64,000 nt of DNA from Pelagibacterium luteolum (GTDB lineage Bacteria > Pseudomonadota > Alphaproteobacteria > Rhizobiales > Devosiaceae): positions 665,119 through 729,118 of the forward strand of contig NZ_FNCS01000001.1 in the NCBI RefSeq assembly GCF_900100665.1. Direction: 5' to 3'. This document shows positions 1-64,000 of this stretch, one piece after another (position 1 is the first letter of the stretch; each line of letters begins with the position of its first letter). Under the pieces are notes generated by a model. It did not search any database and was not told the origin of the DNA. It saw only the letters and a list, made by a program, of their open reading frames with translations. The translations under genes were made by a program, and so were the position numbers.

Positions 1-1
1 C

Positions 2-256
2 TTGTCGCCCACGACGTTCTTCCTCCTCATCATCAACGTCAATTACGCCATGTTCGACACGTTTGGGGTCATCGACGGCACCACCTCGGGCGGCCCGAAC
101 CAGGCTACCAACATCCTCGTCTACAAGGTCTATGCCGACGGGTTCCTCGGGCTCAACATCGGCTCGTCAGCCGCCCAATCGGTCATTTTGATGCTCATCG
201 TCATCGGTCTGGTCTTCGTCCAGTTCCGCTATGTCGAGCGGCGCGTGCAGTACTGA
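2..256 (+). CDS. ugpA: sn-glycerol-3-phosphate ABC transporter permease UgpA (C-terminal part)
   Basis: This is the last 84 codons of an inner-membrane permease whose start lies before the window. The fragment carries a final transmembrane segment (about residues 57-75) and ends in [11 protein letters not shown], which matches the UgpA C-terminus of Enterobacteria closely. UgpA pairs with UgpE to form the channel of the importer for glycerol-3-phosphate and glycerophosphodiesters. The stop at 254-256 is followed after 16 bases by ugpE with its own Shine-Dalgarno, so the genes are one operon. The first base of the window is a partial codon. Confidence 0.85.
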
Positions 257-272
257 GCCTGGAGAAACCCCA

Positions 273-1121
273 ATGGTTGAAAATCGCCCCTGGCTCAATG
301 TCGCCACCCACCTGATCCTGATCATCGGCGTCGCGATCGTCGTCTTCCCGGTCTATATCGCGTTCATCGCCTCCACCCAGGCGCCCGGCACCTTCTACCG
401 CTCGATCACCCCGCTCCTGCCGGGCCCCTCGATGATCGACAATTACTGGGAAATGCTGACAACCGGCATGTCCACGGCCGGCGCCCCGCCGCTCTGGCTG
501 ATGCTCATCAACTCTACATGGATGGCCATCATCATAACGGTCGGCAAGATATCGATCTCGATCATCTCGGCCTATGCAATCGTCTATTTCAAATTCCCCT
601 TTCGGACCTTTGCCTTCTGGATCATCTTCATCACCCTGATGCTGCCGGTCGAAGTGCGCATCATTCCAACCTTCGCCGTGGTGTCCGATCTGGGGCTTTT
701 GAATTCCTATGTCGGCCTCACCCTGCCCCTGATCGCCTCGGCCACCGCCACCTTCCTCTTCCGCCAGTTCTTTCTGACGGTCCCCGACGAATTGATGGAA
801 GCCGCTCGCGTCGATGGCGCCGGCCCGATCAAGTTCTTTAAAGATATCCTCTTGCCCCTGAGCCGCACCAACATCGCAGCGCTCTCGGTCATCATGTTCA
901 TCTATGGCTGGGTGCAATATCTCTGGCCGCTGCTCGTCACCACCGACAGCCGCTATTACACGGTCGTCATGGGCATCAAGCGCCTTGCGGCGCGCGGCGA
1001 TACCGAGCCGCAATGGAATCTCATCATGGCCGCCGTGATCCTCGCCATGCTGCCCCCCGTCCTCGTCGTCATCTTCATGCAGCGCCTGTTCGTCAAGGGC
1101 CTGGTGGAAACGGAGAAATAA
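273..1121 (+). CDS. ugpE: sn-glycerol-3-phosphate ABC transporter permease UgpE
   Basis: The product is a 282-residue inner-membrane permease of the MalG/UgpE type. It begins MVENRPWL and ends [10 protein letters not shown], both nearly the same as E. coli UgpE. The EAA loop that contacts the ATPase is visible around residues 175-195 ([20 protein letters not shown]). Six hydrophobic segments are expected. I chose ATG 273 because GGAGAAA lies at 261-267; an in-frame ATG at 231 would overlap ugpA and has no such site. It lies between ugpA and ugpC, 5 bases before the latter. The assignment to Ugp rather than a sugar importer rests on close similarity along the whole length. Confidence 0.93.
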
Positions 1122-1126
1122 CAACA

Positions 1127-2206
1127 ATGGCAACGATAAACCTTTCCCGTGTCACCAAGATTTATCCCGGCAATGTCGAAGCCATCAAAGGCATCGATCT
1201 TTCGATCGCCGATGGCGAACTCGTCGTGCTCGTGGGCCCCTCGGGCTGCGGCAAGTCCACCCTGTTGCGCATGATTGCCGGGCTCGAGACCATCACCGCC
1301 GGCGAAATTTCCATCGGCGAGCGCGTCGTCAACACCCTCGAGCCCGCGGACCGCGACATCGCCATGGTGTTCCAGAACTACGCGCTCTATCCCCACATGA
1401 CGGTGCGCGGAAATCTTGAATACGGGCTCAAAAACCGCAACACGCCCAAACCCGAAATCGAAGCGCGAGTAAACGAAGCCGCGCGCATTCTTGAAATCGA
1501 ACAATTCCTCGATCGCAAGCCGCGCCAGCTTTCGGGCGGCCAGCGCCAGCGCGTCGCCATGGGCCGTGCCATCGTGCGCAAGCCCAAGGCGTTCCTCTTC
1601 GACGAACCGCTCTCCAACCTCGATGCAAAACTGCGCGGCCAGATGCGGGTCGAAATCCGCCGTCTGCAGAAAACCCTGGGCACCACGTCGGTCTATGTCA
1701 CCCACGACCAGCTCGAAGCCATGACCCTCGCCGATAAGCTCGTCGTGATGAACGGCGGCGTCATCGAACAGGTCGGCAAGCCCCTCGATATCTATACCGA
1801 CCCCGCCTCGGTCTTCGTCGCCGGCTTCATGGGCTCGCCCGGCATGAACCTTGTGCCCGTCGAAACCCTAAAGACCCTCGCTGGCACCCTGCCCGACACC
1901 ATACCCACCGCGACCGGCACCATCGGCATCCGCCCCGAAGACATGTTGCTCGCAGCACCCTCGGCGCCGCACATCGCCTTCGACGTCATCCTCGATGCCA
2001 TCGAACTCGTCGGATCGGAAAGTCTCGTCTATGTTCACGCCGAAGGCATCGCCAAGGATATGGTGGTCCGTGCCCAGGGCATCCATCAGGGTGAGACCGG
2101 CGACCGGCTCAAAATCCACGTCCCCCACGCGCATTTGCACGGTTTTGACGCCCAATCGGGTCGCAAAATTTACGATATCGTTTCCAATGCCAGAATAGCG
2201 CCGTAG
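1127..2206 (+). CDS. ugpC: sn-glycerol-3-phosphate ABC transporter ATP-binding protein UgpC
   Basis: The product is a 359-residue ATPase of the MalK/UgpC family that drives the UgpAE permease from the cytoplasm. Walker A is GPSGCGKST (about residues 36-44), the signature is [14 protein letters not shown] (about 135-148), and Walker B is [12 protein letters not shown] (about 154-165). The C-terminal third is an OB-fold TOBE region ([10 protein letters not shown]), as usual for importers that bind regulators. ATG 1127 follows GGAGAAA at the end of ugpE; the longer frame to 1013 overlaps ugpE and is a shadow. Its last codons lie within a 67-bp element that recurs at 36764-36830. Confidence 0.93.
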
Positions 2207-2246
2207 ATCATGTCCACAATCGCCGATCTCGAGCCATATATGCATA
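2180..2246 (+). repeat. 67-bp imperfect repeat, copy 1 (inverted copy at 36764-36830)
   Basis: This stretch aligns without gaps to the reverse complement of 36764-36830 with 51 of 67 matching bases. A core of 29 bases (2215-2243) has 26 matches; it contains CACAATC, CCGATCT and CCATATATGC separated by single mismatched bases. The copy spans the stop codon of ugpC and ends 15 bases before the start of the next gene. A shared promoter or regulator site is a guess; I see no good -35/-10 pair in it. Confidence 0.6.
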
Positions 2247-2261
2247 CTTGTGGAGGTTGTT

Positions 2262-2888
2262 TTGCGGTACCTGATCGGATTGCTTTTCGCGCTTGTTTTT
2301 GCCCTTCCGGGACACGCCGAAACCCCTGATCTTGAAGGCTATTCCGCCCAGCTTTTCGAGCAATTGCACCCCGAAGACCAATCCCTAGCTGAGGGCTGGC
2401 AAACAGGCCTCGCCAAGCAACTCGACCTACTGGAAGACGACCCCGAAGAGTTCGTAGTCCTTGATTCAATTGACGAAATTCGCGAGCTGATCGCCGCTGA
2501 ACACCAGCCTTTTTCAATTGAAGAACTCGACGGAAACTGGCGCATGCGCTCCCTCCAGGCGAGTGATCTCGGCGCAATCGCCTACCAGTATTTCCCGGCC
2601 CGGATTTACCCCGAAGGCGAGGCCTATTTCTTTGATAAGAACACCGGCTCCCAGCGCCACCGCGGCCTGATGGCCCAGCTCGATGAAGACACCGTCTTTT
2701 TCGTTGGCGCCCTCTACTATGGCTATGAAACTCCACGCCTTTATTCGTCGCAGATGGTGGGCGAAACCACGCCCCAGCAGCGCGAATTTGACGCGGTGGC
2801 CGAGATTTACAAGATCGGCGACGACCATTTCCTCATGGCTTTTGCGCCCAAAAACGACAGCTATCGCCTTTACGAAATCAGGAAGTAA
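2262..2888 (+). CDS. secreted protein, DUF4893-like
   Basis: The product is a 208-residue exported protein of unknown function. A signal peptide is clear (MRYLIGLLFALVFALPGHA, cut before ETPD). The body has WRMRSLQ, then FFDKNTGSQRHRGLM and a weak tail AFAPKNDSYRLYEI. This series (RSLQ, KxTGSQR, a late PxxxSxxxxxE) is the pattern I associate with DUF4893; the assignment is from memory and moderate. TTG 2262 is preferred because GAGG at 2253-2256 is 5 bases away; GTG 2250 would overlap that site. The gene stands alone after ugpC, behind the repeated 67-bp element. Confidence 0.6.
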   Translation: MRYLIGLLFALVFALPGHAETPDLEGYSAQLFEQLHPEDQSLAEGWQTGLAKQLDLLEDDPEEFVVLDSIDEIRELIAAEHQPFSIEELDGNWRMRSLQASDLGAIAYQYFPARIYPEGEAYFFDKNTGSQRHRGLMAQLDEDTVFFVGALYYGYETPRLYSSQMVGETTPQQREFDAVAEIYKIGDDHFLMAFAPKNDSYRLYEIRK

Positions 2889-2918
2889 TCCCCGCTACCC
2901 CCAGCGGGTATAATATGC

Positions 2919-3350
2919 TCAGCGTTCGATGCGGGTTGAAAGGATTATCGAACTCATCGTCCGCTCCACCCCATCGAGAGCGCCGATCGTGTCGATAACG
3001 CTATCGAGTTCGGCAACAGACGGCGCCTCCACGATGACGATCATGTCGAAACTGCCCGAAACCGAATGAACCGTCCGCACCTGGACCATCGAATCGAGAA
3101 CCTTGACCACCTGCGCGGTCAGCTTGGGCGACACGGTCACCATCAGATGCGCGCGGATCTGGTTGGAAAGATATCCGCCCGAGAGTTTTACGGCATATCC
3201 CGCAATTGTGCCGTTCCGCTCAAGTCGCTCCAGCCGGCTTTGCGCAGTGGAGCGCGATACGCCCAGTCGCCGGGCAATTTCAGCCACCGGCATGCGGGCA
3301 TTTTCCCGCAACAGCGCCAAAAGCATTTGGTCGGCGTTAATTTTCGTCAT
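2919..3350 (-). CDS. Lrp/AsnC family transcriptional regulator
   Basis: The product is a 143-residue feast/famine regulator. The N-terminal winged helix (about residues 1-60) reads LLRENARMPVAEIARRLGV followed by SRSTAQSRLERLERNGTI. The C-terminal RAM ligand domain (about 65-140) includes VRTVHSVSGSFDMIVIVEA. Family members respond to amino acids and form dimers to octamers. ATG 3350 gives the usual Lrp start spacing; ATG 3371 is also in frame and neither has a clear ribosome site. It is divergent from the saccharopine dehydrogenase-like gene, 112 bases away, which suggests it controls that gene, possibly in response to lysine. That link is inference. Confidence 0.88.
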   Translation of the reverse strand: MTKINADQMLLALLRENARMPVAEIARRLGVSRSTAQSRLERLERNGTIAGYAVKLSGGYLSNQIRAHLMVTVSPKLTAQVVKVLDSMVQVRTVHSVSGSFDMIVIVEAPSVAELDSVIDTIGALDGVERTMSSIILSTRIER

Positions 3351-3462
3351 TGTGGCGTAAATTTTCGGCATATTGCGCGTTTGCCGCCGCGATTGTGCCC
3401 GAACGCAGTCTGCAAATCAACGAAATCTCATGGCATCCTGTTGTCATCCAAAGGAGGATGGC

Positions 3463-4563
3463 ATGAAGGAAATCGTAGTCGTCGGCGCCGGTCGCATCGG
3501 AGCCACAATCGCCGATATGCTGAGCCGATCCGGTGATTACGCCGTCACCGTCATCGACCGCTCCCAAGAAGCTCTGGCCGCGCTCGACACCGGCCCGGAG
3601 GTCAAAACCGCCCGCTGCGAAGTGGCCGAACCCGGCGCGCTCGAAGCTGTGCTCAACGGCAAATTCGCCGTCCTCTCAGCCGCCCCCTATTCCCTGACCA
3701 TCCGCATCGCCGAAGCCGCCGCAGCGGCAAAAGTTCACTATTTCGATCTGACCGAAGACGTGAAATCCACCCGCCGCGTCAAAGAGATAGCGGCAAAAGC
3801 CGAGACAGCGTTCATTCCGCAATGCGGTCTCGCTCCGGGTTTCATCGCCATCGCCGCAATGAGCCTCGCCAAGCGTTTCGACACGCTCGAAGATGTGAAA
3901 ATGAAAGTCGGCGCCCTGCCGCAATTTCCCACCAACGTCCTCAACTACGCGCTCACCTGGTCGCCCGAAGGGGTGATCAACGAATATTGCGAACCTTGCG
4001 AAGCGATCGTCGACGGCAAGCTGAGCGAGATAGCACCCCTTGAAGACATTGAGGAATTCACCCTCGACGGCGTCAGATACGAGGCGTTCAACACCTCTGG
4101 CGGACTGGGTTCCACCCCGCAAGTGCTTGCCGGTAAAGTCAAAAACCTCAACTACCGCACTATCCGCTACCCCGGCCACGCCCGGATCATGAAGCTCTTG
4201 CTCAACGATCTCAACCTCAAGGACCGCCGAGATCTCGCCCTCGACATTTTCCGTCACGCCCTAAGCACCACGCGTCAGGACATGGTGGTTATTCTGGTCG
4301 AAGTCACCGGTACGAAAAACGGCAAGCCAGCATTCGAGCGTTTCGCGCGCACGATCCTGTCAGGCTATGTCGGCAACCGCGAGCGTTCAGCCATCCAGAT
4401 CACGACAGCAGCAGGCATTTCGACCGTCCTCGACATGCTCGCCATGGGACAATTACCGCAAAAAGGCTTTGTGCAGCAGGAAGATATCGACCTCGACACC
4501 TTCCTCGCCAACCGCTTCGGCCGCGCTTACGCTCAAGATCAGGCGATGACGAAAGTCGCCTAA
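3463..4563 (+). CDS. saccharopine dehydrogenase-like oxidoreductase
   Basis: The product is a 366-residue NAD(P)-dependent enzyme with an N-terminal Rossmann fold (VVVGAGRIGATIADML at the start) and a saccharopine dehydrogenase C-terminal domain (about residues 120-345, with FIPQCGLAPGF and FNTSGGLGSTPQ). Family members act in lysine metabolism or on related opine-like substrates. ATG 3463 has a strong AAGGAGG at 3451-3457; the longer frame to 3373 is not needed. The Lrp regulator next door supports an amino-acid role. Whether it cleaves saccharopine or another substrate cannot be told from sequence. Its stop overlaps the converging DUF72 gene. Confidence 0.8.
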   Translation: MKEIVVVGAGRIGATIADMLSRSGDYAVTVIDRSQEALAALDTGPEVKTARCEVAEPGALEAVLNGKFAVLSAAPYSLTIRIAEAAAAAKVHYFDLTEDVKSTRRVKEIAAKAETAFIPQCGLAPGFIAIAAMSLAKRFDTLEDVKMKVGALPQFPTNVLNYALTWSPEGVINEYCEPCEAIVDGKLSEIAPLEDIEEFTLDGVRYEAFNTSGGLGSTPQVLAGKVKNLNYRTIRYPGHARIMKLLLNDLNLKDRRDLALDIFRHALSTTRQDMVVILVEVTGTKNGKPAFERFARTILSGYVGNRERSAIQITTAAGISTVLDMLAMGQLPQKGFVQQEDIDLDTFLANRFGRAYAQDQAMTKVA

Positions 4564-5363
4564 AGCCGGGACTTCACCCGCTCGATCAGTGCCATCGCCG
4601 CCGCCGGGTTCTTCTCCTTGAACCCCGAAATGACAAAGGCGAAAACGTTGCGCGGCGTCTCCTTGGCCGCCGCGCCACGAACCGGCAGATCGTCGGGCAC
4701 CCCGCCTTTGGCATAGGTGACGATCCGCTCCGCCCACCGATCGAGATCGGTATCCGAATAGCCCTTGTCCTGATCCTCGCTGGTCCCCTGCAGTCGCAGA
4801 TAGACGAAATCCGCTGTCGCGTCGGCGATCACCTGATATTCGGCATCGGCCCCCGTGATCAGCGCCACGCCATGCTTTCGCGCCAGGTCCACAGCCTCCC
4901 CATTGGCAAAACTCTCGTGCCGCGTTTCCAGCGCATGCCGCAGCGTACGGCCTTCATGCTCTCTCGGCAGCAGCTTCAAAAACGCTTCGAAATCATCGGG
5001 ATCGAACTTTTTTGTCGCCGCCAATTGCCAGTTGATCGGCCCCAGCTTGTCCTTGAGCTCAACGATCCCGCTGCTGACGAACCGGTTGACCGAATCCCCC
5101 GCCTCGCCCAGCACCTTCTTGTTGGTCGCATAGCGCGTGCCCTTGAGCGTAAAGACAAAATCGTCGGGCACCTCATCGTGCCATTTGCGAAAACTTTCGG
5201 GCTTCTGGCTGCCATAAAACGTGCCGTTGACCTCAACCCCGGTCATCGTCGAACCCATATATTCGAGCTCGCGCTTCTGGGTGAGACCATCGGGATAATA
5301 GGGCCCGCGCCATGGCTCGAAGGTCCAGCCGCCGACCCCGATAATCACTTTTCCCGCCGCCAT
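4560..5363 (-). CDS. DUF72 (YecE-like) protein
   Basis: The product is a 267-residue TIM-barrel protein of the DUF72/YecE family. The marks are IGVGGWTFEPWRGPYYP at the N-terminus, EVNGTFYGSQKPESFRKW (about residues 44-61), FTLKGTRYATN (about 71-81), and the late YLRLQGTSE. Members are cytoplasmic and their reaction is not established. Near the C-terminus NVFAFVISGFKEKNPAAAM replaces the usual YFNN-like ending, a small deviation. The gene converges on the saccharopine dehydrogenase-like gene and their stop codons overlap by 4 bases. It is likely monocistronic. Confidence 0.88.
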   Translation of the reverse strand: MAAGKVIIGVGGWTFEPWRGPYYPDGLTQKRELEYMGSTMTGVEVNGTFYGSQKPESFRKWHDEVPDDFVFTLKGTRYATNKKVLGEAGDSVNRFVSSGIVELKDKLGPINWQLAATKKFDPDDFEAFLKLLPREHEGRTLRHALETRHESFANGEAVDLARKHGVALITGADAEYQVIADATADFVYLRLQGTSEDQDKGYSDTDLDRWAERIVTYAKGGVPDDLPVRGAAAKETPRNVFAFVISGFKEKNPAAAMALIERVKSRL

Positions 5364-5525
5364 GATGGTCTCCCGCCTTGAGCTGTCACGCCCTCACAAT
5401 ATGCCGATTCGACGCCGCGCCAAGCGCTTCGCGGGCAACCCATTTGGGCCATGGGGGTTCAACCCCGCCCCAAAGGCTTGTAGCCTTGCGCCAAATCACC
5501 TGTACGAACCAAGCCGCAAAGCTCC

Positions 5526-7904
5526 ATGCCAGCCGTCCTGACCCAGACCGTCCTTCGCCCCTTAACGCTGCTCTTGTCTGCGCTTTTCGTCCTTGTTCTC
5601 GCCCTGCCCCTGGCAGCGCAGGAGGCGGCCGAACCGCAAAGCGATCCCCAACAGGCCCTCAGTCAACTGATCGAAGTGCTGCGCGACGATGCGGCCCGCG
5701 ATGCCCTGATCGCCGAGCTCGAGGCCAGCGCGGCGGAAAGTGGAGCTGCGCCCGAGGAAGCCACGCAAACAGTTGATGCAACAGACGAATTGCGCTCGAT
5801 CGGTGGGCGGATTTCCGATGTGACGCGCAATGCAGTCGAAAACACCGCGGCATCGCTGAGCCAGCTGTGGCGGCAATTGTCCAACACGCCACAGATATTT
5901 TCCGCGCTCTCGATCTCCCAGCTCAACAGCCTTTGGGACATCCTGACAAATGTCGCGATCCTGATCGTCCTGACCTATGCGGGGCTGATGCTGGTGCGGC
6001 GCCTCTCTCACGCGCCGCGGGAAAGATTGCGTGCGTTGTTTAATTCGGGCGGCTGGATCGCCAAACCCGTTGCCCTGATCCTGGAGTTCGTTCTCGATCT
6101 GCTTGCTGCTGCACTCCCTTATGCCATCGGCTATGGCGTCGCCGTCAGCTTCCTCGGAGACGCCGGTGAAATCCGGCTCGAGCACGCGCTCTATCTCAAC
6201 GCGTTCCTGATCGTTGAGGTGATCATGGCGATCGCTTTGACGATCGTTTCGCCCAATATTCCTGAACAGCGCCTCGTGCATTTGAGTGATGGCGAAGCGC
6301 GAACGGTCATGCGCTGGTTGCGGCTGCTGATTTCGCTATTTGTCTTCGGGCAAATGCTCGTACTGCCGCTTTTGACCGCCAGCGTTTCGTTTGCAGCCGG
6401 CCGCGCCATTTCCATCGTTTTGCTTCTACTGACCCTTCTGACCGCAGCTGTAGCGGTTCTCGTGGCGCGCAAGCCGGTGAAATACAAGATGATGGCGATG
6501 ATCGAAAACAAGGAAGCCCGCCGCGGGCTCGCCTTGCCGATCAAGAATTGGCACATCTTCGCCCTGCTCTATCTCGGCCTGCTTGCCGTCGTCGCTCTGA
6601 CGCGCACCAGCGTCCAGTTCCAGGCCTATATCTGGGACAATCTGCAGGTGGTGATCGCCATCCTTGTCGGCATTATCGTCTTGAACATCATCAAGCGCAT
6701 GACCCGCGGCGGTATTCTTCTGCCGGAAAATGTCCGGCGCAGATCGCCCGAACTGCAGCGTCAGCTGCAGCACATAGTGCCCGCGATCTTGAAGGTTGTC
6801 CGCTTCATCGTCATCACTTCGATCGTGGTGTTCTGCCTGCACAAGCTGGGTTTTTTCAACTTCGTGGATTTCATTGAAGGTGAATTTGGCGCGCGCGTAG
6901 CGGGCTCGCTGGTCACAATCCTTGTCATCCTGGCGCTCTCGATCATCGCCTGGGTGGGGCTTAACGCCTGGGTCGACAGTCAGGTCAATCCCACGCTCGC
7001 CCCTGCCGCAACGGCGCGCAAGCGCACCCTCTTTGCTTTGATGCGCAACGCGCTGACCATTGCGATCATCGTCGTCACGCTGATGTTCATTCTCTCGGAG
7101 ATCGGCATCAATATCGCGCCTCTCCTTGCCTCGGCCGGTGTTCTCGGACTCGCCATCGGTTTTGGCGCGCAAAAGCTCGTTCAAGACATCATCACCGGCA
7201 TCTTCATCCAGCTCGAAGGCGCGATCGACGTGGGCGACGTCGTCTCGGTTGGGGGAATATCGGGCAGCGTTGAACGCTTGACCATCCGCTCGGTGTCCCT
7301 GCGTGACGTCGAGGGGTCCTATCACATCATCCCGTTCTCTTCGGTCGACACCGTAACCAATTTCATGCGCGGCTTCTCCTTTGCGCTCATCGACATGGGC
7401 GTTTCCTACCGCGAAGACGCCGCCTACGTGAAACAGGCGATGTCGGATGCCTTTGATGAGCTCAAAGCCGATCCCCAGATTAAAAATGCCATCATCGGTG
7501 ACTTCGAATGGTTCGGCGTCAATGCGTTCGGAGCGAGCGAAGTCGTATTCCGTGGCCGCATCAAGACCCTGCCCGGCCAGCAATGGGGCATCAAGCGAGC
7601 TTATAACGGCATCGTCAAACGCATATTCGACGAGCGCGGGATCGAAATTCCCTTCCCGCACCAGACGCTCTATTTCGGCGAGGACAAGACCGGCAAGGCG
7701 CCCCCCATCCGCGTCATGAGCCAAACCGTCGAAGAGGCCACGCAAGGTCAGGGTACCGCGCCTACGGCAATCATCCAGTCCGACGATGGCATCGAAGTGC
7801 CCAAGCCTAAACGCAAGCGCAAACCCAAAACCAAGACCGTCCCGGTCGAACAGCAGCTGCCCGACGTTGACGAGGGCCCAGATGCAGACGAGGACAGTAG
7901 ATGA
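5526..7904 (+). CDS. large mechanosensitive channel, MscS family (YbiO-like)
   Basis: The product is a 792-residue inner-membrane channel that relieves turgor at hypo-osmotic shock. A signal peptide (ends LPLAAQ, about residue 34) is followed by a periplasmic acidic helical part (about 35-130). Several transmembrane helices run from about 140 to 550. The pore helix and beta domain are clear: SAGVLGLAIGFGAQKLVQDI, then GAIDVGDVVSVGGISGSVER and IPFSSVDTVTNFM. The tail (about 735-792) is Lys/Arg-rich (PKPKRKRKPKTK) then acidic. The length fits YbiO/MscM-type channels, not the 286-residue MscS. The ATG at 5526 has no strong ribosome site (GCAAAGCTCC), so the start is moderate. Confidence 0.9.
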   Translation: MPAVLTQTVLRPLTLLLSALFVLVLALPLAAQEAAEPQSDPQQALSQLIEVLRDDAARDALIAELEASAAESGAAPEEATQTVDATDELRSIGGRISDVTRNAVENTAASLSQLWRQLSNTPQIFSALSISQLNSLWDILTNVAILIVLTYAGLMLVRRLSHAPRERLRALFNSGGWIAKPVALILEFVLDLLAAALPYAIGYGVAVSFLGDAGEIRLEHALYLNAFLIVEVIMAIALTIVSPNIPEQRLVHLSDGEARTVMRWLRLLISLFVFGQMLVLPLLTASVSFAAGRAISIVLLLLTLLTAAVAVLVARKPVKYKMMAMIENKEARRGLALPIKNWHIFALLYLGLLAVVALTRTSVQFQAYIWDNLQVVIAILVGIIVLNIIKRMTRGGILLPENVRRRSPELQRQLQHIVPAILKVVRFIVITSIVVFCLHKLGFFNFVDFIEGEFGARVAGSLVTILVILALSIIAWVGLNAWVDSQVNPTLAPAATARKRTLFALMRNALTIAIIVVTLMFILSEIGINIAPLLASAGVLGLAIGFGAQKLVQDIITGIFIQLEGAIDVGDVVSVGGISGSVERLTIRSVSLRDVEGSYHIIPFSSVDTVTNFMRGFSFALIDMGVSYREDAAYVKQAMSDAFDELKADPQIKNAIIGDFEWFGVNAFGASEVVFRGRIKTLPGQQWGIKRAYNGIVKRIFDERGIEIPFPHQTLYFGEDKTGKAPPIRVMSQTVEEATQGQGTAPTAIIQSDDGIEVPKPKRKRKPKTKTVPVEQQLPDVDEGPDADEDSR

Positions 7905-7992
7905 ATTGGCAGTCAGCGAGACGGGGTGTCGCCTTTGCTCGTGCGATGGCCCGTGCTAAAGCAGCGTGCTTTCAAGAACCGAGAAAGCACGC

Positions 7993-8724
7993 ATGATCGC
8001 CCTCTCCCATCCTTTCGACGCCGTGATCTTTGACATGGACGGAACCCTCCTCGACACCGAGGCGGCGTTTCGCACTATCGTCTTTGAGGTCTGCACGGAG
8101 ATGGGGTTTGAAATGACCAGCGATGTGCATGGCCGCATCGTGGGCTCGTCCCATGAGGCGACGGCACAGCTCCTGGTCGAGACCTTCGGCGACAATTTCG
8201 ACTACGAAAACTTTGACGCCAAATGCCGGGCAACCATGCATGTGATGCTAGCCGACAATGTGCCGGTAAAGGCCGGCGCCGTTGAACTGCTCGGTGCGCT
8301 CAAGGCCCTCGATATTCCCTTGGCGGTGGCCACGTCCTCGCGGGCCAATCACGCCATGAGCCATCTCGATCGCGCCGGTGTGTTGCCGTTCTTTGATACG
8401 ATCGTTACCCGGGACGATGTCGTCCATCCCAAGCCTCATCCTGAGCCCTATCTCATGGCCGCCGAACGGCTGGGCGTCGCTCCCGAGCATTGCGTGGCGT
8501 TCGAGGATTCCTTTTCCGGCGTGCGCGCCGCCCATGCGGCGGGCATGCGGACGGTCATGGTGCCCGACCTCGTAACGCCCTCCGACGACGTGGCAGCGCT
8601 TTGCGTGGCTGTGCTCGAGAGTCTGGCGCACGCTCACGACCATCTCGTTGCCGCCCCTAGAGCCAGTCGCCACCGGCTCCAGGCCCCTTTGCAGGCAAGC
8701 GAGCGCGAGCCGTCCGAGACCTAG
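7993..8724 (+). CDS. HAD-IA family hydrolase (beta-phosphoglucomutase / phosphatase type)
   Basis: The product is a 243-residue cytoplasmic HAD enzyme. Motif I is FDMDGTLLDTE (nucleophile and acid/base Asp), motif II is VATSSR, the Lys motif is HPKPHPEPY, and motif IV is AFEDSFSGVRAA. A helical C1 cap lies between about residues 20 and 90. Such proteins are sugar-phosphate phosphatases or beta-phosphoglucomutases; the substrate is not evident. I used ATG 7993; the frame also reaches 7966 without a better ribosome site. The last 30 residues (RASRHRLQAPLQASEREPSET) extend past the usual domain end. Confidence 0.85.
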   Translation: MIALSHPFDAVIFDMDGTLLDTEAAFRTIVFEVCTEMGFEMTSDVHGRIVGSSHEATAQLLVETFGDNFDYENFDAKCRATMHVMLADNVPVKAGAVELLGALKALDIPLAVATSSRANHAMSHLDRAGVLPFFDTIVTRDDVVHPKPHPEPYLMAAERLGVAPEHCVAFEDSFSGVRAAHAAGMRTVMVPDLVTPSDDVAALCVAVLESLAHAHDHLVAAPRASRHRLQAPLQASEREPSET

Positions 8725-8727
8725 ATC

Positions 8728-8754
8728 TGCAAATGGGTCGCAAAGGCATTTGCA
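8728..8754. promoter_or_regulatory. inverted repeat before the CDF transporter gene
   Basis: A perfect 8-base inverted repeat, TGCAAATG and CATTTGCA, is separated by 11 bases and lies 73 bases before the transporter start. Palindromes with TGCAAAT half-sites resemble sites of Fur-type (Mur) metal regulators in rhizobia, though the spacing here is wide. No T-run follows, so it is not a good terminator. A metal-responsive operator is a suggestion only. Confidence 0.35.
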
Positions 8755-8827
8755 AGTAAAATCAAGAGGATAGACAAGGGGCGCAGCCTGGGTTACGGCA
8801 AACGCTATGCCATCGCGGAGCTGTCCC

Positions 8828-9715
8828 ATGTCCCAGGTTCTCAAACTCGCCCTAGGCAGTATCGCAATCGCGATCCTGGTTCTGGCGCTCAAGCTTTGGG
8901 CTGCACAGATTACCGGGTCTGTGGCGCTTCTGTCCGACGCTCTCGAATCGATCGTCAACCTCGCCACCGCGATCGCGGCGCTGATCGCCATACGGCTCGC
9001 GGCGCGCCCGGCTGATCATCGGATGCCCTATGGCTATCACAAGGCGGAATATTTTTCGGCCGTGATCGAGGGCGTTTTCATCGTCGTTGCCGCGCTTCTG
9101 ATCTTCCATCAGGCCTATCAGGGGTTCATCGCCCCAGAGCCCATCGATGCGCCGGTCGAAGGCATCGCCATCTCGATGGTGGCGACCGCGATCAACGCGT
9201 TCTGGTGCATGATCCTGATCCGTCAGGGCCGCAAACTGCTCTCTCCCGCGCTCGAAGCCGACGGACATCACCTCTGGACCGACGTTGTGTCCTCGATAGG
9301 CGTGGCTGTAGGCCTTGTCCTCGTTGTCGCAACCGGACAGCCAGTGCTCGATGCCGCCCTGGCGGCGCTGGTGGGGCTCAACATCTTATGGTCGGGCTGG
9401 AAGCTGCTGTCGCGCAGCGTGGGACAGCTCATGGACGTTGCGGTCCCTTCTGAGCAACTCGAGTCGATCCGTGAGACGATCAGCGCCAATGCAGGGGGTG
9501 CGATCGAGGCTCACGACGTGCGGACCCGTCAGGCGGGCAAGGTCGTTTTTGTCGATTTCCACCTCGTCGTTCCCGGTACCATGACCGTGGAAGACGCCCA
9601 TGTCATCTGCGATCGCATCGAAGCTGGGATAAAATCGAACTTTCCAGAGGCCATGATCACCATCCATGTCGAGCCTGACGATAAGGCCAAACACGCCGGC
9701 GTTCTGGTGCTCTAA
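8828..9715 (+). CDS. cation diffusion facilitator (CDF) family metal exporter
   Basis: The product is a 295-residue inner-membrane antiporter that exports a divalent metal. Six transmembrane helices fill residues 1-205 and a cytoplasmic metal-binding domain fills about 210-290 (DVRTRQAGKVVFVDFHL, then ITIHVEPD). The helix V metal site HHLWTD has the usual HxxxD, and PYGYHKAEYF marks the loop after helix II. Helix II reads SDALESIVN, so the usual DxxxD pair of FieF is ExxxN by my alignment. The metal (Zn, Fe, Mn or Co) cannot be set from this. ATG 8828 has GGAG 8 bases upstream; the frame from 8807 is less likely. Confidence 0.88.
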   Translation: MSQVLKLALGSIAIAILVLALKLWAAQITGSVALLSDALESIVNLATAIAALIAIRLAARPADHRMPYGYHKAEYFSAVIEGVFIVVAALLIFHQAYQGFIAPEPIDAPVEGIAISMVATAINAFWCMILIRQGRKLLSPALEADGHHLWTDVVSSIGVAVGLVLVVATGQPVLDAALAALVGLNILWSGWKLLSRSVGQLMDVAVPSEQLESIRETISANAGGAIEAHDVRTRQAGKVVFVDFHLVVPGTMTVEDAHVICDRIEAGIKSNFPEAMITIHVEPDDKAKHAGVLVL

Positions 9716-9888
9716 CCCAGGCAGCGCTGGGGCTCAGCCGCAACTGACTGACCGCGCCCACAATTGATCCACAGCGTTGTCCGCCCGCCACATCGGGCGA
9801 TATTGCTTCAAATGCCGCTATTTTTAGCCATCTGGCGCTAATGGCGCTGCCTTACCCCTCTTCTCACGCCCATGCAAAATGGGGTACG

Positions 9889-9903
9889 TTAACCAACAAT
9901 TAA
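9889..9903. promoter_or_regulatory. CtrA-type box TTAA-N7-TTAA (distal)
   Basis: Exact TTAA, seven bases, TTAA, the full CtrA recognition pattern of alphaproteobacteria. It lies 95-109 bases before the SleB-like hydrolase gene and three bases from a second exact box. The surrounding 60 bases are AT-rich against the GC-rich background, as expected for a promoter. Confidence 0.6.
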
Positions 9904-9905
9904 GC

Positions 9906-9920
9906 TTAACGTCGCGTTAA
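9906..9920. promoter_or_regulatory. CtrA-type box TTAA-N7-TTAA (proximal)
   Basis: Second exact TTAA-N7-TTAA, centred 17 bases after the first and 78-92 bases before the SleB-like gene. Two boxes at about one and a half helical turns are compatible with cooperative binding of CtrA dimers. No CtrA gene is in the window. Confidence 0.6.
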
Positions 9921-9997
9921 TCGACGGGCTTAATTAAGGGTAAACGTAACAAAAAACGGCTGCCGGGCTTGGCGCCGAAAAGACGCAAGGGGTAAAC

Positions 9998-10579
9998 ATG
10001 GCGCGCCGCGGTCACGCCATTGTGGGGCTGGTCTGTTCTATCGCGATGTCAATTTTTCCCGCGCTCGGTGCGCAGGCTGAAGACATTACGATGCTCACCC
10101 AGGACATGGTGCTACAGTACGTTTCGCAAGAAAACTTCATGACGACCAATGATCGCAAGGAGCTTGCTGCGAGCGAGGTCTATTGCCTGGGTCAAGCGAT
10201 CTATCATGAATCGCGTGGAGAGCCCGATAGCGGCCAGTGGGCGGTAGCCTCGGTCATTCTCAACCGCGTCGAAAGCCGCACCTATCCCGATACGGTCTGT
10301 GGCGTCGTCTTCCAGAACGCCCATCTTCGCAATCGCTGCCAGTTCTCTTTTGCCTGCGACGGCCGCCCTGACGATGGCGGTGGGGGCAATATCATCGACC
10401 GCGAAAGCTGGGTGCAATCTCACCTGATGGCCCAAATCGCCTATCGCAAGTTCCTCGAAGGCAAGCAGCACGAGGACGGACTGACAACCGCGATGCATTT
10501 CCATACGACGAACGTCAATCCCTCCTGGGCATCCGCCTATGTCGAGGTCGCCGCCATCGGAAACCATATTTTTTATTGA
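9998..10579 (+). CDS. cell wall hydrolase, SleB family
   Basis: The product is a 193-residue exported murein hydrolase. The signal peptide spans residues 1-27 (cut near GAQAEDI). The Hydrolase_2/SleB domain (about residues 60-190) has AIYHESRGEPDSGQWAVASV, ILNRVESRTYPDTVCGVVFQ and CQFSFACDG; the Glu of HESRGE is the presumed catalytic residue of this lytic-transglycosylase-like fold. In non-sporing alphaproteobacteria such proteins remodel peptidoglycan in growth or division. Two CtrA-type boxes upstream suggest cell-cycle timing. A bidirectional terminator follows at 10602-10626. Confidence 0.87.
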   Translation: MARRGHAIVGLVCSIAMSIFPALGAQAEDITMLTQDMVLQYVSQENFMTTNDRKELAASEVYCLGQAIYHESRGEPDSGQWAVASVILNRVESRTYPDTVCGVVFQNAHLRNRCQFSFACDGRPDDGGGGNIIDRESWVQSHLMAQIAYRKFLEGKQHEDGLTTAMHFHTTNVNPSWASAYVEVAAIGNHIFY

Positions 10580-10601
10580 TCGCCGCGCTGAAACGAAAAA
10601 A

Positions 10602-10626
10602 GCCCGAACCTGACGTTCGGGCTTTT
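10602..10626. terminator. bidirectional intrinsic terminator
   Basis: Stem GCCCGAAC / GTTCGGGC with a 5-base loop CTGAC, preceded by six A and followed by TTTT. It sits between the converging SleB-like gene and pckA and can serve both strands. Confidence 0.85.
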
Positions 10627-10647
10627 CTGCTTTTGAATGTTCGCGAC

Positions 10648-12246
10648 CTATTCGGCGGCGATGGCTAGCCTTGGTCCGGCCTCGGCGATCTGCGCATCGG
10701 CAGCGGCAAACTTTTCGAAATTGGCTTCGAACAAATTGACCAATCGGGCCGACTGGCGGTCATAGGCATCCTTATCCGCCCAGCTTTCGCGGGGGTTGAG
10801 GAGGCTGGTTTCGACGCCTTCGACAGCGAGCGGCACGGCAAAACCGAACACCGGATCGATGCGGGCGGGAACATTGATCAACTCGCCCGACAGCGCCGCA
10901 TTGAGCAGCCGGCGGGTATCCTTGATCGAAATACGGTTACCCACGCCGTAGGGACCGCCGGTCCAGCCAGTGTTGATCAGCCAGCATTCGGCAAGGCTCT
11001 CGCGGATGCGCTTTTTGAGCATGCGGCCATAGACGGTAGGGTGAAGGCTCATGAACGGCGCACCGAAACACGCCGAGAACGTCGCTTCAGGCTCGGTCAC
11101 GCCGCGCTCGGTCCCGGCCACCTTGGCCGTGTAGCCCGAAAGGAAGTGGTAGATCGCCTGTTCGGGCGATAGCCGGGCAATTGGAGGCAGAACGCCAAAG
11201 GCGTCGGCGGTCAAGAGCACGACATTGTTGGGCGTCGGGCCGGTTCCGGTGCGCGAGACGTTGTCGAGCACATAGAGCGGGTAGGCCGCGCGCGTGTTTT
11301 CTGTTTTGGAGCCGTCGGCAAAATCGGGTTCGCGGCTGGCGTCATCGAGCACAACGTTTTCGAGAACCGTGCCGAACCGCTTGGTGGCGGCAAAGATTTC
11401 GGGCTCTGCCTTGGCCGAGAGATTGATGGTCTTAGCGTAGCAACCGCCTTCGAGATTGAAGACGCCATCATCGGACCACCCATGCTCATCGTCCCCGATC
11501 AGGATGCGCTCGGGATCGGTCGAAAGCGTGGTCTTGCCGGTGCCCGAAAGCCCGAAGAACAGCGCCGTGTCGCCGCCGCGGCCTGTGTTTGCCGAGCAGT
11601 GCATGGGCAGGACGCCATTGGACGGCGCGTGGAAATTAAAGAGCGAGAAGACCGACTTTTTGATTTCACCTGCATAGGCCGTCCCGCCGATCAAAACGAT
11701 ATTGCGCGACAAATCGAGCGCAATCACCGTTTCGGTCCGTGTGCCATGCCGTGCTGGATCGGCCTTGAAGTTCGGGTTGTGAAGGATGGTGACATCAGGC
11801 GCAAAACCCTTGAGACCGGCACGCGCTGGTCGGATCAGGAGATTGCGGATGAACAGCGCATGCCAAGCCGAGGGGGTCACCACTTCGACATTGAGTTGGT
11901 GCTTGAGCTCTGCCCCGGCCAGCAATTGTTGGCTGAAGAGATCGGCGCCTTCGAGCGTTTCGGCAAAATCGGCAAGCAGCACGTCGAACTGGGTGCGATC
12001 CATCGCCTTGGTGTTGTCCCACCAGACGAGATTTTCGGTCAAATCGTCGCGCACGATGAATTTGTCGGCAGGTGAGCGGCCTGTGAACTTACCGGTATCG
12101 GCAACAAAGGCACCGTCCGCTGTGAGCCGGCCCTGCCCGGCCGCCACGGCCGTTTCCACGAGCACGGGGGCGGCGTCGTTATACCGGACAGCGCGCGCTT
12201 TGGCGGCAACGGTGCTGGCAAGGCTCTGGCAGGTGACATCGGTCAT
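10648..12246 (-). CDS. pckA: phosphoenolpyruvate carboxykinase (ATP)
   Basis: The product is a 532-residue cytoplasmic enzyme that turns oxaloacetate and ATP into phosphoenolpyruvate, the first step of gluconeogenesis. The kinase-1 loop [13 protein letters not shown] (P-loop), kinase-2 [16 protein letters not shown], and the substrate site [10 protein letters not shown] are all present. The length is normal for the ATP form. ATG 12246 is used; GTG 12255 is in frame three codons earlier and neither has a clear ribosome site. In rhizobia pckA sits next to chvI-chvG, and is under ChvI/ChvG-related control in some species. Here the two are divergent, 267 bases apart. Confidence 0.95.
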
Positions 12247-12513
12247 TTGGGGCACTCATAAAATCGTATGATATGAGCCTGACCTTATGACCGGGGCGCG
12301 ATACGAGCCATCTGGCAATGGGTCGTAAGACGTTCGTCTAGCGCCGTGAGTCCCCCGGCGTATAAAGGGTTGCAACCCGATATGAGCGATTGGCGTTGCC
12401 ATAATTTGCGCGTATTGTGAAGGGCACAAGACGAGCGAAACTCTTTCACACGGCGTTGAAAGTCTGGCCCCGCGACAATATCTGCCAGACCTCAACAACA
12501 AGAAGGGATGTCC

Positions 12514-13233
12514 ATGCCCAAGATCGCTCTAGTCGACGACGACCGCAATATTCTGACCTCGGTGTCTATGACCCTCGAAGCCGAAGGATATCAGGTCGCG
12601 ACGTTTACAGACGGCGCATCGGGACTTGACGGACTGACGTCCGAGCGGCCGGATCTGGCCATTCTCGATATCAAGATGCCTCGGATGGACGGCATGGAAC
12701 TGTTGCGTCGCTTGCGCCAGAAGTCCGACGTGCCGGTGATCTTTCTCACATCCAAGGACGAAGAGATCGACGAATTGTTCGGGCTCAAGATGGGCGCCGA
12801 CGATTTTATCACCAAGCCTTTCTCCCAGCGCTTGCTCGTTGAGCGCGTCAAGGCTGTGCTTCGTCGTGCCGCCGCGCCCAAAGAGCCGGGGAGCGCTGCG
12901 ACCGTAAACGGGGAAGACGGCATCCCCAAGACCTCTCTCGAACGTGGGTCGCTGGTCATGGACCAGGAGCGCCATACCTGCACCTGGAAGGGTCAGCGGG
13001 TTACGCTCACGGTCACCGAGTTCCTGATCCTTCTCGCCCTGGCCCAGCGCCCCGGCGTCGTCAAAAGCCGTAACGCCTTGATGGATGCGGCATATGACGA
13101 TCAGGTCTATGTCGACGATCGCACCATTGACAGCCATATCAAGCGCCTGCGCAAGAAGTTCAAAAGCGTTGACGACAGCTTCGATATGATCGAAACGCTC
13201 TATGGCGTTGGCTATCGCTTCAAGGAACAATAG
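12514..13233 (+). CDS. chvI: two-component response regulator ChvI
   Basis: The product is a 239-residue OmpR-type regulator. The receiver domain (about residues 1-120) has the acidic pair LVDDD, the phospho-acceptor Asp in [10 protein letters not shown], Thr/Ser in IFLTSK and Lys in FITKPFSQ. The winged helix (about 140-237) ends with [10 protein letters not shown] and YGVGYRFKE. With ChvG it governs the response to acid, envelope stress and host contact in rhizobia. ATG 12514 is chosen because AGAAGGG (12501-12507) is correctly spaced; ATG 12508 abuts it. It begins the chvI-chvG-hprK-PTS cluster. Confidence 0.95.
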
Positions 13234-13296
13234 AGCGCCATCCCGACAGGCGGATGCCGTTTATTCGGGCTTCGGAGCATTTGCGCTCTCCGCTGA

Positions 13297-15132
13297 TTGT
13301 TGCGGGACAACGCGCCAGACACCCGAGACTATAGGTCCTCAGTGGACGCAAGCGAACCGATCATAGACCGGGAACCGGTCTCCAAAGGCGAACAGAAAGC
13401 CAGGGCTGCCGAGGACCGCCGCGCGGCCCGGCGCCCATTCATGCGTCCGGTGTTCGCGTTCTTCCGCGGCATCGGGCGGGTGATCAATTTCACCTTTTTT
13501 TCTTCCCTCACCCGACGGATCGTCATTCTCAACCTCGTGGCACTTGCCGCGCTGGTGGCGGGGATCATGTATCTCAACTCCTTCCGCTCGGGCCTGATCG
13601 ACGTCCGCGTCTCGGCGTTGAGGGTGCAGGGCGAGATCATCGCGGCTGCCATCGCCGCCTCGGCGACAGCGGATTCGACATCGATTACTGTCAATCCCGA
13701 TCGCTTGCTCGAGCTTTACATGGGCGAATACGCCTCACCCTATTCGCTTTTCGATCCCACGCTTGAGTTCCCCATTAGCCCCGAACGGGTCGCGCCGCTG
13801 TTGCGCAATCTGGTGACCCCGACCGGAACGCGCGCCCGGATTTACGGCCGCGATGGCATGCTGATCCTCGACAGCAACAATATCTTTGCCAGCGGCGAAA
13901 TCCTCGGTGCGACCGACACGTCAGACGTTCCAGAAGAGCCATCATGGTGGGATGGCTTAGGGACATGGTTCTCCCATTTGCTGCGCGGCGGAAATTATCC
14001 GCTCTATTTAGAACACCGCCCGCATGAGGGCCTCAACTATCCCGAAGTGGCTGCAGCCTTGAATGGCTCGCCGGCCGATATCGTACGCGTGGATCCGCGC
14101 GGCCAGCTCGTTGTCTCGGTGGCCATTCCCGTCCAGCGGCAGCGTAACGTCGTGGGAGCGCTGCTGCTCTCGACGAGCCCCGGCGAAATCGACGCCATCG
14201 TGGCTCAGGAGCGTTGGTCGATCCTGAGACTTGCGCTCGTCGCATCGCTCGTCACCGGCACGCTTTCGGCGCTTATGGCCGGCACTATCGCCGGGCCTAT
14301 GCGGCGGCTGTCGGCGGCAGCCGATCGCGTTCAATCTTCCATGAAGGCGCGTGCCGAAATCCCCGACTACACCGACCGCTCCGACGAAATCGGCCATCTG
14401 TCGGGATCGCTGCGCGCCATGACCAACGCGCTCTATAACCGCATCGAGGCCATCGAACGGTTCGCGGCCGATGTGGCGCACGAACTGAAAAATCCGCTCA
14501 CCTCGCTCCGCAGCGCGGTTGAAACGCTGCCCCTTGCCAAAAACGAGCGTGACCGGCAGCGTCTTGTCGATATCATCCAGCACGACGTGCGCCGTCTCGA
14601 TCGCCTGATTTCCGATATCTCCAACGCCAGCCGCATCGACGCTGAACTGGCTCGGGAAAACACGGAGACTGTCGATCTCGGCCAGCTGGCCGAAGCCATC
14701 GTGTCGATACAGTCCGATCTCGCCGCGAGCCGTGGGGTCAACGTCGTTTTGGCAAATAAGGCAAATAAGCTCGCACCGCTGGTCAAGGGCCACGATACAC
14801 GGCTGGCGCAGGTGTTCACCAATCTGATCGACAACGCTGTCTCGTTTTCGCCTGAAGGCGGCACCGTAACGGTGGAAATTGGCGTGGACAACGATACGGT
14901 CTGGACAAAGGTCCTCGATGAAGGACCGGGTATCACCGGCGATACCGAAAAGGTTTTCCAGCGCTTTTATACCGATCGCCCCGAAGGCGAGAGTTTTGGC
15001 GATCACTCGGGTCTGGGTCTTTCGATCTCCCGCCAGATCGCTCAGGCGCACCAGGGTACGCTTGACGCGGGCAACCGAACCGATGCAACTGGTGCTGTAT
15101 TCACCTTCACGCTACCACGGGCCAAATCTTGA
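13297..15132 (+). CDS. chvG: sensor histidine kinase ChvG
   Basis: The product is an inner-membrane sensor of up to 611 residues. Order: a charged N-terminal cytoplasmic tail (1-65), transmembrane segment (about 70-95), a periplasmic sensor (about 95-305), a second transmembrane segment (about 308-330), a HAMP linker, a HisKA domain with the phospho-His in FAADVAHELKNPLTSLRSA, and an ATPase domain with NLIDNAVSFSPEGG (N box), DEGPGI (G1) and HSGLGLSISRQI (G2). The start is uncertain: TTG 13297 is the longest, and GTG 13342 is an alternative. Its stop overlaps the hprK start (TTGA), so the two are translationally coupled. In rhizobia the periplasmic protein ExoR restrains ChvG. Confidence 0.93.
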   Translation: MLRDNAPDTRDYRSSVDASEPIIDREPVSKGEQKARAAEDRRAARRPFMRPVFAFFRGIGRVINFTFFSSLTRRIVILNLVALAALVAGIMYLNSFRSGLIDVRVSALRVQGEIIAAAIAASATADSTSITVNPDRLLELYMGEYASPYSLFDPTLEFPISPERVAPLLRNLVTPTGTRARIYGRDGMLILDSNNIFASGEILGATDTSDVPEEPSWWDGLGTWFSHLLRGGNYPLYLEHRPHEGLNYPEVAAALNGSPADIVRVDPRGQLVVSVAIPVQRQRNVVGALLLSTSPGEIDAIVAQERWSILRLALVASLVTGTLSALMAGTIAGPMRRLSAAADRVQSSMKARAEIPDYTDRSDEIGHLSGSLRAMTNALYNRIEAIERFAADVAHELKNPLTSLRSAVETLPLAKNERDRQRLVDIIQHDVRRLDRLISDISNASRIDAELARENTETVDLGQLAEAIVSIQSDLAASRGVNVVLANKANKLAPLVKGHDTRLAQVFTNLIDNAVSFSPEGGTVTVEIGVDNDTVWTKVLDEGPGITGDTEKVFQRFYTDRPEGESFGDHSGLGLSISRQIAQAHQGTLDAGNRTDATGAVFTFTLPRAKS

Positions 15133-15596
15133 CCTCTGAGCGCCACAATACCCACGGCACGGGCATTCTTATCGGCCATCACGGCATTTTGCTCACCGGT
15201 GTTTCGGGCGCAGGCAAATCGCTTCTGGCAATCGACCTGCTTGAACAAGCCCGTCTGCGTGGTGAAACGGCATTGCTGATTTCGGATGATCGCGTGCTCC
15301 TTTCAGTCGATGAAGATGGGCTCGTCATGGAGCCGGCCCCCAATATCGAAGGCATGATCGAATTGCGGGGGCGCGGCATCATCAATCTGCCGTTCGCGCG
15401 GGAAGCGCATGTCCATCTCGTTGTCGACCTCGTCGACGATGAAGAGCGCCTGCTCGAGGAATCGGCATTGACCACCAAAATGCATGGCATCTGGGTGCCG
15501 CGATGCCCTGTCCCGCGCCGCGGACGCGTCGATGGCCTGCACCAGCGCTTCCTCGTTCATGCAGCATTAAGGGCATTGGGCGCCAATCTGGGATAA
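15129..15596 (+). CDS. hprK: HPr kinase/phosphorylase, short alphaproteobacterial form
   Basis: The product is a 155-residue protein, the C-terminal kinase domain only of HprK, as usual in alphaproteobacteria. The P-loop is GVSGAGKSLLAIDLL (about residues 21-35) and ISDDRVLL follows. It phosphorylates and dephosphorylates the regulatory Ser of HPr. The N-terminal domain of the Firmicute enzyme (about 130 residues) is missing, a family trait and not a break. The TTG start overlaps the chvG stop. Together with EIIA and HPr downstream it forms a regulatory PTS with no sugar permease in view. Confidence 0.9.
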   Translation: MTSERHNTHGTGILIGHHGILLTGVSGAGKSLLAIDLLEQARLRGETALLISDDRVLLSVDEDGLVMEPAPNIEGMIELRGRGIINLPFAREAHVHLVVDLVDDEERLLEESALTTKMHGIWVPRCPVPRRGRVDGLHQRFLVHAALRALGANLG

Positions 15597-15715
15597 AGTA
15601 TTTGGTCAGGCGTGCCGTTCAACCAGTGGACGGGCCTAGAAAAGACTTGTATCGCGCGCTCAGGCGATAAAAACTCCAGCCGGTTGCTGCTGGCCAGTAA
15701 AGGGATTTAGCGACG

Positions 15716-16114
15716 ATGATTGGCATGGTGCTTGTGACCCATGGCAGACTTGCCGACGAATTCCGTTCAGCGCTTGAACATGTCGTCGGACCTCAGGAGC
15801 GCGTCGCCACCGTTTGTATCGGGCCTGATGACGACATGGAGGGACGTCGCACCGACATCATCACCGCCGTAGAGACCGTCGATGATGGCAGCGGTGTGGT
15901 GATCCTCACAGACATGTTCGGCGGCACGCCATCCAACCTTGCCATTTCGGTCATGCAGGATCGCGACATCGAGGTGATTGCGGGGCTTAACCTGCCCATG
16001 GTGGTCAAACTCGCCCGCGTACGCGGCGAAATGGACATGCGCGAGGCAGTCCGATTTGCAGCCGAGGCCGGTCGTAAGTATATTAATGTGGCGAACGACG
16101 TTCTGGGCAAATGA
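15716..16114 (+). CDS. PTS EIIA component, mannose family
   Basis: The product is a 132-residue cytoplasmic EIIA of the mannose/fructose/sorbose family. The active-site His is in MVLVTHGRLADEF (residue 9), and LTDMFGGTPSNLA is the second signature. In rhizobia this EIIA receives phosphate from HPr and acts as a regulator rather than in sugar uptake, since the IIBCD parts are lacking; none is seen here. It overlaps the HPr gene by ATGA. 119 bases separate it from hprK, with no clear promoter. Confidence 0.93.
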   Translation: MIGMVLVTHGRLADEFRSALEHVVGPQERVATVCIGPDDDMEGRRTDIITAVETVDDGSGVVILTDMFGGTPSNLAISVMQDRDIEVIAGLNLPMVVKLARVRGEMDMREAVRFAAEAGRKYINVANDVLGK

Positions 16115-16431
16115 ACTCTACAGTCACCGAACCTGGCCGGGCCGTGTGCCAAAGGCTGACGATCTGCAACAAGCGCGGCCTCCACGCACGCGCATCGGCT
16201 CGGTTTGTCCGCATGGCGGATCATTTCGATGCACAGGTTTCAGTCACCCGTGACGGCGTCACGGTTGGCGGTACCTCGATTATGGGGCTCATGATGCTGG
16301 CGGCCGGGCCCGGATCGACCATTCTGGTCCAGGCAACAGGTCGCCAAGCGCGCGAAGCCGTCGAGGCGCTGACAGAGTTGGTCGGCAACGGATTTGACGA
16401 AGACAATGAGGGCGCCGCCGAAACGCCCTGA
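16111..16431 (+). CDS. phosphocarrier protein HPr (NPr-like)
   Basis: The product is a 106-residue phosphocarrier. The active His is in NKRGLHARASARF, and the regulatory Ser target of HprK is in GGTSIMGLMML. It accepts phosphate from enzyme I (not in the window) and hands it to the EIIA encoded just before. The start overlaps that gene. About 14 extra N-terminal residues precede the HPr fold and an acidic tail (FDEDNEGAAETP) follows it. Presence of both His and Ser sites next to hprK supports a dual-input regulatory phosphorelay. Confidence 0.93.
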   Translation: MNSTVTEPGRAVCQRLTICNKRGLHARASARFVRMADHFDAQVSVTRDGVTVGGTSIMGLMMLAAGPGSTILVQATGRQAREAVEALTELVGNGFDEDNEGAAETP

Positions 16432-16498
16432 TGGCGGCATCTTTTGATGCCACGCTAGGGCATATCCCCAAGGCAACGACAAGGAGCGCCAAACCGCC

Positions 16499-17023
16499 AT
16501 GTTCAAGCGCATTGTCTGCCTTTTGGGCGCCACTCTGGGCGGGGTAACGCTCTCCCAAGCGCCAGAATACACCCAACAATATAGTCAGAGGCTGGCCGGC
16601 GCGGTCGATGAGCTCTCGGCGATCATCGCCCAGTTCGACCAAGATGCTGCCGGTTTCGGTTTGACGCGCGAAGAGGGGCTCGAACGCTATCAGGAAAGCC
16701 CGGACGCCTTTTTGGCCGAACGCGGGATTTCCATGGAGGCCGTCTTTAGCCGTCATGAGCGTTTGTCCACCCAGCTTGCCCAATTGCGCGAGGCGAGCCC
16801 GGCGACCCGCGCCATGTCGCTGGCGCAATATTTCGACACAGACGTGGGGGCCGCGGCGCTTGAGGATTTCCGCCCTGCCATTCCCGTCACCATCGATGGT
16901 CTGACCTTCACCGCGATCGGACTGATCATGGGCTATGCGCTGTTCTGGGGCGGCGCGACGACGGCCACGGCCCCATTCCGCCGCCGACGCCCGAGGGTGA
17001 AGGTCAGCCGGATTGCGCGTTGA
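16499..17023 (+). CDS. DUF2937 family membrane protein
   Basis: The product is a 174-residue protein with an N-terminal hydrophobic stretch (about 1-20), a helical periplasmic part (about 25-130) and a second membrane segment (about 138-158, LTFTAIGLIMGYALFWG). The start MFKRIVCLLGATLGGVTLSQ and the motif FDQDAAGFGLTREEGLERY match DUF2937, a family of unknown function in Proteobacteria. ATG 16499 has AAGGAG 14 bases upstream. It lies between the PTS block and ahcY, 67 bases after HPr, and may be the last gene of that operon. Confidence 0.75.
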   Translation: MFKRIVCLLGATLGGVTLSQAPEYTQQYSQRLAGAVDELSAIIAQFDQDAAGFGLTREEGLERYQESPDAFLAERGISMEAVFSRHERLSTQLAQLREASPATRAMSLAQYFDTDVGAAALEDFRPAIPVTIDGLTFTAIGLIMGYALFWGGATTATAPFRRRRPRVKVSRIAR

Positions 17024-17028
17024 TCCCA

Positions 17029-17054
17029 GGGATATAAATCTTTCTTTATATCCC
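17029..17054. promoter_or_regulatory. perfect 10-bp palindrome before ahcY, possible operator
   Basis: GGGATATAAA and TTTATATCCC form a perfect inverted repeat around six bases TCTTTC. No T-run follows, and it lies 77 bases before ahcY. AT-rich palindromes of the ATAT...ATAT type are known targets of the SAH-responsive ArsR-family regulators (SahR) that control ahcY and metK in Proteobacteria. The match here is by theme from memory, not a checked motif. Confidence 0.45.
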
Positions 17055-17130
17055 GGTTGCCCGTCTGACGCCCCTGGCGTATAAGGCTGCAGACCCATCA
17101 ACATCTATTTTGAGAGCGGAGAACGGGCGT

Positions 17131-18549
17131 ATGAGCGCGGCTTCCCAGGATTTTTCTGTCCAAGACTATGCTGTTCGCGACATTTCCCTTGCCGGCTATG
17201 GCCGCAAGGAAATCGAGATGGCTGAAATCGAAATGCCCGGCCTCATGGCCATAAGGGCAGAATACGCCGATCGCCAACCTTTGAAGGGTGCGCGGATCGC
17301 CGGTTCGCTGCACATGACAATCCAGACCGCCGTCTTGATCGAAACGCTCGTGGCTCTGGGCGCCGAAGTGCGCTGGGCCTCGTGCAATATCTTTTCGACG
17401 CAGGACCATGCGGCAGCCGCTATTGCCGCAGCCGGCATCCCGGTCTTTGCCCATAAGGGCGAGACCCTGGAAGAATACTGGGAATTTGCCGACCGCATCC
17501 TCGATTGGGGCAATGGCGAAGTCGCCAACATGATCCTCGATGATGGTGGCGATGCCACCATGCTGGTTTTGCTGGGCGCAAAAGCCGAAAGCGATCCGTC
17601 GGTTCTGGCCAATCCCGGCAATGAGGAAGAGGAAGCCTTCTTTGCCACCATCAAGCGTCGCATAGCGCGCGAACCGGGCTTTTATTCAAAGTGCCGCGCC
17701 GCGATCAAAGGTGTCTCGGAAGAAACGACAACCGGCGTCATGCGGCTCTATCAGCTGCAGCAAAAGGGCGATCTGCCGTTCCCTGCCATCAACGTCAACG
17801 ACTCGGTCACCAAGTCCAAATTCGACAATCGTTATGGCTGCCGCGAAAGCCTTGTCGATGCCATTCGACGCGGCACGGACGTGATGATGGCCGGCAAGGT
17901 CGCCATCGTTTGCGGCTATGGCGACGTGGGCAAGGGCTCGGCAGAATCCCTGCGCGGCGCTGGTGCGCGCGTTCTGGTCACCGAAATTGACCCGATCTGC
18001 GCGCTCCAGGCTGCCATGGACGGCTATGAGGTGGTGACGCTCGAAGACGCCATCGAACGCGCCGACATCGTCGTGACTGCCACTGGCAACCGCGACGTCC
18101 TGACCATCGACCACATGCGCCGGACCAAACACATGGCGATCGTGTGCAATATCGGCCATTTCGATAATGAAATTCAGGTCGCCGCCCTGCGCAACCTCAA
18201 ATGGGACAACGTAAAGCCGCAGGTCGACCTCGTCGAGTTCCCGGACGGCAAGAAGATGATCCTTTTGTCCGAAGGTCGTTTGGTCAATCTCGGCAACGCA
18301 ACCGGTCACCCGTCCTTTGTGATGAGCGCGTCGTTCTCGAACCAGACGCTCGCCCAGATCGAACTCTGGACCAAAGGCGAAGAGTACGACAACCAGGTCT
18401 ATATCCTGCCCAAGCATCTCGATGAAAAGGTCGCCAGGCTGCATCTGGGAAAGCTCGGCGCGAAACTGACCCAATTGTCGCCCGAACAGGCCGCTTATAT
18501 CGGCATCGAACAGAACGGCCCTTTCAAGAGCGAGCACTATCGCTACTGA
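17131..18549 (+). CDS. ahcY: adenosylhomocysteinase (S-adenosyl-L-homocysteine hydrolase)
   Basis: The product is a 472-residue cytoplasmic NAD-dependent enzyme that splits S-adenosylhomocysteine into adenosine and homocysteine and so clears the product of methyl transfer. The NAD fold [10 protein letters not shown] is about residue 260, substrate residues are in [20 protein letters not shown], and the end is KSEHYRY. The length includes the bacterial insert (LGWGNG...EE region, about 120-175). ATG 17131 follows GGAGAAC at 17118-17124; the frame back to 17110 is not needed. A palindrome upstream may regulate it and an intrinsic terminator follows. Confidence 0.97.
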
Positions 18550-18574
18550 TTTCGGCCGGAGACGCGAATTCGCC

Positions 18575-18604
18575 AAGGGCGCTTCTTGTGGAGCGCCCTT
18601 TTTT
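18575..18604 (+). terminator. intrinsic terminator of ahcY
   Basis: Stem AAGGGCGCT / AGCGCCCTT with an 8-base loop, running into TTTTTT. It starts 26 bases after the ahcY stop. Confidence 0.85.
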
Positions 18605-18668
18605 GTTAACCTTTTCTTAGGAACAAATCAGGATCGAAGCATCGGCATCTGGGGACGCAAGCCCTAAG

Positions 18669-18733
18669 TTATCCACCGGCCCACAGTTTGACTCTTTTTC
18701 GCGATTCGCCGCGCGGTTATGGTTAACTGATTC
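18669..18733. promoter_or_regulatory. GANTC cluster and DnaA-like box before divL
   Basis: Three GANTC sites (18690-18694 GACTC, 18703-18707 and 18729-18733 GATTC) lie within 44 bases, just before divL. GANTC is the target of the CcrM methylase, which with GcrA times cell-cycle promoters in alphaproteobacteria. TTATCCACC at 18669-18677 is close to a DnaA box. Function is inferred only. Confidence 0.4.
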
Positions 18734-18798
18734 GGGGGCCCGTCTTGGCAGCCCCATGGGCAGTCAAGGTCAAATCATTGAACGAGGGGGCATTTCGA

Positions 18799-21270
18799 AT
18801 GCAGCCGGCACGATTCCGGAAACATACGGGATTCGTAGCAATTTGCGCTGGTTGCGTGGCCCTCACTACGGTTACGCCCGCGCTCGGCGCCCCCATTCTC
18901 GCAGCGTCCATGTCCGGGGTCGCCCCCTATGCCCTTATGTTGGGTGCGGCCGGGTTCGGCCTCATGGGGTCGATGATGGCGCTCCGATGGCGTCGTGAGG
19001 CCGAAGCGGCACGCGCCGATGCCAGCGAGCGCGTGGGCGCTATGCGCGCTGCACTCGATGAGTTTGAAACGCTGCTCTCCGGCATGCCCGAAGTTACCAT
19101 CATATGGCGCGACACCGGCATCGAGCCAGCGGTCCTTGGCCCTATTTCGAGCCTTCTGCCTGGCGAAAACCGGGCGCATGCCGTCCTAGAATTCCGGTCC
19201 TGGCTGGAAGACGATGCGGCCCGCAGCCTTGCGGCGCGGCTCACCGATCTGCGAATCGAGGGCAAGGTATTTGAAACCTCGGTCACCGCCCGCGACGGGC
19301 GTATCATCAGGGCGACGGGGCGTCTCGTGGGCGGAGCAGCGGTTGTCCGGTTAAGGTCCTCCGGTGCCATGGTCGAGCCGCCCCTGCGTGCCGACGCCAT
19401 GACGCGATTGCCATCGCCCGCCGAGGCGCAGGGCATTCTCGCCAACCTCACGATCCCGGCCTGGCTCCGCGACAAGGATGGCGTTCTCGTTTATACCAAC
19501 GCTGCCTATCTTCACTTCACCCGCACTCTTGGTCTCAAAGGCGAACGCGGCACGGCGCCGGACATTTTCGACGCTGAAGCGCGTGAGCGGCATCTCAAAT
19601 CACTCGAAGACGCAGCCGATACCATCGCCTTTACCGAACAGCACCATCTGGCCGGTGGGCTCGATCTTGTCCTGTTCCCGCTCTCGGGCGGCAGCGCAGG
19701 TTATTGCTATCTCCCCATCGCGCGGCCCAAATCCAAAGAGCCCGAAAACAACGAGCCCGATCTGGGGCATTTGACGACGGTTATCGACGCCCTCGCGACA
19801 CCGATCGCCGTGTTTGATAAGCGCCGGCAACTGACCCACTACAATACCGCTTATGCGCGGTTTTGGGGCCTCGACACCGGCTGGCTCAATACAGCGCCCG
19901 ACGAAAAGGCCATCCTCGACCGCCTGCGCACCCAAGGCATGCTGCCCGCCGAAACCGATTATCGCGACTGGCGCGCCAAGCATTTGATGAGCTACGCGCT
20001 GACCAGTCCGCGCGAAGTCCCGTGGTATCTACCCGATGGGCGCAGCGCCAATGTGATTGCAGCTCCCGCCACCGGCACGGGCGGCGTGATCTACGTCTTT
20101 GAGGACATGACCGAGCGCCTCGAACTCGAAACGCGCCACAACGCCCTGATCCACGTGCAGCGCGAAACGCTAAACGCGCTGTCGGAAGGCGTCGCGGTGT
20201 TCGGAACCAACGGGCGCCTCAAGCTCCACAATCCACGACTGTCGCTCCTGTGGAAACTGCCCATGAATACGCTGGGCAGCCATCCTCATATCGACGACAT
20301 GGCGCGCGCATGCGGCGAGACCTTCCCCGAGGACGGCAAGCGCATCTGGGCTGACCTGAAACAGCGCATCATCGATCTCAATCCCACGCGATCCGACACC
20401 AAGGGCCGCATCAGTCGCGCCGATGGGCGGCTTCTCGACTACGCAGTGGTACGCCTGCCCGATGGGCAAACCATGATGACGTTCGTCGATGTCTCTGAAA
20501 GCGCCAATTACGAGCGCGTCCTTAAGGAGCGCAACGAGGCCCTGATCGCCGCCGATCGGCTCAAAGATACATTCGTTCAGAACGTTTCCTACGAGCTGCG
20601 CTCGCCGCTGACCAATATCATCGGCTTTGCCGATCTGCTGGCGTCAGACGAATTCGGTCCGCTTAACGAAAAGCAGCGCACCTACACCGACTATATCCGT
20701 TCGTCCTCGGCCAATCTCGGTCTTCTGATTGACAACATTCTCGATCTTGCGACAGTCGATGCCGGTATCGCCCAGCTCAATCCCGAAGTGCTCGACATTT
20801 TTACCCTGATCGATAGAGCCCGCGCCGGCATGGCAGCGACGTTTGTCGGTTCGGACGATCCGGTCGATCTTACCGTGGAAGTGGAAGACAACCTCCCCAC
20901 TTTCGTTGCCGACGGTACGCGCATCGTGCAGGTGCTCTATAATCTCCTTTCCAATGCCGCACGCTTTTCAGATCCTGGCTCGGAAGTGCGCCTGAAAGTT
21001 GCGGCACGCGGTCCCGACCGCATCGCCTTTGCAGTCGAGGACGATGGCGTGGGCATCCCCGAAGACATGCGCAACGCCATGTTCCAGCGCTTCGAGGGCC
21101 AGTCGGTCGAAGGCCGACAGCGCGGTGCGGGCCTGGGCCTCGCCATCGTCAAGACCTTCGTCAACCTGCATGGCGGCACGGTGCTGATCGAAAGCCGTGA
21201 GCCGCGCGGCACCCGCGTCACCGTCATCCTGCCGGCCAATGCTGCGCTGGCCCTCAACGCCGGCGAATAG
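18799..21270 (+). CDS. divL: cell-cycle pseudokinase DivL (Tyr in place of the phospho-His)
   Basis: The product is an 823-residue membrane-bound kinase homologue. Two hydrophobic segments (about 15-60) are followed by PAS-type regions (about 65-590) and a HisKA-like domain. The H-box reads FVQNVSYELRSPLTNIIGF: the normal His is Tyr (residue 598), the hallmark of DivL. The ATPase domain keeps NLLSNAARFSDPGS, EDDGVGIPED and GAGLGLAIVKTF. In Caulobacter DivL controls the CckA-ChpT-CtrA relay and senses DivK. ATG 18799 has GAGGGGG 8 bases upstream; a longer TTG frame at 18745 is less likely. It is followed 2 bases later by tsaE. A degraded ordinary kinase is the alternative, but the VSYELR box argues for DivL. 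Confidence 0.9.
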   Translation: MQPARFRKHTGFVAICAGCVALTTVTPALGAPILAASMSGVAPYALMLGAAGFGLMGSMMALRWRREAEAARADASERVGAMRAALDEFETLLSGMPEVTIIWRDTGIEPAVLGPISSLLPGENRAHAVLEFRSWLEDDAARSLAARLTDLRIEGKVFETSVTARDGRIIRATGRLVGGAAVVRLRSSGAMVEPPLRADAMTRLPSPAEAQGILANLTIPAWLRDKDGVLVYTNAAYLHFTRTLGLKGERGTAPDIFDAEARERHLKSLEDAADTIAFTEQHHLAGGLDLVLFPLSGGSAGYCYLPIARPKSKEPENNEPDLGHLTTVIDALATPIAVFDKRRQLTHYNTAYARFWGLDTGWLNTAPDEKAILDRLRTQGMLPAETDYRDWRAKHLMSYALTSPREVPWYLPDGRSANVIAAPATGTGGVIYVFEDMTERLELETRHNALIHVQRETLNALSEGVAVFGTNGRLKLHNPRLSLLWKLPMNTLGSHPHIDDMARACGETFPEDGKRIWADLKQRIIDLNPTRSDTKGRISRADGRLLDYAVVRLPDGQTMMTFVDVSESANYERVLKERNEALIAADRLKDTFVQNVSYELRSPLTNIIGFADLLASDEFGPLNEKQRTYTDYIRSSSANLGLLIDNILDLATVDAGIAQLNPEVLDIFTLIDRARAGMAATFVGSDDPVDLTVEVEDNLPTFVADGTRIVQVLYNLLSNAARFSDPGSEVRLKVAARGPDRIAFAVEDDGVGIPEDMRNAMFQRFEGQSVEGRQRGAGLGLAIVKTFVNLHGGTVLIESREPRGTRVTVILPANAALALNAGE

Positions 21271-21272
21271 CG

Positions 21273-21746
21273 ATGCTTGCGCTATTTGCGCCAGATGATG
21301 CAGCGACCGCCGCTATAGGGGCTGCGCTGGCCGATGTCCTCGCCCCCGGTGACGTCATAGCCCTTGACGGCGACCTTGGTACCGGCAAGACCGCCCTCGC
21401 GCGGGCCATCATTCGCGCTCGCCTGGGCGACCCCGATCACGAGGTGCCCTCGCCGACCTTTGCCATCATCCAGCCATATCCCGGTATCACCCACGCCGAT
21501 CTCTATCGACTTGCCGACGAGAGCGAGATTTTCGAGCTTGGATTGTTCGATGACGAAGACGCCATTCTCCTCGTCGAATGGCCGCAGCGTGCACCTATCC
21601 TCTTTGACCGCGACGGTTTGAAGATCACGCTTGAAATGGCCGAAGGTGGCGCCGGGCGTAGCATCGGCATCAAACCCATGGGCCATCGCGACATTGCCCC
21701 CATCGCCGCCGCGCTTGCGCCCTGGGTGCAAGAACGCTTCAATTGA
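21273..21746 (+). CDS. tsaE: tRNA N6-threonylcarbamoyladenosine synthesis ATPase TsaE
   Basis: The product is a 157-residue ATPase that works with TsaB and TsaD to build t6A37 on ANN-reading tRNAs. The P-loop is LDGDLGTGKTALARA, followed by VPSPTFAI and the Walker B-like DLYRL; LVEWPQRA is a family mark. It begins 2 bases after divL and ends 3 bases before the nucleotidyltransferase gene, so the cluster divL-tsaE-murU-addB-addA is probably co-transcribed. The gene amgK, often seen between tsaE and murU in relatives, is not present. Confidence 0.95.
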   Translation: MLALFAPDDAATAAIGAALADVLAPGDVIALDGDLGTGKTALARAIIRARLGDPDHEVPSPTFAIIQPYPGITHADLYRLADESEIFELGLFDDEDAILLVEWPQRAPILFDRDGLKITLEMAEGGAGRSIGIKPMGHRDIAPIAAALAPWVQERFN

Positions 21747-21749
21747 ACC

Positions 21750-22478
21750 ATGCCCGATTCGCTTGTCATCCCTGATGTGATGCTGATGGCCGCCGGCCTT
21801 GGTACGCGCATGCGCCCCCTCACCTTCGATACGCCGAAGGCGCTGATCAACGTCGCGGGCAAGCCGCTCATCGACCACGTGATCGACGCCGCCATCGCCG
21901 AAGGCTGCACGCGGTTCGTGGTCAACGCCCACCACAAAGCCGAGCAGATCACCGCCCACATGGCGCGCCTATCTGCCGCGCTGCCCGATTTTTCATTCAC
22001 GGTAAGCCTCGAGGCCGATCGCTTGCTCGATACCGGCGGGGGGCTGCGCAAAGCATTGCCGCTCTTGGAGAGCGATCCCATCCTGACGCTCAATACCGAC
22101 AGCTTCTGGCTGCCGGGCAGTGATCGTCCAATTGCGCGGCTTTCCGACGCTTACGCGAAGGGCGACGCCGACGTTGTACTGCTCTGCGTTGCGCCCGACA
22201 ATGCGTCGGGCTTTCGCAAAGGCGCCGACTATCTGATGGCCGCCGATGGGACACTGTCGAAAACCGAGGGTCGCCCGGTCGTCTATGCCGGTGCAGCGAT
22301 GATCTCGCGGGATTTGGCCGACCAGGGGCCCGATATTGCCTTTTCGCTCTATCGTCATTTCGAGACGGCACGCGAAAACAGGCGGCTCAAGGGCGTTGTG
22401 ATCGAAACCCGCTGGTTCCATGTCGGCGATCCCCAGGCGCTCGATCGCACCGCGCAGGATATCGGCGCGCTCGTCTGA
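21750..22478 (+). CDS. MurU-like sugar-1-phosphate nucleotidyltransferase
   Basis: The product is a 242-residue cytoplasmic nucleotidyltransferase. The N-terminus PDVMLMAAGLGTRMRPLTFD has the nucleotide-binding GxGTRxRPLT motif, TPKALINVAGKPLIDH follows, and DTGGGLRKAL and LNTDSFW are metal and sugar site motifs. Its nearest known role is MurU, which makes UDP-N-acetylmuramic acid from MurNAc-1-phosphate in cell-wall recycling. The kinase AmgK that makes the substrate is not next to it, so the specificity is uncertain. The stop overlaps the addB start (TGATG). Confidence 0.78.
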   Translation: MPDSLVIPDVMLMAAGLGTRMRPLTFDTPKALINVAGKPLIDHVIDAAIAEGCTRFVVNAHHKAEQITAHMARLSAALPDFSFTVSLEADRLLDTGGGLRKALPLLESDPILTLNTDSFWLPGSDRPIARLSDAYAKGDADVVLLCVAPDNASGFRKGADYLMAADGTLSKTEGRPVVYAGAAMISRDLADQGPDIAFSLYRHFETARENRRLKGVVIETRWFHVGDPQALDRTAQDIGALV

Positions 22479-25400
22479 TGGCCCGCCCTGGCTCGATCTC
22501 TTCGATAGCCCCCCACGCTCCGTTTCTGCCTACCCTGGCCGACGCGCTGGTGTCGGGCACCATTCTGCCCAACTGGCGACGCGAGGGCCCCTTCTGGCTC
22601 TCGGACATGACCATCTACCTACCGACCCGGCGTGCCGCGACCAGGCTTTCGCGGCTGATCGCCGAGAGGCTGGGCGATCAGCCTATGCTCCTGCCGGATA
22701 TCCGCCCGCTGGGCGGTGAGGACCCAGCACAGGAACCCTTCCTGCCGCCCTATGAGCCGATCACGCTCCCCCCGCCGATCAACCGCTTCAAGCGGCGGCT
22801 GTTGCTGGCCGAACTCGTTGAGAAATGGCTGGCGACCCAACGCGGTGCCACAGCCTTTTCGGCGCCCGGTCTTGGCGGCCATTCCGGCCCGCCCAACAGC
22901 GCCGAGATTTTGGCCCTGGCCGATACGCTGGGCACGCTGATCGACGATTTTGCCATCGCGCGCATCGAACCGTCTCGCCTTGCAGAAATCGATGACGCCC
23001 AATTGGCCGGCCAGTTCCAAGCCAATCTCGATTTCGTTTCGTTCGTTCTGGGCGCTTGGCCTTCGATCCTTGAAGCTGAGGGCGAAATGGAAGCCGCCAG
23101 CCGCACCAATGCGCTGCTCGAACGCAAGGCTGCTTCGCTATCGACCGTCCACGGCGACCGCCCGGTGATCGTTGCCGGCTCGACTGGTTCGATTCCCACC
23201 ACTGCCGATCTCATCGCGGCAATCGCCGATTTGCCCAACGGCGCGGTGGTTCTCGCCGGGCTCGATACGACGATGGATGTATCAACCGCCGAAATCCTGC
23301 GCGATCCCCGAAAGAACCCGCACGGCCATCCGCAATACGGGCTCATCCGCCTGTTGCGACGGTTGGGCACGCCGCCGGAGGCGGTCATCGAACTCGCCCA
23401 GGCACCTTCACCGCGCACCGACAGCCTCAACGCGGCGCTCGGCCTCCCCGACGCCACGGCCGATTGGGCACGTTTCGCTGCCGACCGCGCTAAAGATTTG
23501 TCGATGGCAGCCAACGATTTGAGTCTGCTGCGCGCCAAAACGCCGGAGGAAGAAGCCCGCGCCATTGCGCTGTGCGTCCACGATGCACTGGCCAAACACC
23601 TCTCGGTGGCCATCATCGCCCCCGACCAGACGCTGGCCCGCCGGATTTGCGCGGAACTCGCCCGGTTCGATATCGCACTCGACGACGCCGCCGGCACGCC
23701 GCTCACGCGTTCACGTGCCGGTCGGCTGGTGCGCCAGGCAGTGACTGTGCTCGCCAATGGCCTCGACCCGGTCGATCTGATGGCGCTTTTGCGCAATCGG
23801 CACGTGACAGTCGGGCTTGGCCGTGCGGTGGTCGCGCCCGCTGCCGAGAGCCTCGAAATGGGTGCGCTGCGTGGCCAGCGCCCCCTCCCCGGCTTCGATG
23901 GCCTGCGCCGCGCCATTGCCGATAATCTCGAAAAACGCACGCCCTATCCTGCCCAGCGCCTCAACGCCGAGAGCGCCACAGAGGCTCTGGCCCTGCTTGA
24001 TGCCATCGAAGCGGCGCTCGAACCCCTCTCAAGCCTCCTTGCTGGCCCCTTCAGCGCCAGCGGGTTGGCCACGGCGATTGCCGAAACGATGGAGCGCCTG
24101 CGCCTACAAGGGCCGGACGAAACCATCGCAGCGCTCGAAGGCGAAGACGAACTCGATCGCTGGCTGGAACTGGCCCAGTCCCAGGGGGATCGCGGCCCGC
24201 GCTTTGCGCCTTCGGGACTGGCCCTGGCCCTGGAAGGCCTGATGGCCGGACCGAGCGTTCGCCCAAGGCGGCCCGACGCCGAAGACGTTGTCCTCTTCGG
24301 ACGTCTCGAAGCCCGGCTGATGGGCGCTGACCGGATGATCCTTGCGGGCATGACGGAATCGGTCTGGCCCGAAATTGCCGATCCCGGCCCTTGGATGAGC
24401 CGGGGCATGCGGCTGGCCGTCGGTCTCGAGCCGCCTGAAAAACTCCATGGCCTTGCCGCTCATGATTTTCTCATGGCTGCCGGAACAGGCGAAGTGGTTT
24501 TTACCCTTCCCGAGCGCTCGGGCACCGCGCCCGCCACGCCCTCGCGACTGATCCAGCGCATTGAGGCGCTGTTGGGCGATGCGCTCACAAAGGACATGGA
24601 GGCGCGTGGTGGCCACTTCGTCGACCAGGCGCGGCGGCTTGATGCCACGGGCGTCCCGCCCCGCCCCGCCGGGCGCCCGGCCCCAAATCCGCCGGCCAGC
24701 GTGCGTCCCAGATCGCTTTCAATCACTGAAGCCGAGACGCTGCTGCGCTCGCCCTATGATATCTATGCGCGCTACGTGCTCGGCCTGCGGCGCATCGACC
24801 CCTTGGGCGCCGATCCCGACTACGCCGAGCGCGGCAACCTGATCCACGACATTCTTGGCGATTTCATTCATAATGGCCACGATCCCCTGGCCCGTAACGC
24901 CTTCGCGATCATCATGGATCTGGCGCATGGGCACTACGCCCGTCTCGACGCCCTGCCCTCGCGCCGCGATCTTTGGCTCAAGCGGTTCGAAGCCATTGCA
25001 GAGGCATTTCTGGAGTTTGAGCGCCAGCGCACCCATATCGCCATCCGGCGCGCCGAGGTCAGCGGCAAGATCGAACTCCCCTTCGATAGCGCACTGTTCA
25101 CTCTGCGCGGTCGAGCCGACAGGATTGATAGAGGGGTCTTGGGCACGCTCGAAATCATCGATTTCAAGACAGGCCAGGCGCCTCAGCCCAAGGAAATGAA
25201 GCAGTTCTTTGCGCCGCAACTGCCGCTCGAGGCCAAGATGGCAGAGCTTGGTGCGTTCGGGCCGGATTTGGCGCACAGGACCGAGGCGATGAGCTTTATC
25301 AAGCTCTCCCACGGCCCCGAGGCGCTAAAGCCCACCCGGTTTGCTGCTGCCGATGGCATGAGCCTTGGCGATATGGTCGAGGAAACCTTCGCCCGCTTCC

Positions 25401-25552
25401 AGCGCCATGTCGAGGTTATGCTCTTGCGCGACGGTCTGCCCATGCCGGCCCGCGTGCTTCCGAAGGCCAGCCAGCGCTTCAAGGGCGATTACGACCATCT
25501 GGCCCGCACCGAGGAATGGACGCTACTCGACGTCGGCGAGGACGAGAGCTGA
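22478..25552 (+). CDS. addB: double-strand break repair protein AddB (alphaproteobacterial type)
   Basis: The product is a 1024-residue subunit of the AddAB helicase-nuclease that resects double-strand breaks and loads RecA. The helicase-like body is inactive in this family. The C-terminal PD-(D/E)XK nuclease (about residues 745-1000) has LSITEAETLLRSPYDIYARY, RGNLIHDIL and TLEIIDFKTGQAP. The nuclease domain has no Cys, so the Fe-S cluster of Bacillus AddB is absent. The start overlaps the murU-like stop by one base and its own stop overlaps addA likewise, which supports coupled synthesis of both subunits. Confidence 0.93.
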   Translation: MARPGSISSIAPHAPFLPTLADALVSGTILPNWRREGPFWLSDMTIYLPTRRAATRLSRLIAERLGDQPMLLPDIRPLGGEDPAQEPFLPPYEPITLPPPINRFKRRLLLAELVEKWLATQRGATAFSAPGLGGHSGPPNSAEILALADTLGTLIDDFAIARIEPSRLAEIDDAQLAGQFQANLDFVSFVLGAWPSILEAEGEMEAASRTNALLERKAASLSTVHGDRPVIVAGSTGSIPTTADLIAAIADLPNGAVVLAGLDTTMDVSTAEILRDPRKNPHGHPQYGLIRLLRRLGTPPEAVIELAQAPSPRTDSLNAALGLPDATADWARFAADRAKDLSMAANDLSLLRAKTPEEEARAIALCVHDALAKHLSVAIIAPDQTLARRICAELARFDIALDDAAGTPLTRSRAGRLVRQAVTVLANGLDPVDLMALLRNRHVTVGLGRAVVAPAAESLEMGALRGQRPLPGFDGLRRAIADNLEKRTPYPAQRLNAESATEALALLDAIEAALEPLSSLLAGPFSASGLATAIAETMERLRLQGPDETIAALEGEDELDRWLELAQSQGDRGPRFAPSGLALALEGLMAGPSVRPRRPDAEDVVLFGRLEARLMGADRMILAGMTESVWPEIADPGPWMSRGMRLAVGLEPPEKLHGLAAHDFLMAAGTGEVVFTLPERSGTAPATPSRLIQRIEALLGDALTKDMEARGGHFVDQARRLDATGVPPRPAGRPAPNPPASVRPRSLSITEAETLLRSPYDIYARYVLGLRRIDPLGADPDYAERGNLIHDILGDFIHNGHDPLARNAFAIIMDLAHGHYARLDALPSRRDLWLKRFEAIAEAFLEFERQRTHIAIRRAEVSGKIELPFDSALFTLRGRADRIDRGVLGTLEIIDFKTGQAPQPKEMKQFFAPQLPLEAKMAELGAFGPDLAHRTEAMSFIKLSHGPEALKPTRFAAADGMSLGDMVEETFARFQRHVEVMLLRDGLPMPARVLPKASQRFKGDYDHLARTEEWTLLDVGEDES

Positions 25553-28500
25553 TGGCCGAACGCCGCGAACCCCTTTCCGTCCCACCCGATACCAAGGCGA
25601 CACAGGCTCGGGTGATCGCCCCGCGTGCACATGCCTGGGTTTCGGCCAATGCCGGTTCGGGCAAAACCTATGTTCTTTCGCGGCGTGTGCTCCGCCTTTT
25701 GCTTGATGGTGCCCAGCCTGAAGCGATTTTGTGCCTCACTTATACAAAGGCGGCCGCTGCGGAGATGCGCCATCGCGTCACGACCATCCTTGCCGGTTGG
25801 GCGCGTGTTGACGACGTCAAGTTAGAGAGCGATCTCACCGAATTGCTCAGCGCACGGCCGAGCGCGGCGGAAACATTGCGCGCGCGTAGCCTGTTCGCCC
25901 ATGCACTCGATACGCCCGGCGGGCTCAAGATCAATACGATCCACGCCTTTTGCGAAGCCGTGCTGCAGCGGTTTCCCCGTGAGGCGGGCGTGCCGGTCAA
26001 TTTTGCTGTGATCGAAGAGCGCGCTGCCGCCGACCTTTTGAAGGACGCCCGCGAGGAAACCCTCGCCGAGGGACTAACGGCGCCAGACGCGACCGGCGAC
26101 GCGGTCCGCACCCTTTTTGCGGCGCTTAGCGACAGCCAGATTGAAACCGCCCTTGCCCATTGCCTCGCCAATGCGCGTAAGCTGGGTGCAATCCTCTCGA
26201 ACCCCGAAGCGTCGATTGGCGCGTTGACGCAGAGCCTTGGCCTTCGTCCCGGAGAAACTCTCGAGAAGTTTGAGGCCGAAGCGCTTGCCGGCATGCTTGT
26301 GCCGGTGTCCGACTGGCCAAAAATTTTCGAGATCTGTCCCCCGGATGGCGAGAAGAAGCGCTTCGAGGACAAGCTCGACCGTATCGACCCGGCCAATCCC
26401 ACTCTCAAGGAGCTATTTGGCGCCTATCTCAAAGCCGATGGCACGGTGCCGGCAAAGTTTCCCAAGTCCGATTTCGCCAAGCGCGATGCCGGGCTCGCCG
26501 ATCGTCTTGCCGCCGAAGCCGCGAGGCTCGCCCAGTGCCACGACCGCCGCCGCGCCCTGGTCATCGCCGAAAATTCGGCCGCCTTGACCCGGGTTCTTGC
26601 AGCGATTGTATCGCGCTATGAAGCGCAAAAACGTGCGCGCTCGCTCATGGACTTCGACGATCTTGTAGCCCGCACCGCACAGCTTCTGGCCGATAAAAGC
26701 CTCGGCCCATGGGTGCGCTACAAGCTCGACGCCGGGATCGACCATATTCTTGTCGATGAAAGCCAGGATACAAATCCCGAACAATGGGCAGTGATCGACG
26801 CGCTGATCGATGATTTCTTTTCCGGCCAAGGCGCCGCGGTGCGCCCCAAGACGGTGTTTGCGGTGGGCGACCCCAAACAATCGATCTATTCCTTCCAGGG
26901 CGCCGAACCCCGCCTGTTCGTAGAAAAAGGGCGCTTTTTGCAGCGCCAAGCCGCTGAGGTCGGGCAGTCTTGGCACGATGCAACGCTGCGCACCAGTTTC
27001 AGGACGCTGCGCGAAATCCTTGATGGCGTCGATGCGGTGTTCAACCGCTCCGATATCGCAACTGCGCTTTTGGCCGAGCCTGGCGGTATCAGTCATGAAA
27101 GCGCGCGCACGCTGACCGGAGGCCAAATCGAAATCTGGTCGCCCCTTGAAAATCCAGAGGCGCCGTCCTTAGGCGCGGATTGGCCCACAGCGCCACTCGA
27201 AGGGTTGGCCAGCGCCTCGCGGCAATTGGCCAACCGGATCGCCGATACCATAGCGGGTTGGATCGCCACACGCGCGCCGCTCGGTCCGCGCGGTCGCGCC
27301 ATTCGGCCCGAAGATATATTGATCCTCGTGCAGAAGCGTCAGGGCATTTTTCCCGAAATCGTCCGGGCACTGAAACTGCGCAATATCGCCAGCCCCGGCG
27401 CCGACCGGCTTCCCGTTTCCGCCCATATCGCTATCGATGACCTTTTGGGCCTAGCCGATGTGCTGCTCAATCCCTCCGACGATCTGGCGCTCTCGGCGAT
27501 CCTCCGGTCGCCCTTGTTCTATCTGTCAGAAGATGAGCTCTATCAACTGGCACAAGGACGTGAGGCCGGGGAACGAGTCTGGGACAGGCTCAAGGCGAGT
27601 GAGCTGCCCATTGCCCAAGAGGCCTATGCACGGCTCAAATCCTTGCGAAGCCGTCTCGATTTCGACCGCCCCTATGAGTTTTTCGCCCATGTGCTCTACG
27701 CAATGGGCGGCCTGAAGCAATTTCACGCGCGTTTGGGTGAAGAAGTCGACGAGGTGATCTCCGAATTCCTCGATCTGGCGCTCGAACACGAAACCTCCGA
27801 TCAGCCGTCACTGACAGGGTTCCTTGCGGCTATGCGCGCGTCCGATATCGTGATCAAGCGCGATCTGGCCGCCAACGCCGCTGGCGTGCGTGTCATGACA
27901 GTGCATGGAGCCAAGGGGCTTGAAGCGCCTATCGTCATTCTCGCCGATGCCGCCACCAAGCCGAAGGGCGTGAGCGACACCGTCTATTTCGGATCGCACA
28001 ATGGTGCGCAGTTCCTGCTTTATTGTCCCAACAAGGACGCCCATTGCGCCGCATCGCTCCCGCTTAGGGGCGAACTGGAAATCCGAGCCCAGTCCGAATA
28101 CTGGCGCAATCTCTATGTCGCCATGACTCGTGCTGAGGACGCGCTCTACGTCGCGGGGGTGAAAGCCGAGACGACGAAAATCGAGGACACCTGGCACGGC
28201 GCCATCCGCATGGCGCTCGAAAGCCGGTCCGAGACGTTGCTTGACGCCAATGGCGAGCCAGTGGGGCTGCGATATCCGGAAATCGCCGTCACGCGTCCCT
28301 CGGTACCGTCCGTAGAGATTGATGAACGTACGTCATTGGTACCGTTGATCCTTCCAGCCATCACGCGAAGCCAACCTGTATCGGCCCTGACGCCCTCCCG
28401 GAGTGATGACATGGCGACCGGCGAAGATGGTCTTACGACGATCGTGGAGACCCTTCTTGATGCACGTAGCGCAAAAAATCGCGGTGTCGCACTACACGCC

Positions 28501-29013
28501 CTGCTGCAGCATCTGAGCAGCGTACCTCAAGACATTCGCGCCGCTGTCGCGCTTGATGCTGCGCACACGCTTTTACCCGACCATCCGGAACTGGCCGAAC
28601 CTGTAGCGTCACGCGCTCTTTCGCTTCTGGGCGCACCACATCTGGCCCACATCTTCGGTCCCGATAGCCGTGCCGAAGTGCCGTTTTCGGTTCAGGCTTT
28701 CGCCAATGGCCAGCCGGTACGCCTCGAAGGCCGCATCGACCGCCTTGTCGTGTCGACCGACCACGTTCTTATCGTCGATTACAAATCTGACGCCGCGATC
28801 CCTGTGACACCCGACGCCGTTCCACCGTCCTATCTCCGCCAACTCGGCCTTTACGCGAAGGTCGCGGCGTGCTTGTTCCCCGGTCATGCGATCGCAACGG
28901 CAATTCTTTGGACGGCGACGCAAGAGGTGATGACGCTCCGTCTCGATACTCTCGCTGCCGCCGCCTCCGATGTCACGCTCGCTTCAATGTGGGCGTGCCG
29001 CGACTTGAACTAG
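25552..29013 (+). CDS. addA: double-strand break repair helicase AddA
   Basis: The product is a 1153-residue UvrD-type helicase with a C-terminal nuclease. Motif I is [15 protein letters not shown], motif Ia is [11 protein letters not shown], motif II is LVDESQDTN, motif III is [16 protein letters not shown], motif V is [17 protein letters not shown] and motif VI is [13 protein letters not shown]. The nuclease shows VLIVDYKSD. With AddB it forms the RecBCD-like repair complex. ATG 25552 overlaps the addB stop (TGATG); the longer frame from 25516 lies inside addB and is rejected. The trxA gene follows 79 bases later. Confidence 0.95.
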
Positions 29014-29092
29014 AGCCCGACTCTGCCTAGCTATAGTGCCACATGCTTGTTTCGGCCCATCATCTTGGGCCAATTCCTGGAAGGTAAGTTTT

Positions 29093-29416
29093 ATGACCGG
29101 ACACGTCACCGACGCCAATTTCGCCACCGAGGTTCTCGGCTCGACTGAACCCGTACTCGTCGATTTCTGGGCAGAATGGTGCGGTCCATGCCGCGCGATT
29201 GCCCCGATTCTTGAGGAAATCTCTGGCGAAATGGCCGGCAAGGTCAAGATCGTCAAGCTCAATGTCGACGAGAACCCCTCGATCGCTGCCCAGTATGGCG
29301 TGCGCTCGATCCCGACAATGATCCTCTTCAAGGGCGGCGAAGCCGCTGACATGAAGATCGGCGCGGGAACTCCCAAGGCCGGCCTCGTCAAATGGCTCGA
29401 AGGCCACGCCGCTTAA
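29093..29416 (+). CDS. trxA: thioredoxin 1
   Basis: The product is a 107-residue cytoplasmic thioredoxin. The active site is [14 protein letters not shown], followed by [20 protein letters not shown] with the cis-Pro of SIPT. It reduces disulfides of ribonucleotide reductase, PAPS reductase and others using thioredoxin reductase. ATG 29093 has GGAAGGTAAG 9 bases upstream; the longer frame to 29036 is not needed. It follows addA, the order commonly seen in rhizobia, and is closed by a hairpin shared with folC. Confidence 0.97.
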
Positions 29417-29451
29417 GAACCTCTCGCCGCTCCTTTCGTTTGAGGCGAGTA

Positions 29452-29486
29452 AAAACGCTCCCGCCCTGTCAGGTCGGGGGCGTTTT
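29452..29486. terminator. bidirectional terminator between trxA and folC
   Basis: AAAACGC(T)CCCG pairs with CGGGGGCGTTTT across a loop of about 10 bases, with A-run before and T-run after. The last codons of folC (stop at 29469-29471) lie inside it. Confidence 0.7.
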
Positions 29487-30767
29487 GTTTTGCTTGAGCA
29501 CCGCGCCGGCAAGATAGAGCGATCCGCAAATAACGATCCGCGCGCCGGGATAATGTGCCGCACGCGCAAGCGCCGCAGGCACCGAGCGCGTCACGGCGGT
29601 TTCGATCCCGCGCGCCTTGGCAAAGCTGGCCAGCGCCTTGGCCGACAGCGCGCCCGGTTCTCCCGGAATGGGCACGGTAAAGACCTGGCTCGCCATTCCC
29701 TCAAAGGCGGCAAAGAAATTGCCCGCATCCTTGGAGGCCATCATGCCACAGATCAGAACCAGCGGGGCCGGGCGCTGGCGATCCATGTCCCTGAGAGACT
29801 GGGCCAATACCTTTGCGCCCGCGGCGTTGTGTCCGCCATCGAGCCAAAGCTCCTGGCTGTCTTCGATATAGGCATTAAGCGCGCCGCGCAGCGGGGTAAG
29901 CCGTGCCGGCCAGACGACGGCTTTCAGCCCGGCCGCAATCGCCTTTTCGTCATCTGCGAGCCCGAAATGGCGCAAGGCGGCAATAGCCAGCGCCGCGTTA
30001 TCGATCTGATGCGCGCCATTGAGCGCCGGTAAGGGGAGATCGAGCAGCCCGTTTTCGTCCTGATAGACCAGTTTGCCGCGCTGGGAAAACCCGTCGAAAT
30101 CCACCCCCGCAACGAACGGCGCCACCCCATGGGCCCGCGCTTCGTTCTCGATCACCGTCATCGCCTCGTCAAGTTGGCGCGCCACGACAAGCGGACTGTC
30201 GCGCTTGATGATCCCGGCCTTGGCCGATGCAATCTCGGCGATCGTCTCGCCCAGAAACTGCGTATGGTCCGAAGATATCGGGGTGATCACCGTCCCGAAC
30301 GGCTTTGCGATGACATTGGTGGAGTCGAACCGCCCACCCAGCCCCACCTCTAAAAGCAGATAATCGGCCTTGACCCGCGAAAACAAAAGAAACGCAGCCG
30401 CCGTGGTGATCTCGAAAAAGGTGATCGGCTTGCCGCCATTGGCGTGCTCGCACTCTTCGAGCGCAGCGTTCAGAGCCCGCGTCGAAACCAGCGCTCCGGC
30501 GAGCCTTATACGTTCGCGAAAGGCGACGAGATGGGGGGAGGTGTAGACGTGGACCCGCTTGCCCTGCGCTTCAAGCATGGCACGCAGATAGGCTATGGTC
30601 GAGCCTTTGCCGTTGGTGCCCGCGACATGGATTACGGGGGGCAATCGGTCCTGCGGGCGCCCGATGGCCCCAAGCATGCGCTCGGTACGCCCAAGCTCAA
30701 GATCGATGAGCTTGGGGTGTAGCGTTAAAAGGCGTTTGAGTATCGCGTCAGTCCGGGACACCGGCAC
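29469..30767 (-). CDS. folC: bifunctional folylpolyglutamate synthase / dihydrofolate synthase
   Basis: The product is a 432-residue cytoplasmic ligase that adds Glu to dihydropteroate and to folates. The P-loop VAGTNGKGSTIAYLRAML is about residues 48-65, TSPHLVAFRERIRL is the second family mark, and EVGLGGRFDSTNVI and ISSDHTQFLG follow. The length is normal. The start is GTG 30767. It is 18 bases after accD, and trpA-accD-folC is the common rhizobial order. Its 3' end runs into the terminator shared with trxA. Confidence 0.95.
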   Translation of the reverse strand: MPVSRTDAILKRLLTLHPKLIDLELGRTERMLGAIGRPQDRLPPVIHVAGTNGKGSTIAYLRAMLEAQGKRVHVYTSPHLVAFRERIRLAGALVSTRALNAALEECEHANGGKPITFFEITTAAAFLLFSRVKADYLLLEVGLGGRFDSTNVIAKPFGTVITPISSDHTQFLGETIAEIASAKAGIIKRDSPLVVARQLDEAMTVIENEARAHGVAPFVAGVDFDGFSQRGKLVYQDENGLLDLPLPALNGAHQIDNAALAIAALRHFGLADDEKAIAAGLKAVVWPARLTPLRGALNAYIEDSQELWLDGGHNAAGAKVLAQSLRDMDRQRPAPLVLICGMMASKDAGNFFAAFEGMASQVFTVPIPGEPGALSAKALASFAKARGIETAVTRSVPAALARAAHYPGARIVICGSLYLAGAVLKQNKTPPT

Positions 30768-30785
30768 GCCCTTATACTGTCTGGT

Positions 30786-31781
30786 CTATTCGGCGTGCCC
30801 GGCAACCGGCGTATTGGCCAGAAGGTCGTCGTCACTGTCCGCTTCGGCGGCCACTGCAGCGTCGCGCATGGTGACACCGGTGGCCGTGGCGGCAATCGTC
30901 ATCGGCCGTGCTGCAGGGATCGCGTCGTTGACCGGCGCCTTGGTCAAAAGCCCAATGAGCGACCCGATGGTCGAGCGCAGATTGTGGCGATGGACGACCA
31001 TGTCGACCATGCCGTGCTCATAGAGATATTCCGACCGCTGGAAACCCTTGGGGAGTTTTTCGCGAATGGTCTGCTCGATCACGCGCGGACCGGCAAAGCA
31101 GATCAGCGCACCCGGTTCGGCGATCTGGACATCGCCCAGCATCGCATAAGAGGCGGTAACGCCGCCGGTAGTCGGGTTGGTCAGAACGACGATATAGGGC
31201 AGGCCAGCTTCGCGCAGGCGCTGTACGGCAACTGTGGTGCGCGGCATCTGCATCAGGGACAGAATCCCCTCTTGCATGCGCGCGCCGCCTGAAGCCGTGA
31301 AGATAACGAACGGCAGTCCGCGATCGACGGCGGTTTCCAGGCCTGTAACGATGGCGGAACCCGCCGCCATGCCAAGCGAACCCAGCATGAAATCGCCATC
31401 CTGGACGGTGACCACGGTTTCCTGGCCATAAAGCTTGCCAACGGCGACCAGCACGGCATCTTCGGTTCCGGTCTTGGTCCGAGCTTCCTTGAGCCGGTCG
31501 GAATAGCGCTTGGTGTCGCGGAATTTCAGCGGATCGGCCACGACGGAGGGCAGATCGATCTTGGTGTAATGCCCATCGTCGAAGAAATGCGCCAACCGAT
31601 CAGTCGGCTTGATCTTCATGTGGTAGCCCGAATTGGGCACTACCCATTGATTGGCTTCAAGGTCGCGGTGAAACACCATCTCACCGGTCTCGGGGCACTT
31701 GACCCAGAGATTGTCCTCGACCTCGCGGCGATTGAGGAAAGAGCGGATTTTGGGGCGGACGACGTTGTCGATCCAGTTCAT
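30786..31781 (-). CDS. accD: acetyl-CoA carboxylase carboxyltransferase subunit beta
   Basis: The product is a 331-residue subunit that with AccA moves CO2 from biotin to acetyl-CoA, the first step of fatty acid synthesis. The crotonase-like core has [19 protein letters not shown] and [18 protein letters not shown]. The N-terminal zinc ribbon of E. coli AccD (four Cys) is degraded: only Cys29 remains ([12 protein letters not shown]); the others are Thr, Val and Ser (VVPNSGYH). The acidic-hydrophobic tail (about 290-331) is long. It is 91 bases after trpA and 18 before folC. Confidence 0.95.
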
Positions 31782-31872
31782 CTTTGTCTCTCAGCCTAGA
31801 TTGGTCTGTGTCAGCGCCACGTGGACGCCTTTTCGGTTGCCGATGATGTAGGTCGCAATTGTGGCAATACTA

Positions 31873-32700
31873 TCAGCTTCTCGCAGCGCGCGCACCCTGT
31901 GACAGCGTGCGGACCAGATTGTGAACAGCCTCGGCCGTCTTCGGTGTGGAACGGCCTGCATCAAGGCTCTGTTCCACGGCAGTTACAAGCGCCGAACCCA
32001 CGACGACACCGTCGGCGTCACGCCCGATCAACTGTGCGTCTTCGGCGGTCTTGATGCCGAAACCGACCGCGACGGGCAGACTCGTGTGCGATTTGATGCG
32101 GTTGACGGCCTCGCCGACCGCCGCGCGGTTCTTGATTTCCGCGCCGGTTATCCCGGTCATCGAAACGTAATAGACAAAGCCCGACGAGTTTCCCAATACG
32201 GTCTCAAGCCGTGCATCATCTGTGGTGGGCGTCGTCAGCCGGATGAAATTAAGGCCTGCCTTAAGCGCAGGCAGGCACAATTCATCGTCTTCCTCGGCGG
32301 GCAGATCAACGACGATCAGCCCGTCGACACCGATCCTGGCCGCTTCGGCAAGGAATGCGTCGACGCCAAAGATGTAAATGGGGTTGTAATAGCCCATCAG
32401 AACGATCGGCGTTTCATCGTCTATCTTGCGAAAGCGCTCGACCATGGCGAGGGTCTTGGCAAGCGTCATGCCCGATTTCAGCGCACGCTGGCCGGCGAGC
32501 TGGATGGCAACACCATCGGCCATGGGGTCGGAAAACGGCATGCCCAGTTCGATGACATCGGCACCTGCCGCCGGGAGGCCCGCAAGGATCGCATCGGCCG
32601 TCGTCTCGTCGGGATCACCCGCCATGACGAATGAAACGAATGCGGGACGGTTTTCGGCGCGGGTCTTTTCAAACCGTCTGTCGATGCGCGTTACGGCCAT
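31873..32700 (-). CDS. trpA: tryptophan synthase alpha chain
   Basis: The product is a 275-residue TIM barrel that splits indole-3-glycerol phosphate and passes indole to TrpB. The catalytic Glu and Asp are in [15 protein letters not shown] and [22 protein letters not shown] and VAVGFGIKT bind phosphate. ATG 32700 gives the normal start ([10 protein letters not shown]); the 41 extra upstream codons overlap a terminator. Unusually, a DUF1127 gene with its own terminator separates it from trpB by 522 bases. How trpA is transcribed is therefore not clear. Confidence 0.95.
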
Positions 32701-32776
32701 TGTGTCCCCAATACCCAGGTGAAAGATCGGTGCGCCGGATAAAGGACACGAACCCGCCAAAGTCAACACCGCCAAA

Positions 32777-32804
32777 GAAAAAGGCACCCGCGGCGGCGGA
32801 TGCC
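32777..32804 (-). terminator. intrinsic terminator after the DUF1127 gene
   Basis: On the minus strand GGCATCCGC pairs with GCGGGTGCC (one G-T pair) around a short GC loop and runs into TTTTTCTTT. It lies 32 bases after the DUF1127 stop and 77 bases before the trpA start. Confidence 0.7.
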
Positions 32805-32835
32805 TTTTCGTCGTCGTCAACACTGATGTTCAGGG

Positions 32836-33018
32836 TTACTTGCCGTTGAACGAGGTGTTGAAGGCGTACGCAGCGATGGATTCACGCGACAGGCCACGGG
32901 CGCGAAGCGCATCATCGGAAAGACCCGAAAGTTCGCTGTAGAGGTTCGACGCATGACGAGCGCGGCCCACATCGCCAAAGAACCCTGAAATGCTGTCAAA
33001 AACGCGATTGCGTGCCAT
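32836..33018 (-). CDS. DUF1127 small protein
   Basis: The product has 60 residues. The C-terminal half LYSELSGLSDDALRARGLSR followed by ESIAAYAF is the DUF1127 pattern (L..L.d..L.d.Gl.r.di). Members are small basic helical proteins; some rhizobial ones affect phosphate, carbon and RNA metabolism. ATG 33018 has AGGAGAA 9 bases upstream. The gene sits within the trp operon with a terminator behind it, as an inserted separate unit. The spacer to trpB (33019-33222) shows only a short palindrome ATGGGCCCAT and nothing else I can name. Confidence 0.8.
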   Translation of the reverse strand: MARNRVFDSISGFFGDVGRARHASNLYSELSGLSDDALRARGLSRESIAAYAFNTSFNGK

Positions 33019-33222
33019 GTGTCGTTCTCCTGAAATCTCTACCTGATCGTTGATCAATAGATGGGCCCATAGCCCCCATTGAACAAGCGCTGAAAGGGAC
33101 TACCAGCCATGCGGAGAATGCGGGTCTGGCCGCAATCGTCGTAAAGATTTGCTTAAAATGCAGCACTTCGGCGCGACGCGCTTGCCGAGCCATGCAGCCA
33201 GAACGGGGCTGGGGACGCAGTC

Positions 33223-34443
33223 CTAAAGCGCCATGCCAAGATGCTTGCCGACCGACTCTACGTCCTTGTCGCCTCGCCCCGACAGGCAAAGAACGATAAT
33301 CTTGTCCTTGTCCATCTGCGGCGCCAGTTTCATGACATGGGCAAGGCCATGCGCGCTCTCCAGTGCCGGGATGATGCCCTCGAATTTCGTGCACGCCATG
33401 AAGGCGTCGAGCGCCTCTTTGTCGGTCACAGGAACATAGGTTACCCGGCCGCTGTCGCGCAGGAATGAGTGCTCGGGCCCCACGCCGGGATAGTCGAGAC
33501 CAGCCGAAATCGAATGGCCTTCGATGATCTGGCCGTCGGCATCCTGAAGCAGATAGGTGCGGTTGCCGTGCAGGACGCCGGGGCGCCCGCCGGTCATCGA
33601 CGCGGCATGGCCATTTTCAACATCGACGCCATGCCCGCCGGCTTCCGCGCCAAAAATCTCTACATCGGGGTCGTCGAGGAAGTCGTGAAACGTGCCGATA
33701 GCGTTCGATCCACCGCCGATGCACGCAACGACGGCGTCGGGCAAACGACCCTCGGCCTCGAGAATTTGTACTCGGATTTCTTCGCCGATCACCTTTTGGA
33801 AGTCGCGCACCATCTCGGGATAGGGGTGCGGACCGGCGGCGGTGCCGATCAGATAATATGTGCTGTCCACATTGGTGACCCAATCGCGCAACGCCTCGTT
33901 CATGGCGTCTTTCAACGTTCCGGCGCCGGCCGTCACCGGACGGACTTCGGCGCCGAGCATCTTCATGCGCAGGACGTTCGGCATCTGCCGCTCGACGTCG
34001 GTGGCGCCCATGAAAATGGTGCAGGGCAGTCCGAACCGGGCGCAGACCGTGGCGGTTGCAACCCCGTGCTGACCAGCGCCGGTTTCCGCTATGATGCGGG
34101 TCTTGCCCATCCGCTTGGCCAGAAGGATCTGGCCCAGACAATTGTTGAGCTTGTGCGAGCCCGTGTGATTGAGGTCCTCGCGCTTGAAATACACTTTCGC
34201 GCCACCAAGCTCGTCCGTCATGCGCTCGGCGAAATAGAGCGGTGAGGGGCGGCCAGCGAAATGGGTGCGCAAATCCTCCATTTCCGCCAGAAATTCTGGA
34301 TCATTCTGGGCAGCGCGGTAGGACTTTTCGAGATCGAGGATCAGCGGCATGAGCGTTTCGGCAACGAACCGCCCGCCGAACATCCCGAACTTGCCGTTTT
34401 CGTCCGGCCCCTGACGCAGCGAATTGGCCATTGCTTCGGTCAT
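33223..34443 (-). CDS. trpB: tryptophan synthase beta chain
   Basis: The product is a 406-residue PLP enzyme that joins indole and serine to tryptophan. The PLP Lys is in [30 protein letters not shown] follows, and the PLP phosphate loop is [31 protein letters not shown] is a late family mark. It follows trpF by 6 bases. The second in-frame ATG (MANSLRQ, residue 5) is an alternative start. Confidence 0.96.
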
Positions 34444-34449
34444 GATCGT

Positions 34450-35103
34450 CTATTTCCCAATTGCTGCGGCGCGAGCGCTTTTAATAAAGGCGCTGATCAG
34501 CGCCGCGTCCTTGACGCCCTTTTCGCGTTCTACTCCGGACGATACGTCTATGCCGTAAGGTCGGATCGTTCTGACGGCCTCGGCGACGTTGTCGACATCA
34601 AGGCCACCCGAAAGCATGAAGGCGATGCCGGGGTCAAGCGTCTCCAGCAGCGACCAATCGAACGGGGTGCCGAGCCCACCGGGACGCGAGGCGCCTTTGG
34701 GGGGCTTGGCGTCGAGGATCAGCCGATCCGAGACCGGGCGGAAAAACGGCACCTGCCGCACATCGTTGCGGTCCGCGATCGGCAGGGCCTTGATGATCTT
34801 GAGCCCGGACCGCTCGCGGATATCGGCGACGCGGCCCTTGGGTTCGCTACCGTGCAATTGCAACCATCGCGCCCCGGTCCCGACCGCAGCGGCGATGGTG
34901 TCGTTGTCGGGATCGACAAGCAGGATCACGGTCTCGATACGATCGTCAGCTTGCGCAACCAGAGCCGATATCTCTTGGAAGGGCAGGTGGCGCGGGCTTT
35001 TTTCGAAATGCACGAACCCGACCATCTCCGCGCCTTCGTCGATGACATGCTCAAGAATATCGGGGGTTTTCACCCCGCAAATCTTGATGATCGGCGTGGT
35101 CAT
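34450..35103 (-). CDS. trpF: phosphoribosylanthranilate isomerase
   Basis: The product is a 217-residue TIM barrel that isomerises phosphoribosylanthranilate in tryptophan synthesis. The catalytic Cys is in IKICGVKTPD (residue 9) and the acid Asp lies in ILDAKPPKG; GLDVDNVAEAVRTI and GIDVSSGVEREKGVKD are phosphate-binding motifs. Its start overlaps the preceding LapA-domain gene (ATGA), and trpB follows 6 bases later. Confidence 0.94.
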   Translation of the reverse strand: MTTPIIKICGVKTPDILEHVIDEGAEMVGFVHFEKSPRHLPFQEISALVAQADDRIETVILLVDPDNDTIAAAVGTGARWLQLHGSEPKGRVADIRERSGLKIIKALPIADRNDVRQVPFFRPVSDRLILDAKPPKGASRPGGLGTPFDWSLLETLDPGIAFMLSGGLDVDNVAEAVRTIRPYGIDVSSGVEREKGVKDAALISAFIKSARAAAIGK

Positions 35104-35450
35104 GCCAGTTCGTCGGCGGCGAGCATCGCAGGGTCGTCCTGCCGTGCCGGTGCGCGGCGGGCCTTATCGAGATCGGTACGGAGCTTTTCGTTGTCGCGGC
35201 GCAGGCGCTTTTCTTCGCGGCGATGGCCCGATTGCGTGAACCAGACGGCCAGTCCACCCAATGAAATACCAAAGAAAAGAACGGCATAGATGACGAGGAA
35301 CAGCGGCATGCCTACGCCTGGTGCAGTCGCATCGACGCCCACCAGCGGGTTGAAATTGACTGCGACCTGATGCCGGTTGGCCAGAGCGAAGACCAGGATC
35401 ACGAGGCACAGGGGGACGAGCACGAGCCAGCCGACGATGCGTTTGCGCAT
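35100..35450 (-). CDS. LapA-domain (DUF1049) membrane protein
   Basis: The product is a 116-residue inner-membrane protein. Two transmembrane segments (about 5-25 and 48-70, MPLFLVIYAVLFFGISLGGL) flank a loop with ALANRHQVAVNFNPL, the usual LapA/DUF1049 pattern, and a charged coiled region (about 72-100, RREEKRLRRDNEKLRTDLDK) follows. E. coli LapA acts with LapB in control of lipopolysaccharide synthesis. The gene lies between ihfB and trpF, an order common in rhizobia, and overlaps trpF by 4 bases. Confidence 0.85.
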   Translation of the reverse strand: MRKRIVGWLVLVPLCLVILVFALANRHQVAVNFNPLVGVDATAPGVGMPLFLVIYAVLFFGISLGGLAVWFTQSGHRREEKRLRRDNEKLRTDLDKARRAPARQDDPAMLAADELA

Positions 35451-35491
35451 GACGCGAAAGATTCCTTGTTATCCGCGAAGAGGTTAGGGGG

Positions 35492-35773
35492 CTATTCCCC
35501 GTTCAGCCGCTCGCGGATTTCCTTGCCTGCCTTGAACTGGGGCACGTATTTTTCGCCCACATCGACCTGTTCGCCGGTCCGGGGATTGCGCCCGACGCGG
35601 GCGGGGCGGTTCTTGACCGAAAACGCCCCAAAACCGCGCAATTCCACGCGATCACCGCGCGCCATGGCGTCTCCGACCTCATCGAGAATGGCATTGACGA
35701 TGTTTTCGACGTCGCGGTGGAAGAGGTGCGGATTTTCGGCCGCCAGTTTTTCGATGAGTTCGGACTTGATCAT
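35492..35773 (-). CDS. ihfB: integration host factor subunit beta
   Basis: The product is a 93-residue DNA-bending protein that pairs with IhfA. It starts [11 protein letters not shown], has the intercalating region [21 protein letters not shown], and [10 protein letters not shown] near the Pro that wedges into DNA, and ends [15 protein letters not shown] 35773 is the family start; four extra codons up to 35785 are in frame. It lies between sppA (61 bases upstream) and the LapA-domain gene. IHF bends DNA at sigma-54 promoters, such as the one proposed before urtA. Confidence 0.93.
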
Positions 35774-35834
35774 GTCTCGTCGCACGCCCCCCGGCGCCTG
35801 GTGCCGCTAATGGCTTTTTTTGACTGATGAATTT

Positions 35835-36770
35835 TCAATGGGGCGAAGGTTGCCAAAGGGAAACCAACCCGTCAAGCGGCAAGCCGAAATTGGCGCCGCC
35901 CAGAGCGTCGCGTGCCTGGCTGAAAATGAAGTCGAACCAGCTAAATCCTTGATTCTGCGGCCAAACTGAAACGACCGGCAGATCGGGATCGATATCATGG
36001 GTTTCGCTAAGCCAGGCGATGGCTTCGGGCTGGCCGCCTGTGGCGTCGATCAGCCCCGATGCGATGCCGTCAATGCCGCTCATTACGCGACCGTCGGCCA
36101 GAGCGAGGGCTGCGGGGCGGGTCAAATCGCGGCGTTCGATGACGAGATCGAGGAAATATTGAAATGAAGAATCGACAAGTTCTTCAAGCACTTGCCTAAC
36201 TTCTGGTGTCATTGCCTCGTCATAGTCGGGCTCCGATTTCAGCGGTCCGGAGGCGACTTTGTCGAGGTCGATGCCGATCGTGTCGAACAGCGCGCCGGCG
36301 TCGATATGCTGGAGGTAAACACCGATCGATCCGATGATCGAGAGGTTGCGGGAAAAGATCTGGTCGGTGCCGATTGCCGCCATGTAAGCGGCAGAGGCGC
36401 CGAGCTCCCCGATGGTGCTAACCACCGGTTTTTGCTCGGAAATTTCGCGCAGCGACTCGTAGAGCTCTTCGCCACCGGCTGAAGTGCCGCCAGGGCTGTT
36501 GATGGCAACGATAACCGCGGCGATCGAATCGTCTTCAGCGATGGCGCGCAGGATCGCGGTGCGCTCGGCGGATGTGGTGATCGTGCCAGAAATGCCAATG
36601 CGCGCAATGGTTTGGCCCTGCGGCATCAAGGTCGGACCAAACCTTGCCATGCCGATCAGAACGGCGACTGCCAGGACCAGAAACGCAAAAATCCGCCAGC
36701 GGCCACGCGATCGCCTGAGGGCATTCGAGACCGGAATATCGCGGATCGGATCGTCGTCAACAATAGGCAT
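35835..36770 (-). CDS. sppA: signal peptide peptidase SppA (short form)
   Basis: The product is a 311-residue membrane serine protease that degrades cleaved signal peptides. A single transmembrane segment lies at about 24-42. The protease core has AINSPGGTSAGGEELY, ELGASAAYMAA, the nucleophile Ser in NLSIIGSIGVYLQ, and the general-base Lys expected in VASGPLKSEPDY. This is the 36-kDa form, not the doubled E. coli form. ATG 36770 is the only start before the membrane segment that does not overlap the GNAT gene. It has a weak ribosome site and lies inside a 67-bp repeated element. Confidence 0.88.
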   Translation of the reverse strand: MPIVDDDPIRDIPVSNALRRSRGRWRIFAFLVLAVAVLIGMARFGPTLMPQGQTIARIGISGTITTSAERTAILRAIAEDDSIAAVIVAINSPGGTSAGGEELYESLREISEQKPVVSTIGELGASAAYMAAIGTDQIFSRNLSIIGSIGVYLQHIDAGALFDTIGIDLDKVASGPLKSEPDYDEAMTPEVRQVLEELVDSSFQYFLDLVIERRDLTRPAALALADGRVMSGIDGIASGLIDATGGQPEAIAWLSETHDIDPDLPVVSVWPQNQGFSWFDFIFSQARDALGGANFGLPLDGLVSLWQPSPH

Positions 36771-36830
36771 ATATGGGTCCAGATCGGAGATTGTGCGCGT
36801 GATCGACAGAGCTACTCTTGAGTTGGCGAC
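36764..36830 (-). repeat. 67-bp imperfect repeat, copy 2
   Basis: Reverse-complement partner of 2180-2246 (51 of 67 identical, no gaps). It spans the GNAT stop and the sppA start, a gene junction as in copy 1. The conserved CCATATATGC here holds the sppA ATG. Confidence 0.6.
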
Positions 36831-37315
36831 ACTGTCGTGCGGATCATATAGCACGCATCGGCGCTATAGGTCGCGAGCTTGGATGAAAGTTGCGGCTGGG
36901 GTTGGGCGGCAAAGCCCATGGCGGTCCAGAACGGGACCGAATTGTTCACCGCCACTAGACTCATGGCGCCAAATTGTTCGGCGACGCGCGAAACGATCTC
37001 GACGCAGTGACGCGCTGCGCCGGTACCTCGTGCGAGGGGCAAAAGCGCTAGGTCGTGAATATAGAGCGTGTCGGGATGCTCGGGGATAGCGCCGAGGACA
37101 GTATTGAGGGCGGGTAGGGTCCCCAGGCGCCACGGGTGGGCGAGGATATAGCCCGCAGGCGTTCCATCGATCTCGAGCAGCAGGCACGCGTCGGGCGCTA
37201 TCGCCTGCCGGTCGGCAAAGACCGCATCGTCCTCGGGGAACTCGGGATGCACGATCCGGGCGATGGCTGAAACCGTCGCGATGTCGGATGGGAGGAGGGG
37301 GCGCCAGCGATGCAT
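36812..37315 (-). CDS. GNAT family N-acetyltransferase
   Basis: The product is a 167-residue acetyltransferase of the RimI/GNAT fold. The acetyl-CoA loop is LALLPLARGTGAARHCVEIV (about residues 88-107), preceded by the beta-4 strand TLYIHDL. The end, VNNSVPFWTAMGF, is the usual GNAT C-terminal part. The acceptor substrate is unknown. ATG 37315 lies only 7 bases after an exact CtrA-type box, so either the mRNA is almost leaderless or the start is later. It precedes sppA by 41 bases and probably heads the GNAT-sppA-ihfB-lapA-trp run. Confidence 0.82.
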   Translation of the reverse strand: MHRWRPLLPSDIATVSAIARIVHPEFPEDDAVFADRQAIAPDACLLLEIDGTPAGYILAHPWRLGTLPALNTVLGAIPEHPDTLYIHDLALLPLARGTGAARHCVEIVSRVAEQFGAMSLVAVNNSVPFWTAMGFAAQPQPQLSSKLATYSADACYMIRTTVSPTQE

Positions 37316-37321
37316 TTATGG

Positions 37322-37336
37322 TTAATCGGGGGTTAA
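37322..37336. promoter_or_regulatory. CtrA-type box TTAA-N7-TTAA before the GNAT gene
   Basis: Exact TTAA, seven bases, TTAA followed by C. It lies 7-21 bases before the GNAT start on the minus strand, where binding would overlap promoter and ribosome site. It is 281 bases before the Hsp70-like gene. Confidence 0.5.
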
Positions 37337-37417
37337 CACTGCGGTAAAGGGGTTTCGCGCGATTGCTTGCCGCGATCAGCCGGTGGGGTCAAGTCGGCAG
37401 GATGCGAACGCGTCCAG

Positions 37418-37451
37418 GCATACCGGATCCCGGCTCTTCGCCCGGGATGAC
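37418..37451. repeat. half copy of the dispersed palindromic repeat
   Basis: GCATAC, then GATCCCGG CTCTTCG CCCGGGAT and GAC. This is the right-hand module of the composite elements at 38992, 39212 and 62673. Confidence 0.7.
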
Positions 37452-37616
37452 GTGCGAGGGGGGGGCATCTGGTATCGCGACCGGCGTTCGGCCGGCAATC
37501 AACTGCTCCGGCCTTGCGTCGGTCCGGCCATCGGGTTAAGGGCTGCGCCCCTTCACGAGACATCAAGATCGCGCGGCGATGAGCCGGTCGTGATCATATC
37601 CCCAAGGATCAGGCGC

Positions 37617-38876
37617 ATGGCCGAACTGTTTTGCGGCATCGATTTCGGCACCACCAATTCGACGGTGGGGCTTTGCGCCAAAAATGGGCAGCCCGAGCTG
37701 GTGCCGCTCGAAGACGACAATCTGACGATACCTTCGGCGATCTTTTTCAGTTTTGAAGACCATCAGGTCTATTTCGGGCGCGCTGCGGTGTTTGAATATA
37801 TGGACGGCGCCGAGGGCCGGTTCATGCGCGCCATGAAATCGATTCTGGGTTCGTCACTGATGGAGGAAACCACCCAGGTCGGGCGCGAGCGGATGCGGTT
37901 CGAGCAGTTGATCGGGCGTTTCCTGCGCCATTTGCGCCATCAGCTCGAGGGCAATGGTGGTGCGGCACCCGAACAGGTGGTGCTGGGGCGGCCGGTGTTT
38001 TTCGTCGACGGCGATCCCAAGGCCGACAAGACGGCGGAAGATCAGTTACGCTCGGCGGCGGCGACGCAAGGGTTTCGCCATATCGAATTCCAGTTCGAGC
38101 CCGTGGCGGCGGCGCTCCATTTCGAGCAGAGGCTGACGCGCGAAGAGCTGGCGCTGGTGGTCGATGTGGGCGGTGGCACCTCGGACTTTTCGGTGCTGCG
38201 GCTGTCGCCGGAACGGGCGCGTTCGGCGAACCGGCTCAGCGATATATTGAGCACCAGCGGTGTTCATGTGGGTGGTACCGATTTCGACCGCCTGTTGAAC
38301 CTTGCGCGAGTGATGCCTGAAATGGGGCGGGGAACCGAGACGCGCGACGGCAAGCGGCAACTGCCGCAATGGTATTTCCACGACATGGCGACGTGGCACC
38401 GGATCAATCTGCTCTATACGCCAAAGATTTTCCGCGACGTCACGGCCCTGCAGCGCGAGGCGGCCGAGCCCGAGAAAGTCGATAAATTTCTCCACCTTCT
38501 CGAACACCGCTCCGGCCACCGGCTGGCGTCGGCTGTGGAGACTGCCAAGATCGAATTGACTGATGCCATGGATACCGAAGTGACGCTCGACGAGCCGGGG
38601 CTGACGCTGGAACTGCCGGTGACGCGCGGGGAATTCGAGGCGGCGGTCGGCGGGCTTGTCGAGAAAATCGGCGGAGCGATCGACGAGGCGTTGGCGCGCG
38701 CCGGGGTCGGTGCGGGGGCCATCGAAACCATTATCCTCACCGGGGGTGGCGCGCAGGTGCCCAGCGTCATGGCGACGGTCAACCAGCGCTTTCCCGATGC
38801 CAAAATCGCCCAATCGGATCGGTTTGGCGCTGTGGGGCTGGGCCTGGCGCTCGATGCGGCGGGGAAGTTTGGGTGA
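37617..38876 (+). CDS. Hsp70-family protein, YegD-like
   Basis: The product is a 419-residue ATPase-domain-only Hsp70 relative. Phosphate-1 is CGIDFGTTNSTVGLC near the N-terminus, phosphate-2 is LVVDVGGGTSDFSVLRL (about 180-196), and the adenosine motif is ILTGGGAQVPSVMATV (about 374-389). The substrate-binding domain of DnaK is missing, as in E. coli YegD, whose role is not established. ATG 37617 fits the family; the frame to 37383 is not coding. The ribosome site is weak (AGGATCAGG). It stands alone, followed by the repeat-rich spacer. Confidence 0.85.
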   Translation: MAELFCGIDFGTTNSTVGLCAKNGQPELVPLEDDNLTIPSAIFFSFEDHQVYFGRAAVFEYMDGAEGRFMRAMKSILGSSLMEETTQVGRERMRFEQLIGRFLRHLRHQLEGNGGAAPEQVVLGRPVFFVDGDPKADKTAEDQLRSAAATQGFRHIEFQFEPVAAALHFEQRLTREELALVVDVGGGTSDFSVLRLSPERARSANRLSDILSTSGVHVGGTDFDRLLNLARVMPEMGRGTETRDGKRQLPQWYFHDMATWHRINLLYTPKIFRDVTALQREAAEPEKVDKFLHLLEHRSGHRLASAVETAKIELTDAMDTEVTLDEPGLTLELPVTRGEFEAAVGGLVEKIGGAIDEALARAGVGAGAIETIILTGGGAQVPSVMATVNQRFPDAKIAQSDRFGAVGLGLALDAAGKFG

Positions 38877-38991
38877 GCTGCGCGCGATGAAGGGGGTGGT
38901 TGTGCCAATCACTGGAGCCTACCCTCGGCGTCATGCCATGTCGTTGAGCAGCAGTTCCTACTCCAGCACCAGCACTAGCTCCATCGCCAGC

Positions 38992-39101
38992 GTCATCCCG
39001 GCCTTGAGCCGGGACCCGGCATGCTCCGGGTTTATGGCCCGCGCTGAGGGCCGATCGTTGGGGCTGAGCATACTGGGCCCCGGGTCTTCGCCCGGGGTGA
39101 C
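38992..39101. repeat. composite palindromic repeat, copy A
   Basis: The left module (38992-39026) starts GTCATCCCGG CCTTGAG CCGGGA and ends ATGCTC. The right module (39066-39101) starts GAGCATACTGG and ends CCCGGGGTGAC. They are inverted relative to each other around a variable centre of about 40 bases. Confidence 0.85.
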
Positions 39102-39150
39102 AGGTCGGGGGATGATGGGGTGTGGGTAGTTCTCAACTCCGCATCGTACC

Positions 39151-39173
39151 AGCCCAAGCCCAAGCCCAAGCCC
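39151..39173. repeat. short tandem repeat of AGCCCA
   Basis: Almost four copies of the 6-base unit AGCCCA lie between two palindromic repeats. No coding role. Confidence 0.8.
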
Positions 39174-39211
39174 TTGGCCCACCTCAACCACACTCCAATT
39201 CCATCCCCAGT

Positions 39212-39321
39212 GTCATCCCGGCCTTGAGCCGGGATCCAGTATGCTCGGGGTGCGTGGGTGGCGTTGGGAGCTGATCGTTGCGGCTGAGCATACTGGGCCC
39301 CGGGTCTTTGCCCGGGGTGAC
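39212..39321. repeat. composite palindromic repeat, copy B
   Basis: Same layout and same 110-base length as copy A: GTCATCCCGG...AGTATGCTC, variable centre, GAGCATACTGGGCCCCGGG...GGTGAC. The outer modules are nearly identical to those of copy A while the centre differs. Confidence 0.85.
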
Positions 39322-39397
39322 GGCTTGGGAGAGGTGGGTGCGGTGTCTCCGAAAAATGTTGAAAACATTGTGACTTAGGCGTCACGTCAACCGGCAA

Positions 39398-39412
39398 TTA
39401 AGGCCTTGTTAA
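39398..39412. promoter_or_regulatory. CtrA-type box TTAA-N7-TTAA before mipZ
   Basis: Exact TTAA, GGCCTTG, TTAA followed by C, 55-69 bases before the mipZ start. The position suits direct control of the mipZ promoter. Confidence 0.6.
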
Positions 39413-39467
39413 CCATGTCCGTAGCTGATGGGGGGCGATTTTTCGGGATTGATTTGGGGTTGTGACG

Positions 39468-40337
39468 ATGGTGCAGTCTGGCGCGCATATCATTGCGGTG
39501 GGCAACGAAAAGGGTGGGTCGGGCAAGTCGACGACGGCGCTGCATCTGGCGGTCTATCTGCTGCATCAGGGCTATCGGGTCGGTACGATGGACGTCGACA
39601 GCCGGCAGCAGACGCTAACCCGCTATATACGCAATCGTCGCATGACCATGGACCGCACGGCGCGCGAAGTGCCGATGCCCAAGCATTTGCATGTGCCCAC
39701 GGCCTGGGGCGATTCGATTGCCGAAAACCAGGTCGCCGAACGCGAGATTCTGGGCCGCAGGCTCGACAGTCTGCGCGATCAGGTCGATTTCATCATCATC
39801 GATACGCCGGGTTTTGACTGCTCGCTGGCGCGGATGGCGCATGGGCTGGCCGATACCGTGGTGACCCCGCTCAACGATTCCATGATCGATCTCGATGTTC
39901 TGGCGCGGGTCGACGATGTGAGCGGCGAGCCGATCCAGATGAGCCCCTACTCGCGCAATGTGCAAAAGGCGCGCGCCGACCGCCTGGCCCGCACGGGCAA
40001 GAGCAGCGACTGGGTTCTGGTGCGCAATCGTATATCGAGCATCGGGTCGCGCAATACGAGCCAAGTGCAGCAGACGATTGAACAGGTGGCTGAAAAACTC
40101 GGCTGCCGTGTCGCCGACGGTATTGCCGAGCGGGTGATTTTCCGCTCGCTCTTTACGCTGGGGATGACGGTGTTCGATCCCATCGACGCGCAATTGCTCG
40201 GCAGTGCGCCCTCCATCTCGCACGTCAACGCGCGACAGGAATATCGCAGCCTCGTTTCGGCGCTGTGGCTGCCAGTGAGGCTGCCGGTGCCGGCGGCGGA
40301 CAATGAGACGCGGGCCGCTACGCGGTTGATGGCTTAG
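39468..40337 (+). CDS. mipZ: division-plane positioning ATPase MipZ
   Basis: The product is a 289-residue ParA/MinD-type ATPase. The deviant Walker A is VGNEKGGSGKSTTALHLAVY; FIIIDTPGFDCSLARMAHGL follows, then VTPLNDSMIDLDVLARVDDV and SDWVLVRNRISS. These blocks match Caulobacter MipZ well. MipZ binds ParB near the origin, spreads as a gradient and blocks FtsZ assembly away from mid-cell. ATG 39468 has GGGG 7 bases upstream; GTG 39462 is in frame. A CtrA-type box lies 55 bases upstream, and a palindrome at 40356-40381 follows the gene. Confidence 0.93.
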   Translation: MVQSGAHIIAVGNEKGGSGKSTTALHLAVYLLHQGYRVGTMDVDSRQQTLTRYIRNRRMTMDRTAREVPMPKHLHVPTAWGDSIAENQVAEREILGRRLDSLRDQVDFIIIDTPGFDCSLARMAHGLADTVVTPLNDSMIDLDVLARVDDVSGEPIQMSPYSRNVQKARADRLARTGKSSDWVLVRNRISSIGSRNTSQVQQTIEQVAEKLGCRVADGIAERVIFRSLFTLGMTVFDPIDAQLLGSAPSISHVNARQEYRSLVSALWLPVRLPVPAADNETRAATRLMA

Positions 40338-40355
40338 GCCGGCGCTGCAAGATGG

Positions 40356-40381
40356 GTCCTCGGGTCGAGCCCGAGGATGAC
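40356..40381. repeat. short palindromic repeat after mipZ
   Basis: CCTCGGG and CCCGAGG around TCGAG, ending ATGAC. It resembles half a module of the palindromic family and recurs at 51674-51694. Confidence 0.6.
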
Positions 40382-40484
40382 GGAGGGTGGGGTGGGGGCC
40401 GGATGGATCCGCTCCCGTCTCGCGATGGGTCATCGCGGTATGCCAATCGACAATGGGCAGTCGGGCGACCTGATCGCGATGATC

Positions 40485-42131
40485 TTACGGTGCCTGCGCG
40501 GCAATCTCGAAGCCTTGCGTGAATATGCGGGCGGCGTCGGGGTGAAGGCCCGCGGCGTCGGCAAACCATTGCGGGGTAAAATGGGGCGTTTGCGCCATGA
40601 GCGCGGCCATTTTCTCGCGGGCTTCGTCCTCATGGCCGGCCAGCGCCAAGGCGGCGACGAGCCCGGCGCGCGCTTCGATATGGTCAGGGGCGCGGCGATA
40701 GGATGAGACCGCCTCGTCATAATATCCGTTGAGCACCATGACGGCGCCCCGGTTCCAGTCGTACCAGTCGGGACGGGTCGGATTGAGGGTTATGGCGCGT
40801 TCGATCCACCCCATGGCCTCTTCGCCAAGCGCGGGGAAATGCAGGGCGCGAAAGGCCATATAGGCCAGAAGATCGGCATCGTTGGGAGCGAGCGTTGCCG
40901 CCCTGCGCACCATCTGCTCGGCGCGGTCGGGATCGGTCCAGCGCACGACATTGGCTGCCTGTACGAGCGCGGTGGGCACATCGGGCGAAACGCGGATTGC
41001 TTCAAGGGCCGCCGCATCGCCTTGCGCCCAGAGCGCCTCCATCTCCGCCTCTGTCATTTCGGGATGGACGCGGCTGTAACTGAGGAGCGAGAGCTTGGCC
41101 CAGGCCTCGCCAAAGCCGGGATCGAGCGCCACGGCGCGCTTGAGAAGGCGTTCCGCCTCTTCCATGTCGGAAATCCCGTACACCTGGATACGCTCGGCTG
41201 CCTGGAGATAAAGATCATAGGCGGTGAGGTTGGCCGCGCCGCGCCCCACGGCGGCGGCGCGCTCGTGACGAGCGATCGGCCCGCTCCAGCGCGCGGCGAG
41301 CTGGCCGATGACGGCTTCGGAGGCATCACGTTGCAGATCGAGCAGGTCGGCCACCGAACCCGTGAACTGTTCGCCCCACACATGCTGGCCGCCTTGCGTG
41401 CCGATCAAGGCGACAGACAATCGTGCACGGCCGGCTTCTGTCTGGACCGAGCCCGTGAGGAGATAATCGGCCCCCATGTCCCGGGCGGCATCGAGCCCGG
41501 CATCGGCGAGACTTCGCGAGGCGGCGTCGGCGTAAACGAAAATCCAGTCATTGCGCGCCAGATCGGAAATGACGTCCAGAGTCAGGGCTTGGGCAAGGCG
41601 CTGCCAGCGCTCACCCTCGCTTAAGGCGGAGAAGGGCAGGACGGCAATCGCGGGGCCGGCGTCGGGGGACGGATTTTCGTCGCGAAAGGACGTGGCGGTC
41701 CATAAGCCGCCGATGAGCATGAGCGTGGCGAGAGCGAGGGCCATGCCCCATCGTGACATGGGGTGATGGCGCACGGGGCGCGCGATATCGAGGCTGTAGC
41801 CACGCTTGGCATAGGTCTTGAGCGCGGCGCCATCGGCGCCCAGGGCGCGGCGGATATCGCCGATGCACTGGACGAGTGCGTCTTCGTCAACGAACCGGGA
41901 CGCCCAGACGGTATCGAGGAGTTCAGCCTTGCTCACGATGTGTCCAGGGCGGGCCGCGAGGACCGTGAGGACGGCGGCTGGTTTCGGCCGTAGCGCAGCA
42001 CGGCGACCATCGGGTCCGACAACCGTCCCGCTCGCCAGATCGACGATCGTGTTTCCGATCATGAGGGTGTCGGCGCTGGGGCGGAGGGATGGGGATTTTT
42101 TCGGAAAGATTTCGGCAGACGCTCGGGACAT
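40485..42131 (-). CDS. winged-helix (CadC/OmpR-type) membrane regulator with TolB-like and TPR domains
   Basis: The product is a 548-residue one-component regulator. The DNA-binding winged helix (about residues 20-115) has ALRPKPAAVLTVLAARPGHI and DIRRALGADGAALKTYAKRG. A transmembrane segment follows (about 128-146). A TolB-like part (about 155-280) has IAVLPFSAL and GADYLLTGSVQ, and TPR repeats (about 300-540) include LLKRAVALDPGFGEAWAKL and WIERAITLNPTRPDWYDW. ATG 42131 is used; the frame extends to 42296 over the divergent neighbour. It faces the secreted dienelactone hydrolase gene 64 bases away and probably controls it; its signal is unknown. Confidence 0.82.
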   Translation of the reverse strand: MSRASAEIFPKKSPSLRPSADTLMIGNTIVDLASGTVVGPDGRRAALRPKPAAVLTVLAARPGHIVSKAELLDTVWASRFVDEDALVQCIGDIRRALGADGAALKTYAKRGYSLDIARPVRHHPMSRWGMALALATLMLIGGLWTATSFRDENPSPDAGPAIAVLPFSALSEGERWQRLAQALTLDVISDLARNDWIFVYADAASRSLADAGLDAARDMGADYLLTGSVQTEAGRARLSVALIGTQGGQHVWGEQFTGSVADLLDLQRDASEAVIGQLAARWSGPIARHERAAAVGRGAANLTAYDLYLQAAERIQVYGISDMEEAERLLKRAVALDPGFGEAWAKLSLLSYSRVHPEMTEAEMEALWAQGDAAALEAIRVSPDVPTALVQAANVVRWTDPDRAEQMVRRAATLAPNDADLLAYMAFRALHFPALGEEAMGWIERAITLNPTRPDWYDWNRGAVMVLNGYYDEAVSSYRRAPDHIEARAGLVAALALAGHEDEAREKMAALMAQTPHFTPQWFADAAGLHPDAARIFTQGFEIAAQAP

Positions 42132-42195
42132 CGCGAGGCCCAGGCGCTCACCTAGGGCGCGTATGGAACCACTCAACCACATAAGAGGTATCGCC

Positions 42196-43203
42196 ATGTC
42201 CAGACCGAAATCCGGTTCGTCCAATTCTCTTATATCATTGTGTGCGCGGGCGGGTCTCGCCGCTTTTTGCAGCCTCGGGGGGCTTGCTCCGGTCACGGGC
42301 GCGGCGCAGGTCGCGCCCGAGACCCTGCCGATCTATTCGGTGACGGCGACCGACACGCAGTTCCTCCAGGGGCAGGCGCGTTACGGGTCGCCCGCCCATA
42401 TCAGCGGCAAGCTGCAATTGCCCGGCGGCGAAGGGCCGTATCCGGCCGTCATCATCCTGCACGGTTCGAGCGGGGCGGGCTCCATGGGCTATCGCGATTG
42501 GGAGACGAGGCTGAACGCTGCGGGATTTGCAACGCTTCTTGTCGACAGCTACACGGCGCGCGGGGTCGAGGAGATTTTCTCAGATCAGGGGCGGCTGGGG
42601 GAGTTCTATGCCGTCTATGACGCCTATCGCGCCGCTGACGCATTGGCGCGCCATGCGGCCATCGATCCGGGGCGCATAGCAGTGCTTGGGTTCTCGCGCG
42701 GCGGCATCGGGGCGCTCTATAGCGCGATGGACCGGTTTGCGTTTCTCTACGGTCCCGCCGAACCGCTGGCCGCGCATGTGCCGTTTTATCCGCCGTGCAA
42801 TTTCGCGCTCGAGGATCCGCTGCAAACGACGGGTGCGCCCATAAGGCTGTTTCACGGGGAGGCGGACGACTGGAACCCGTTGGCGGCGTGCGAGCGCTAT
42901 ATCGCCGCTCTGGCGGCGGCGGGCACCAATGCGGAGATTACAACCTATCCCGATGCCAGTCATGCCTTCGACAACAGTGCGGCGCCGGCCTTTTTCGTTG
43001 TTGGCGAGGCGCAGACGTCCCGGGCCTGTTTCAGAACAGAATATGCGGGGGTGCTCTATGCCGATGACAATTTCGAGCGGCCGTTCGGGTGGGACGATGG
43101 CTGCGTCGAGACGGGGCCGAGCCAGCAGTTCCAGCGCGAAGCGGCAATGGCGGCCAAGGATGCCGTCATCGCCTTTCTGGTCGAAACGCTGACGCCGAAG
43201 TGA
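42196..43203 (+). CDS. secreted dienelactone hydrolase family protein
   Basis: The product is a 335-residue alpha/beta hydrolase with an N-terminal signal sequence (about 1-36, ends GAAQ). The nucleophile Ser is in AVLGFSRGGIGAL, the acid Asp in FHGEADDWNPL, and the His in PDASHAFDN. PAVIILHGSSGAGSMGYRDW carries the oxyanion-hole HG. Family members hydrolyse esters or lactones; the substrate is not known. ATG 42196 has AGAGG 10 bases upstream; the very long frame back to 41818 is antisense to the regulator and rejected. It is divergent from the winged-helix/TPR regulator. Confidence 0.85.
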   Translation: MSRPKSGSSNSLISLCARAGLAAFCSLGGLAPVTGAAQVAPETLPIYSVTATDTQFLQGQARYGSPAHISGKLQLPGGEGPYPAVIILHGSSGAGSMGYRDWETRLNAAGFATLLVDSYTARGVEEIFSDQGRLGEFYAVYDAYRAADALARHAAIDPGRIAVLGFSRGGIGALYSAMDRFAFLYGPAEPLAAHVPFYPPCNFALEDPLQTTGAPIRLFHGEADDWNPLAACERYIAALAAAGTNAEITTYPDASHAFDNSAAPAFFVVGEAQTSRACFRTEYAGVLYADDNFERPFGWDDGCVETGPSQQFQREAAMAAKDAVIAFLVETLTPK

Positions 43204-43209
43204 GGCGGA

Positions 43210-43713
43210 TCAATTCTCGATGGGTTGTATGTCGCGTTCGGCGAGCGAGAAATCGTCGGCGCTGATGGTGAGAGACACCGAACTTTGTTCAAATTCACCA
43301 GTCGTCAGATAGCCGTCGACGGCGTGAACGGTGATCCCTTCGATCGTGTAGGTGAGGGCGGTGCCTTCGGCCTCGCGGGGGAGGATTTCGACGACCAGCG
43401 ACCGCGTCGTATCCTCATCGAGCACCCAGTTCATCAAGGTGGCGTCCATGGACGTCACGAAAAGGGTAAAGCGGGGGCGGCCATCGCTCTGTTCGTCCTC
43501 GAACTCGGGGTTGGGCGCAACGCGGAACGAGAACTGCTCCAGCGTATAATCGCCGACCACCTCGCCAGCGGCGTCATTGAGGGTCAGAAAGATCGTGGGC
43601 GGGTTCGCCAGGGGCTCGCCGGTCGCTGGGTCGATGGCGATCGAAAGCGCCGATGCGGGCAGGGCGATTGTGCCCAAAAGGGCGGCGAGAGAAAAAGCGC
43701 GGAGCAAGGTCAA
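43210..43713 (-). CDS. secreted protein of unknown function
   Basis: The product has 167 residues with a signal peptide (1-22, ends ALPASA). The mature part looks all-beta and acidic: YTLEQFSFRVAP, RFTLFVTSMDATLMNWV, LTYTIEGITVHAVDGYLT and a late SSVSLTISADDF. The order (short strand, W/L-rich helix, Y-strand, ESxSL-like strand) is faintly like Hcp-type tube proteins, but I would not name it so. The stop is 6 bases from the converging dienelactone hydrolase gene. No partner genes hint at a role. Confidence 0.6.
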   Translation of the reverse strand: MTLLRAFSLAALLGTIALPASALSIAIDPATGEPLANPPTIFLTLNDAAGEVVGDYTLEQFSFRVAPNPEFEDEQSDGRPRFTLFVTSMDATLMNWVLDEDTTRSLVVEILPREAEGTALTYTIEGITVHAVDGYLTTGEFEQSSVSLTISADDFSLAERDIQPIEN

Positions 43714-43844
43714 GGATCAAACCCTCTTATATCGAAGTTGCAGGTGCCTGAACGATCCAGACAGGGGCGGTCCGGGTATAGCCGCACCGCCCTGAACTGA
43801 TGATGAACTTTCATCGTTCCGATTTGCTCCATGATCGGTGCGCT

Positions 43845-44759
43845 TTATGCAAAGCGTATCCCGACAAGCGCCTCCGAAACATCCCAGAGCTGGCTGGCTT
43901 TTGCGCTGTCGAGGGCCTGTGGCGGCGGGGTTTCCTGGGTGGGATAGCCGCGGGTGCCGCCGAGCCGGTCGGGGCCGTAATAGGCACCATCGCGCGCATT
44001 GGGGTCGGTGGCGGCATAAAGCGTTGGCAGTGCGCCTTGCGAGGCGGGCTGAAAAAGGAAGGGCAGCATCCGGCGCGTGAGCCCGGCAAAGCTCCAACGG
44101 GCGGCCTGATTGGGGATGAGATCGGTGCGGGAAATGCCTGGATGCGCGCCCATGCTCTCGATGCCCCATCCTGCAGCCCTGCTGCGGCGGGCCAACTCGA
44201 ACGCAAACATGATGCAGGCGAGCTTGGACTGGCTATAGACCTTCATGGCGTCGTAACTGCGTTCGGCCTGCAGGTCGGAAAAATCAATAGCACCGCTCCG
44301 CGCGGCGACGCTCCCAAGGGTTATGACGCGCGGGTTCGTGCCCTTCTTGAGCAGCGGCATCAGATGGGCGGTGAGGGCGAAATGACCGAGATAATTTGTG
44401 CCCAATTGCAATTCAAAGCCGTCGCTCGTGGTCCGTCGCTCGGGCGGGGTCATAACGCCGGCATTGTTGATGAGAATATCGAGGTGCGGTTGCTCAGCGG
44501 CGAGCTGCTCGGCAAAACGGGCAACAGAGGCGAGATCGCCGAGGTCTAAAAGTCCAAAGCGCACCGATGCGCGTGGATGGCTCGCCTTGATCCTTGCGAC
44601 GGCTTCGGCGCCCTTTTTGGCGTTGCGGCCCGCAAGCACGACATTAGCGCCTGCGCCGGCCAGTGCCAGAGCGTCTTCATAACCGATGCCGCCGGTGCCG
44701 GTGACCACGGCCGTGCGGCCTGATTGCGAGGGGATGTTGGCTGTTGTCCATTTCGTCAT
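43845..44759 (-). CDS. short-chain dehydrogenase/reductase (SDR)
   Basis: The product is a 304-residue NAD(P)-dependent oxidoreductase. The cofactor motif is TAVVTGTGGIGYEDALALAG (the usual TGxxxGxG), ILINNAGVM is the NNAG motif, and the catalytic Tyr-Lys is YSQSKLACIMFAFEL. It resembles the WW-oxidoreductase/retinol dehydrogenase type. ATG 44759 fits the family; the frame to 44864 runs into the spacer. It follows an AraC-type regulator by 125 bases on the same strand, a common arrangement for an inducible reductase and its activator. Confidence 0.88.
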   Translation of the reverse strand: MTKWTTANIPSQSGRTAVVTGTGGIGYEDALALAGAGANVVLAGRNAKKGAEAVARIKASHPRASVRFGLLDLGDLASVARFAEQLAAEQPHLDILINNAGVMTPPERRTTSDGFELQLGTNYLGHFALTAHLMPLLKKGTNPRVITLGSVAARSGAIDFSDLQAERSYDAMKVYSQSKLACIMFAFELARRSRAAGWGIESMGAHPGISRTDLIPNQAARWSFAGLTRRMLPFLFQPASQGALPTLYAATDPNARDGAYYGPDRLGGTRGYPTQETPPPQALDSAKASQLWDVSEALVGIRFA

Positions 44760-44884
44760 CGGTTGTCCTTGCCGTTCAGCTGTTGGAGAAACTGAAGCCA
44801 TGATGGCGAACCGGGGCCGAAACGGCCATGCCGGAACATTCAGGAAACTTGCCTGATCCTCCAATGCTGCACGATGGGATCCTG

Positions 44885-45793
44885 CTAGGACGGCATCGCG
44901 ACCGGTGTGAGCGATCGAATGCTCATCGTATCGTGCTTGGGCGGCACGCCGAAGGCGCGGGAATATTCACGGCTGAATTGCGAGGGACTTTCATAGCCGA
45001 CGCGATAGGCGGCCTCGGTGACGTTTACGGCATCGGAAAACATCAGCCGCCGCGCTTCGAGCAGACGCAATTGCTTTTGGAATTGCAGCGGCGTCATCGC
45101 GGTCAGCGCCTTGAAGTGGTGGTAAAACGATGACGGGCTCATACCGGCGGCAACGGCCAGACGATCGATCGAGAGGCGTTGGGTATAGTGCTCGCGCAAC
45201 AGCCAGATGGCGCGCGCGATACGGGCGAGATGGGTTTCGGGCAGCGCCTGGCGGCAAATGGCGCCGCCATGGGGACCGCTCAGGAGCCAATAATAGATTT
45301 CCCGCAATATCGCCGGGTAGAGAATGGGGATCGCCTGCGGCGTCTCGGCCAGCCTGAGCAGCCGCCCGATGCAGTCGGCAAGGGCATCGCCGATGTCGAT
45401 GACGAATGCCGCGGGGCCGTCGGTTTGTGGGGCGACTGGCGGATGGTCCATGTGCTCGAAGACGTCGCGCAGGATCGCGGGGTCGATATCTATGGTGACG
45501 CCGATAAAGGGTTCATTAGGACTGGAGGCGACGATGCGGCCGCAGGCCGGGGTCTCCATGCTGACGATCAGGGCCTGCATGACACCATATTCGAGCGTGT
45601 CGTCTCCCACCAAGAGCTCTTTGCCACCCTGGACCACCACGCAGAGCGAGGGGCGATAAAGGGCATGATTGGCATCGACGGTGCGAAATGACCGCAGGAC
45701 ATGGGCGCCGCCCGTGGGCAAGGGGAAATGGCCCTCACCGCCGCCCTGGGCATCTACGAAGCTGGTGACTGCGCTCAGAAGTGTCGAGGTCAT
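44885..45793 (-). CDS. AraC family transcriptional regulator (YqhC-like)
   Basis: The product is a 302-residue activator. The N-terminal AraC_N cupin (about residues 20-175) has PSLCVVVQGGKELLVGDDTL, and the C-terminal pair of helix-turn-helices (about 190-290) has LSIDRLAVAAGMSPSSFYHH and VTEAAYRVGYESPSQFSREY. The layout is that of YqhC, an aldehyde-responsive activator of reductases. The SDR gene downstream is the likely target. The 127-base spacer before it shows no special structure. Confidence 0.88.
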   Translation of the reverse strand: MTSTLLSAVTSFVDAQGGGEGHFPLPTGGAHVLRSFRTVDANHALYRPSLCVVVQGGKELLVGDDTLEYGVMQALIVSMETPACGRIVASSPNEPFIGVTIDIDPAILRDVFEHMDHPPVAPQTDGPAAFVIDIGDALADCIGRLLRLAETPQAIPILYPAILREIYYWLLSGPHGGAICRQALPETHLARIARAIWLLREHYTQRLSIDRLAVAAGMSPSSFYHHFKALTAMTPLQFQKQLRLLEARRLMFSDAVNVTEAAYRVGYESPSQFSREYSRAFGVPPKHDTMSIRSLTPVAMPS

Positions 45794-45920
45794 ATTTGGC
45801 TCCGGTCAGGCCGTGTCGGCGGGCGGGATAACGCAAAGATCGGACAGCGTGCTGGTCAAGCGCCATCATGCCAAGGTATCGGGCCATGCTCAAATGCTTT
45901 TGACTGGCTCCGGTAAGAGC

Positions 45921-46421
45921 CTAGACCGCCAAAGCTATTTCCTGCCTGAAGGCATCGACAAGAAACGGCGCCATCCGCATGGCGATGGCGAGTTTCTCCT
46001 CATCATAGTGATGTTCGACATCGAGGATCGCGATGGTGCCGAGAAGAGTGTTCTGGGCAATGATCGGCACATTGATGGCCGAGCCAAGACCTAGGCTGGC
46101 GATCAGTTCGTGATCGAAATACGCCCAGCGAATGGCGTCCATGTCCCGACCGAGAAAGGGTTGACGCTTCCTGATCACCAGATCGCCCCACGGCGTTTCG
46201 CCCATTTTCTTTCGGCCCGACACCGGGTAGGCGGCCGGATTGTTGCTCCAGAAGCGCTGGACCTCCTGCCCGCCGGGCAGCATGATCAAGAGCGTAAAGA
46301 GCTTGTGCCCGACGAGGTTCTGGAGTGCCTGATCGACGGCGTCGTAAAGCGCCGGACGGTCACCGGTGGCCAGAACGTGATGGAGGCCGTCGAAGACTTC
46401 GATCTGAGATTGAAAAGACAC
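45921..46421 (-). CDS. GAF domain protein
   Basis: The product is a 166-residue cytoplasmic protein made of one GAF domain (about residues 15-160), with GHKLFTLLIMLPGGQEVQRF and LGLGSAINVPIIAQNTLLGT as its main strands. GAF domains bind small ligands such as cyclic nucleotides or bilins; no chromophore Cys is seen. There is no output domain. The start is GTG 46421 with AAGGA 10 bases upstream. It is separated from rpsA by a strong terminator, so it is its own unit or read from an internal promoter. Confidence 0.8.
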   Translation of the reverse strand: MSFQSQIEVFDGLHHVLATGDRPALYDAVDQALQNLVGHKLFTLLIMLPGGQEVQRFWSNNPAAYPVSGRKKMGETPWGDLVIRKRQPFLGRDMDAIRWAYFDHELIASLGLGSAINVPIIAQNTLLGTIAILDVEHHYDEEKLAIAMRMAPFLVDAFRQEIALAV

Positions 46422-46455
46422 GAGCGGGAATTCCTTGCTGACGACGGACAGTTAG

Positions 46456-46484
46456 AAAAAAGGCCCGCGCTTGCGCGCGAGCCT
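46456..46484 (-). terminator. intrinsic terminator of rpsA
   Basis: On the minus strand GGCTCGCGC pairs with GCGCGGGCC around GCAA and runs into TTTTTT. It begins 84 bases after the rpsA stop. Confidence 0.85.
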
Positions 46485-46567
46485 CATGAAAGTCGGACAC
46501 ACTTGTATGGTCGCGCTGCCGAACAGGAAAAGTGGGAGCCACCTTTCCTTCGCAGCACTCCGTGTGC

Positions 46568-48271
46568 TTACTTCTTGTCGGCGCCCTTGAGGGCTGCGCC
46601 GAGGATGTCGCCGAGCGAAGCGCCCGAATCCGACGAACCGTACTGTGCAACGGCTTCTTTTTCTTCGGCGATTTCGAGCGCCTTGATCGAGAGGCCGATA
46701 CGACGGGTCTTCTTGTCGAACTGGATGATACGCGCATCGAGCTTTTCGCCGACGGCGAAGCGCTCGGGGCGCTGATCTTCACGGTCACGCGACAGATCCG
46801 AACGACGGATGAAGGCGGTCAGATCGGTTTCTGCGATCCGGACTTCCACGCCACCATCGTTAACGGCGGTAACCGTTGCGGTGACGATGGCGCCCTTGCG
46901 CAGACCATCCGAACCCGAAGCGGCATCAGCCATCGCGTCGGAACCAAGCTGCTTGATACCAAGCGAGATGCGTTCCTTTTCGATGTCGACGTCGAGGACC
47001 TTGGCCTTGACGATATCGCCACGGTTGTAGTCTTCGAGGGCTTCTTCACCCGGACGGTTCCAATCGAGATCGGAGAGGTGGACCATGCCGTCCACATCGC
47101 CGTCGAGACCAATGAACAGGCCGAATTCGGTCTTGTTCTTGACTTCGCCTTCGATCTCGGCGCCGATCGGGAACTTGTCGGCAAAGCTTTCCCACGGGTT
47201 CGACAGGGTCTGCTTGAGACCGAGCGAGATGCGGCGCTTTTCCGGATCGACTTCCAGGACCATGACTTCGACTTCCTGGGAGGTCGAAACGATCTTGCCC
47301 GGATGGACGTTCTTTTTGGTCCAGCTCATTTCCGAAACGTGGATCAGGCCTTCGATGCCTGGCTCCAGCTCGACGAATGCGCCGTAGTCGGTGATGTTGG
47401 TCACGCGGCCAGTGAACTTGGCGTTGACAGGATACTTGGCTGCAATGCCTTCCCAAGGATCGGCCTGGAGCTGCTTCATGCCCAGCGAAATACGATGGCT
47501 TTCCTGATTGACGCGGATGATCTGGACCTTGATGGTCTCGCCGATCGAAAGCACTTCGTTGGGATGGTTGACGCGACGCCATGCAATGTCGGTGACGTGC
47601 AGGAGGCCGTCGATGCCGCCCAGATCGACGAACGCGCCGTAATCGGTGATGTTCTTGACGACACCCTCGACAACCTGGCCTTCTTCGAGCTGCTGGACGA
47701 TTTCCGAACGCTGTTCAGCGCGCGACTCTTCGAGAATGGCACGACGCGAAACGACGATATTGCCGCGACGCTTGTCCATCTTGAGGATCTGGAAGGGCTG
47801 CGGCACGTTCATGAGCGGAGCGATGTCGCGGATCGGACGGATATCGACCTGCGAACGCGGCAGGAAGGCCACGGCGCCGTCGAGATCGACGGTGAAGCCA
47901 CCCTTGACCTGATTGAAGATCTGGCCTTCGACCTTCTCGTTCTTTTCGTAAAGAACTTCGAGGCGGACCCAGCTCTCTTCGCGGCGAGCCTTCTCGCGCG
48001 ACAGAACGGCTTCGCCGGCAGCGTTTTCAACGCGGTCGACGTAAACTTCGACTTCCGAGCCAACGGCGATCGTGCCGTCGCGGCCAGCGGCGCCGAATTC
48101 CTTCATCGGCACGCGGCCTTCGGTCTTGAGACCGACGTCGATGATTGCAAGGTCCTTCTCGATCGCGACGACCTTGCCCTTGACGACGGTACCCTCGACG
48201 GGATCGACGTCCTGAAAGCTCTCCATAAGGAGCTGTTCGAAATCTTCAGCAGAAATAGTCTGGTTAGCCAT
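46568..48271 (-). CDS. rpsA: 30S ribosomal protein S1
   Basis: The product is a 567-residue RNA-binding protein of six S1 repeats, each with the GxVxxITDYGAFVDLG-type core (for example VVEGVVKNITDYGAFVDLG and KFTGRVTNITDYGAFVELEP). It binds the mRNA leader and brings it to the 30S subunit. ATG 48271 (MANQTISAEDFEQLL) is the family start; 25 extra codons are in frame upstream. The order cmk then rpsA is conserved in bacteria; 270 bases lie between them with no gene seen. A terminator follows at 46456-46484. Confidence 0.97.
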   Translation of the reverse strand: MANQTISAEDFEQLLMESFQDVDPVEGTVVKGKVVAIEKDLAIIDVGLKTEGRVPMKEFGAAGRDGTIAVGSEVEVYVDRVENAAGEAVLSREKARREESWVRLEVLYEKNEKVEGQIFNQVKGGFTVDLDGAVAFLPRSQVDIRPIRDIAPLMNVPQPFQILKMDKRRGNIVVSRRAILEESRAEQRSEIVQQLEEGQVVEGVVKNITDYGAFVDLGGIDGLLHVTDIAWRRVNHPNEVLSIGETIKVQIIRVNQESHRISLGMKQLQADPWEGIAAKYPVNAKFTGRVTNITDYGAFVELEPGIEGLIHVSEMSWTKKNVHPGKIVSTSQEVEVMVLEVDPEKRRISLGLKQTLSNPWESFADKFPIGAEIEGEVKNKTEFGLFIGLDGDVDGMVHLSDLDWNRPGEEALEDYNRGDIVKAKVLDVDIEKERISLGIKQLGSDAMADAASGSDGLRKGAIVTATVTAVNDGGVEVRIAETDLTAFIRRSDLSRDREDQRPERFAVGEKLDARIIQFDKKTRRIGLSIKALEIAEEKEAVAQYGSSDSGASLGDILGAALKGADKK

Positions 48272-48541
48272 TAAAACTCCATTCCGGACATTTGGCCGGA
48301 ACATATCGGGTTGGTGTTGACGATAGTGTGCGACTGCCAATGACAAGCAGCGTTATCGGCACGATATGGGACCGAAACGCTTGATGATCAACCGGCAATG
48401 TATAGGCTAGGGCACCACGGGGACGCTAAGGCCAGCAACGCTTCCAGGACCGAGCGGCGTGCGCGCGACCCAAAAACCCTGCGGCGGTCTCCGGCGTGAA
48501 ATGTTGTCGGCCCAAGGCCGCAAGTTTGGATTTTGCAACGC

Positions 48542-50616
<2,075 letters not shown>

Positions 50617-50901
50617 TTACGAGCGGCGATCAGTGGGCTTTTGCCTTGAGCCAAGCCAATAGATCGATCCCACAATGCCTGTGGCGAAACCGATGGCAGC
50701 GCCGGCCAGGGCCGAGAACCCGATCAGCAGCATTTCGCCGCCGCGCGCATCGCCCTCGGACCACGTAAGGAGTGCGAACGCTACGCCAAGCCCGATCAAA
50801 AGGCCGGTCGCCGCGGCGCTGCCGATAATCAGCGCGCAGCCGGCCATATCCCAAAAGGTGCGGGGCCAGTCTGCCTTGGGGATCGTTTTTAGGCCCAGCA
50901 C
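50617..50901 (-). CDS. small membrane protein of unknown function
   Basis: The product has 94 residues and two predicted transmembrane helices (about 18-42 and 58-82), with AGCALIIGSAAATGLLIGLG and LAGAAIGFATGIVGSIYWLG. No family is recognised. It sits between a secreted unknown and aroA, on the same strand. Relatives often have a zinc-ribbon protein at this place before aroA; this one lacks Cys pairs and is not that. Codon use is like its neighbours. Confidence 0.55.
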   Translation of the reverse strand: MLGLKTIPKADWPRTFWDMAGCALIIGSAAATGLLIGLGVAFALLTWSEGDARGGEMLLIGFSALAGAAIGFATGIVGSIYWLGSRQKPTDRRS

Positions 50902-50910
50902 GAAAAATCC

Positions 50911-51561
50911 TTACGGCGCGTCGTCGATGATGATGTCGCAATCGGGCTCGAAGCCGCCGGCTTCGACGGCTTCATTGCACTCGTCGAGCGCCGATTGGCG
51001 TGTGTCCTCGCCGCTCCACATGGACCATGCCGTGGTGTTTTGCGAGCGGGCGACGACGATGGGGCCGTCCATCTGGGGCGCGCTCTGAACGAAGGCGTAC
51101 ATGGCTTCGTGGGAGAGTTCCGGGGCGCCCTCGATGTCCTCATCGGGCAGGACCTGGCCGAGCAGTCGACACTCGGAATCCTCGGGGCTCCGCTCGGCTT
51201 CGCAATCGCTTAACGCGGAGCGTTCGGCGGCATCCAGCGTGTGGAGCCCGGTGCGCAAATGGATCGAGAGTTGCTGCGAATTTTCGGGCAGGAAAGCGTA
51301 GATGGCGCCGAAAAAGTGATCTTCGCCTATGGTGTCCACGAGCATGGCGCTGAGGTTTTGCACCGCGTCTGGCTGCAGACCGTCATTGGAGATGACGAGT
51401 TGGTAGCCTTCCGGGTCGGGAAGGGCGTCCAGGGCGTCGTCCGAGGTCATGGTTCGCGCGGCGGCGGGGGTTGCGAGCGCGAGGAGGGTAGCGAGGGCCA
51501 GTCCCATCGATCGTCCAATATGCGTGCCATTTGGATTGGCTTCGATCCCTAATTTGCCCAT
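50911..51561 (-). CDS. secreted protein of unknown function
   Basis: The product has 216 residues. A signal sequence with an extended start (about 1-35, ends ATPAAA) is followed by an acidic mature part with four Cys (SDCEAERSPEDSECRL and DECNEAVEAGGFEPDC), which could form disulfides. The final part (about 165-216) resembles the short Cys-containing repeat of DUF4189-like proteins (ALDECNEAVEAGG) but not enough to name it. ATG 51561 has AGAGGAG 9 bases upstream; ATG 51507 would give a more typical signal peptide but a weak ribosome site. It lies 9 bases before the small membrane protein gene. Confidence 0.6.
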   Translation of the reverse strand: MGKLGIEANPNGTHIGRSMGLALATLLALATPAAARTMTSDDALDALPDPEGYQLVISNDGLQPDAVQNLSAMLVDTIGEDHFFGAIYAFLPENSQQLSIHLRTGLHTLDAAERSALSDCEAERSPEDSECRLLGQVLPDEDIEGAPELSHEAMYAFVQSAPQMDGPIVVARSQNTTAWSMWSGEDTRQSALDECNEAVEAGGFEPDCDIIIDDAP

Positions 51562-51673
51562 GGACGTGATCTCCTCTCGCTGTGAACCGCGAGGCTAACG
51601 CCGCGATGGGGCGTGTGGTTTCCCAAGGGCGACACCGCGGCGGAATTTGTTCACTTGGTTGGTGCCGCGTGGG

Positions 51674-51694
51674 CCCTCGGGTCGAGCCCGAGGG
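51674..51694. repeat. short palindrome after ureC
   Basis: CCCTCGGG TCGAG CCCGAGGG, nearly the same as the palindrome after mipZ (40356-40381). It is 17 bases past the ureC stop, and no T-run follows. It may slow transcription but is not a classic terminator. Confidence 0.6.
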
Positions 51695-51710
51695 TTACGG
51701 GTAGAGGTGC

Positions 51711-53423
<1,713 letters not shown>

Positions 53424-53560
53424 GAAGCGGCTCCTTATGGGGCTCGATGGTACAATTTGAGTGCGTCTGGACGTCTCGAAACTGCATGCAACTCTAGTGG
53501 GACTTGCTCGTTTGTAGGCTCCAGAGGGGCGGTCAACGCAAACCCAAATGGAGAATGAAA

Positions 53561-54238
53561 ATGAAAAAGCTCTCTGCTCTTGCTCTTGGTACGGCACTGA
53601 CTCTGTCGATGCCGCTCGCAGCTCTCGCACAGGATACGAGCGTTGGCGTCGACGCCGGCGCTAACGTTGGCGTCGAAGCTGGTGACGACACCAGCGTCGA
53701 TGCTGGGGTGGATGCCGGTGCCGATGTCGATGCCGACACCGACGCGACGTCCACTGAAGTGGAAGCCGGTGCGGACGCCATGGCTGGCGCTGGTGCCGAA
53801 CTGTCCGAATACAGCTTCGGTGACCTCGACGCCGCCCTCCAGGGCGCTGCCGCTGCCGATCTGTCGGGCGTGACTGCAGATACCGAAATCGAAATCGTAT
53901 CCGTGTCTTCGCTGAGCGATGACGGTGAATTCACCGCCTCCGCTTTCGCTGATGCTCACGCCGAGTTCGAGGCCGATATCGCAACGCTTCAGGGCAACGT
54001 CGAAGGCAATGCCGACATCGTCGCCGCGCTCGAAGCCGAAGGCTATGCCTCTGACGACGTCGTTGGCGTGTGGAGCCAGGCCGATGGTTCGTTGACCGTC
54101 TTTGTCGACGACAGCGCCCATGCCGATATGGAAGGCGGGGCTGCGACCGAAACCGAAATGAATTCGGACGCTGCTGCCGGGGCCGAAGCTGAAGCTGGAG
54201 CCGATGCTGCAGCCGAAGGCGAAGTGACGACCCAGTAA
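53561..54238 (+). CDS. acidic Ala/Asp-rich secreted protein
   Basis: The product has 225 residues. The signal peptide is [18 protein letters not shown] to LAALA (cut before QD). A low-complexity segment (about 25-75) is built from short units such as VDAGA, VEAGDD and DVDADTDA. A central unique part (about 80-180) has [20 protein letters not shown] and [16 protein letters not shown], and the tail is Ala/Glu-rich again. The mature protein is very acidic with no Cys and almost no basic residue. ATG 53561 has GGAG 7 bases upstream. It has its own terminator and splits the urease operon. The role is unknown; calcium binding or salt adaptation are guesses. Confidence 0.7.
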
Positions 54239-54264
54239 AACGGACTTTTCTGTCCGTCTCGAAT

Positions 54265-54294
54265 GGCGGGGTGCGCAAGCGCCCCGCCTTTTTG
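54265..54294 (+). terminator. intrinsic terminator of the acidic protein gene
   Basis: GGCGGGGTGC GCAA GCGCCCCGCC, followed by TTTTT. It starts 27 bases after the stop. It lies just past the 3' end of ureB on the other strand (stop at 54326). Confidence 0.85.
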
Positions 54295-54325
54295 TTTGCG
54301 CCGATGAATTCGGGCCGTTAGCCAT

Positions 54326-54637
54326 TCAGCGGTCCAAAGCGCCCGAGACCATCTGGCGAAAACCATAGACGCGCCGGTCGCCATCAAGGGGAATGAGGGT
54401 GACTTCGCGGGTTTGGCCGGGCTCGAAGCGAACGGCGGTGCCGGCCGGTATATCGAGCCGCATGCCGCGCACGGCGTCGCGGTCGAAGGCCAGCCCGGCA
54501 TTGGTCTCAAAGAAATGATAATGGCTGCCGACCTGGATGGGACGGTCGCCGGTATTGGCGACCTCGATGGTAACAGCCTCGCGCCCAGGATTGAGCTCGA
54601 TATCGCCGGCTTTCGGGATGATTTCGCCCGGGATCAT
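54326..54637 (-). CDS. ureB: urease subunit beta
   Basis: The product is a 103-residue structural subunit of urease. It starts [20 protein letters not shown] and has the family block [20 protein letters not shown], then [20 protein letters not shown]. It packs with UreA and UreC. ATG 54637 is 6 bases from GGAGG; ATG 54640 is too close. It overlaps or abuts the hupE-like gene. UreC does not follow directly but lies beyond the inserted acidic protein gene. Confidence 0.95.
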
Positions 54638-54639
54638 CA

Positions 54640-55245
54640 TCAACCTCCGATCGCCAGCCACAGCCCGCCCAGAGCCGTGAGGCCACCGGCGAGCCGTGTG
54701 GCGATGGCCCCGCGCGTGGTGGCCAGAAGACGGCCCGCGACAAGCCCGAGCGCAATGCCGGCAGCGTGCAGCAGCGCCGTGGCGACGAGAAAGCCGGCGG
54801 CATAGCCAAGAGCGCCCGCTTCGCCCATTTCGCCGCCATGCGCGTGGCCGTGAAACAGCGCGAAGAACGCAACGACAGCCGCAACGCCTGCAGTGGGGAG
54901 CGGCAGGGCGAGGGCAACCATGATGCCGATAAAGATCACCGAGGCGAGAATGACGGGTTCAACGAAGGGCAGCGGCACGCCCAGGATGGCGGCGGCAAAG
55001 CCGATGGCCATGGTGGCAACGAACGCGGCGGGCACGGCCCAGAGCGCCTTGTGCGAGCCGTCCATCGCGCCGACGCTGGCCGCCCAGAGGCCGACGGCGA
55101 CCATGGCGAGGATATGATCGAGCCCGAACAGCGGATGGGTAAACCCGGCCATGAACGAGCCGTGCTCGACGGGATCGAGATGGGCAAAGGCTGGCGCCGT
55201 CATTGCGGCGAGGGTGATGGCTGCGGCAGCGATGCGCTTGATCAT
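54640..55245 (-). CDS. HupE/UreJ family nickel permease
   Basis: The product is a 201-residue inner-membrane protein. A signal-like N-terminus (1-21) ends in [11 protein letters not shown], and the family mark [19 protein letters not shown] carries the metal-binding HxxxxDH. A His-rich loop [16 protein letters not shown] precedes the last helices. About six transmembrane segments are seen. Within the urease operon it most likely brings nickel for UreC. It is between ureA and ureB, an arrangement found in several rhizobia. Confidence 0.88.
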
Positions 55246-55258
55246 GTGTTAATGCCCT

Positions 55259-55561
55259 TTAACGAATGGGATTGTGGACGGTGACGAGCTTTGTGCCGTC
55301 GGGAAAGGTCGCCTCGACCTGGATGTCGTGAATCATTTCGGCGATGCCCTCCATCACCTGATCGCGGGTGATGACATGGGCGCCCGCTTCCATCAATTCG
55401 GGCACGGGGCGGCCATCGCGGGCGCCCTCGACGACGAAATCGGTGATCAGTGCAATGGCTTCGGGGTGGTTGAGCTTGACCCCGCGTTCGAGCCTTTTGC
55501 GGGCGACAATGGCGGCCATGGAAATCAGGAGCTTGTCTTTTTCGCGCGGCGTGAGGTTCAT
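55259..55561 (-). CDS. ureA: urease subunit gamma
   Basis: The product is the 100-residue gamma subunit. It starts [20 protein letters not shown], has [20 protein letters not shown] and [20 protein letters not shown], and ends [11 protein letters not shown]; all are family marks. It follows ureD by 15 bases and precedes the hupE-like gene by 13. An AGGAGG-type ribosome site lies directly before ATG 55561. Confidence 0.96.
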
Positions 55562-55576
55562 GTTTCGCCTCCTTCT

Positions 55577-56407
55577 TTATAGCGACCAGAGTTTGGGGAC
55601 GGCCCCGGCACCCGAAAGGGCAGCGATGGCCGGCATGATGATCTTGCGCAGACGGTAACCCGAAACCCCTGTGGCGCGCAGAACGATCTTGTCCCCGATG
55701 CGCGAGACGCCCGCTGTGGGATGCCTGGAAACCAGCGCCTTGAGCTTTTCGATGTGCTGCTCGGAATCTGGCGCGACATAGCACAGCGTTGCATAGGCGC
55801 GCGCGCCATCCAGCAGCGCCATATTGGTGCGGCCCAGAATGTCGTCTGCGTCGAGGCGCGCGGCTTCGGCATGGATCAAATGACCGTCGCGATGGATGCG
55901 CCATCGGTCGGAAATGGCCGCGGAATGGGCATCTTCGCCATGTGCTTCGCGGCCGAGGATGACCGACTCCAAGCCGAGGAAGGTGGCATCCGGAGCCATA
56001 TCGACGGTGAGGGTGCGATCGAGCGCCGAGCCGTCGAACAAGATGGTTTCCTGCGGCAGCCAGTCGAGGCGGGCGCCGGCGCCGATATGAAGCGTCGAGG
56101 TGACATTGGCGGCGCCGGAAGTCGCGCGGTAAATGCGCTCGCAGGCCTGGGTTGTGACAACGAGATGGGTGCCAGGCGCGGCGCTGGCGCCCCAATCCAT
56201 GCGGTCACCGCCGGTCAGCCCGCCCGAGGTGTTGATGAGGACCGCTTCGAGCCAATTGCCATGGGTTTTGGGGACACGGATCTTGCCGCAGCCGAGCTGG
56301 TAGAGCGTATCGAGCACGGCCTTGCCGTCGCGCGGTTTGGTCGCGACGCGGGCTTCGCCGACGGCGCGTTGCAGCGCGGGACCATGGGCATTGGCAATAT
56401 GGAGCAT
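55577..56407 (-). CDS. ureD: urease accessory protein UreD
   Basis: The product is a 276-residue chaperone that holds apo-urease while UreF, UreG and UreE load nickel. LINTSGGLTGGDRMDWG, TTQACERIYRATSGAANV and WLPQETILFDGSALDRTL are UreD marks. It begins on the last base of urtE and is followed by ureA. The partner genes ureE, ureF and ureG are not in the window, so they must lie elsewhere if the enzyme is active. Confidence 0.94.
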   Translation of the reverse strand: MLHIANAHGPALQRAVGEARVATKPRDGKAVLDTLYQLGCGKIRVPKTHGNWLEAVLINTSGGLTGGDRMDWGASAAPGTHLVVTTQACERIYRATSGAANVTSTLHIGAGARLDWLPQETILFDGSALDRTLTVDMAPDATFLGLESVILGREAHGEDAHSAAISDRWRIHRDGHLIHAEAARLDADDILGRTNMALLDGARAYATLCYVAPDSEQHIEKLKALVSRHPTAGVSRIGDKIVLRATGVSGYRLRKIIMPAIAALSGAGAVPKLWSL

Positions 56408-57108
56408 CAGACCATCAAATGCCGTTTGACGTTGGGATCGTCGAGATCGGAGGCGGGTCCTTCGTGCATGATCTCACCGCGATCCATCACATAGATATGG
56501 TCGCTCAATTCCCGGCAGAAATCGAGATATTGTTCGACGAGAAGGATGGTCATGCCCATTTCGTCGCGCAGGAACTGCAGAGCGCGTCCGATGTCCTTGA
56601 TGATGGACGGTTGGATACCCTCGGTGGGTTCGTCGAGCACCAGAAGGCTGGGACGGGTGACCAGCGCGCGGCCGATGGCGAGCTGCTGCTGCTGGCCACC
56701 CGAAAGATCGCCGCCGCGACGGCCCAGCATGGATTTTAGCACCGGGAAAAGTTCAAAGATCGTCTCGGGGATCGAGCGGTCCTTGGGTTTCAGCGGTGCA
56801 TAGCCGGTGAGGAGGTTTTCCTTGACCGTTAAAAGCGGGAAGATCTCGCGACCTTGCGGCACATAGCCGATGCCCATACGGGCGCGGGCATAGGGGGCGC
56901 TGCGCTTGAGATCGCGTTCGGCAAGCGTGATGATGCCATTGGTGATGGGGTGCGTGCCGGTGATGGCGCGCAACAGCGAGGATTTGCCCACCCCGTTGCG
57001 GCCGAGAACCGAGGTGATCTTGTTGGGCTGGGCGGTGATCGAGACCTTTTTCAGCGCCTGGGCTGCGCCATAGTGGAGGTCGAGATCGGTGACGGTCAAA
57101 GTGGTCAT
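56407..57108 (-). CDS. urtE: urea ABC transporter ATP-binding protein UrtE
   Basis: The product is a 233-residue ATPase of the LivF/UrtE type. Walker A is VLGRNGVGKSSLLRA, the signature is LSGGQQQQLAIGRAL and Walker B is LLVLDEPTEGIQPSII; GYVPQGREIFPLLTV is a LivF-class block. It couples ATP to urea import through UrtBC. It follows urtD by 3 bases and shares one base with ureD. Confidence 0.94.
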   Translation of the reverse strand: MTTLTVTDLDLHYGAAQALKKVSITAQPNKITSVLGRNGVGKSSLLRAITGTHPITNGIITLAERDLKRSAPYARARMGIGYVPQGREIFPLLTVKENLLTGYAPLKPKDRSIPETIFELFPVLKSMLGRRGGDLSGGQQQQLAIGRALVTRPSLLVLDEPTEGIQPSIIKDIGRALQFLRDEMGMTILLVEQYLDFCRELSDHIYVMDRGEIMHEGPASDLDDPNVKRHLMV

Positions 57109-57111
57109 GGT

Positions 57112-57867
57112 TCAGCGTCCCAGATAGCGTTCGATGACCAGCGGATCGCTGGAGACGTGCTCGAGCGAGCCCTGGGCGAGCACCGCGCCCTCGGCGAGGC
57201 ACGTCACGCGGCAATCGAGGTCGCGCACGAAACTCATGTCGTGTTCGACGACCACCACCGAATGGTGCTTTGAAATTTCCTTTAGGAGTTTGGAGGTTTC
57301 CTCGGTCTCCGAATCGGTCATGCCGGCGACCGGTTCGTCGACGAGGAGGAGTTTCGGATCTTGCGCCAAGAGCATGCCGATTTCGAGCCACTGCTTTTGC
57401 CCATGGCTGAGATTGGCGGCGAACTCGTGCTTGCGGTGGGTGAGGCGGACAGTGTCGAGGATCGCCGTGATGCGGTCGGTGTCGGCGCTGTCGCGGGTGT
57501 AGAACCACGAGGCAAACACCCCGCGCGGCTTTTTGAGCGAGAGTTCGATATTGTCCCAGACTGTATGGCTTCCGAAAACCGTGGGCTTTTGGAACTTGCG
57601 CCCGATGCCGAGATTGGCGATCTCGGTTTCGTCCTTTTTGGTGAGATCGATGCCGCCTTCAAAGAACACTTCGCCCGTATCGGGGCGGGTCTTGCCGGTG
57701 ATGATGTCCATCATGGTCGTCTTGCCCGCGCCATTGGGACCGATGATTGCCTGCAACTCGTCGCGCTGGACGACCAGCGAGAGGGAATTGAGCGCCCGGA
57801 ACCCGTCGAAGGTGACCGAAACGCCATCGAGGTAGAGGAGTGAGCCATCGCGTAAAGTGTCGACCAT
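57112..57867 (-). CDS. urtD: urea ABC transporter ATP-binding protein UrtD
   Basis: The product is a 251-residue ATPase of the LivG/UrtD type. Walker A is IIGPNGAGKTTMMDIITG, the signature region is NLSHGQKQWLEIGMLLAQ (LSHGQ instead of LSGGQ, typical of UrtD), and Walker B is LLLVDEPVAGM. GIGRKFQKPTVFGSHTVW is the LivG-class loop. It lies 5 bases after urtC and 3 before urtE. Confidence 0.94.
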   Translation of the reverse strand: MVDTLRDGSLLYLDGVSVTFDGFRALNSLSLVVQRDELQAIIGPNGAGKTTMMDIITGKTRPDTGEVFFEGGIDLTKKDETEIANLGIGRKFQKPTVFGSHTVWDNIELSLKKPRGVFASWFYTRDSADTDRITAILDTVRLTHRKHEFAANLSHGQKQWLEIGMLLAQDPKLLLVDEPVAGMTDSETEETSKLLKEISKHHSVVVVEHDMSFVRDLDCRVTCLAEGAVLAQGSLEHVSSDPLVIERYLGR

Positions 57868-57872
57868 CTGGG

Positions 57873-59093
57873 TTACTCCGCGGGCGAGGGCTTGGCGCCA
57901 TCGGGCGCGTCGTTGGACTGGCGTGGCTGGGGTTTTTGCGCAGGTGGCGTCGGTGGTTCGGTATCGACGCCCTTTTCGGCGCTTGCCGAAGCGCGGCGTT
58001 GCTGCAGCGCACTCCAGGTGGAGGTGAAGATGCCGACGATGCCCTTGGGCATGAAGAGCGTAACGAAGACGAACATGCCGCCGAGAATGAAGAGCCAGAG
58101 ATCGGCGAAGGTGCCGGTGAAATAGGATTTGGCGGCATTGACGACGATCGCGCCGATGATCGGGCCGACCAGCGTGCCGCGGCCCCCCACGGCGGTCCAG
58201 ATCACCACCTCGATGGAATTGGCGGGCGCAAATTCGCCAGGATTGATGATCCCCACCTGGGGCACGTAGAGCGCGCCGGCCAGCCCGGCCATCACCGCCG
58301 AGACCGTGAAGGCGAAGAGTTTGACGTTTTCGACGCGATACCCGATGAACCGCGTGCGGCTTTCCGCATCACGCACGGCAACCATGACCTTGCCGAGCTT
58401 TGACCGGACGATGAGCGAGCAGAGGATGAAGCACAGGGCCAGAAGGATGGCCGAGGCCGCGAAAAGCGAGGCGCGGGTCGTGGCTGCAGGGATCGGGGCG
58501 CCAAGGATGTCGCGGAAATCGGTCAGCCCATTATTGCCGCCGAACCCCATGTCGTTGCGGAAAAACGCCAGCATCAGGGCGTAGGTCAGCGCCTGGGTGA
58601 TGATCGAGAGATAGACCCCGGTGACGCGACTTCGGAAGGCGAACCACCCGAAGATAAAGGCCAAAAGCCCCGGGACGAACGCCATCATAATGGCGGCGAA
58701 CCAGAACATGTCGAACCCCTGCCAGTACCAGGGCAGTTCGCGCCAGCCTAAAAACACCATGAAATCGGGCAGCACTGCGTTGGAATAGACCCCGCGCGTG
58801 CCGATCTGGCGCATGAGGTACATGCCCATGGCATAGCCCCCCAGCGCAAAGAACGCACCATGGCCGAGCGAAAGAATGCCGCAATAGCCCCAGACGAGAT
58901 CGAGCGCGAGGGCGAGGGTGGCGTAGGTGAGGTACTGGCCCATGAGCGGGACGAGGTAATTGGGCACGCGCAGCGGATGCCCGACCGGCAGAAGCAGGTT
59001 CGACATGGGCACGGCGATGGCGAGCGCCAGAAGGATCGCAACGACCCATATGGCTTTGACGCCGAGTTTTTCGAAAATTTTCGCGGTGATCAT
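57873..59093 (-). CDS. urtC: urea ABC transporter permease UrtC
   Basis: The product is a 406-residue LivM-type permease with about ten membrane helices (residues 15-355). WGYCGILSLGHGAFFALGGY is the family mark near residue 70-90, and VIWTAVGGRGTLVGPIIGAI is the late loop. The C-terminal 50 residues are polar and Pro/Ala-rich (TEPPTPPAQKPQPRQSND), not membrane. It follows urtB by 106 bases with no gene or clear signal in the spacer. Confidence 0.94.
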   Translation of the reverse strand: MITAKIFEKLGVKAIWVVAILLALAIAVPMSNLLLPVGHPLRVPNYLVPLMGQYLTYATLALALDLVWGYCGILSLGHGAFFALGGYAMGMYLMRQIGTRGVYSNAVLPDFMVFLGWRELPWYWQGFDMFWFAAIMMAFVPGLLAFIFGWFAFRSRVTGVYLSIITQALTYALMLAFFRNDMGFGGNNGLTDFRDILGAPIPAATTRASLFAASAILLALCFILCSLIVRSKLGKVMVAVRDAESRTRFIGYRVENVKLFAFTVSAVMAGLAGALYVPQVGIINPGEFAPANSIEVVIWTAVGGRGTLVGPIIGAIVVNAAKSYFTGTFADLWLFILGGMFVFVTLFMPKGIVGIFTSTWSALQQRRASASAEKGVDTEPPTPPAQKPQPRQSNDAPDGAKPSPAE

Positions 59094-59199
59094 GGATGGA
59101 TCTCCGGGCGTTGAAGGTTCGCCATCTGAAAAAGCGGTGCGTGACGCGGGCCCTGCGCACCCCTCATCCGACCCGGCTGCGCTGAGACGGCAATGATCA

Positions 59200-60813
59200 T
59201 CATGCTTCCACCGCCCGGCCCTTCAGGGCAAAGAGGCCGCGGGGGCGGCGTTGGATGAAGAGGATGATGAGGACGAGGATCAAGATTTTGGCGAGGACCG
59301 CGCCGGCATAGGGCTCAAGGAATTTGTTGGCGACGCCCAGTGTCAGGGCGCCAACCAGCGTGCCCCAGAGATTGCCCACACCGCCGAAGACGACGACCAT
59401 GAAGCTGTCGATGATGTAGCTCTGGCCCAGATTGGGCGAGACGTTGTCGATCTGCGATAGCGCCACACCGGCAAGGCCGGCGACGCCCGAGCCAAGGCCG
59501 AAGGTCATGGCATCGACCCAGGGCGTACGGATGCCCATGGCCGAGGCCATGCGGCGATTTTGGGTAACGGCGCGCATCTGGAGACCAAGCGGAGTCTTGT
59601 TGAGGACCAGAAGCAGAAGCGCGAACACCACCAACGCAAAGACCACTATCCACATGCGGTTCCAGGTGATGGCCAGCCCGCCCAGTTCGAAGGCGCCCGA
59701 CATCCAGGACGGATTGCCGACCTCGCGATTGGTGGCGCCGAAAATGGTGCGCACGCCCTGCTGGATGATCAGCGACAAGCCCCATGTGGCGAGCAGCGTT
59801 TCAAGCGGGCGGCCATAGAGCCAGCGGATGATGCCGCGCTCGATGGCGATGCCGATCAGCCCTGTGACCGCGAACGCCATTGGGATGGCGATGGCGAGGG
59901 AATAATCGAACAGCCCCGGATTGGTGGTGCGGATGATTTCCTGGACGAAAAAGGTGACATAGGCGCCGATCATCACCATTTCGCCATGCGCCATGTTGAT
60001 AACGCCCATGACGCCGAAGGTAATGGCAAGACCGATTGCAGCGAGAAGCAGGACGGAGCCGAGCGAGACGCCATACCAGACGTTCTGCCCGATGCCCCAG
60101 AGCTGAAGCGACTGGTTGATGCGGCTGATGCCCGCTTCGATATTGACGCGCTCGGCTTCGGACGCATTGGCGAGATTGGCATTCAATATGCCCAGCGCCT
60201 GACGATCGCCGCGCGCGGCGATGACGGCGACGGCGGCGGCGAAATCTTCTTCGCTGATATCGGCGCGCAGCATGGCGGCGGCGCGGGCCTGTTCCATGAC
60301 CGTGCGCACTCCGGGATTGTCTTCTTCGGCCAGTGCCTGATCAAGCAGCTCGATATTGGCAGGGTCGGCGGTCGAAAACATTTGCGCTGCGGCGGCGCGG
60401 CGGGTCGCGGGATTTTCGCTCATTAAGGTCAGCGAGCCCACGGCGGCGGCGATGTCGCGGCGCAGGGAGTTGTTGATGCGGATGGTGCTCAAATCGCCGG
60501 TCACATCGAGATCGGCTTCAGCGCCGGTGAGCGCATCCTCGTACTGATTGCGACCGGTCTGGATGAAGATTCCGCCATTGTCGGCTTCGTAAAGATTGCC
60601 CGCGCCCAGCGCCTGGAGAATGGGGAGCGCAGCATCTTCGCCCGTGGCGACGAGCGCCGCGACGGCGTCGCGCAGATCGCCGAGACTCGCATCATACATC
60701 TGTGGGACGATCTCGGCGACCGATTGGGCTTTGGCGCTCGGAGCCGCCAAGGCGGCGAGCGCGATAAAGATCAGAGCCAGAAATGGTCTGCCGAACCGAT
60801 TGAGACTGCCCAT
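59200..60813 (-). CDS. urtB: urea ABC transporter permease UrtB
   Basis: The product is a 537-residue LivH-type permease. A signal peptide (1-30, ends SAKA) leads to a periplasmic helical domain (about 31-240) that is usual for UrtB and absent from LivH. The membrane part (about 250-530) has AITFGVMGVINMAHGEMVMI and SFMVVVFGGVGNLWGTLVGA. ATG 60813 starts at the signal peptide; the frame to 61113 overlaps urtA. A GC-rich hairpin (60906-60927) lies in the 124-base spacer after urtA. Confidence 0.94.
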   Translation of the reverse strand: MGSLNRFGRPFLALIFIALAALAAPSAKAQSVAEIVPQMYDASLGDLRDAVAALVATGEDAALPILQALGAGNLYEADNGGIFIQTGRNQYEDALTGAEADLDVTGDLSTIRINNSLRRDIAAAVGSLTLMSENPATRRAAAAQMFSTADPANIELLDQALAEEDNPGVRTVMEQARAAAMLRADISEEDFAAAVAVIAARGDRQALGILNANLANASEAERVNIEAGISRINQSLQLWGIGQNVWYGVSLGSVLLLAAIGLAITFGVMGVINMAHGEMVMIGAYVTFFVQEIIRTTNPGLFDYSLAIAIPMAFAVTGLIGIAIERGIIRWLYGRPLETLLATWGLSLIIQQGVRTIFGATNREVGNPSWMSGAFELGGLAITWNRMWIVVFALVVFALLLLVLNKTPLGLQMRAVTQNRRMASAMGIRTPWVDAMTFGLGSGVAGLAGVALSQIDNVSPNLGQSYIIDSFMVVVFGGVGNLWGTLVGALTLGVANKFLEPYAGAVLAKILILVLIILFIQRRPRGLFALKGRAVEA

Positions 60814-60905
60814 TGTGCGGTTCCCATTGTGATGGGGGTCGGTGGCGCCCTTGGCTGGCGCCGCGTTGGACCCCGGCAATAAATCGCGGGGTGACGAGTG
60901 TGTGT

Positions 60906-60927
60906 GGGGTGGGCATGGGCCCACCCC
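60906..60927 (-). promoter_or_regulatory. hairpin between urtA and urtB
   Basis: GGGGTGGGC pairs with GCCCACCCC around ATGG. There is no T-run on either strand. Located 10 bases after the urtA stop, it could protect or partly end the urtA message and keep the binding protein in excess over the permease. Confidence 0.55.
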
Positions 60928-60937
60928 AGCCAGACGA

Positions 60938-62248
60938 TTACTCGGCGACGGCTTCAGAGCCACCGCAGGTTTCGGTCTCAGTGTTGTAGTTGCCGCAGTT
61001 GATCGGATCGGTCCAATCGGCTTCGAGAACTGCGGATTCGGGGAGGAAGTCGGACCAGGCGTCGCCCGGCACGAGGTCTTCGGTTTCCCAGACCACGAAG
61101 AACTGGCCGTCATCCTGGATTTCGCCGATCAGGACGGGCTTTGTGATGTGGTGGTTGGGGAGCATTTCAGCGATGCCACCGGTGAGATTGGGCACCTGAA
61201 CGCCGACGATGGCATCGATCACCGCGTCCGCGTCGGTGGTGCCGGCAGCCTCTACGGCTTCGACCCACATGTTAAAGCCGATATAGTGGGCCTCCATGGG
61301 ATCGTTGGTCACCCGATCTTCCGAACCGATATAGTCATGCCAGGCGGCGATGAACTCTTCGTTTTCGGGGGTCTCGACGCTCATGAAATAGTTCCAGGCG
61401 GCAAGGTGACCGACCAGAGGGGCGGTATCAAAGCCCGAAAGCTCTTCTTCGCCCACCGAGAAGGCAACGACGGGGATGTCTTCAGCCGCGACGCCCTGAT
61501 TGGCCAACTCGCGGTAGAAGGGCACGTTGGCGTCGCCATTGATGGTCGAGACCACGGCGGTCTTGGGGCCTTCCGAGCCGAACGCGACGATGTCGGAAAC
61601 GATCGTCTGCCAATCCGAGTGACCGAACGGAGTGTAGTTGATCATGATGTCGTCTTCGGCAACCCCTGCATCGAGCAGATATTGCTCGAGGATCAGATTG
61701 GTCGTCTGCGGATAGACGTAATCGGTGCCGGCCAGAACCCAGCGCTCGACGCCTTCCTCTTCCATCAGATAATCGACGGCAGGGATGGCCTGCTGGTTGG
61801 GGGAAGCGCCGGTATAGAACACGTTGCGCTGGGATTCTTCGCCCTCGTACTGGACGGGATAGAACAGCAGCGAATTGAGTTCTTCAAATACAGGAAGGAC
61901 CGACTTGCGGCACACCGATGTCCAGCAGCCGAAAACTGCATCGACTTCGTCGACTTCGATCAGGCGCCGCGCCAGTTCGGCGGCCAAGGGCCAATCGGAC
62001 GCGATGTCGACGACGACGGGCTCGATCTGGCGACCCAGGATACCGCCGGCTTCGTTCTGCTGCTCGATGAGCATCAGCATGACGTCGCGAAGCGTGGTTT
62101 CGGAAATCGCCATTGTGCCCGAAAGGGAGTGGAGAATGCCGACCTTGATCGGGCCTTCATCCTGGGCGGCGACGGGCGAAGAAATCAGTGTTGCGCTCAT
62201 GGCCGAAGCCACAAGGACGCCCCCTATGCGTTTGGTCCAGTCTGTCAT
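60938..62248 (-). CDS. urtA: urea ABC transporter substrate-binding protein UrtA
   Basis: The product is a 436-residue periplasmic protein. The signal peptide (1-29) ends SPVAAQ. IKVGILHSLSGTMAISETTL, AVFGCWTSVCRKSVLPVFEE, LFYPVQYEGEESQRNVFYTG and NDPMEAHYIGFNMWVEAV are UrtA marks and include ligand residues. The mature protein is strongly acidic. CGGAGGAC with ATG four bases later is the ribosome site. It heads the urea uptake and urease operon behind a sigma-54-type promoter. The whole leader (62252-62277) is complementary to a candidate small RNA encoded 280 bases away on the other strand. Confidence 0.96.
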   Translation of the reverse strand: MTDWTKRIGGVLVASAMSATLISSPVAAQDEGPIKVGILHSLSGTMAISETTLRDVMLMLIEQQNEAGGILGRQIEPVVVDIASDWPLAAELARRLIEVDEVDAVFGCWTSVCRKSVLPVFEELNSLLFYPVQYEGEESQRNVFYTGASPNQQAIPAVDYLMEEEGVERWVLAGTDYVYPQTTNLILEQYLLDAGVAEDDIMINYTPFGHSDWQTIVSDIVAFGSEGPKTAVVSTINGDANVPFYRELANQGVAAEDIPVVAFSVGEEELSGFDTAPLVGHLAAWNYFMSVETPENEEFIAAWHDYIGSEDRVTNDPMEAHYIGFNMWVEAVEAAGTTDADAVIDAIVGVQVPNLTGGIAEMLPNHHITKPVLIGEIQDDGQFFVVWETEDLVPGDAWSDFLPESAVLEADWTDPINCGNYNTETETCGGSEAVAE

Positions 62249-62289
62249 TTTGTCCTCCGACAGTTGCTGTTTGCACCGGGAAGACGAGT

Positions 62290-62306
62290 CGCAAGAAGCA
62301 TGCCAG
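62290..62306 (-). promoter_or_regulatory. sigma-54 type (-24/-12) promoter of urtA
   Basis: On the minus strand CTGGCATGCTTCTTGCG fits the -24/-12 consensus (TGGCAC-N5-TTGC) with the GG and GC at correct spacing; one base of TGGCAC differs. Transcription would begin near 62279, about 31 bases before the urtA ATG. RpoN promoters with NtrC are the standard control of urea uptake genes. I did not find a clear NtrC palindrome upstream. Confidence 0.65.
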
Positions 62307-62455
62307 CGGTTTGACGCTGCCGTGCCGCGAGACGTTAAGAGAGGGTAAACACGCAGGAATCAGGGAACCTTTTTCATCGCCGATGCATTGCGACCGCAGG
62401 CCTTGCCGCGAGGGGGGCACAGCGGGGTCTGGCCTTCCATATCAGCGGTGATGAA

Positions 62456-62485
62456 TTGATAGGCACGGCTTTGCGCGTGTACTAT
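62456..62485 (+). promoter_or_regulatory. sigma-70-like promoter of the candidate small RNA
   Basis: TTGATA (62456-62461), 18 bases, TACTAT (62480-62485). Transcription would start near 62492. A second pair, TTGCGC (62471) and CATAGT (62493) with 16 bases between, is weaker. Confidence 0.5.
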
Positions 62486-62491
62486 TGTTGT

Positions 62492-62625
62492 GCATAGTTT
62501 TCAGGCATTTGCGCAATGACAATGTGCATAAGCTGGCGTTACAGTGATGTGCCGGAGTCCTCCGGCAGAGGTTGTTTGCACCACAATCTCGAGAGGCCCC
62601 GTACGCGCAAGCGTGCGGGGCTTTT
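62492..62625 (+). ncRNA. candidate small RNA antisense to the urtA leader
   Basis: A transcript of about 134 nt is proposed between the promoter at 62456-62485 and a strong terminator. Hairpin 1 is TGCCGGA / TCCGGCA around GTCC (62550-62567), so UCCUCC, an anti-Shine-Dalgarno sequence, is half in its loop. Hairpin 2 is GAGGTTGT / ACAATCTC (62568-62590, one G-T). Hairpin 3 is the terminator, an 11-bp stem with a GCAA loop and TTTT (62596-62625). Bases 62557-62582 can pair with the urtA leader over 26 positions. No open frame in it has a ribosome site. I do not recognise a known RNA family. Confidence 0.55.
62596..62625 (+). terminator. intrinsic terminator of the candidate small RNA
   Basis: GCCCCGTACGC, loop GCAA, GCGTGCGGGGC, then TTTT. 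No protein gene lies just upstream on this strand, so it must end some other transcript. Confidence 0.8.
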
Positions 62626-62672
62626 GTGTTTGGGGTCGCTTGGGGAGCCATGTCGCTGAACCCACCCCAAGT

Positions 62673-62803
62673 GTCATCCCGGCCTTGAGCGGGGATCCAG
62701 TATGCTCGGAGGGCGTGTTGACTTAGAGGGTGAGGCTGCATTGCAAAGCCTGCGTCTTTCAAAAGCGGAGCATACTGGGTACCGGGTCTTCGCCCGGGAT
62801 GAC
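62673..62803. repeat. composite palindromic repeat, copy C
   Basis: Left module GTCATCCCGG CCTTGAG to AGTATGCTC, a centre of about 60 bases unlike copies A and B, then GAGCATACTGGG and CCGGG CTTCG-type CCCGGGATGAC. It is 131 bases long, longer than A and B because of its centre. Confidence 0.85.
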
Positions 62804-62929
62804 GGGTGGTGGGGAGGAAGGGTGATGAGCCAAAGCATAGGTGCGAGGTGTTGAGGTGACGAGCGCGTGACTCCTCGCCCCGCACAAAAGTGGATTCCCC
62901 TTTTCTGCGAAGCGCTTTAAGCAGGGGGC

Positions 62930-64000
62930 ATGACTGCTCTTGCCGAATTTGCGATGCTTTCCCATGGCTGGCGCCGGGCGCTGCTGCTGATCGTGGCGGG
63001 TGCGATCGCTGGGCTGTCGGCGGCGCCATTGTTTATCTTGCCGGCCCTGTTTTTGGCGCTGCCCGTGCTGGTCTGGGCGCTCGATGGGGCGGAGCGGGGC
63101 CGGGGGCTGCTGCATGCGGTGTTTGGTCCAGCCTTTCGGATCGGGCTGTTTTTCGGCTTTGGCTATTTCGCGGCGAGCCTCCACTGGATCGGGGCGGCGT
63201 TTTTCGTTGATGGTGGATGGCTGCTGGCGGCGATGCCTTTCGCGGTGGCGGGGCTGGCTCTGATCCTTGCGATCTTCTGGGGACTGGGCACGGCGCTGGC
63301 GTTCGTCTTCTGGTCGTCAGGCGCCGGGCGCATTTTTGCACTTGCGGTGGGGCTGACGCTGGCCGAACTGGCGCGCGGCTTTTTGTTTACCGGCTTTCCG
63401 TTCAATCTCCTGGGCTATGCTCTGACCGCCAATGTCGAGATGATGCAGGCGGCGAGCCTTGTCGGGGTCTATGGGCTGACCTTTGTTGCCGTGCTGCTCG
63501 CCGCGACGCCGGCCCTGGTGTGGCCGGGTGCCGAGCGGACAATGGTCGCGCGTGTCCTGCCGCTGTTTGTGGCACTGGGCGTGATTGCCGCGCAGGTGGG
63601 GTGGGGCAATTACCGCGTCAACCAGACAGAGACCGTGCCGTTCGACGACGTGGTGATGCGGATCGTCCAGCCGGTGATCCCGCAGGACGTCAAATGGCAG
63701 ACCTTTGCCCGCGAAGAAACGATCGTGCGCCTGCTCGACCTGTCGACGATGCAGACCGGCCCTGACGATCTCGGGCTCGACGACGTGACGCACCTTGTCT
63801 GGCCCGAGGCGGCGATCCCGTTCTTTTTGTCCGACGAGCCCGAACTTCTGGCGCGGATCGCGCGCGAATTGCCCGACGATATCTGGCTTCTGACCGGCGC
63901 GCCGCGCGAGGCCTATGGCACCAATGGCGAAATCGTTGTGGGCGCCAAGCCCTATAATTCCATCCTCGCCTTCAATGGCGCCGGCGAGGTGGTGACCTCG
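62930..64000 (+). CDS. lnt: apolipoprotein N-acyltransferase (5' part)
   Basis: The first 357 codons of an inner-membrane enzyme that adds the third acyl chain to bacterial lipoproteins; it runs off the window end. Helices fill about residues 15-225, with WGLGTALAF, LARGFLFTGFPFNLLGYAL (family mark) and LVGVYGLTFV. The nitrilase-like periplasmic domain then starts, with IVQPVIPQDVKWQ and the catalytic Glu in LVWPEAAIPFF, and later GAKPYNSILAFNGAG. ATG 62930 has AGGGGG just upstream. The gene stands alone after the repeat. Confidence 0.93.
   Translation, partial: MTALAEFAMLSHGWRRALLLIVAGAIAGLSAAPLFILPALFLALPVLVWALDGAERGRGLLHAVFGPAFRIGLFFGFGYFAASLHWIGAAFFVDGGWLLAAMPFAVAGLALILAIFWGLGTALAFVFWSSGAGRIFALAVGLTLAELARGFLFTGFPFNLLGYALTANVEMMQAASLVGVYGLTFVAVLLAATPALVWPGAERTMVARVLPLFVALGVIAAQVGWGNYRVNQTETVPFDDVVMRIVQPVIPQDVKWQTFAREETIVRLLDLSTMQTGPDDLGLDDVTHLVWPEAAIPFFLSDEPELLARIARELPDDIWLLTGAPREAYGTNGEIVVGAKPYNSILAFNGAGEVVTS

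What the first reader, a model, noticed from the sequence alone, without database searches (positions are those of the whole stretch)
62252..62625. Candidate small RNA, divergent from urtA, complementary to the whole urtA 5' leader and ribosome site
Seen: plus-strand bases 62557-62582 and 62252-62277 match at 22 of 26 positions without gaps (GTCCTCCG[G/A]CAG, two mismatches, then G[T/C]TGTTTGCACC). The urtA mRNA is made from the minus strand, so a plus-strand transcript through 62557-62582 would pair with the urtA leader. The duplex has 12 pairs, a 2-base bulge, and 12 pairs, counting two G-U, and covers CGGAGGAC just before the urtA ATG. The predicted sigma-54 start (about 62279) puts the duplex over nearly the entire leader. 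The locus has its own promoter-like pair, three hairpins and a strong terminator with no protein gene to serve. Inference: a dedicated RNA switch on urea uptake, perhaps born by inverted duplication of the leader.
Basis: partly seen in the sequence, partly recalled or inferred. Interest (0 to 1): 0.9.

Follow-up and report, generated by a model that had tools for sequence, protein, structure and literature searches.

The report
Small RNA paired to urea-transporter mRNA
Next to the gene for a bacterial urea-uptake protein lies a short RNA gene whose product is complementary to the very start of that gene's message, and the two sequences have changed together in distant relatives, so it is probably a dedicated RNA brake on urea uptake.

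Summary
In detail: 62557-62582 and 62252-62277 match at 22 of 26 positions, reached by 0 of 1000 shuffles. An RNA gene lies at about 62551-62625: sigma-70-like promoter, two hairpins, terminator. Covariance models find it in 41 of 136 family genomes, in eight other families of the order and in one genus of a second order. Of 35 matches outside the genus, 31 lie divergent beside urtA. Complementarity to the 5' end of the sigma-54 urtA transcript is kept by matched changes: C-G to U-A in both partners twice, and a remodelled 16-18-nt complement in the second order. The leader motif is intact in 45 of 49 sigma-54 urtA loci with the RNA, in 4 of 13 without. Best mechanism: the RNA covers urtA from about +1 to the ribosome site and blocks translation until NtrC/sigma-54 makes excess mRNA. 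Pairing is well supported; expression and the sign of the effect are inferred. Against: six genomes keep the RNA without the leader, four Pelagibacterium leaders have decayed, and independent tree contrasts are few.

The parts
62551..62625 (+). small RNA gene, about 75 nt (probable start 62551-62552)
   Evidence: promoter upstream, structure, homologues in 41 of 136 family genomes
62516..62545 (+). sigma-70-like promoter of the RNA: ATGACA (62516-62521), TACAGT (62540-62545)
   Evidence: TGAC-N16-21-TANNN[TA] upstream of the RNA in 28 of 49 loci, single-base shuffles mean 1.1, max 5; the pattern is absent from the 12 loci outside the family
62551..62566 (+). hairpin 1; its 3' arm carries the part complementary to the ribosome site
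62568..62590 (+). hairpin 2; loop UUGCACC (62576-62582) holds the end of the seed
   Evidence: in most loci outside the genus the stem is reduced to GAGG/CCUC
62557..62582 (+). segment complementary to the urtA leader
   Evidence: 22 of 26; best trans site in 800 kb, -46.5 against -37.9 kcal/mol for the next
62592..62625 (+). intrinsic terminator, 15-bp stem and U-run
   Evidence: changes on both sides in 7 of 10 modelled stem pairs
62252..62277 (-). target in the urtA leader, from about +2 to the ribosome site CGGAGGAC (62252-62259)
62291..62305 (-). sigma-54 promoter of urtA, TGGCATGCTTCTTGC
   Evidence: conserved in relatives; the sigma-54 consensus is recalled
62491..62507 (.). NtrC-like dyad TGC-N11-GCA between the two promoters
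   Evidence: 56 such dyads in 49 intergenic regions (37 of 49 have at least one), shuffles 8.8 +/- 3.0, max 16; the name NtrC site is recalled, not from a call
60938..62248 (-). urtA, urea ABC transporter substrate-binding protein
   Evidence: TIGR03407 above its cut-off in this genome, Pfam PF13433

Best explanation
A short RNA (about 75 nt) is made from its own sigma-70-like promoter, divergent from urtA. Its loop (UUGUUUGCACC in most relatives) pairs with the first nucleotides of the urtA mRNA (GGUGCAAACAA), which begin at about the sigma-54 start site. The duplex then spreads through the 3' arm of hairpin 1 (CCUCCGGCAG here) onto CUGUCGGAGG, the ribosome site. This blocks translation, and probably destabilises the message, while urtA mRNA is scarce. 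When nitrogen runs short, NtrC and sigma-54 make more urtA mRNA than there is RNA to cover it, and urea uptake switches on. Shown here by sequence: RNA gene anatomy, long conservation, linkage to urtA, and covarying complementarity. Inferred: expression, repression, the threshold behaviour and nitrogen control.
For: Linkage: of 35 R1 matches outside the genus (30, 5), 31 have urtA divergently adjacent (23, 8 more). 40 of 41 family genomes with the RNA have urtA, against 98 of 136 overall. In the genus the same 11 of 13 genomes have both. RNA structure: 95.8% of cells paired and 8 of 20 pairs with double changes, 0 of 500 shuffles. Pairing: seed GTTTGCACC with GGTGCAAAC in 40 loci, GTTTACACC with GGTGTAAAC in 5, mixed 0, leader decayed 4; two independent changes on the UrtA tree, both matched. 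In a second order, 4 of 4 matched loci carry GGTGCAACAACAACCC in the leader and its exact complement in the RNA, 16-18 nt. Own-pair duplexes are stronger on average than permuted ones, -34.2 against -32.5 kcal/mol, 0 of 2000. The leader motif tracks the RNA: 45 of 49 with, 4 of 13 without, Fisher 1.9e-5. Specificity: urtA is the best trans site in 800 kb, and of 89 mechanical starts of long open frames in the window the urtA start binds at -19.3, the next at -9.8, mean -2.7 kcal/mol.
Against: Six genomes keep the RNA without a complementary urtA leader: G003, G008, G009, G033 and G043, where urtA lies about 5 kb away, and G113, where no urtA was found. In the genus, four of eight sigma-54 leaders (three distinct ones) deviate from the 9-mer although the RNA core is invariant. 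Fisher's test and the permutation ignore relatedness: on the tree of 52 of the 62 loci there are only 4 independent supported pairs, on average 3.2 the same way, 0 the other way and 0.8 without difference, which cannot reach significance. By energy, only 4 of the 12 loci outside the family have an own pair stronger than both swaps with family partners. In the RNA itself, 7 of the 8 pairs with double changes are in the terminator, 1 in hairpin 1, none in hairpin 2. In Pelagibacterium the pairing segment is partly locked in two hairpins. No expression data were available.
Confidence: 0.78

Rival explanations
1. The RNA has several targets and urtA is only one of them, as with AbcR-type RNAs that carry anti-ribosome-site motifs.
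For: The RNA core is invariant in Pelagibacterium, even where the urtA leader has decayed or been replaced; an anti-ribosome-site stretch (CCUCC) is present.
Against: Outside the genus 31 of 35 matches lie beside urtA, and the seed changes with the urtA leader, which a broad target set would resist. In this genome only urtA and the RNA gene itself match the combined leader pattern, and urtA is far ahead in a scan of 800 kb of its 4.3 Mb; the rest was not scanned by energy.
Confidence: 0.25
2. The RNA pairs with the urtA leader but activates: it opens a leader hairpin (CUGUC with GACAG around the ribosome site) or shields the 5' end from decay.
For: CTGTC..GACAG, which would loop out the ribosome site, is present in 41 of 62 sigma-54 urtA leaders; the seed lies at the extreme 5' end.
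Against: The duplex covers the ribosome site itself in the window and reaches CGGAG in many relatives (leaders and RNAs), which should block initiation.
Confidence: 0.1
3. The shared sequence is a DNA operator for one protein acting on both promoters, and RNA pairing is incidental.
For: Shared operators would also change together.
Against: The shared motif is not palindromic, lies inside a structured transcript with a terminator, and is split by spacers of varying length with a G-U wobble in the CUGUCGG part. A remodelled 16-nt exact complement in another order is hard to explain by a protein site.
Confidence: 0.03
4. The direction is reversed: the urtA leader is a sponge that titrates the RNA away from other mRNAs.
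For: The RNA survives in genomes without the urtA leader.
Against: No second conserved target was found in what was searched; the pair is adjacent and divergent like a dedicated regulator and its target.
Confidence: 0.05

Closest known systems
IstR-1 / tisB (E. coli), and the divergent type I pairs shoB-ohsC, zor-orz, dinQ-agrB
   Same: RNA encoded divergently beside its target, not opposite it; 21 nt complementary to the target 5' UTR; tisB is induced by DNA damage while istR-1 is not (PMC4147584, passages seen).
   Different: The target is a 436-aa nutrient-binding protein and not a small hydrophobic toxin; pairing starts at about +1 and reaches the ribosome site, whereas IstR-1 binds a standby site far from it (same passages).
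AbcR1/AbcR2 and NfeR1 of Sinorhizobium meliloti
   Same: Alphaproteobacterial RNAs that act on ABC-transporter mRNAs; NfeR1 uses three anti-Shine-Dalgarno motifs (PMC8844928, abstract start and passages seen).
   Different: They act on many genes encoded elsewhere (partly recalled); the word urtA does not occur in that paper's held text. No Rfam family matches the present RNA above its gathering score or at E <= 0.1 in 9 relatives.
Nitrogen-linked RNAs such as NrsZ, NsiR4, NfiS/NfiR and the RNA from the glnA 3' UTR
   Same: RNA regulation linked to nitrogen supply (search listing and abstract starts only; details recalled).
   Different: I know of none that is encoded beside urtA or targets it; searches naming urtA or urea with small RNAs listed no such case (2 of 2 papers listed; 8 of 111 listed).

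Membership tests
bacterial base-pairing small RNA | own promoter and Rho-independent terminator | tested here: met
   sequence only: promoter pattern in 28 of 49 loci, not in the 12 outside the family; terminator stem
bacterial base-pairing small RNA | conserved secondary structure | tested here: met
   95.8% of cells paired, 8 of 20 pairs with double changes (7 of them in the terminator), 0 of 500 shuffles; weaker within the genus alone, 11 of 500
bacterial base-pairing small RNA | conserved or covarying complementarity to an mRNA | tested here: met
bacterial base-pairing small RNA | transcript detected and regulates its target | not testable with these tools
   no expression data available
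bacterial base-pairing small RNA | binding by an RNA chaperone such as Hfq | not tested
   no call made
type I toxin-antitoxin pair (IstR-1/tisB kind) | divergent RNA complementary to the target 5' UTR | tested here: met
type I toxin-antitoxin pair (IstR-1/tisB kind) | target is a small hydrophobic toxic peptide | tested here: not met
   target is UrtA, 436 aa, Peripla_BP_5
AbcR or any other Rfam family | match to the family's covariance model above its gathering score | tested here: not met
   only isrL 28.1 (gathering 35) and trpB 27.4 (gathering 59) in window 61000-64000; no match at E <= 0.1 in 9 relatives

The most novel reading that the evidence does not exclude
An ancient regulatory cassette: an NtrC/sigma-54 nutrient-transport gene with a built-in divergent RNA safety catch that pairs from about the first transcribed nucleotide to the ribosome site, wired like a type I toxin-antitoxin pair but controlling metabolism. 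It is present in two alphaproteobacterial orders and is exchangeable, as a whole, with a sensor-kinase module at the same promoter.
Probability: 0.5. Interest if true: 0.85.

Novelty: new variant of a known kind. Interest (0 to 1): 0.77.

Why it matters
To my knowledge (recalled) covariation between a small RNA and one mRNA partner over such distances is rarely seen for a metabolic gene; here it makes the target and the pairing register testable without prior genetics. If the model holds, it shows the divergent RNA-catch design of type I toxin-antitoxin pairs used for nutrient uptake, adds a post-transcriptional layer to urea acquisition in soil and marine bacteria, and gives a new RNA family that none of the Rfam models matched.

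Tried and rejected
Rejected as chance, because no urtA lies in the fetched locus and the core is not there: L054 and ten loci (L115-L121, L124-L126). Two exact 19-mer hits in MAGs named as other phyla, without urtA or terminator (L098, L103). The weak isrL and trpB Rfam matches. The TTGATA/TACTAT start-site guess, not seen in relatives. Extra leader-like sites in G001-G003 and in G005 were looked at and not pursued. One strict pattern of sigma-54 element plus leader gave 1 of 385 class genomes, this one; it would miss the second-order form. The plasmid urtA leaders of Shinella, Ensifer and S. meliloti that I read (3 records) are of another type. In one search my 'sRNAcore' column matched the leader itself and is void; one search replaces it. 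One search crashed and was redone.

Rows dropped: L122 (leader off the contig) is not among the 49; L159 (contig end) is not among the 13; 10 of the 62 loci carried under 150 aa of UrtA and were left out of the tree. The 49 include near-identical pairs (for example L007/L008, L057/L109). The place of G003, G008 and G009 on the tree was not examined, and the fifth genome of the second-order genus (G892, no match) was not looked at for its urtA.

Full report
WHAT IS THERE. The window belongs to a Pelagibacterium genome (Devosiaceae, Hyphomicrobiales). Between them, plus-strand 62557-62582 repeats 62252-62277 at 22 of 26 positions; in 1000 shuffles the best was 20. Since urtA mRNA is the minus strand, an RNA read rightward through 62557-62582 can pair with the urtA leader.

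THE RNA GENE. Folding of 62490-62628 gives z = -4.69. A same-genus search finds the locus in 11 of 13 genomes; in the 9 sequences aligned, TCCTCCGGCAG to the end of hairpin 2 is invariant. A -35 (TGACA) and -10 that relatives keep place the start near 62551: TGAC-N16-21-TANNN[TA] stands there in 28 of 49 homologues, against 1.1 (max 5) in single-base shuffles. It is missing from 9 loci of the family and from all 12 outside it, so the promoter of those is not identified. Models built from the RNA (R1, R2, R3) find it in 41 of 136 family genomes and, at E <= 0.01, in 29 of 397 order genomes. Of the 21 loci newly fetched from that last search 10 lie beside urtA, one (L122) runs off its contig at the leader, and 10 look like chance terminators. 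Over 32 homologues 95.8% of cells are paired and 8 of 20 pairs show double changes, 0 of 500 shuffles; 7 of the 8 are in the terminator, 1 in hairpin 1. The alignment was fitted to a model, which leans towards structure. Beyond the order, R3 found 2 of 385 class genomes, this one and G617 of another order; 4 of 5 genomes of the genus of G617 match at E <= 0.1, and 3 of 36 of its order, all in that genus, at E <= 0.01.

LINKAGE TO urtA. Of 35 R1 matches outside the genus, 31 have urtA divergently adjacent (23 of the 24 fetched at once; 8 of the 11 others). Two have it about 5 kb away (G033, G043), one has none found (G113), one is chance (L054). In the family 40 of 41 RNA-bearing genomes have urtA. 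Of 29 public stretches with the exact 19-mer core, 23 show urtA in the 8-kb locus (two of them about 5 kb away), three are cut near the RNA by the locus end, one (L087, = G008) has urtA beyond the locus, and two are chance.

COVARIATION. 49 sigma-54 urtA loci with the RNA and a complete leader were read side by side. The 9-nt seed pairs exactly in 45: 40 with RNA GTTTGCACC and leader GGTGCAAAC, 5 with GTTTACACC and GGTGTAAAC. No mixed pair occurs. The four deviating leaders are all Pelagibacterium. On the UrtA tree the change happened twice, each time in both partners; one of the two lies within one genus (f40, g55). Another matched form is GGGTGTTTGCACC with GGTGCAAACACCC (L044). In the other order, model R3, built from RNAs alone, found four loci (two nearly identical pairs). 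All four are beside urtA, and the leader reads GGTGCAACAACAACCC against an exactly complementary RNA, 16, 16, 16 and 18 nt. I count this as an out-of-sample confirmation. By energy own duplexes average -34.2 against -32.5 kcal/mol permuted, 0 of 2000, but only 4 of the 12 loci outside the family have an own pair stronger than both swaps with family partners: the matched bases matter more than the total energy.

WHEN THE RNA IS LOST. Thirteen sigma-54 urtA loci in the family lack a detectable RNA; two carry what look like decayed remnants (L141, L154). The leader 9-mer is intact in 4 of 13, against 45 of 49 with the RNA (Fisher 1.9e-5). Relatedness inflates this: only 4 supported independent pairs exist, on average 3.2 agreeing, 0.8 without difference and none opposed, too few for significance.

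EXCEPTIONS. Many family urtA genes lack the sigma-54 element. Of 17 such loci compared, 16 lie divergent from a hybrid histidine kinase (HisKA, HATPase and receiver domains, with a long N-terminal part that looks like membrane segments); L171 gave no hit. In G003, G008, G009, G033 and G043 this kinase and a LuxR-type regulator gene sit between urtA and an intact RNA gene, and the leader is not complementary. I read this as promoter replacement that left the RNA behind. Its intactness could also mean a second target. G113 has the RNA and no urtA was found.

MECHANISM. Binding energy including unfolding is -19.3 kcal/mol for the urtA start, against a mean of -2.7 and a best other of -9.8 over 89 mechanical starts of long open frames in the window. 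A duplex scan (no accessibility) of 800 kb on both strands ranks urtA first after the RNA's own antisense, -46.5 against -37.9. The leader begins at about the sigma-54 start. Dyads TGC-N11-GCA lie between the two promoters: 56 in 49 loci, shuffles 8.8 +/- 3.0, and in 9 loci two of them exactly 31 bp apart. I recall this as the form of NtrC sites; the Caulobacter NtrC paper consulted (PMC10274813, passages) showed no consensus letters. The dyads suggest nitrogen control of urtA, with a sigma-70-like, possibly constitutive RNA as a catch. Repression follows from occlusion of CGGAGGAC. Expression, repression and the threshold are inferred.

COMPARISON. It works most like IstR-1/tisB: a divergent RNA with 21 nt of complementarity in the 5' UTR of an inducible target (PMC4147584, passages). 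It is not a toxin-antitoxin pair, as UrtA is a 436-aa binding protein. It resembles AbcR/NfeR1 in acting on ABC-transporter mRNAs (PMC8844928, passages) but matches no Rfam family. Paper searches listed no description of this RNA: urtA with small RNA (2 of 2 listed), NtrC and sRNA in alphaproteobacteria (14 of 15), Devosia (1 of 1), Pelagibacterium (none), urea and sRNA (8 of 111). Only listings and abstract starts were read, in an open-licence library, so absence from print is not established.

Noticed in passing
L141, L148, L154, L161, L166, L180 (family genomes with sigma-54 urtA and no intact RNA), roughly 300-500 nt upstream of urtA: A second conserved hairpin-terminator element (GCTGACGCTCCTTTG...GCGCGAAACTTCGGTTTCGCGCCC or close variants, then a T-run) on the strand of the small RNA; possibly another small RNA or a leader.
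   Followed up: no
window 62680-62805: Inverted repeat (TGTCATCCCGG...GATCCAGTATGC and a reverse-complement copy) between the terminator and the gene at 62930; looks like a dispersed repeat element (by eye).
   Followed up: no
L207:3796-8119, also L182 and L185: Hybrid histidine kinase plus LuxR-type response regulator beside urtA: an alternative urtA control module that seems to swap with the sigma-54/small-RNA module in the family.
   Followed up: partly
62 sigma-54 urtA leaders: CTGTC..GACAG, a possible hairpin that loops out the ribosome site and reaches into the first codons, occurs in 41 of 62 leaders.
   Followed up: partly
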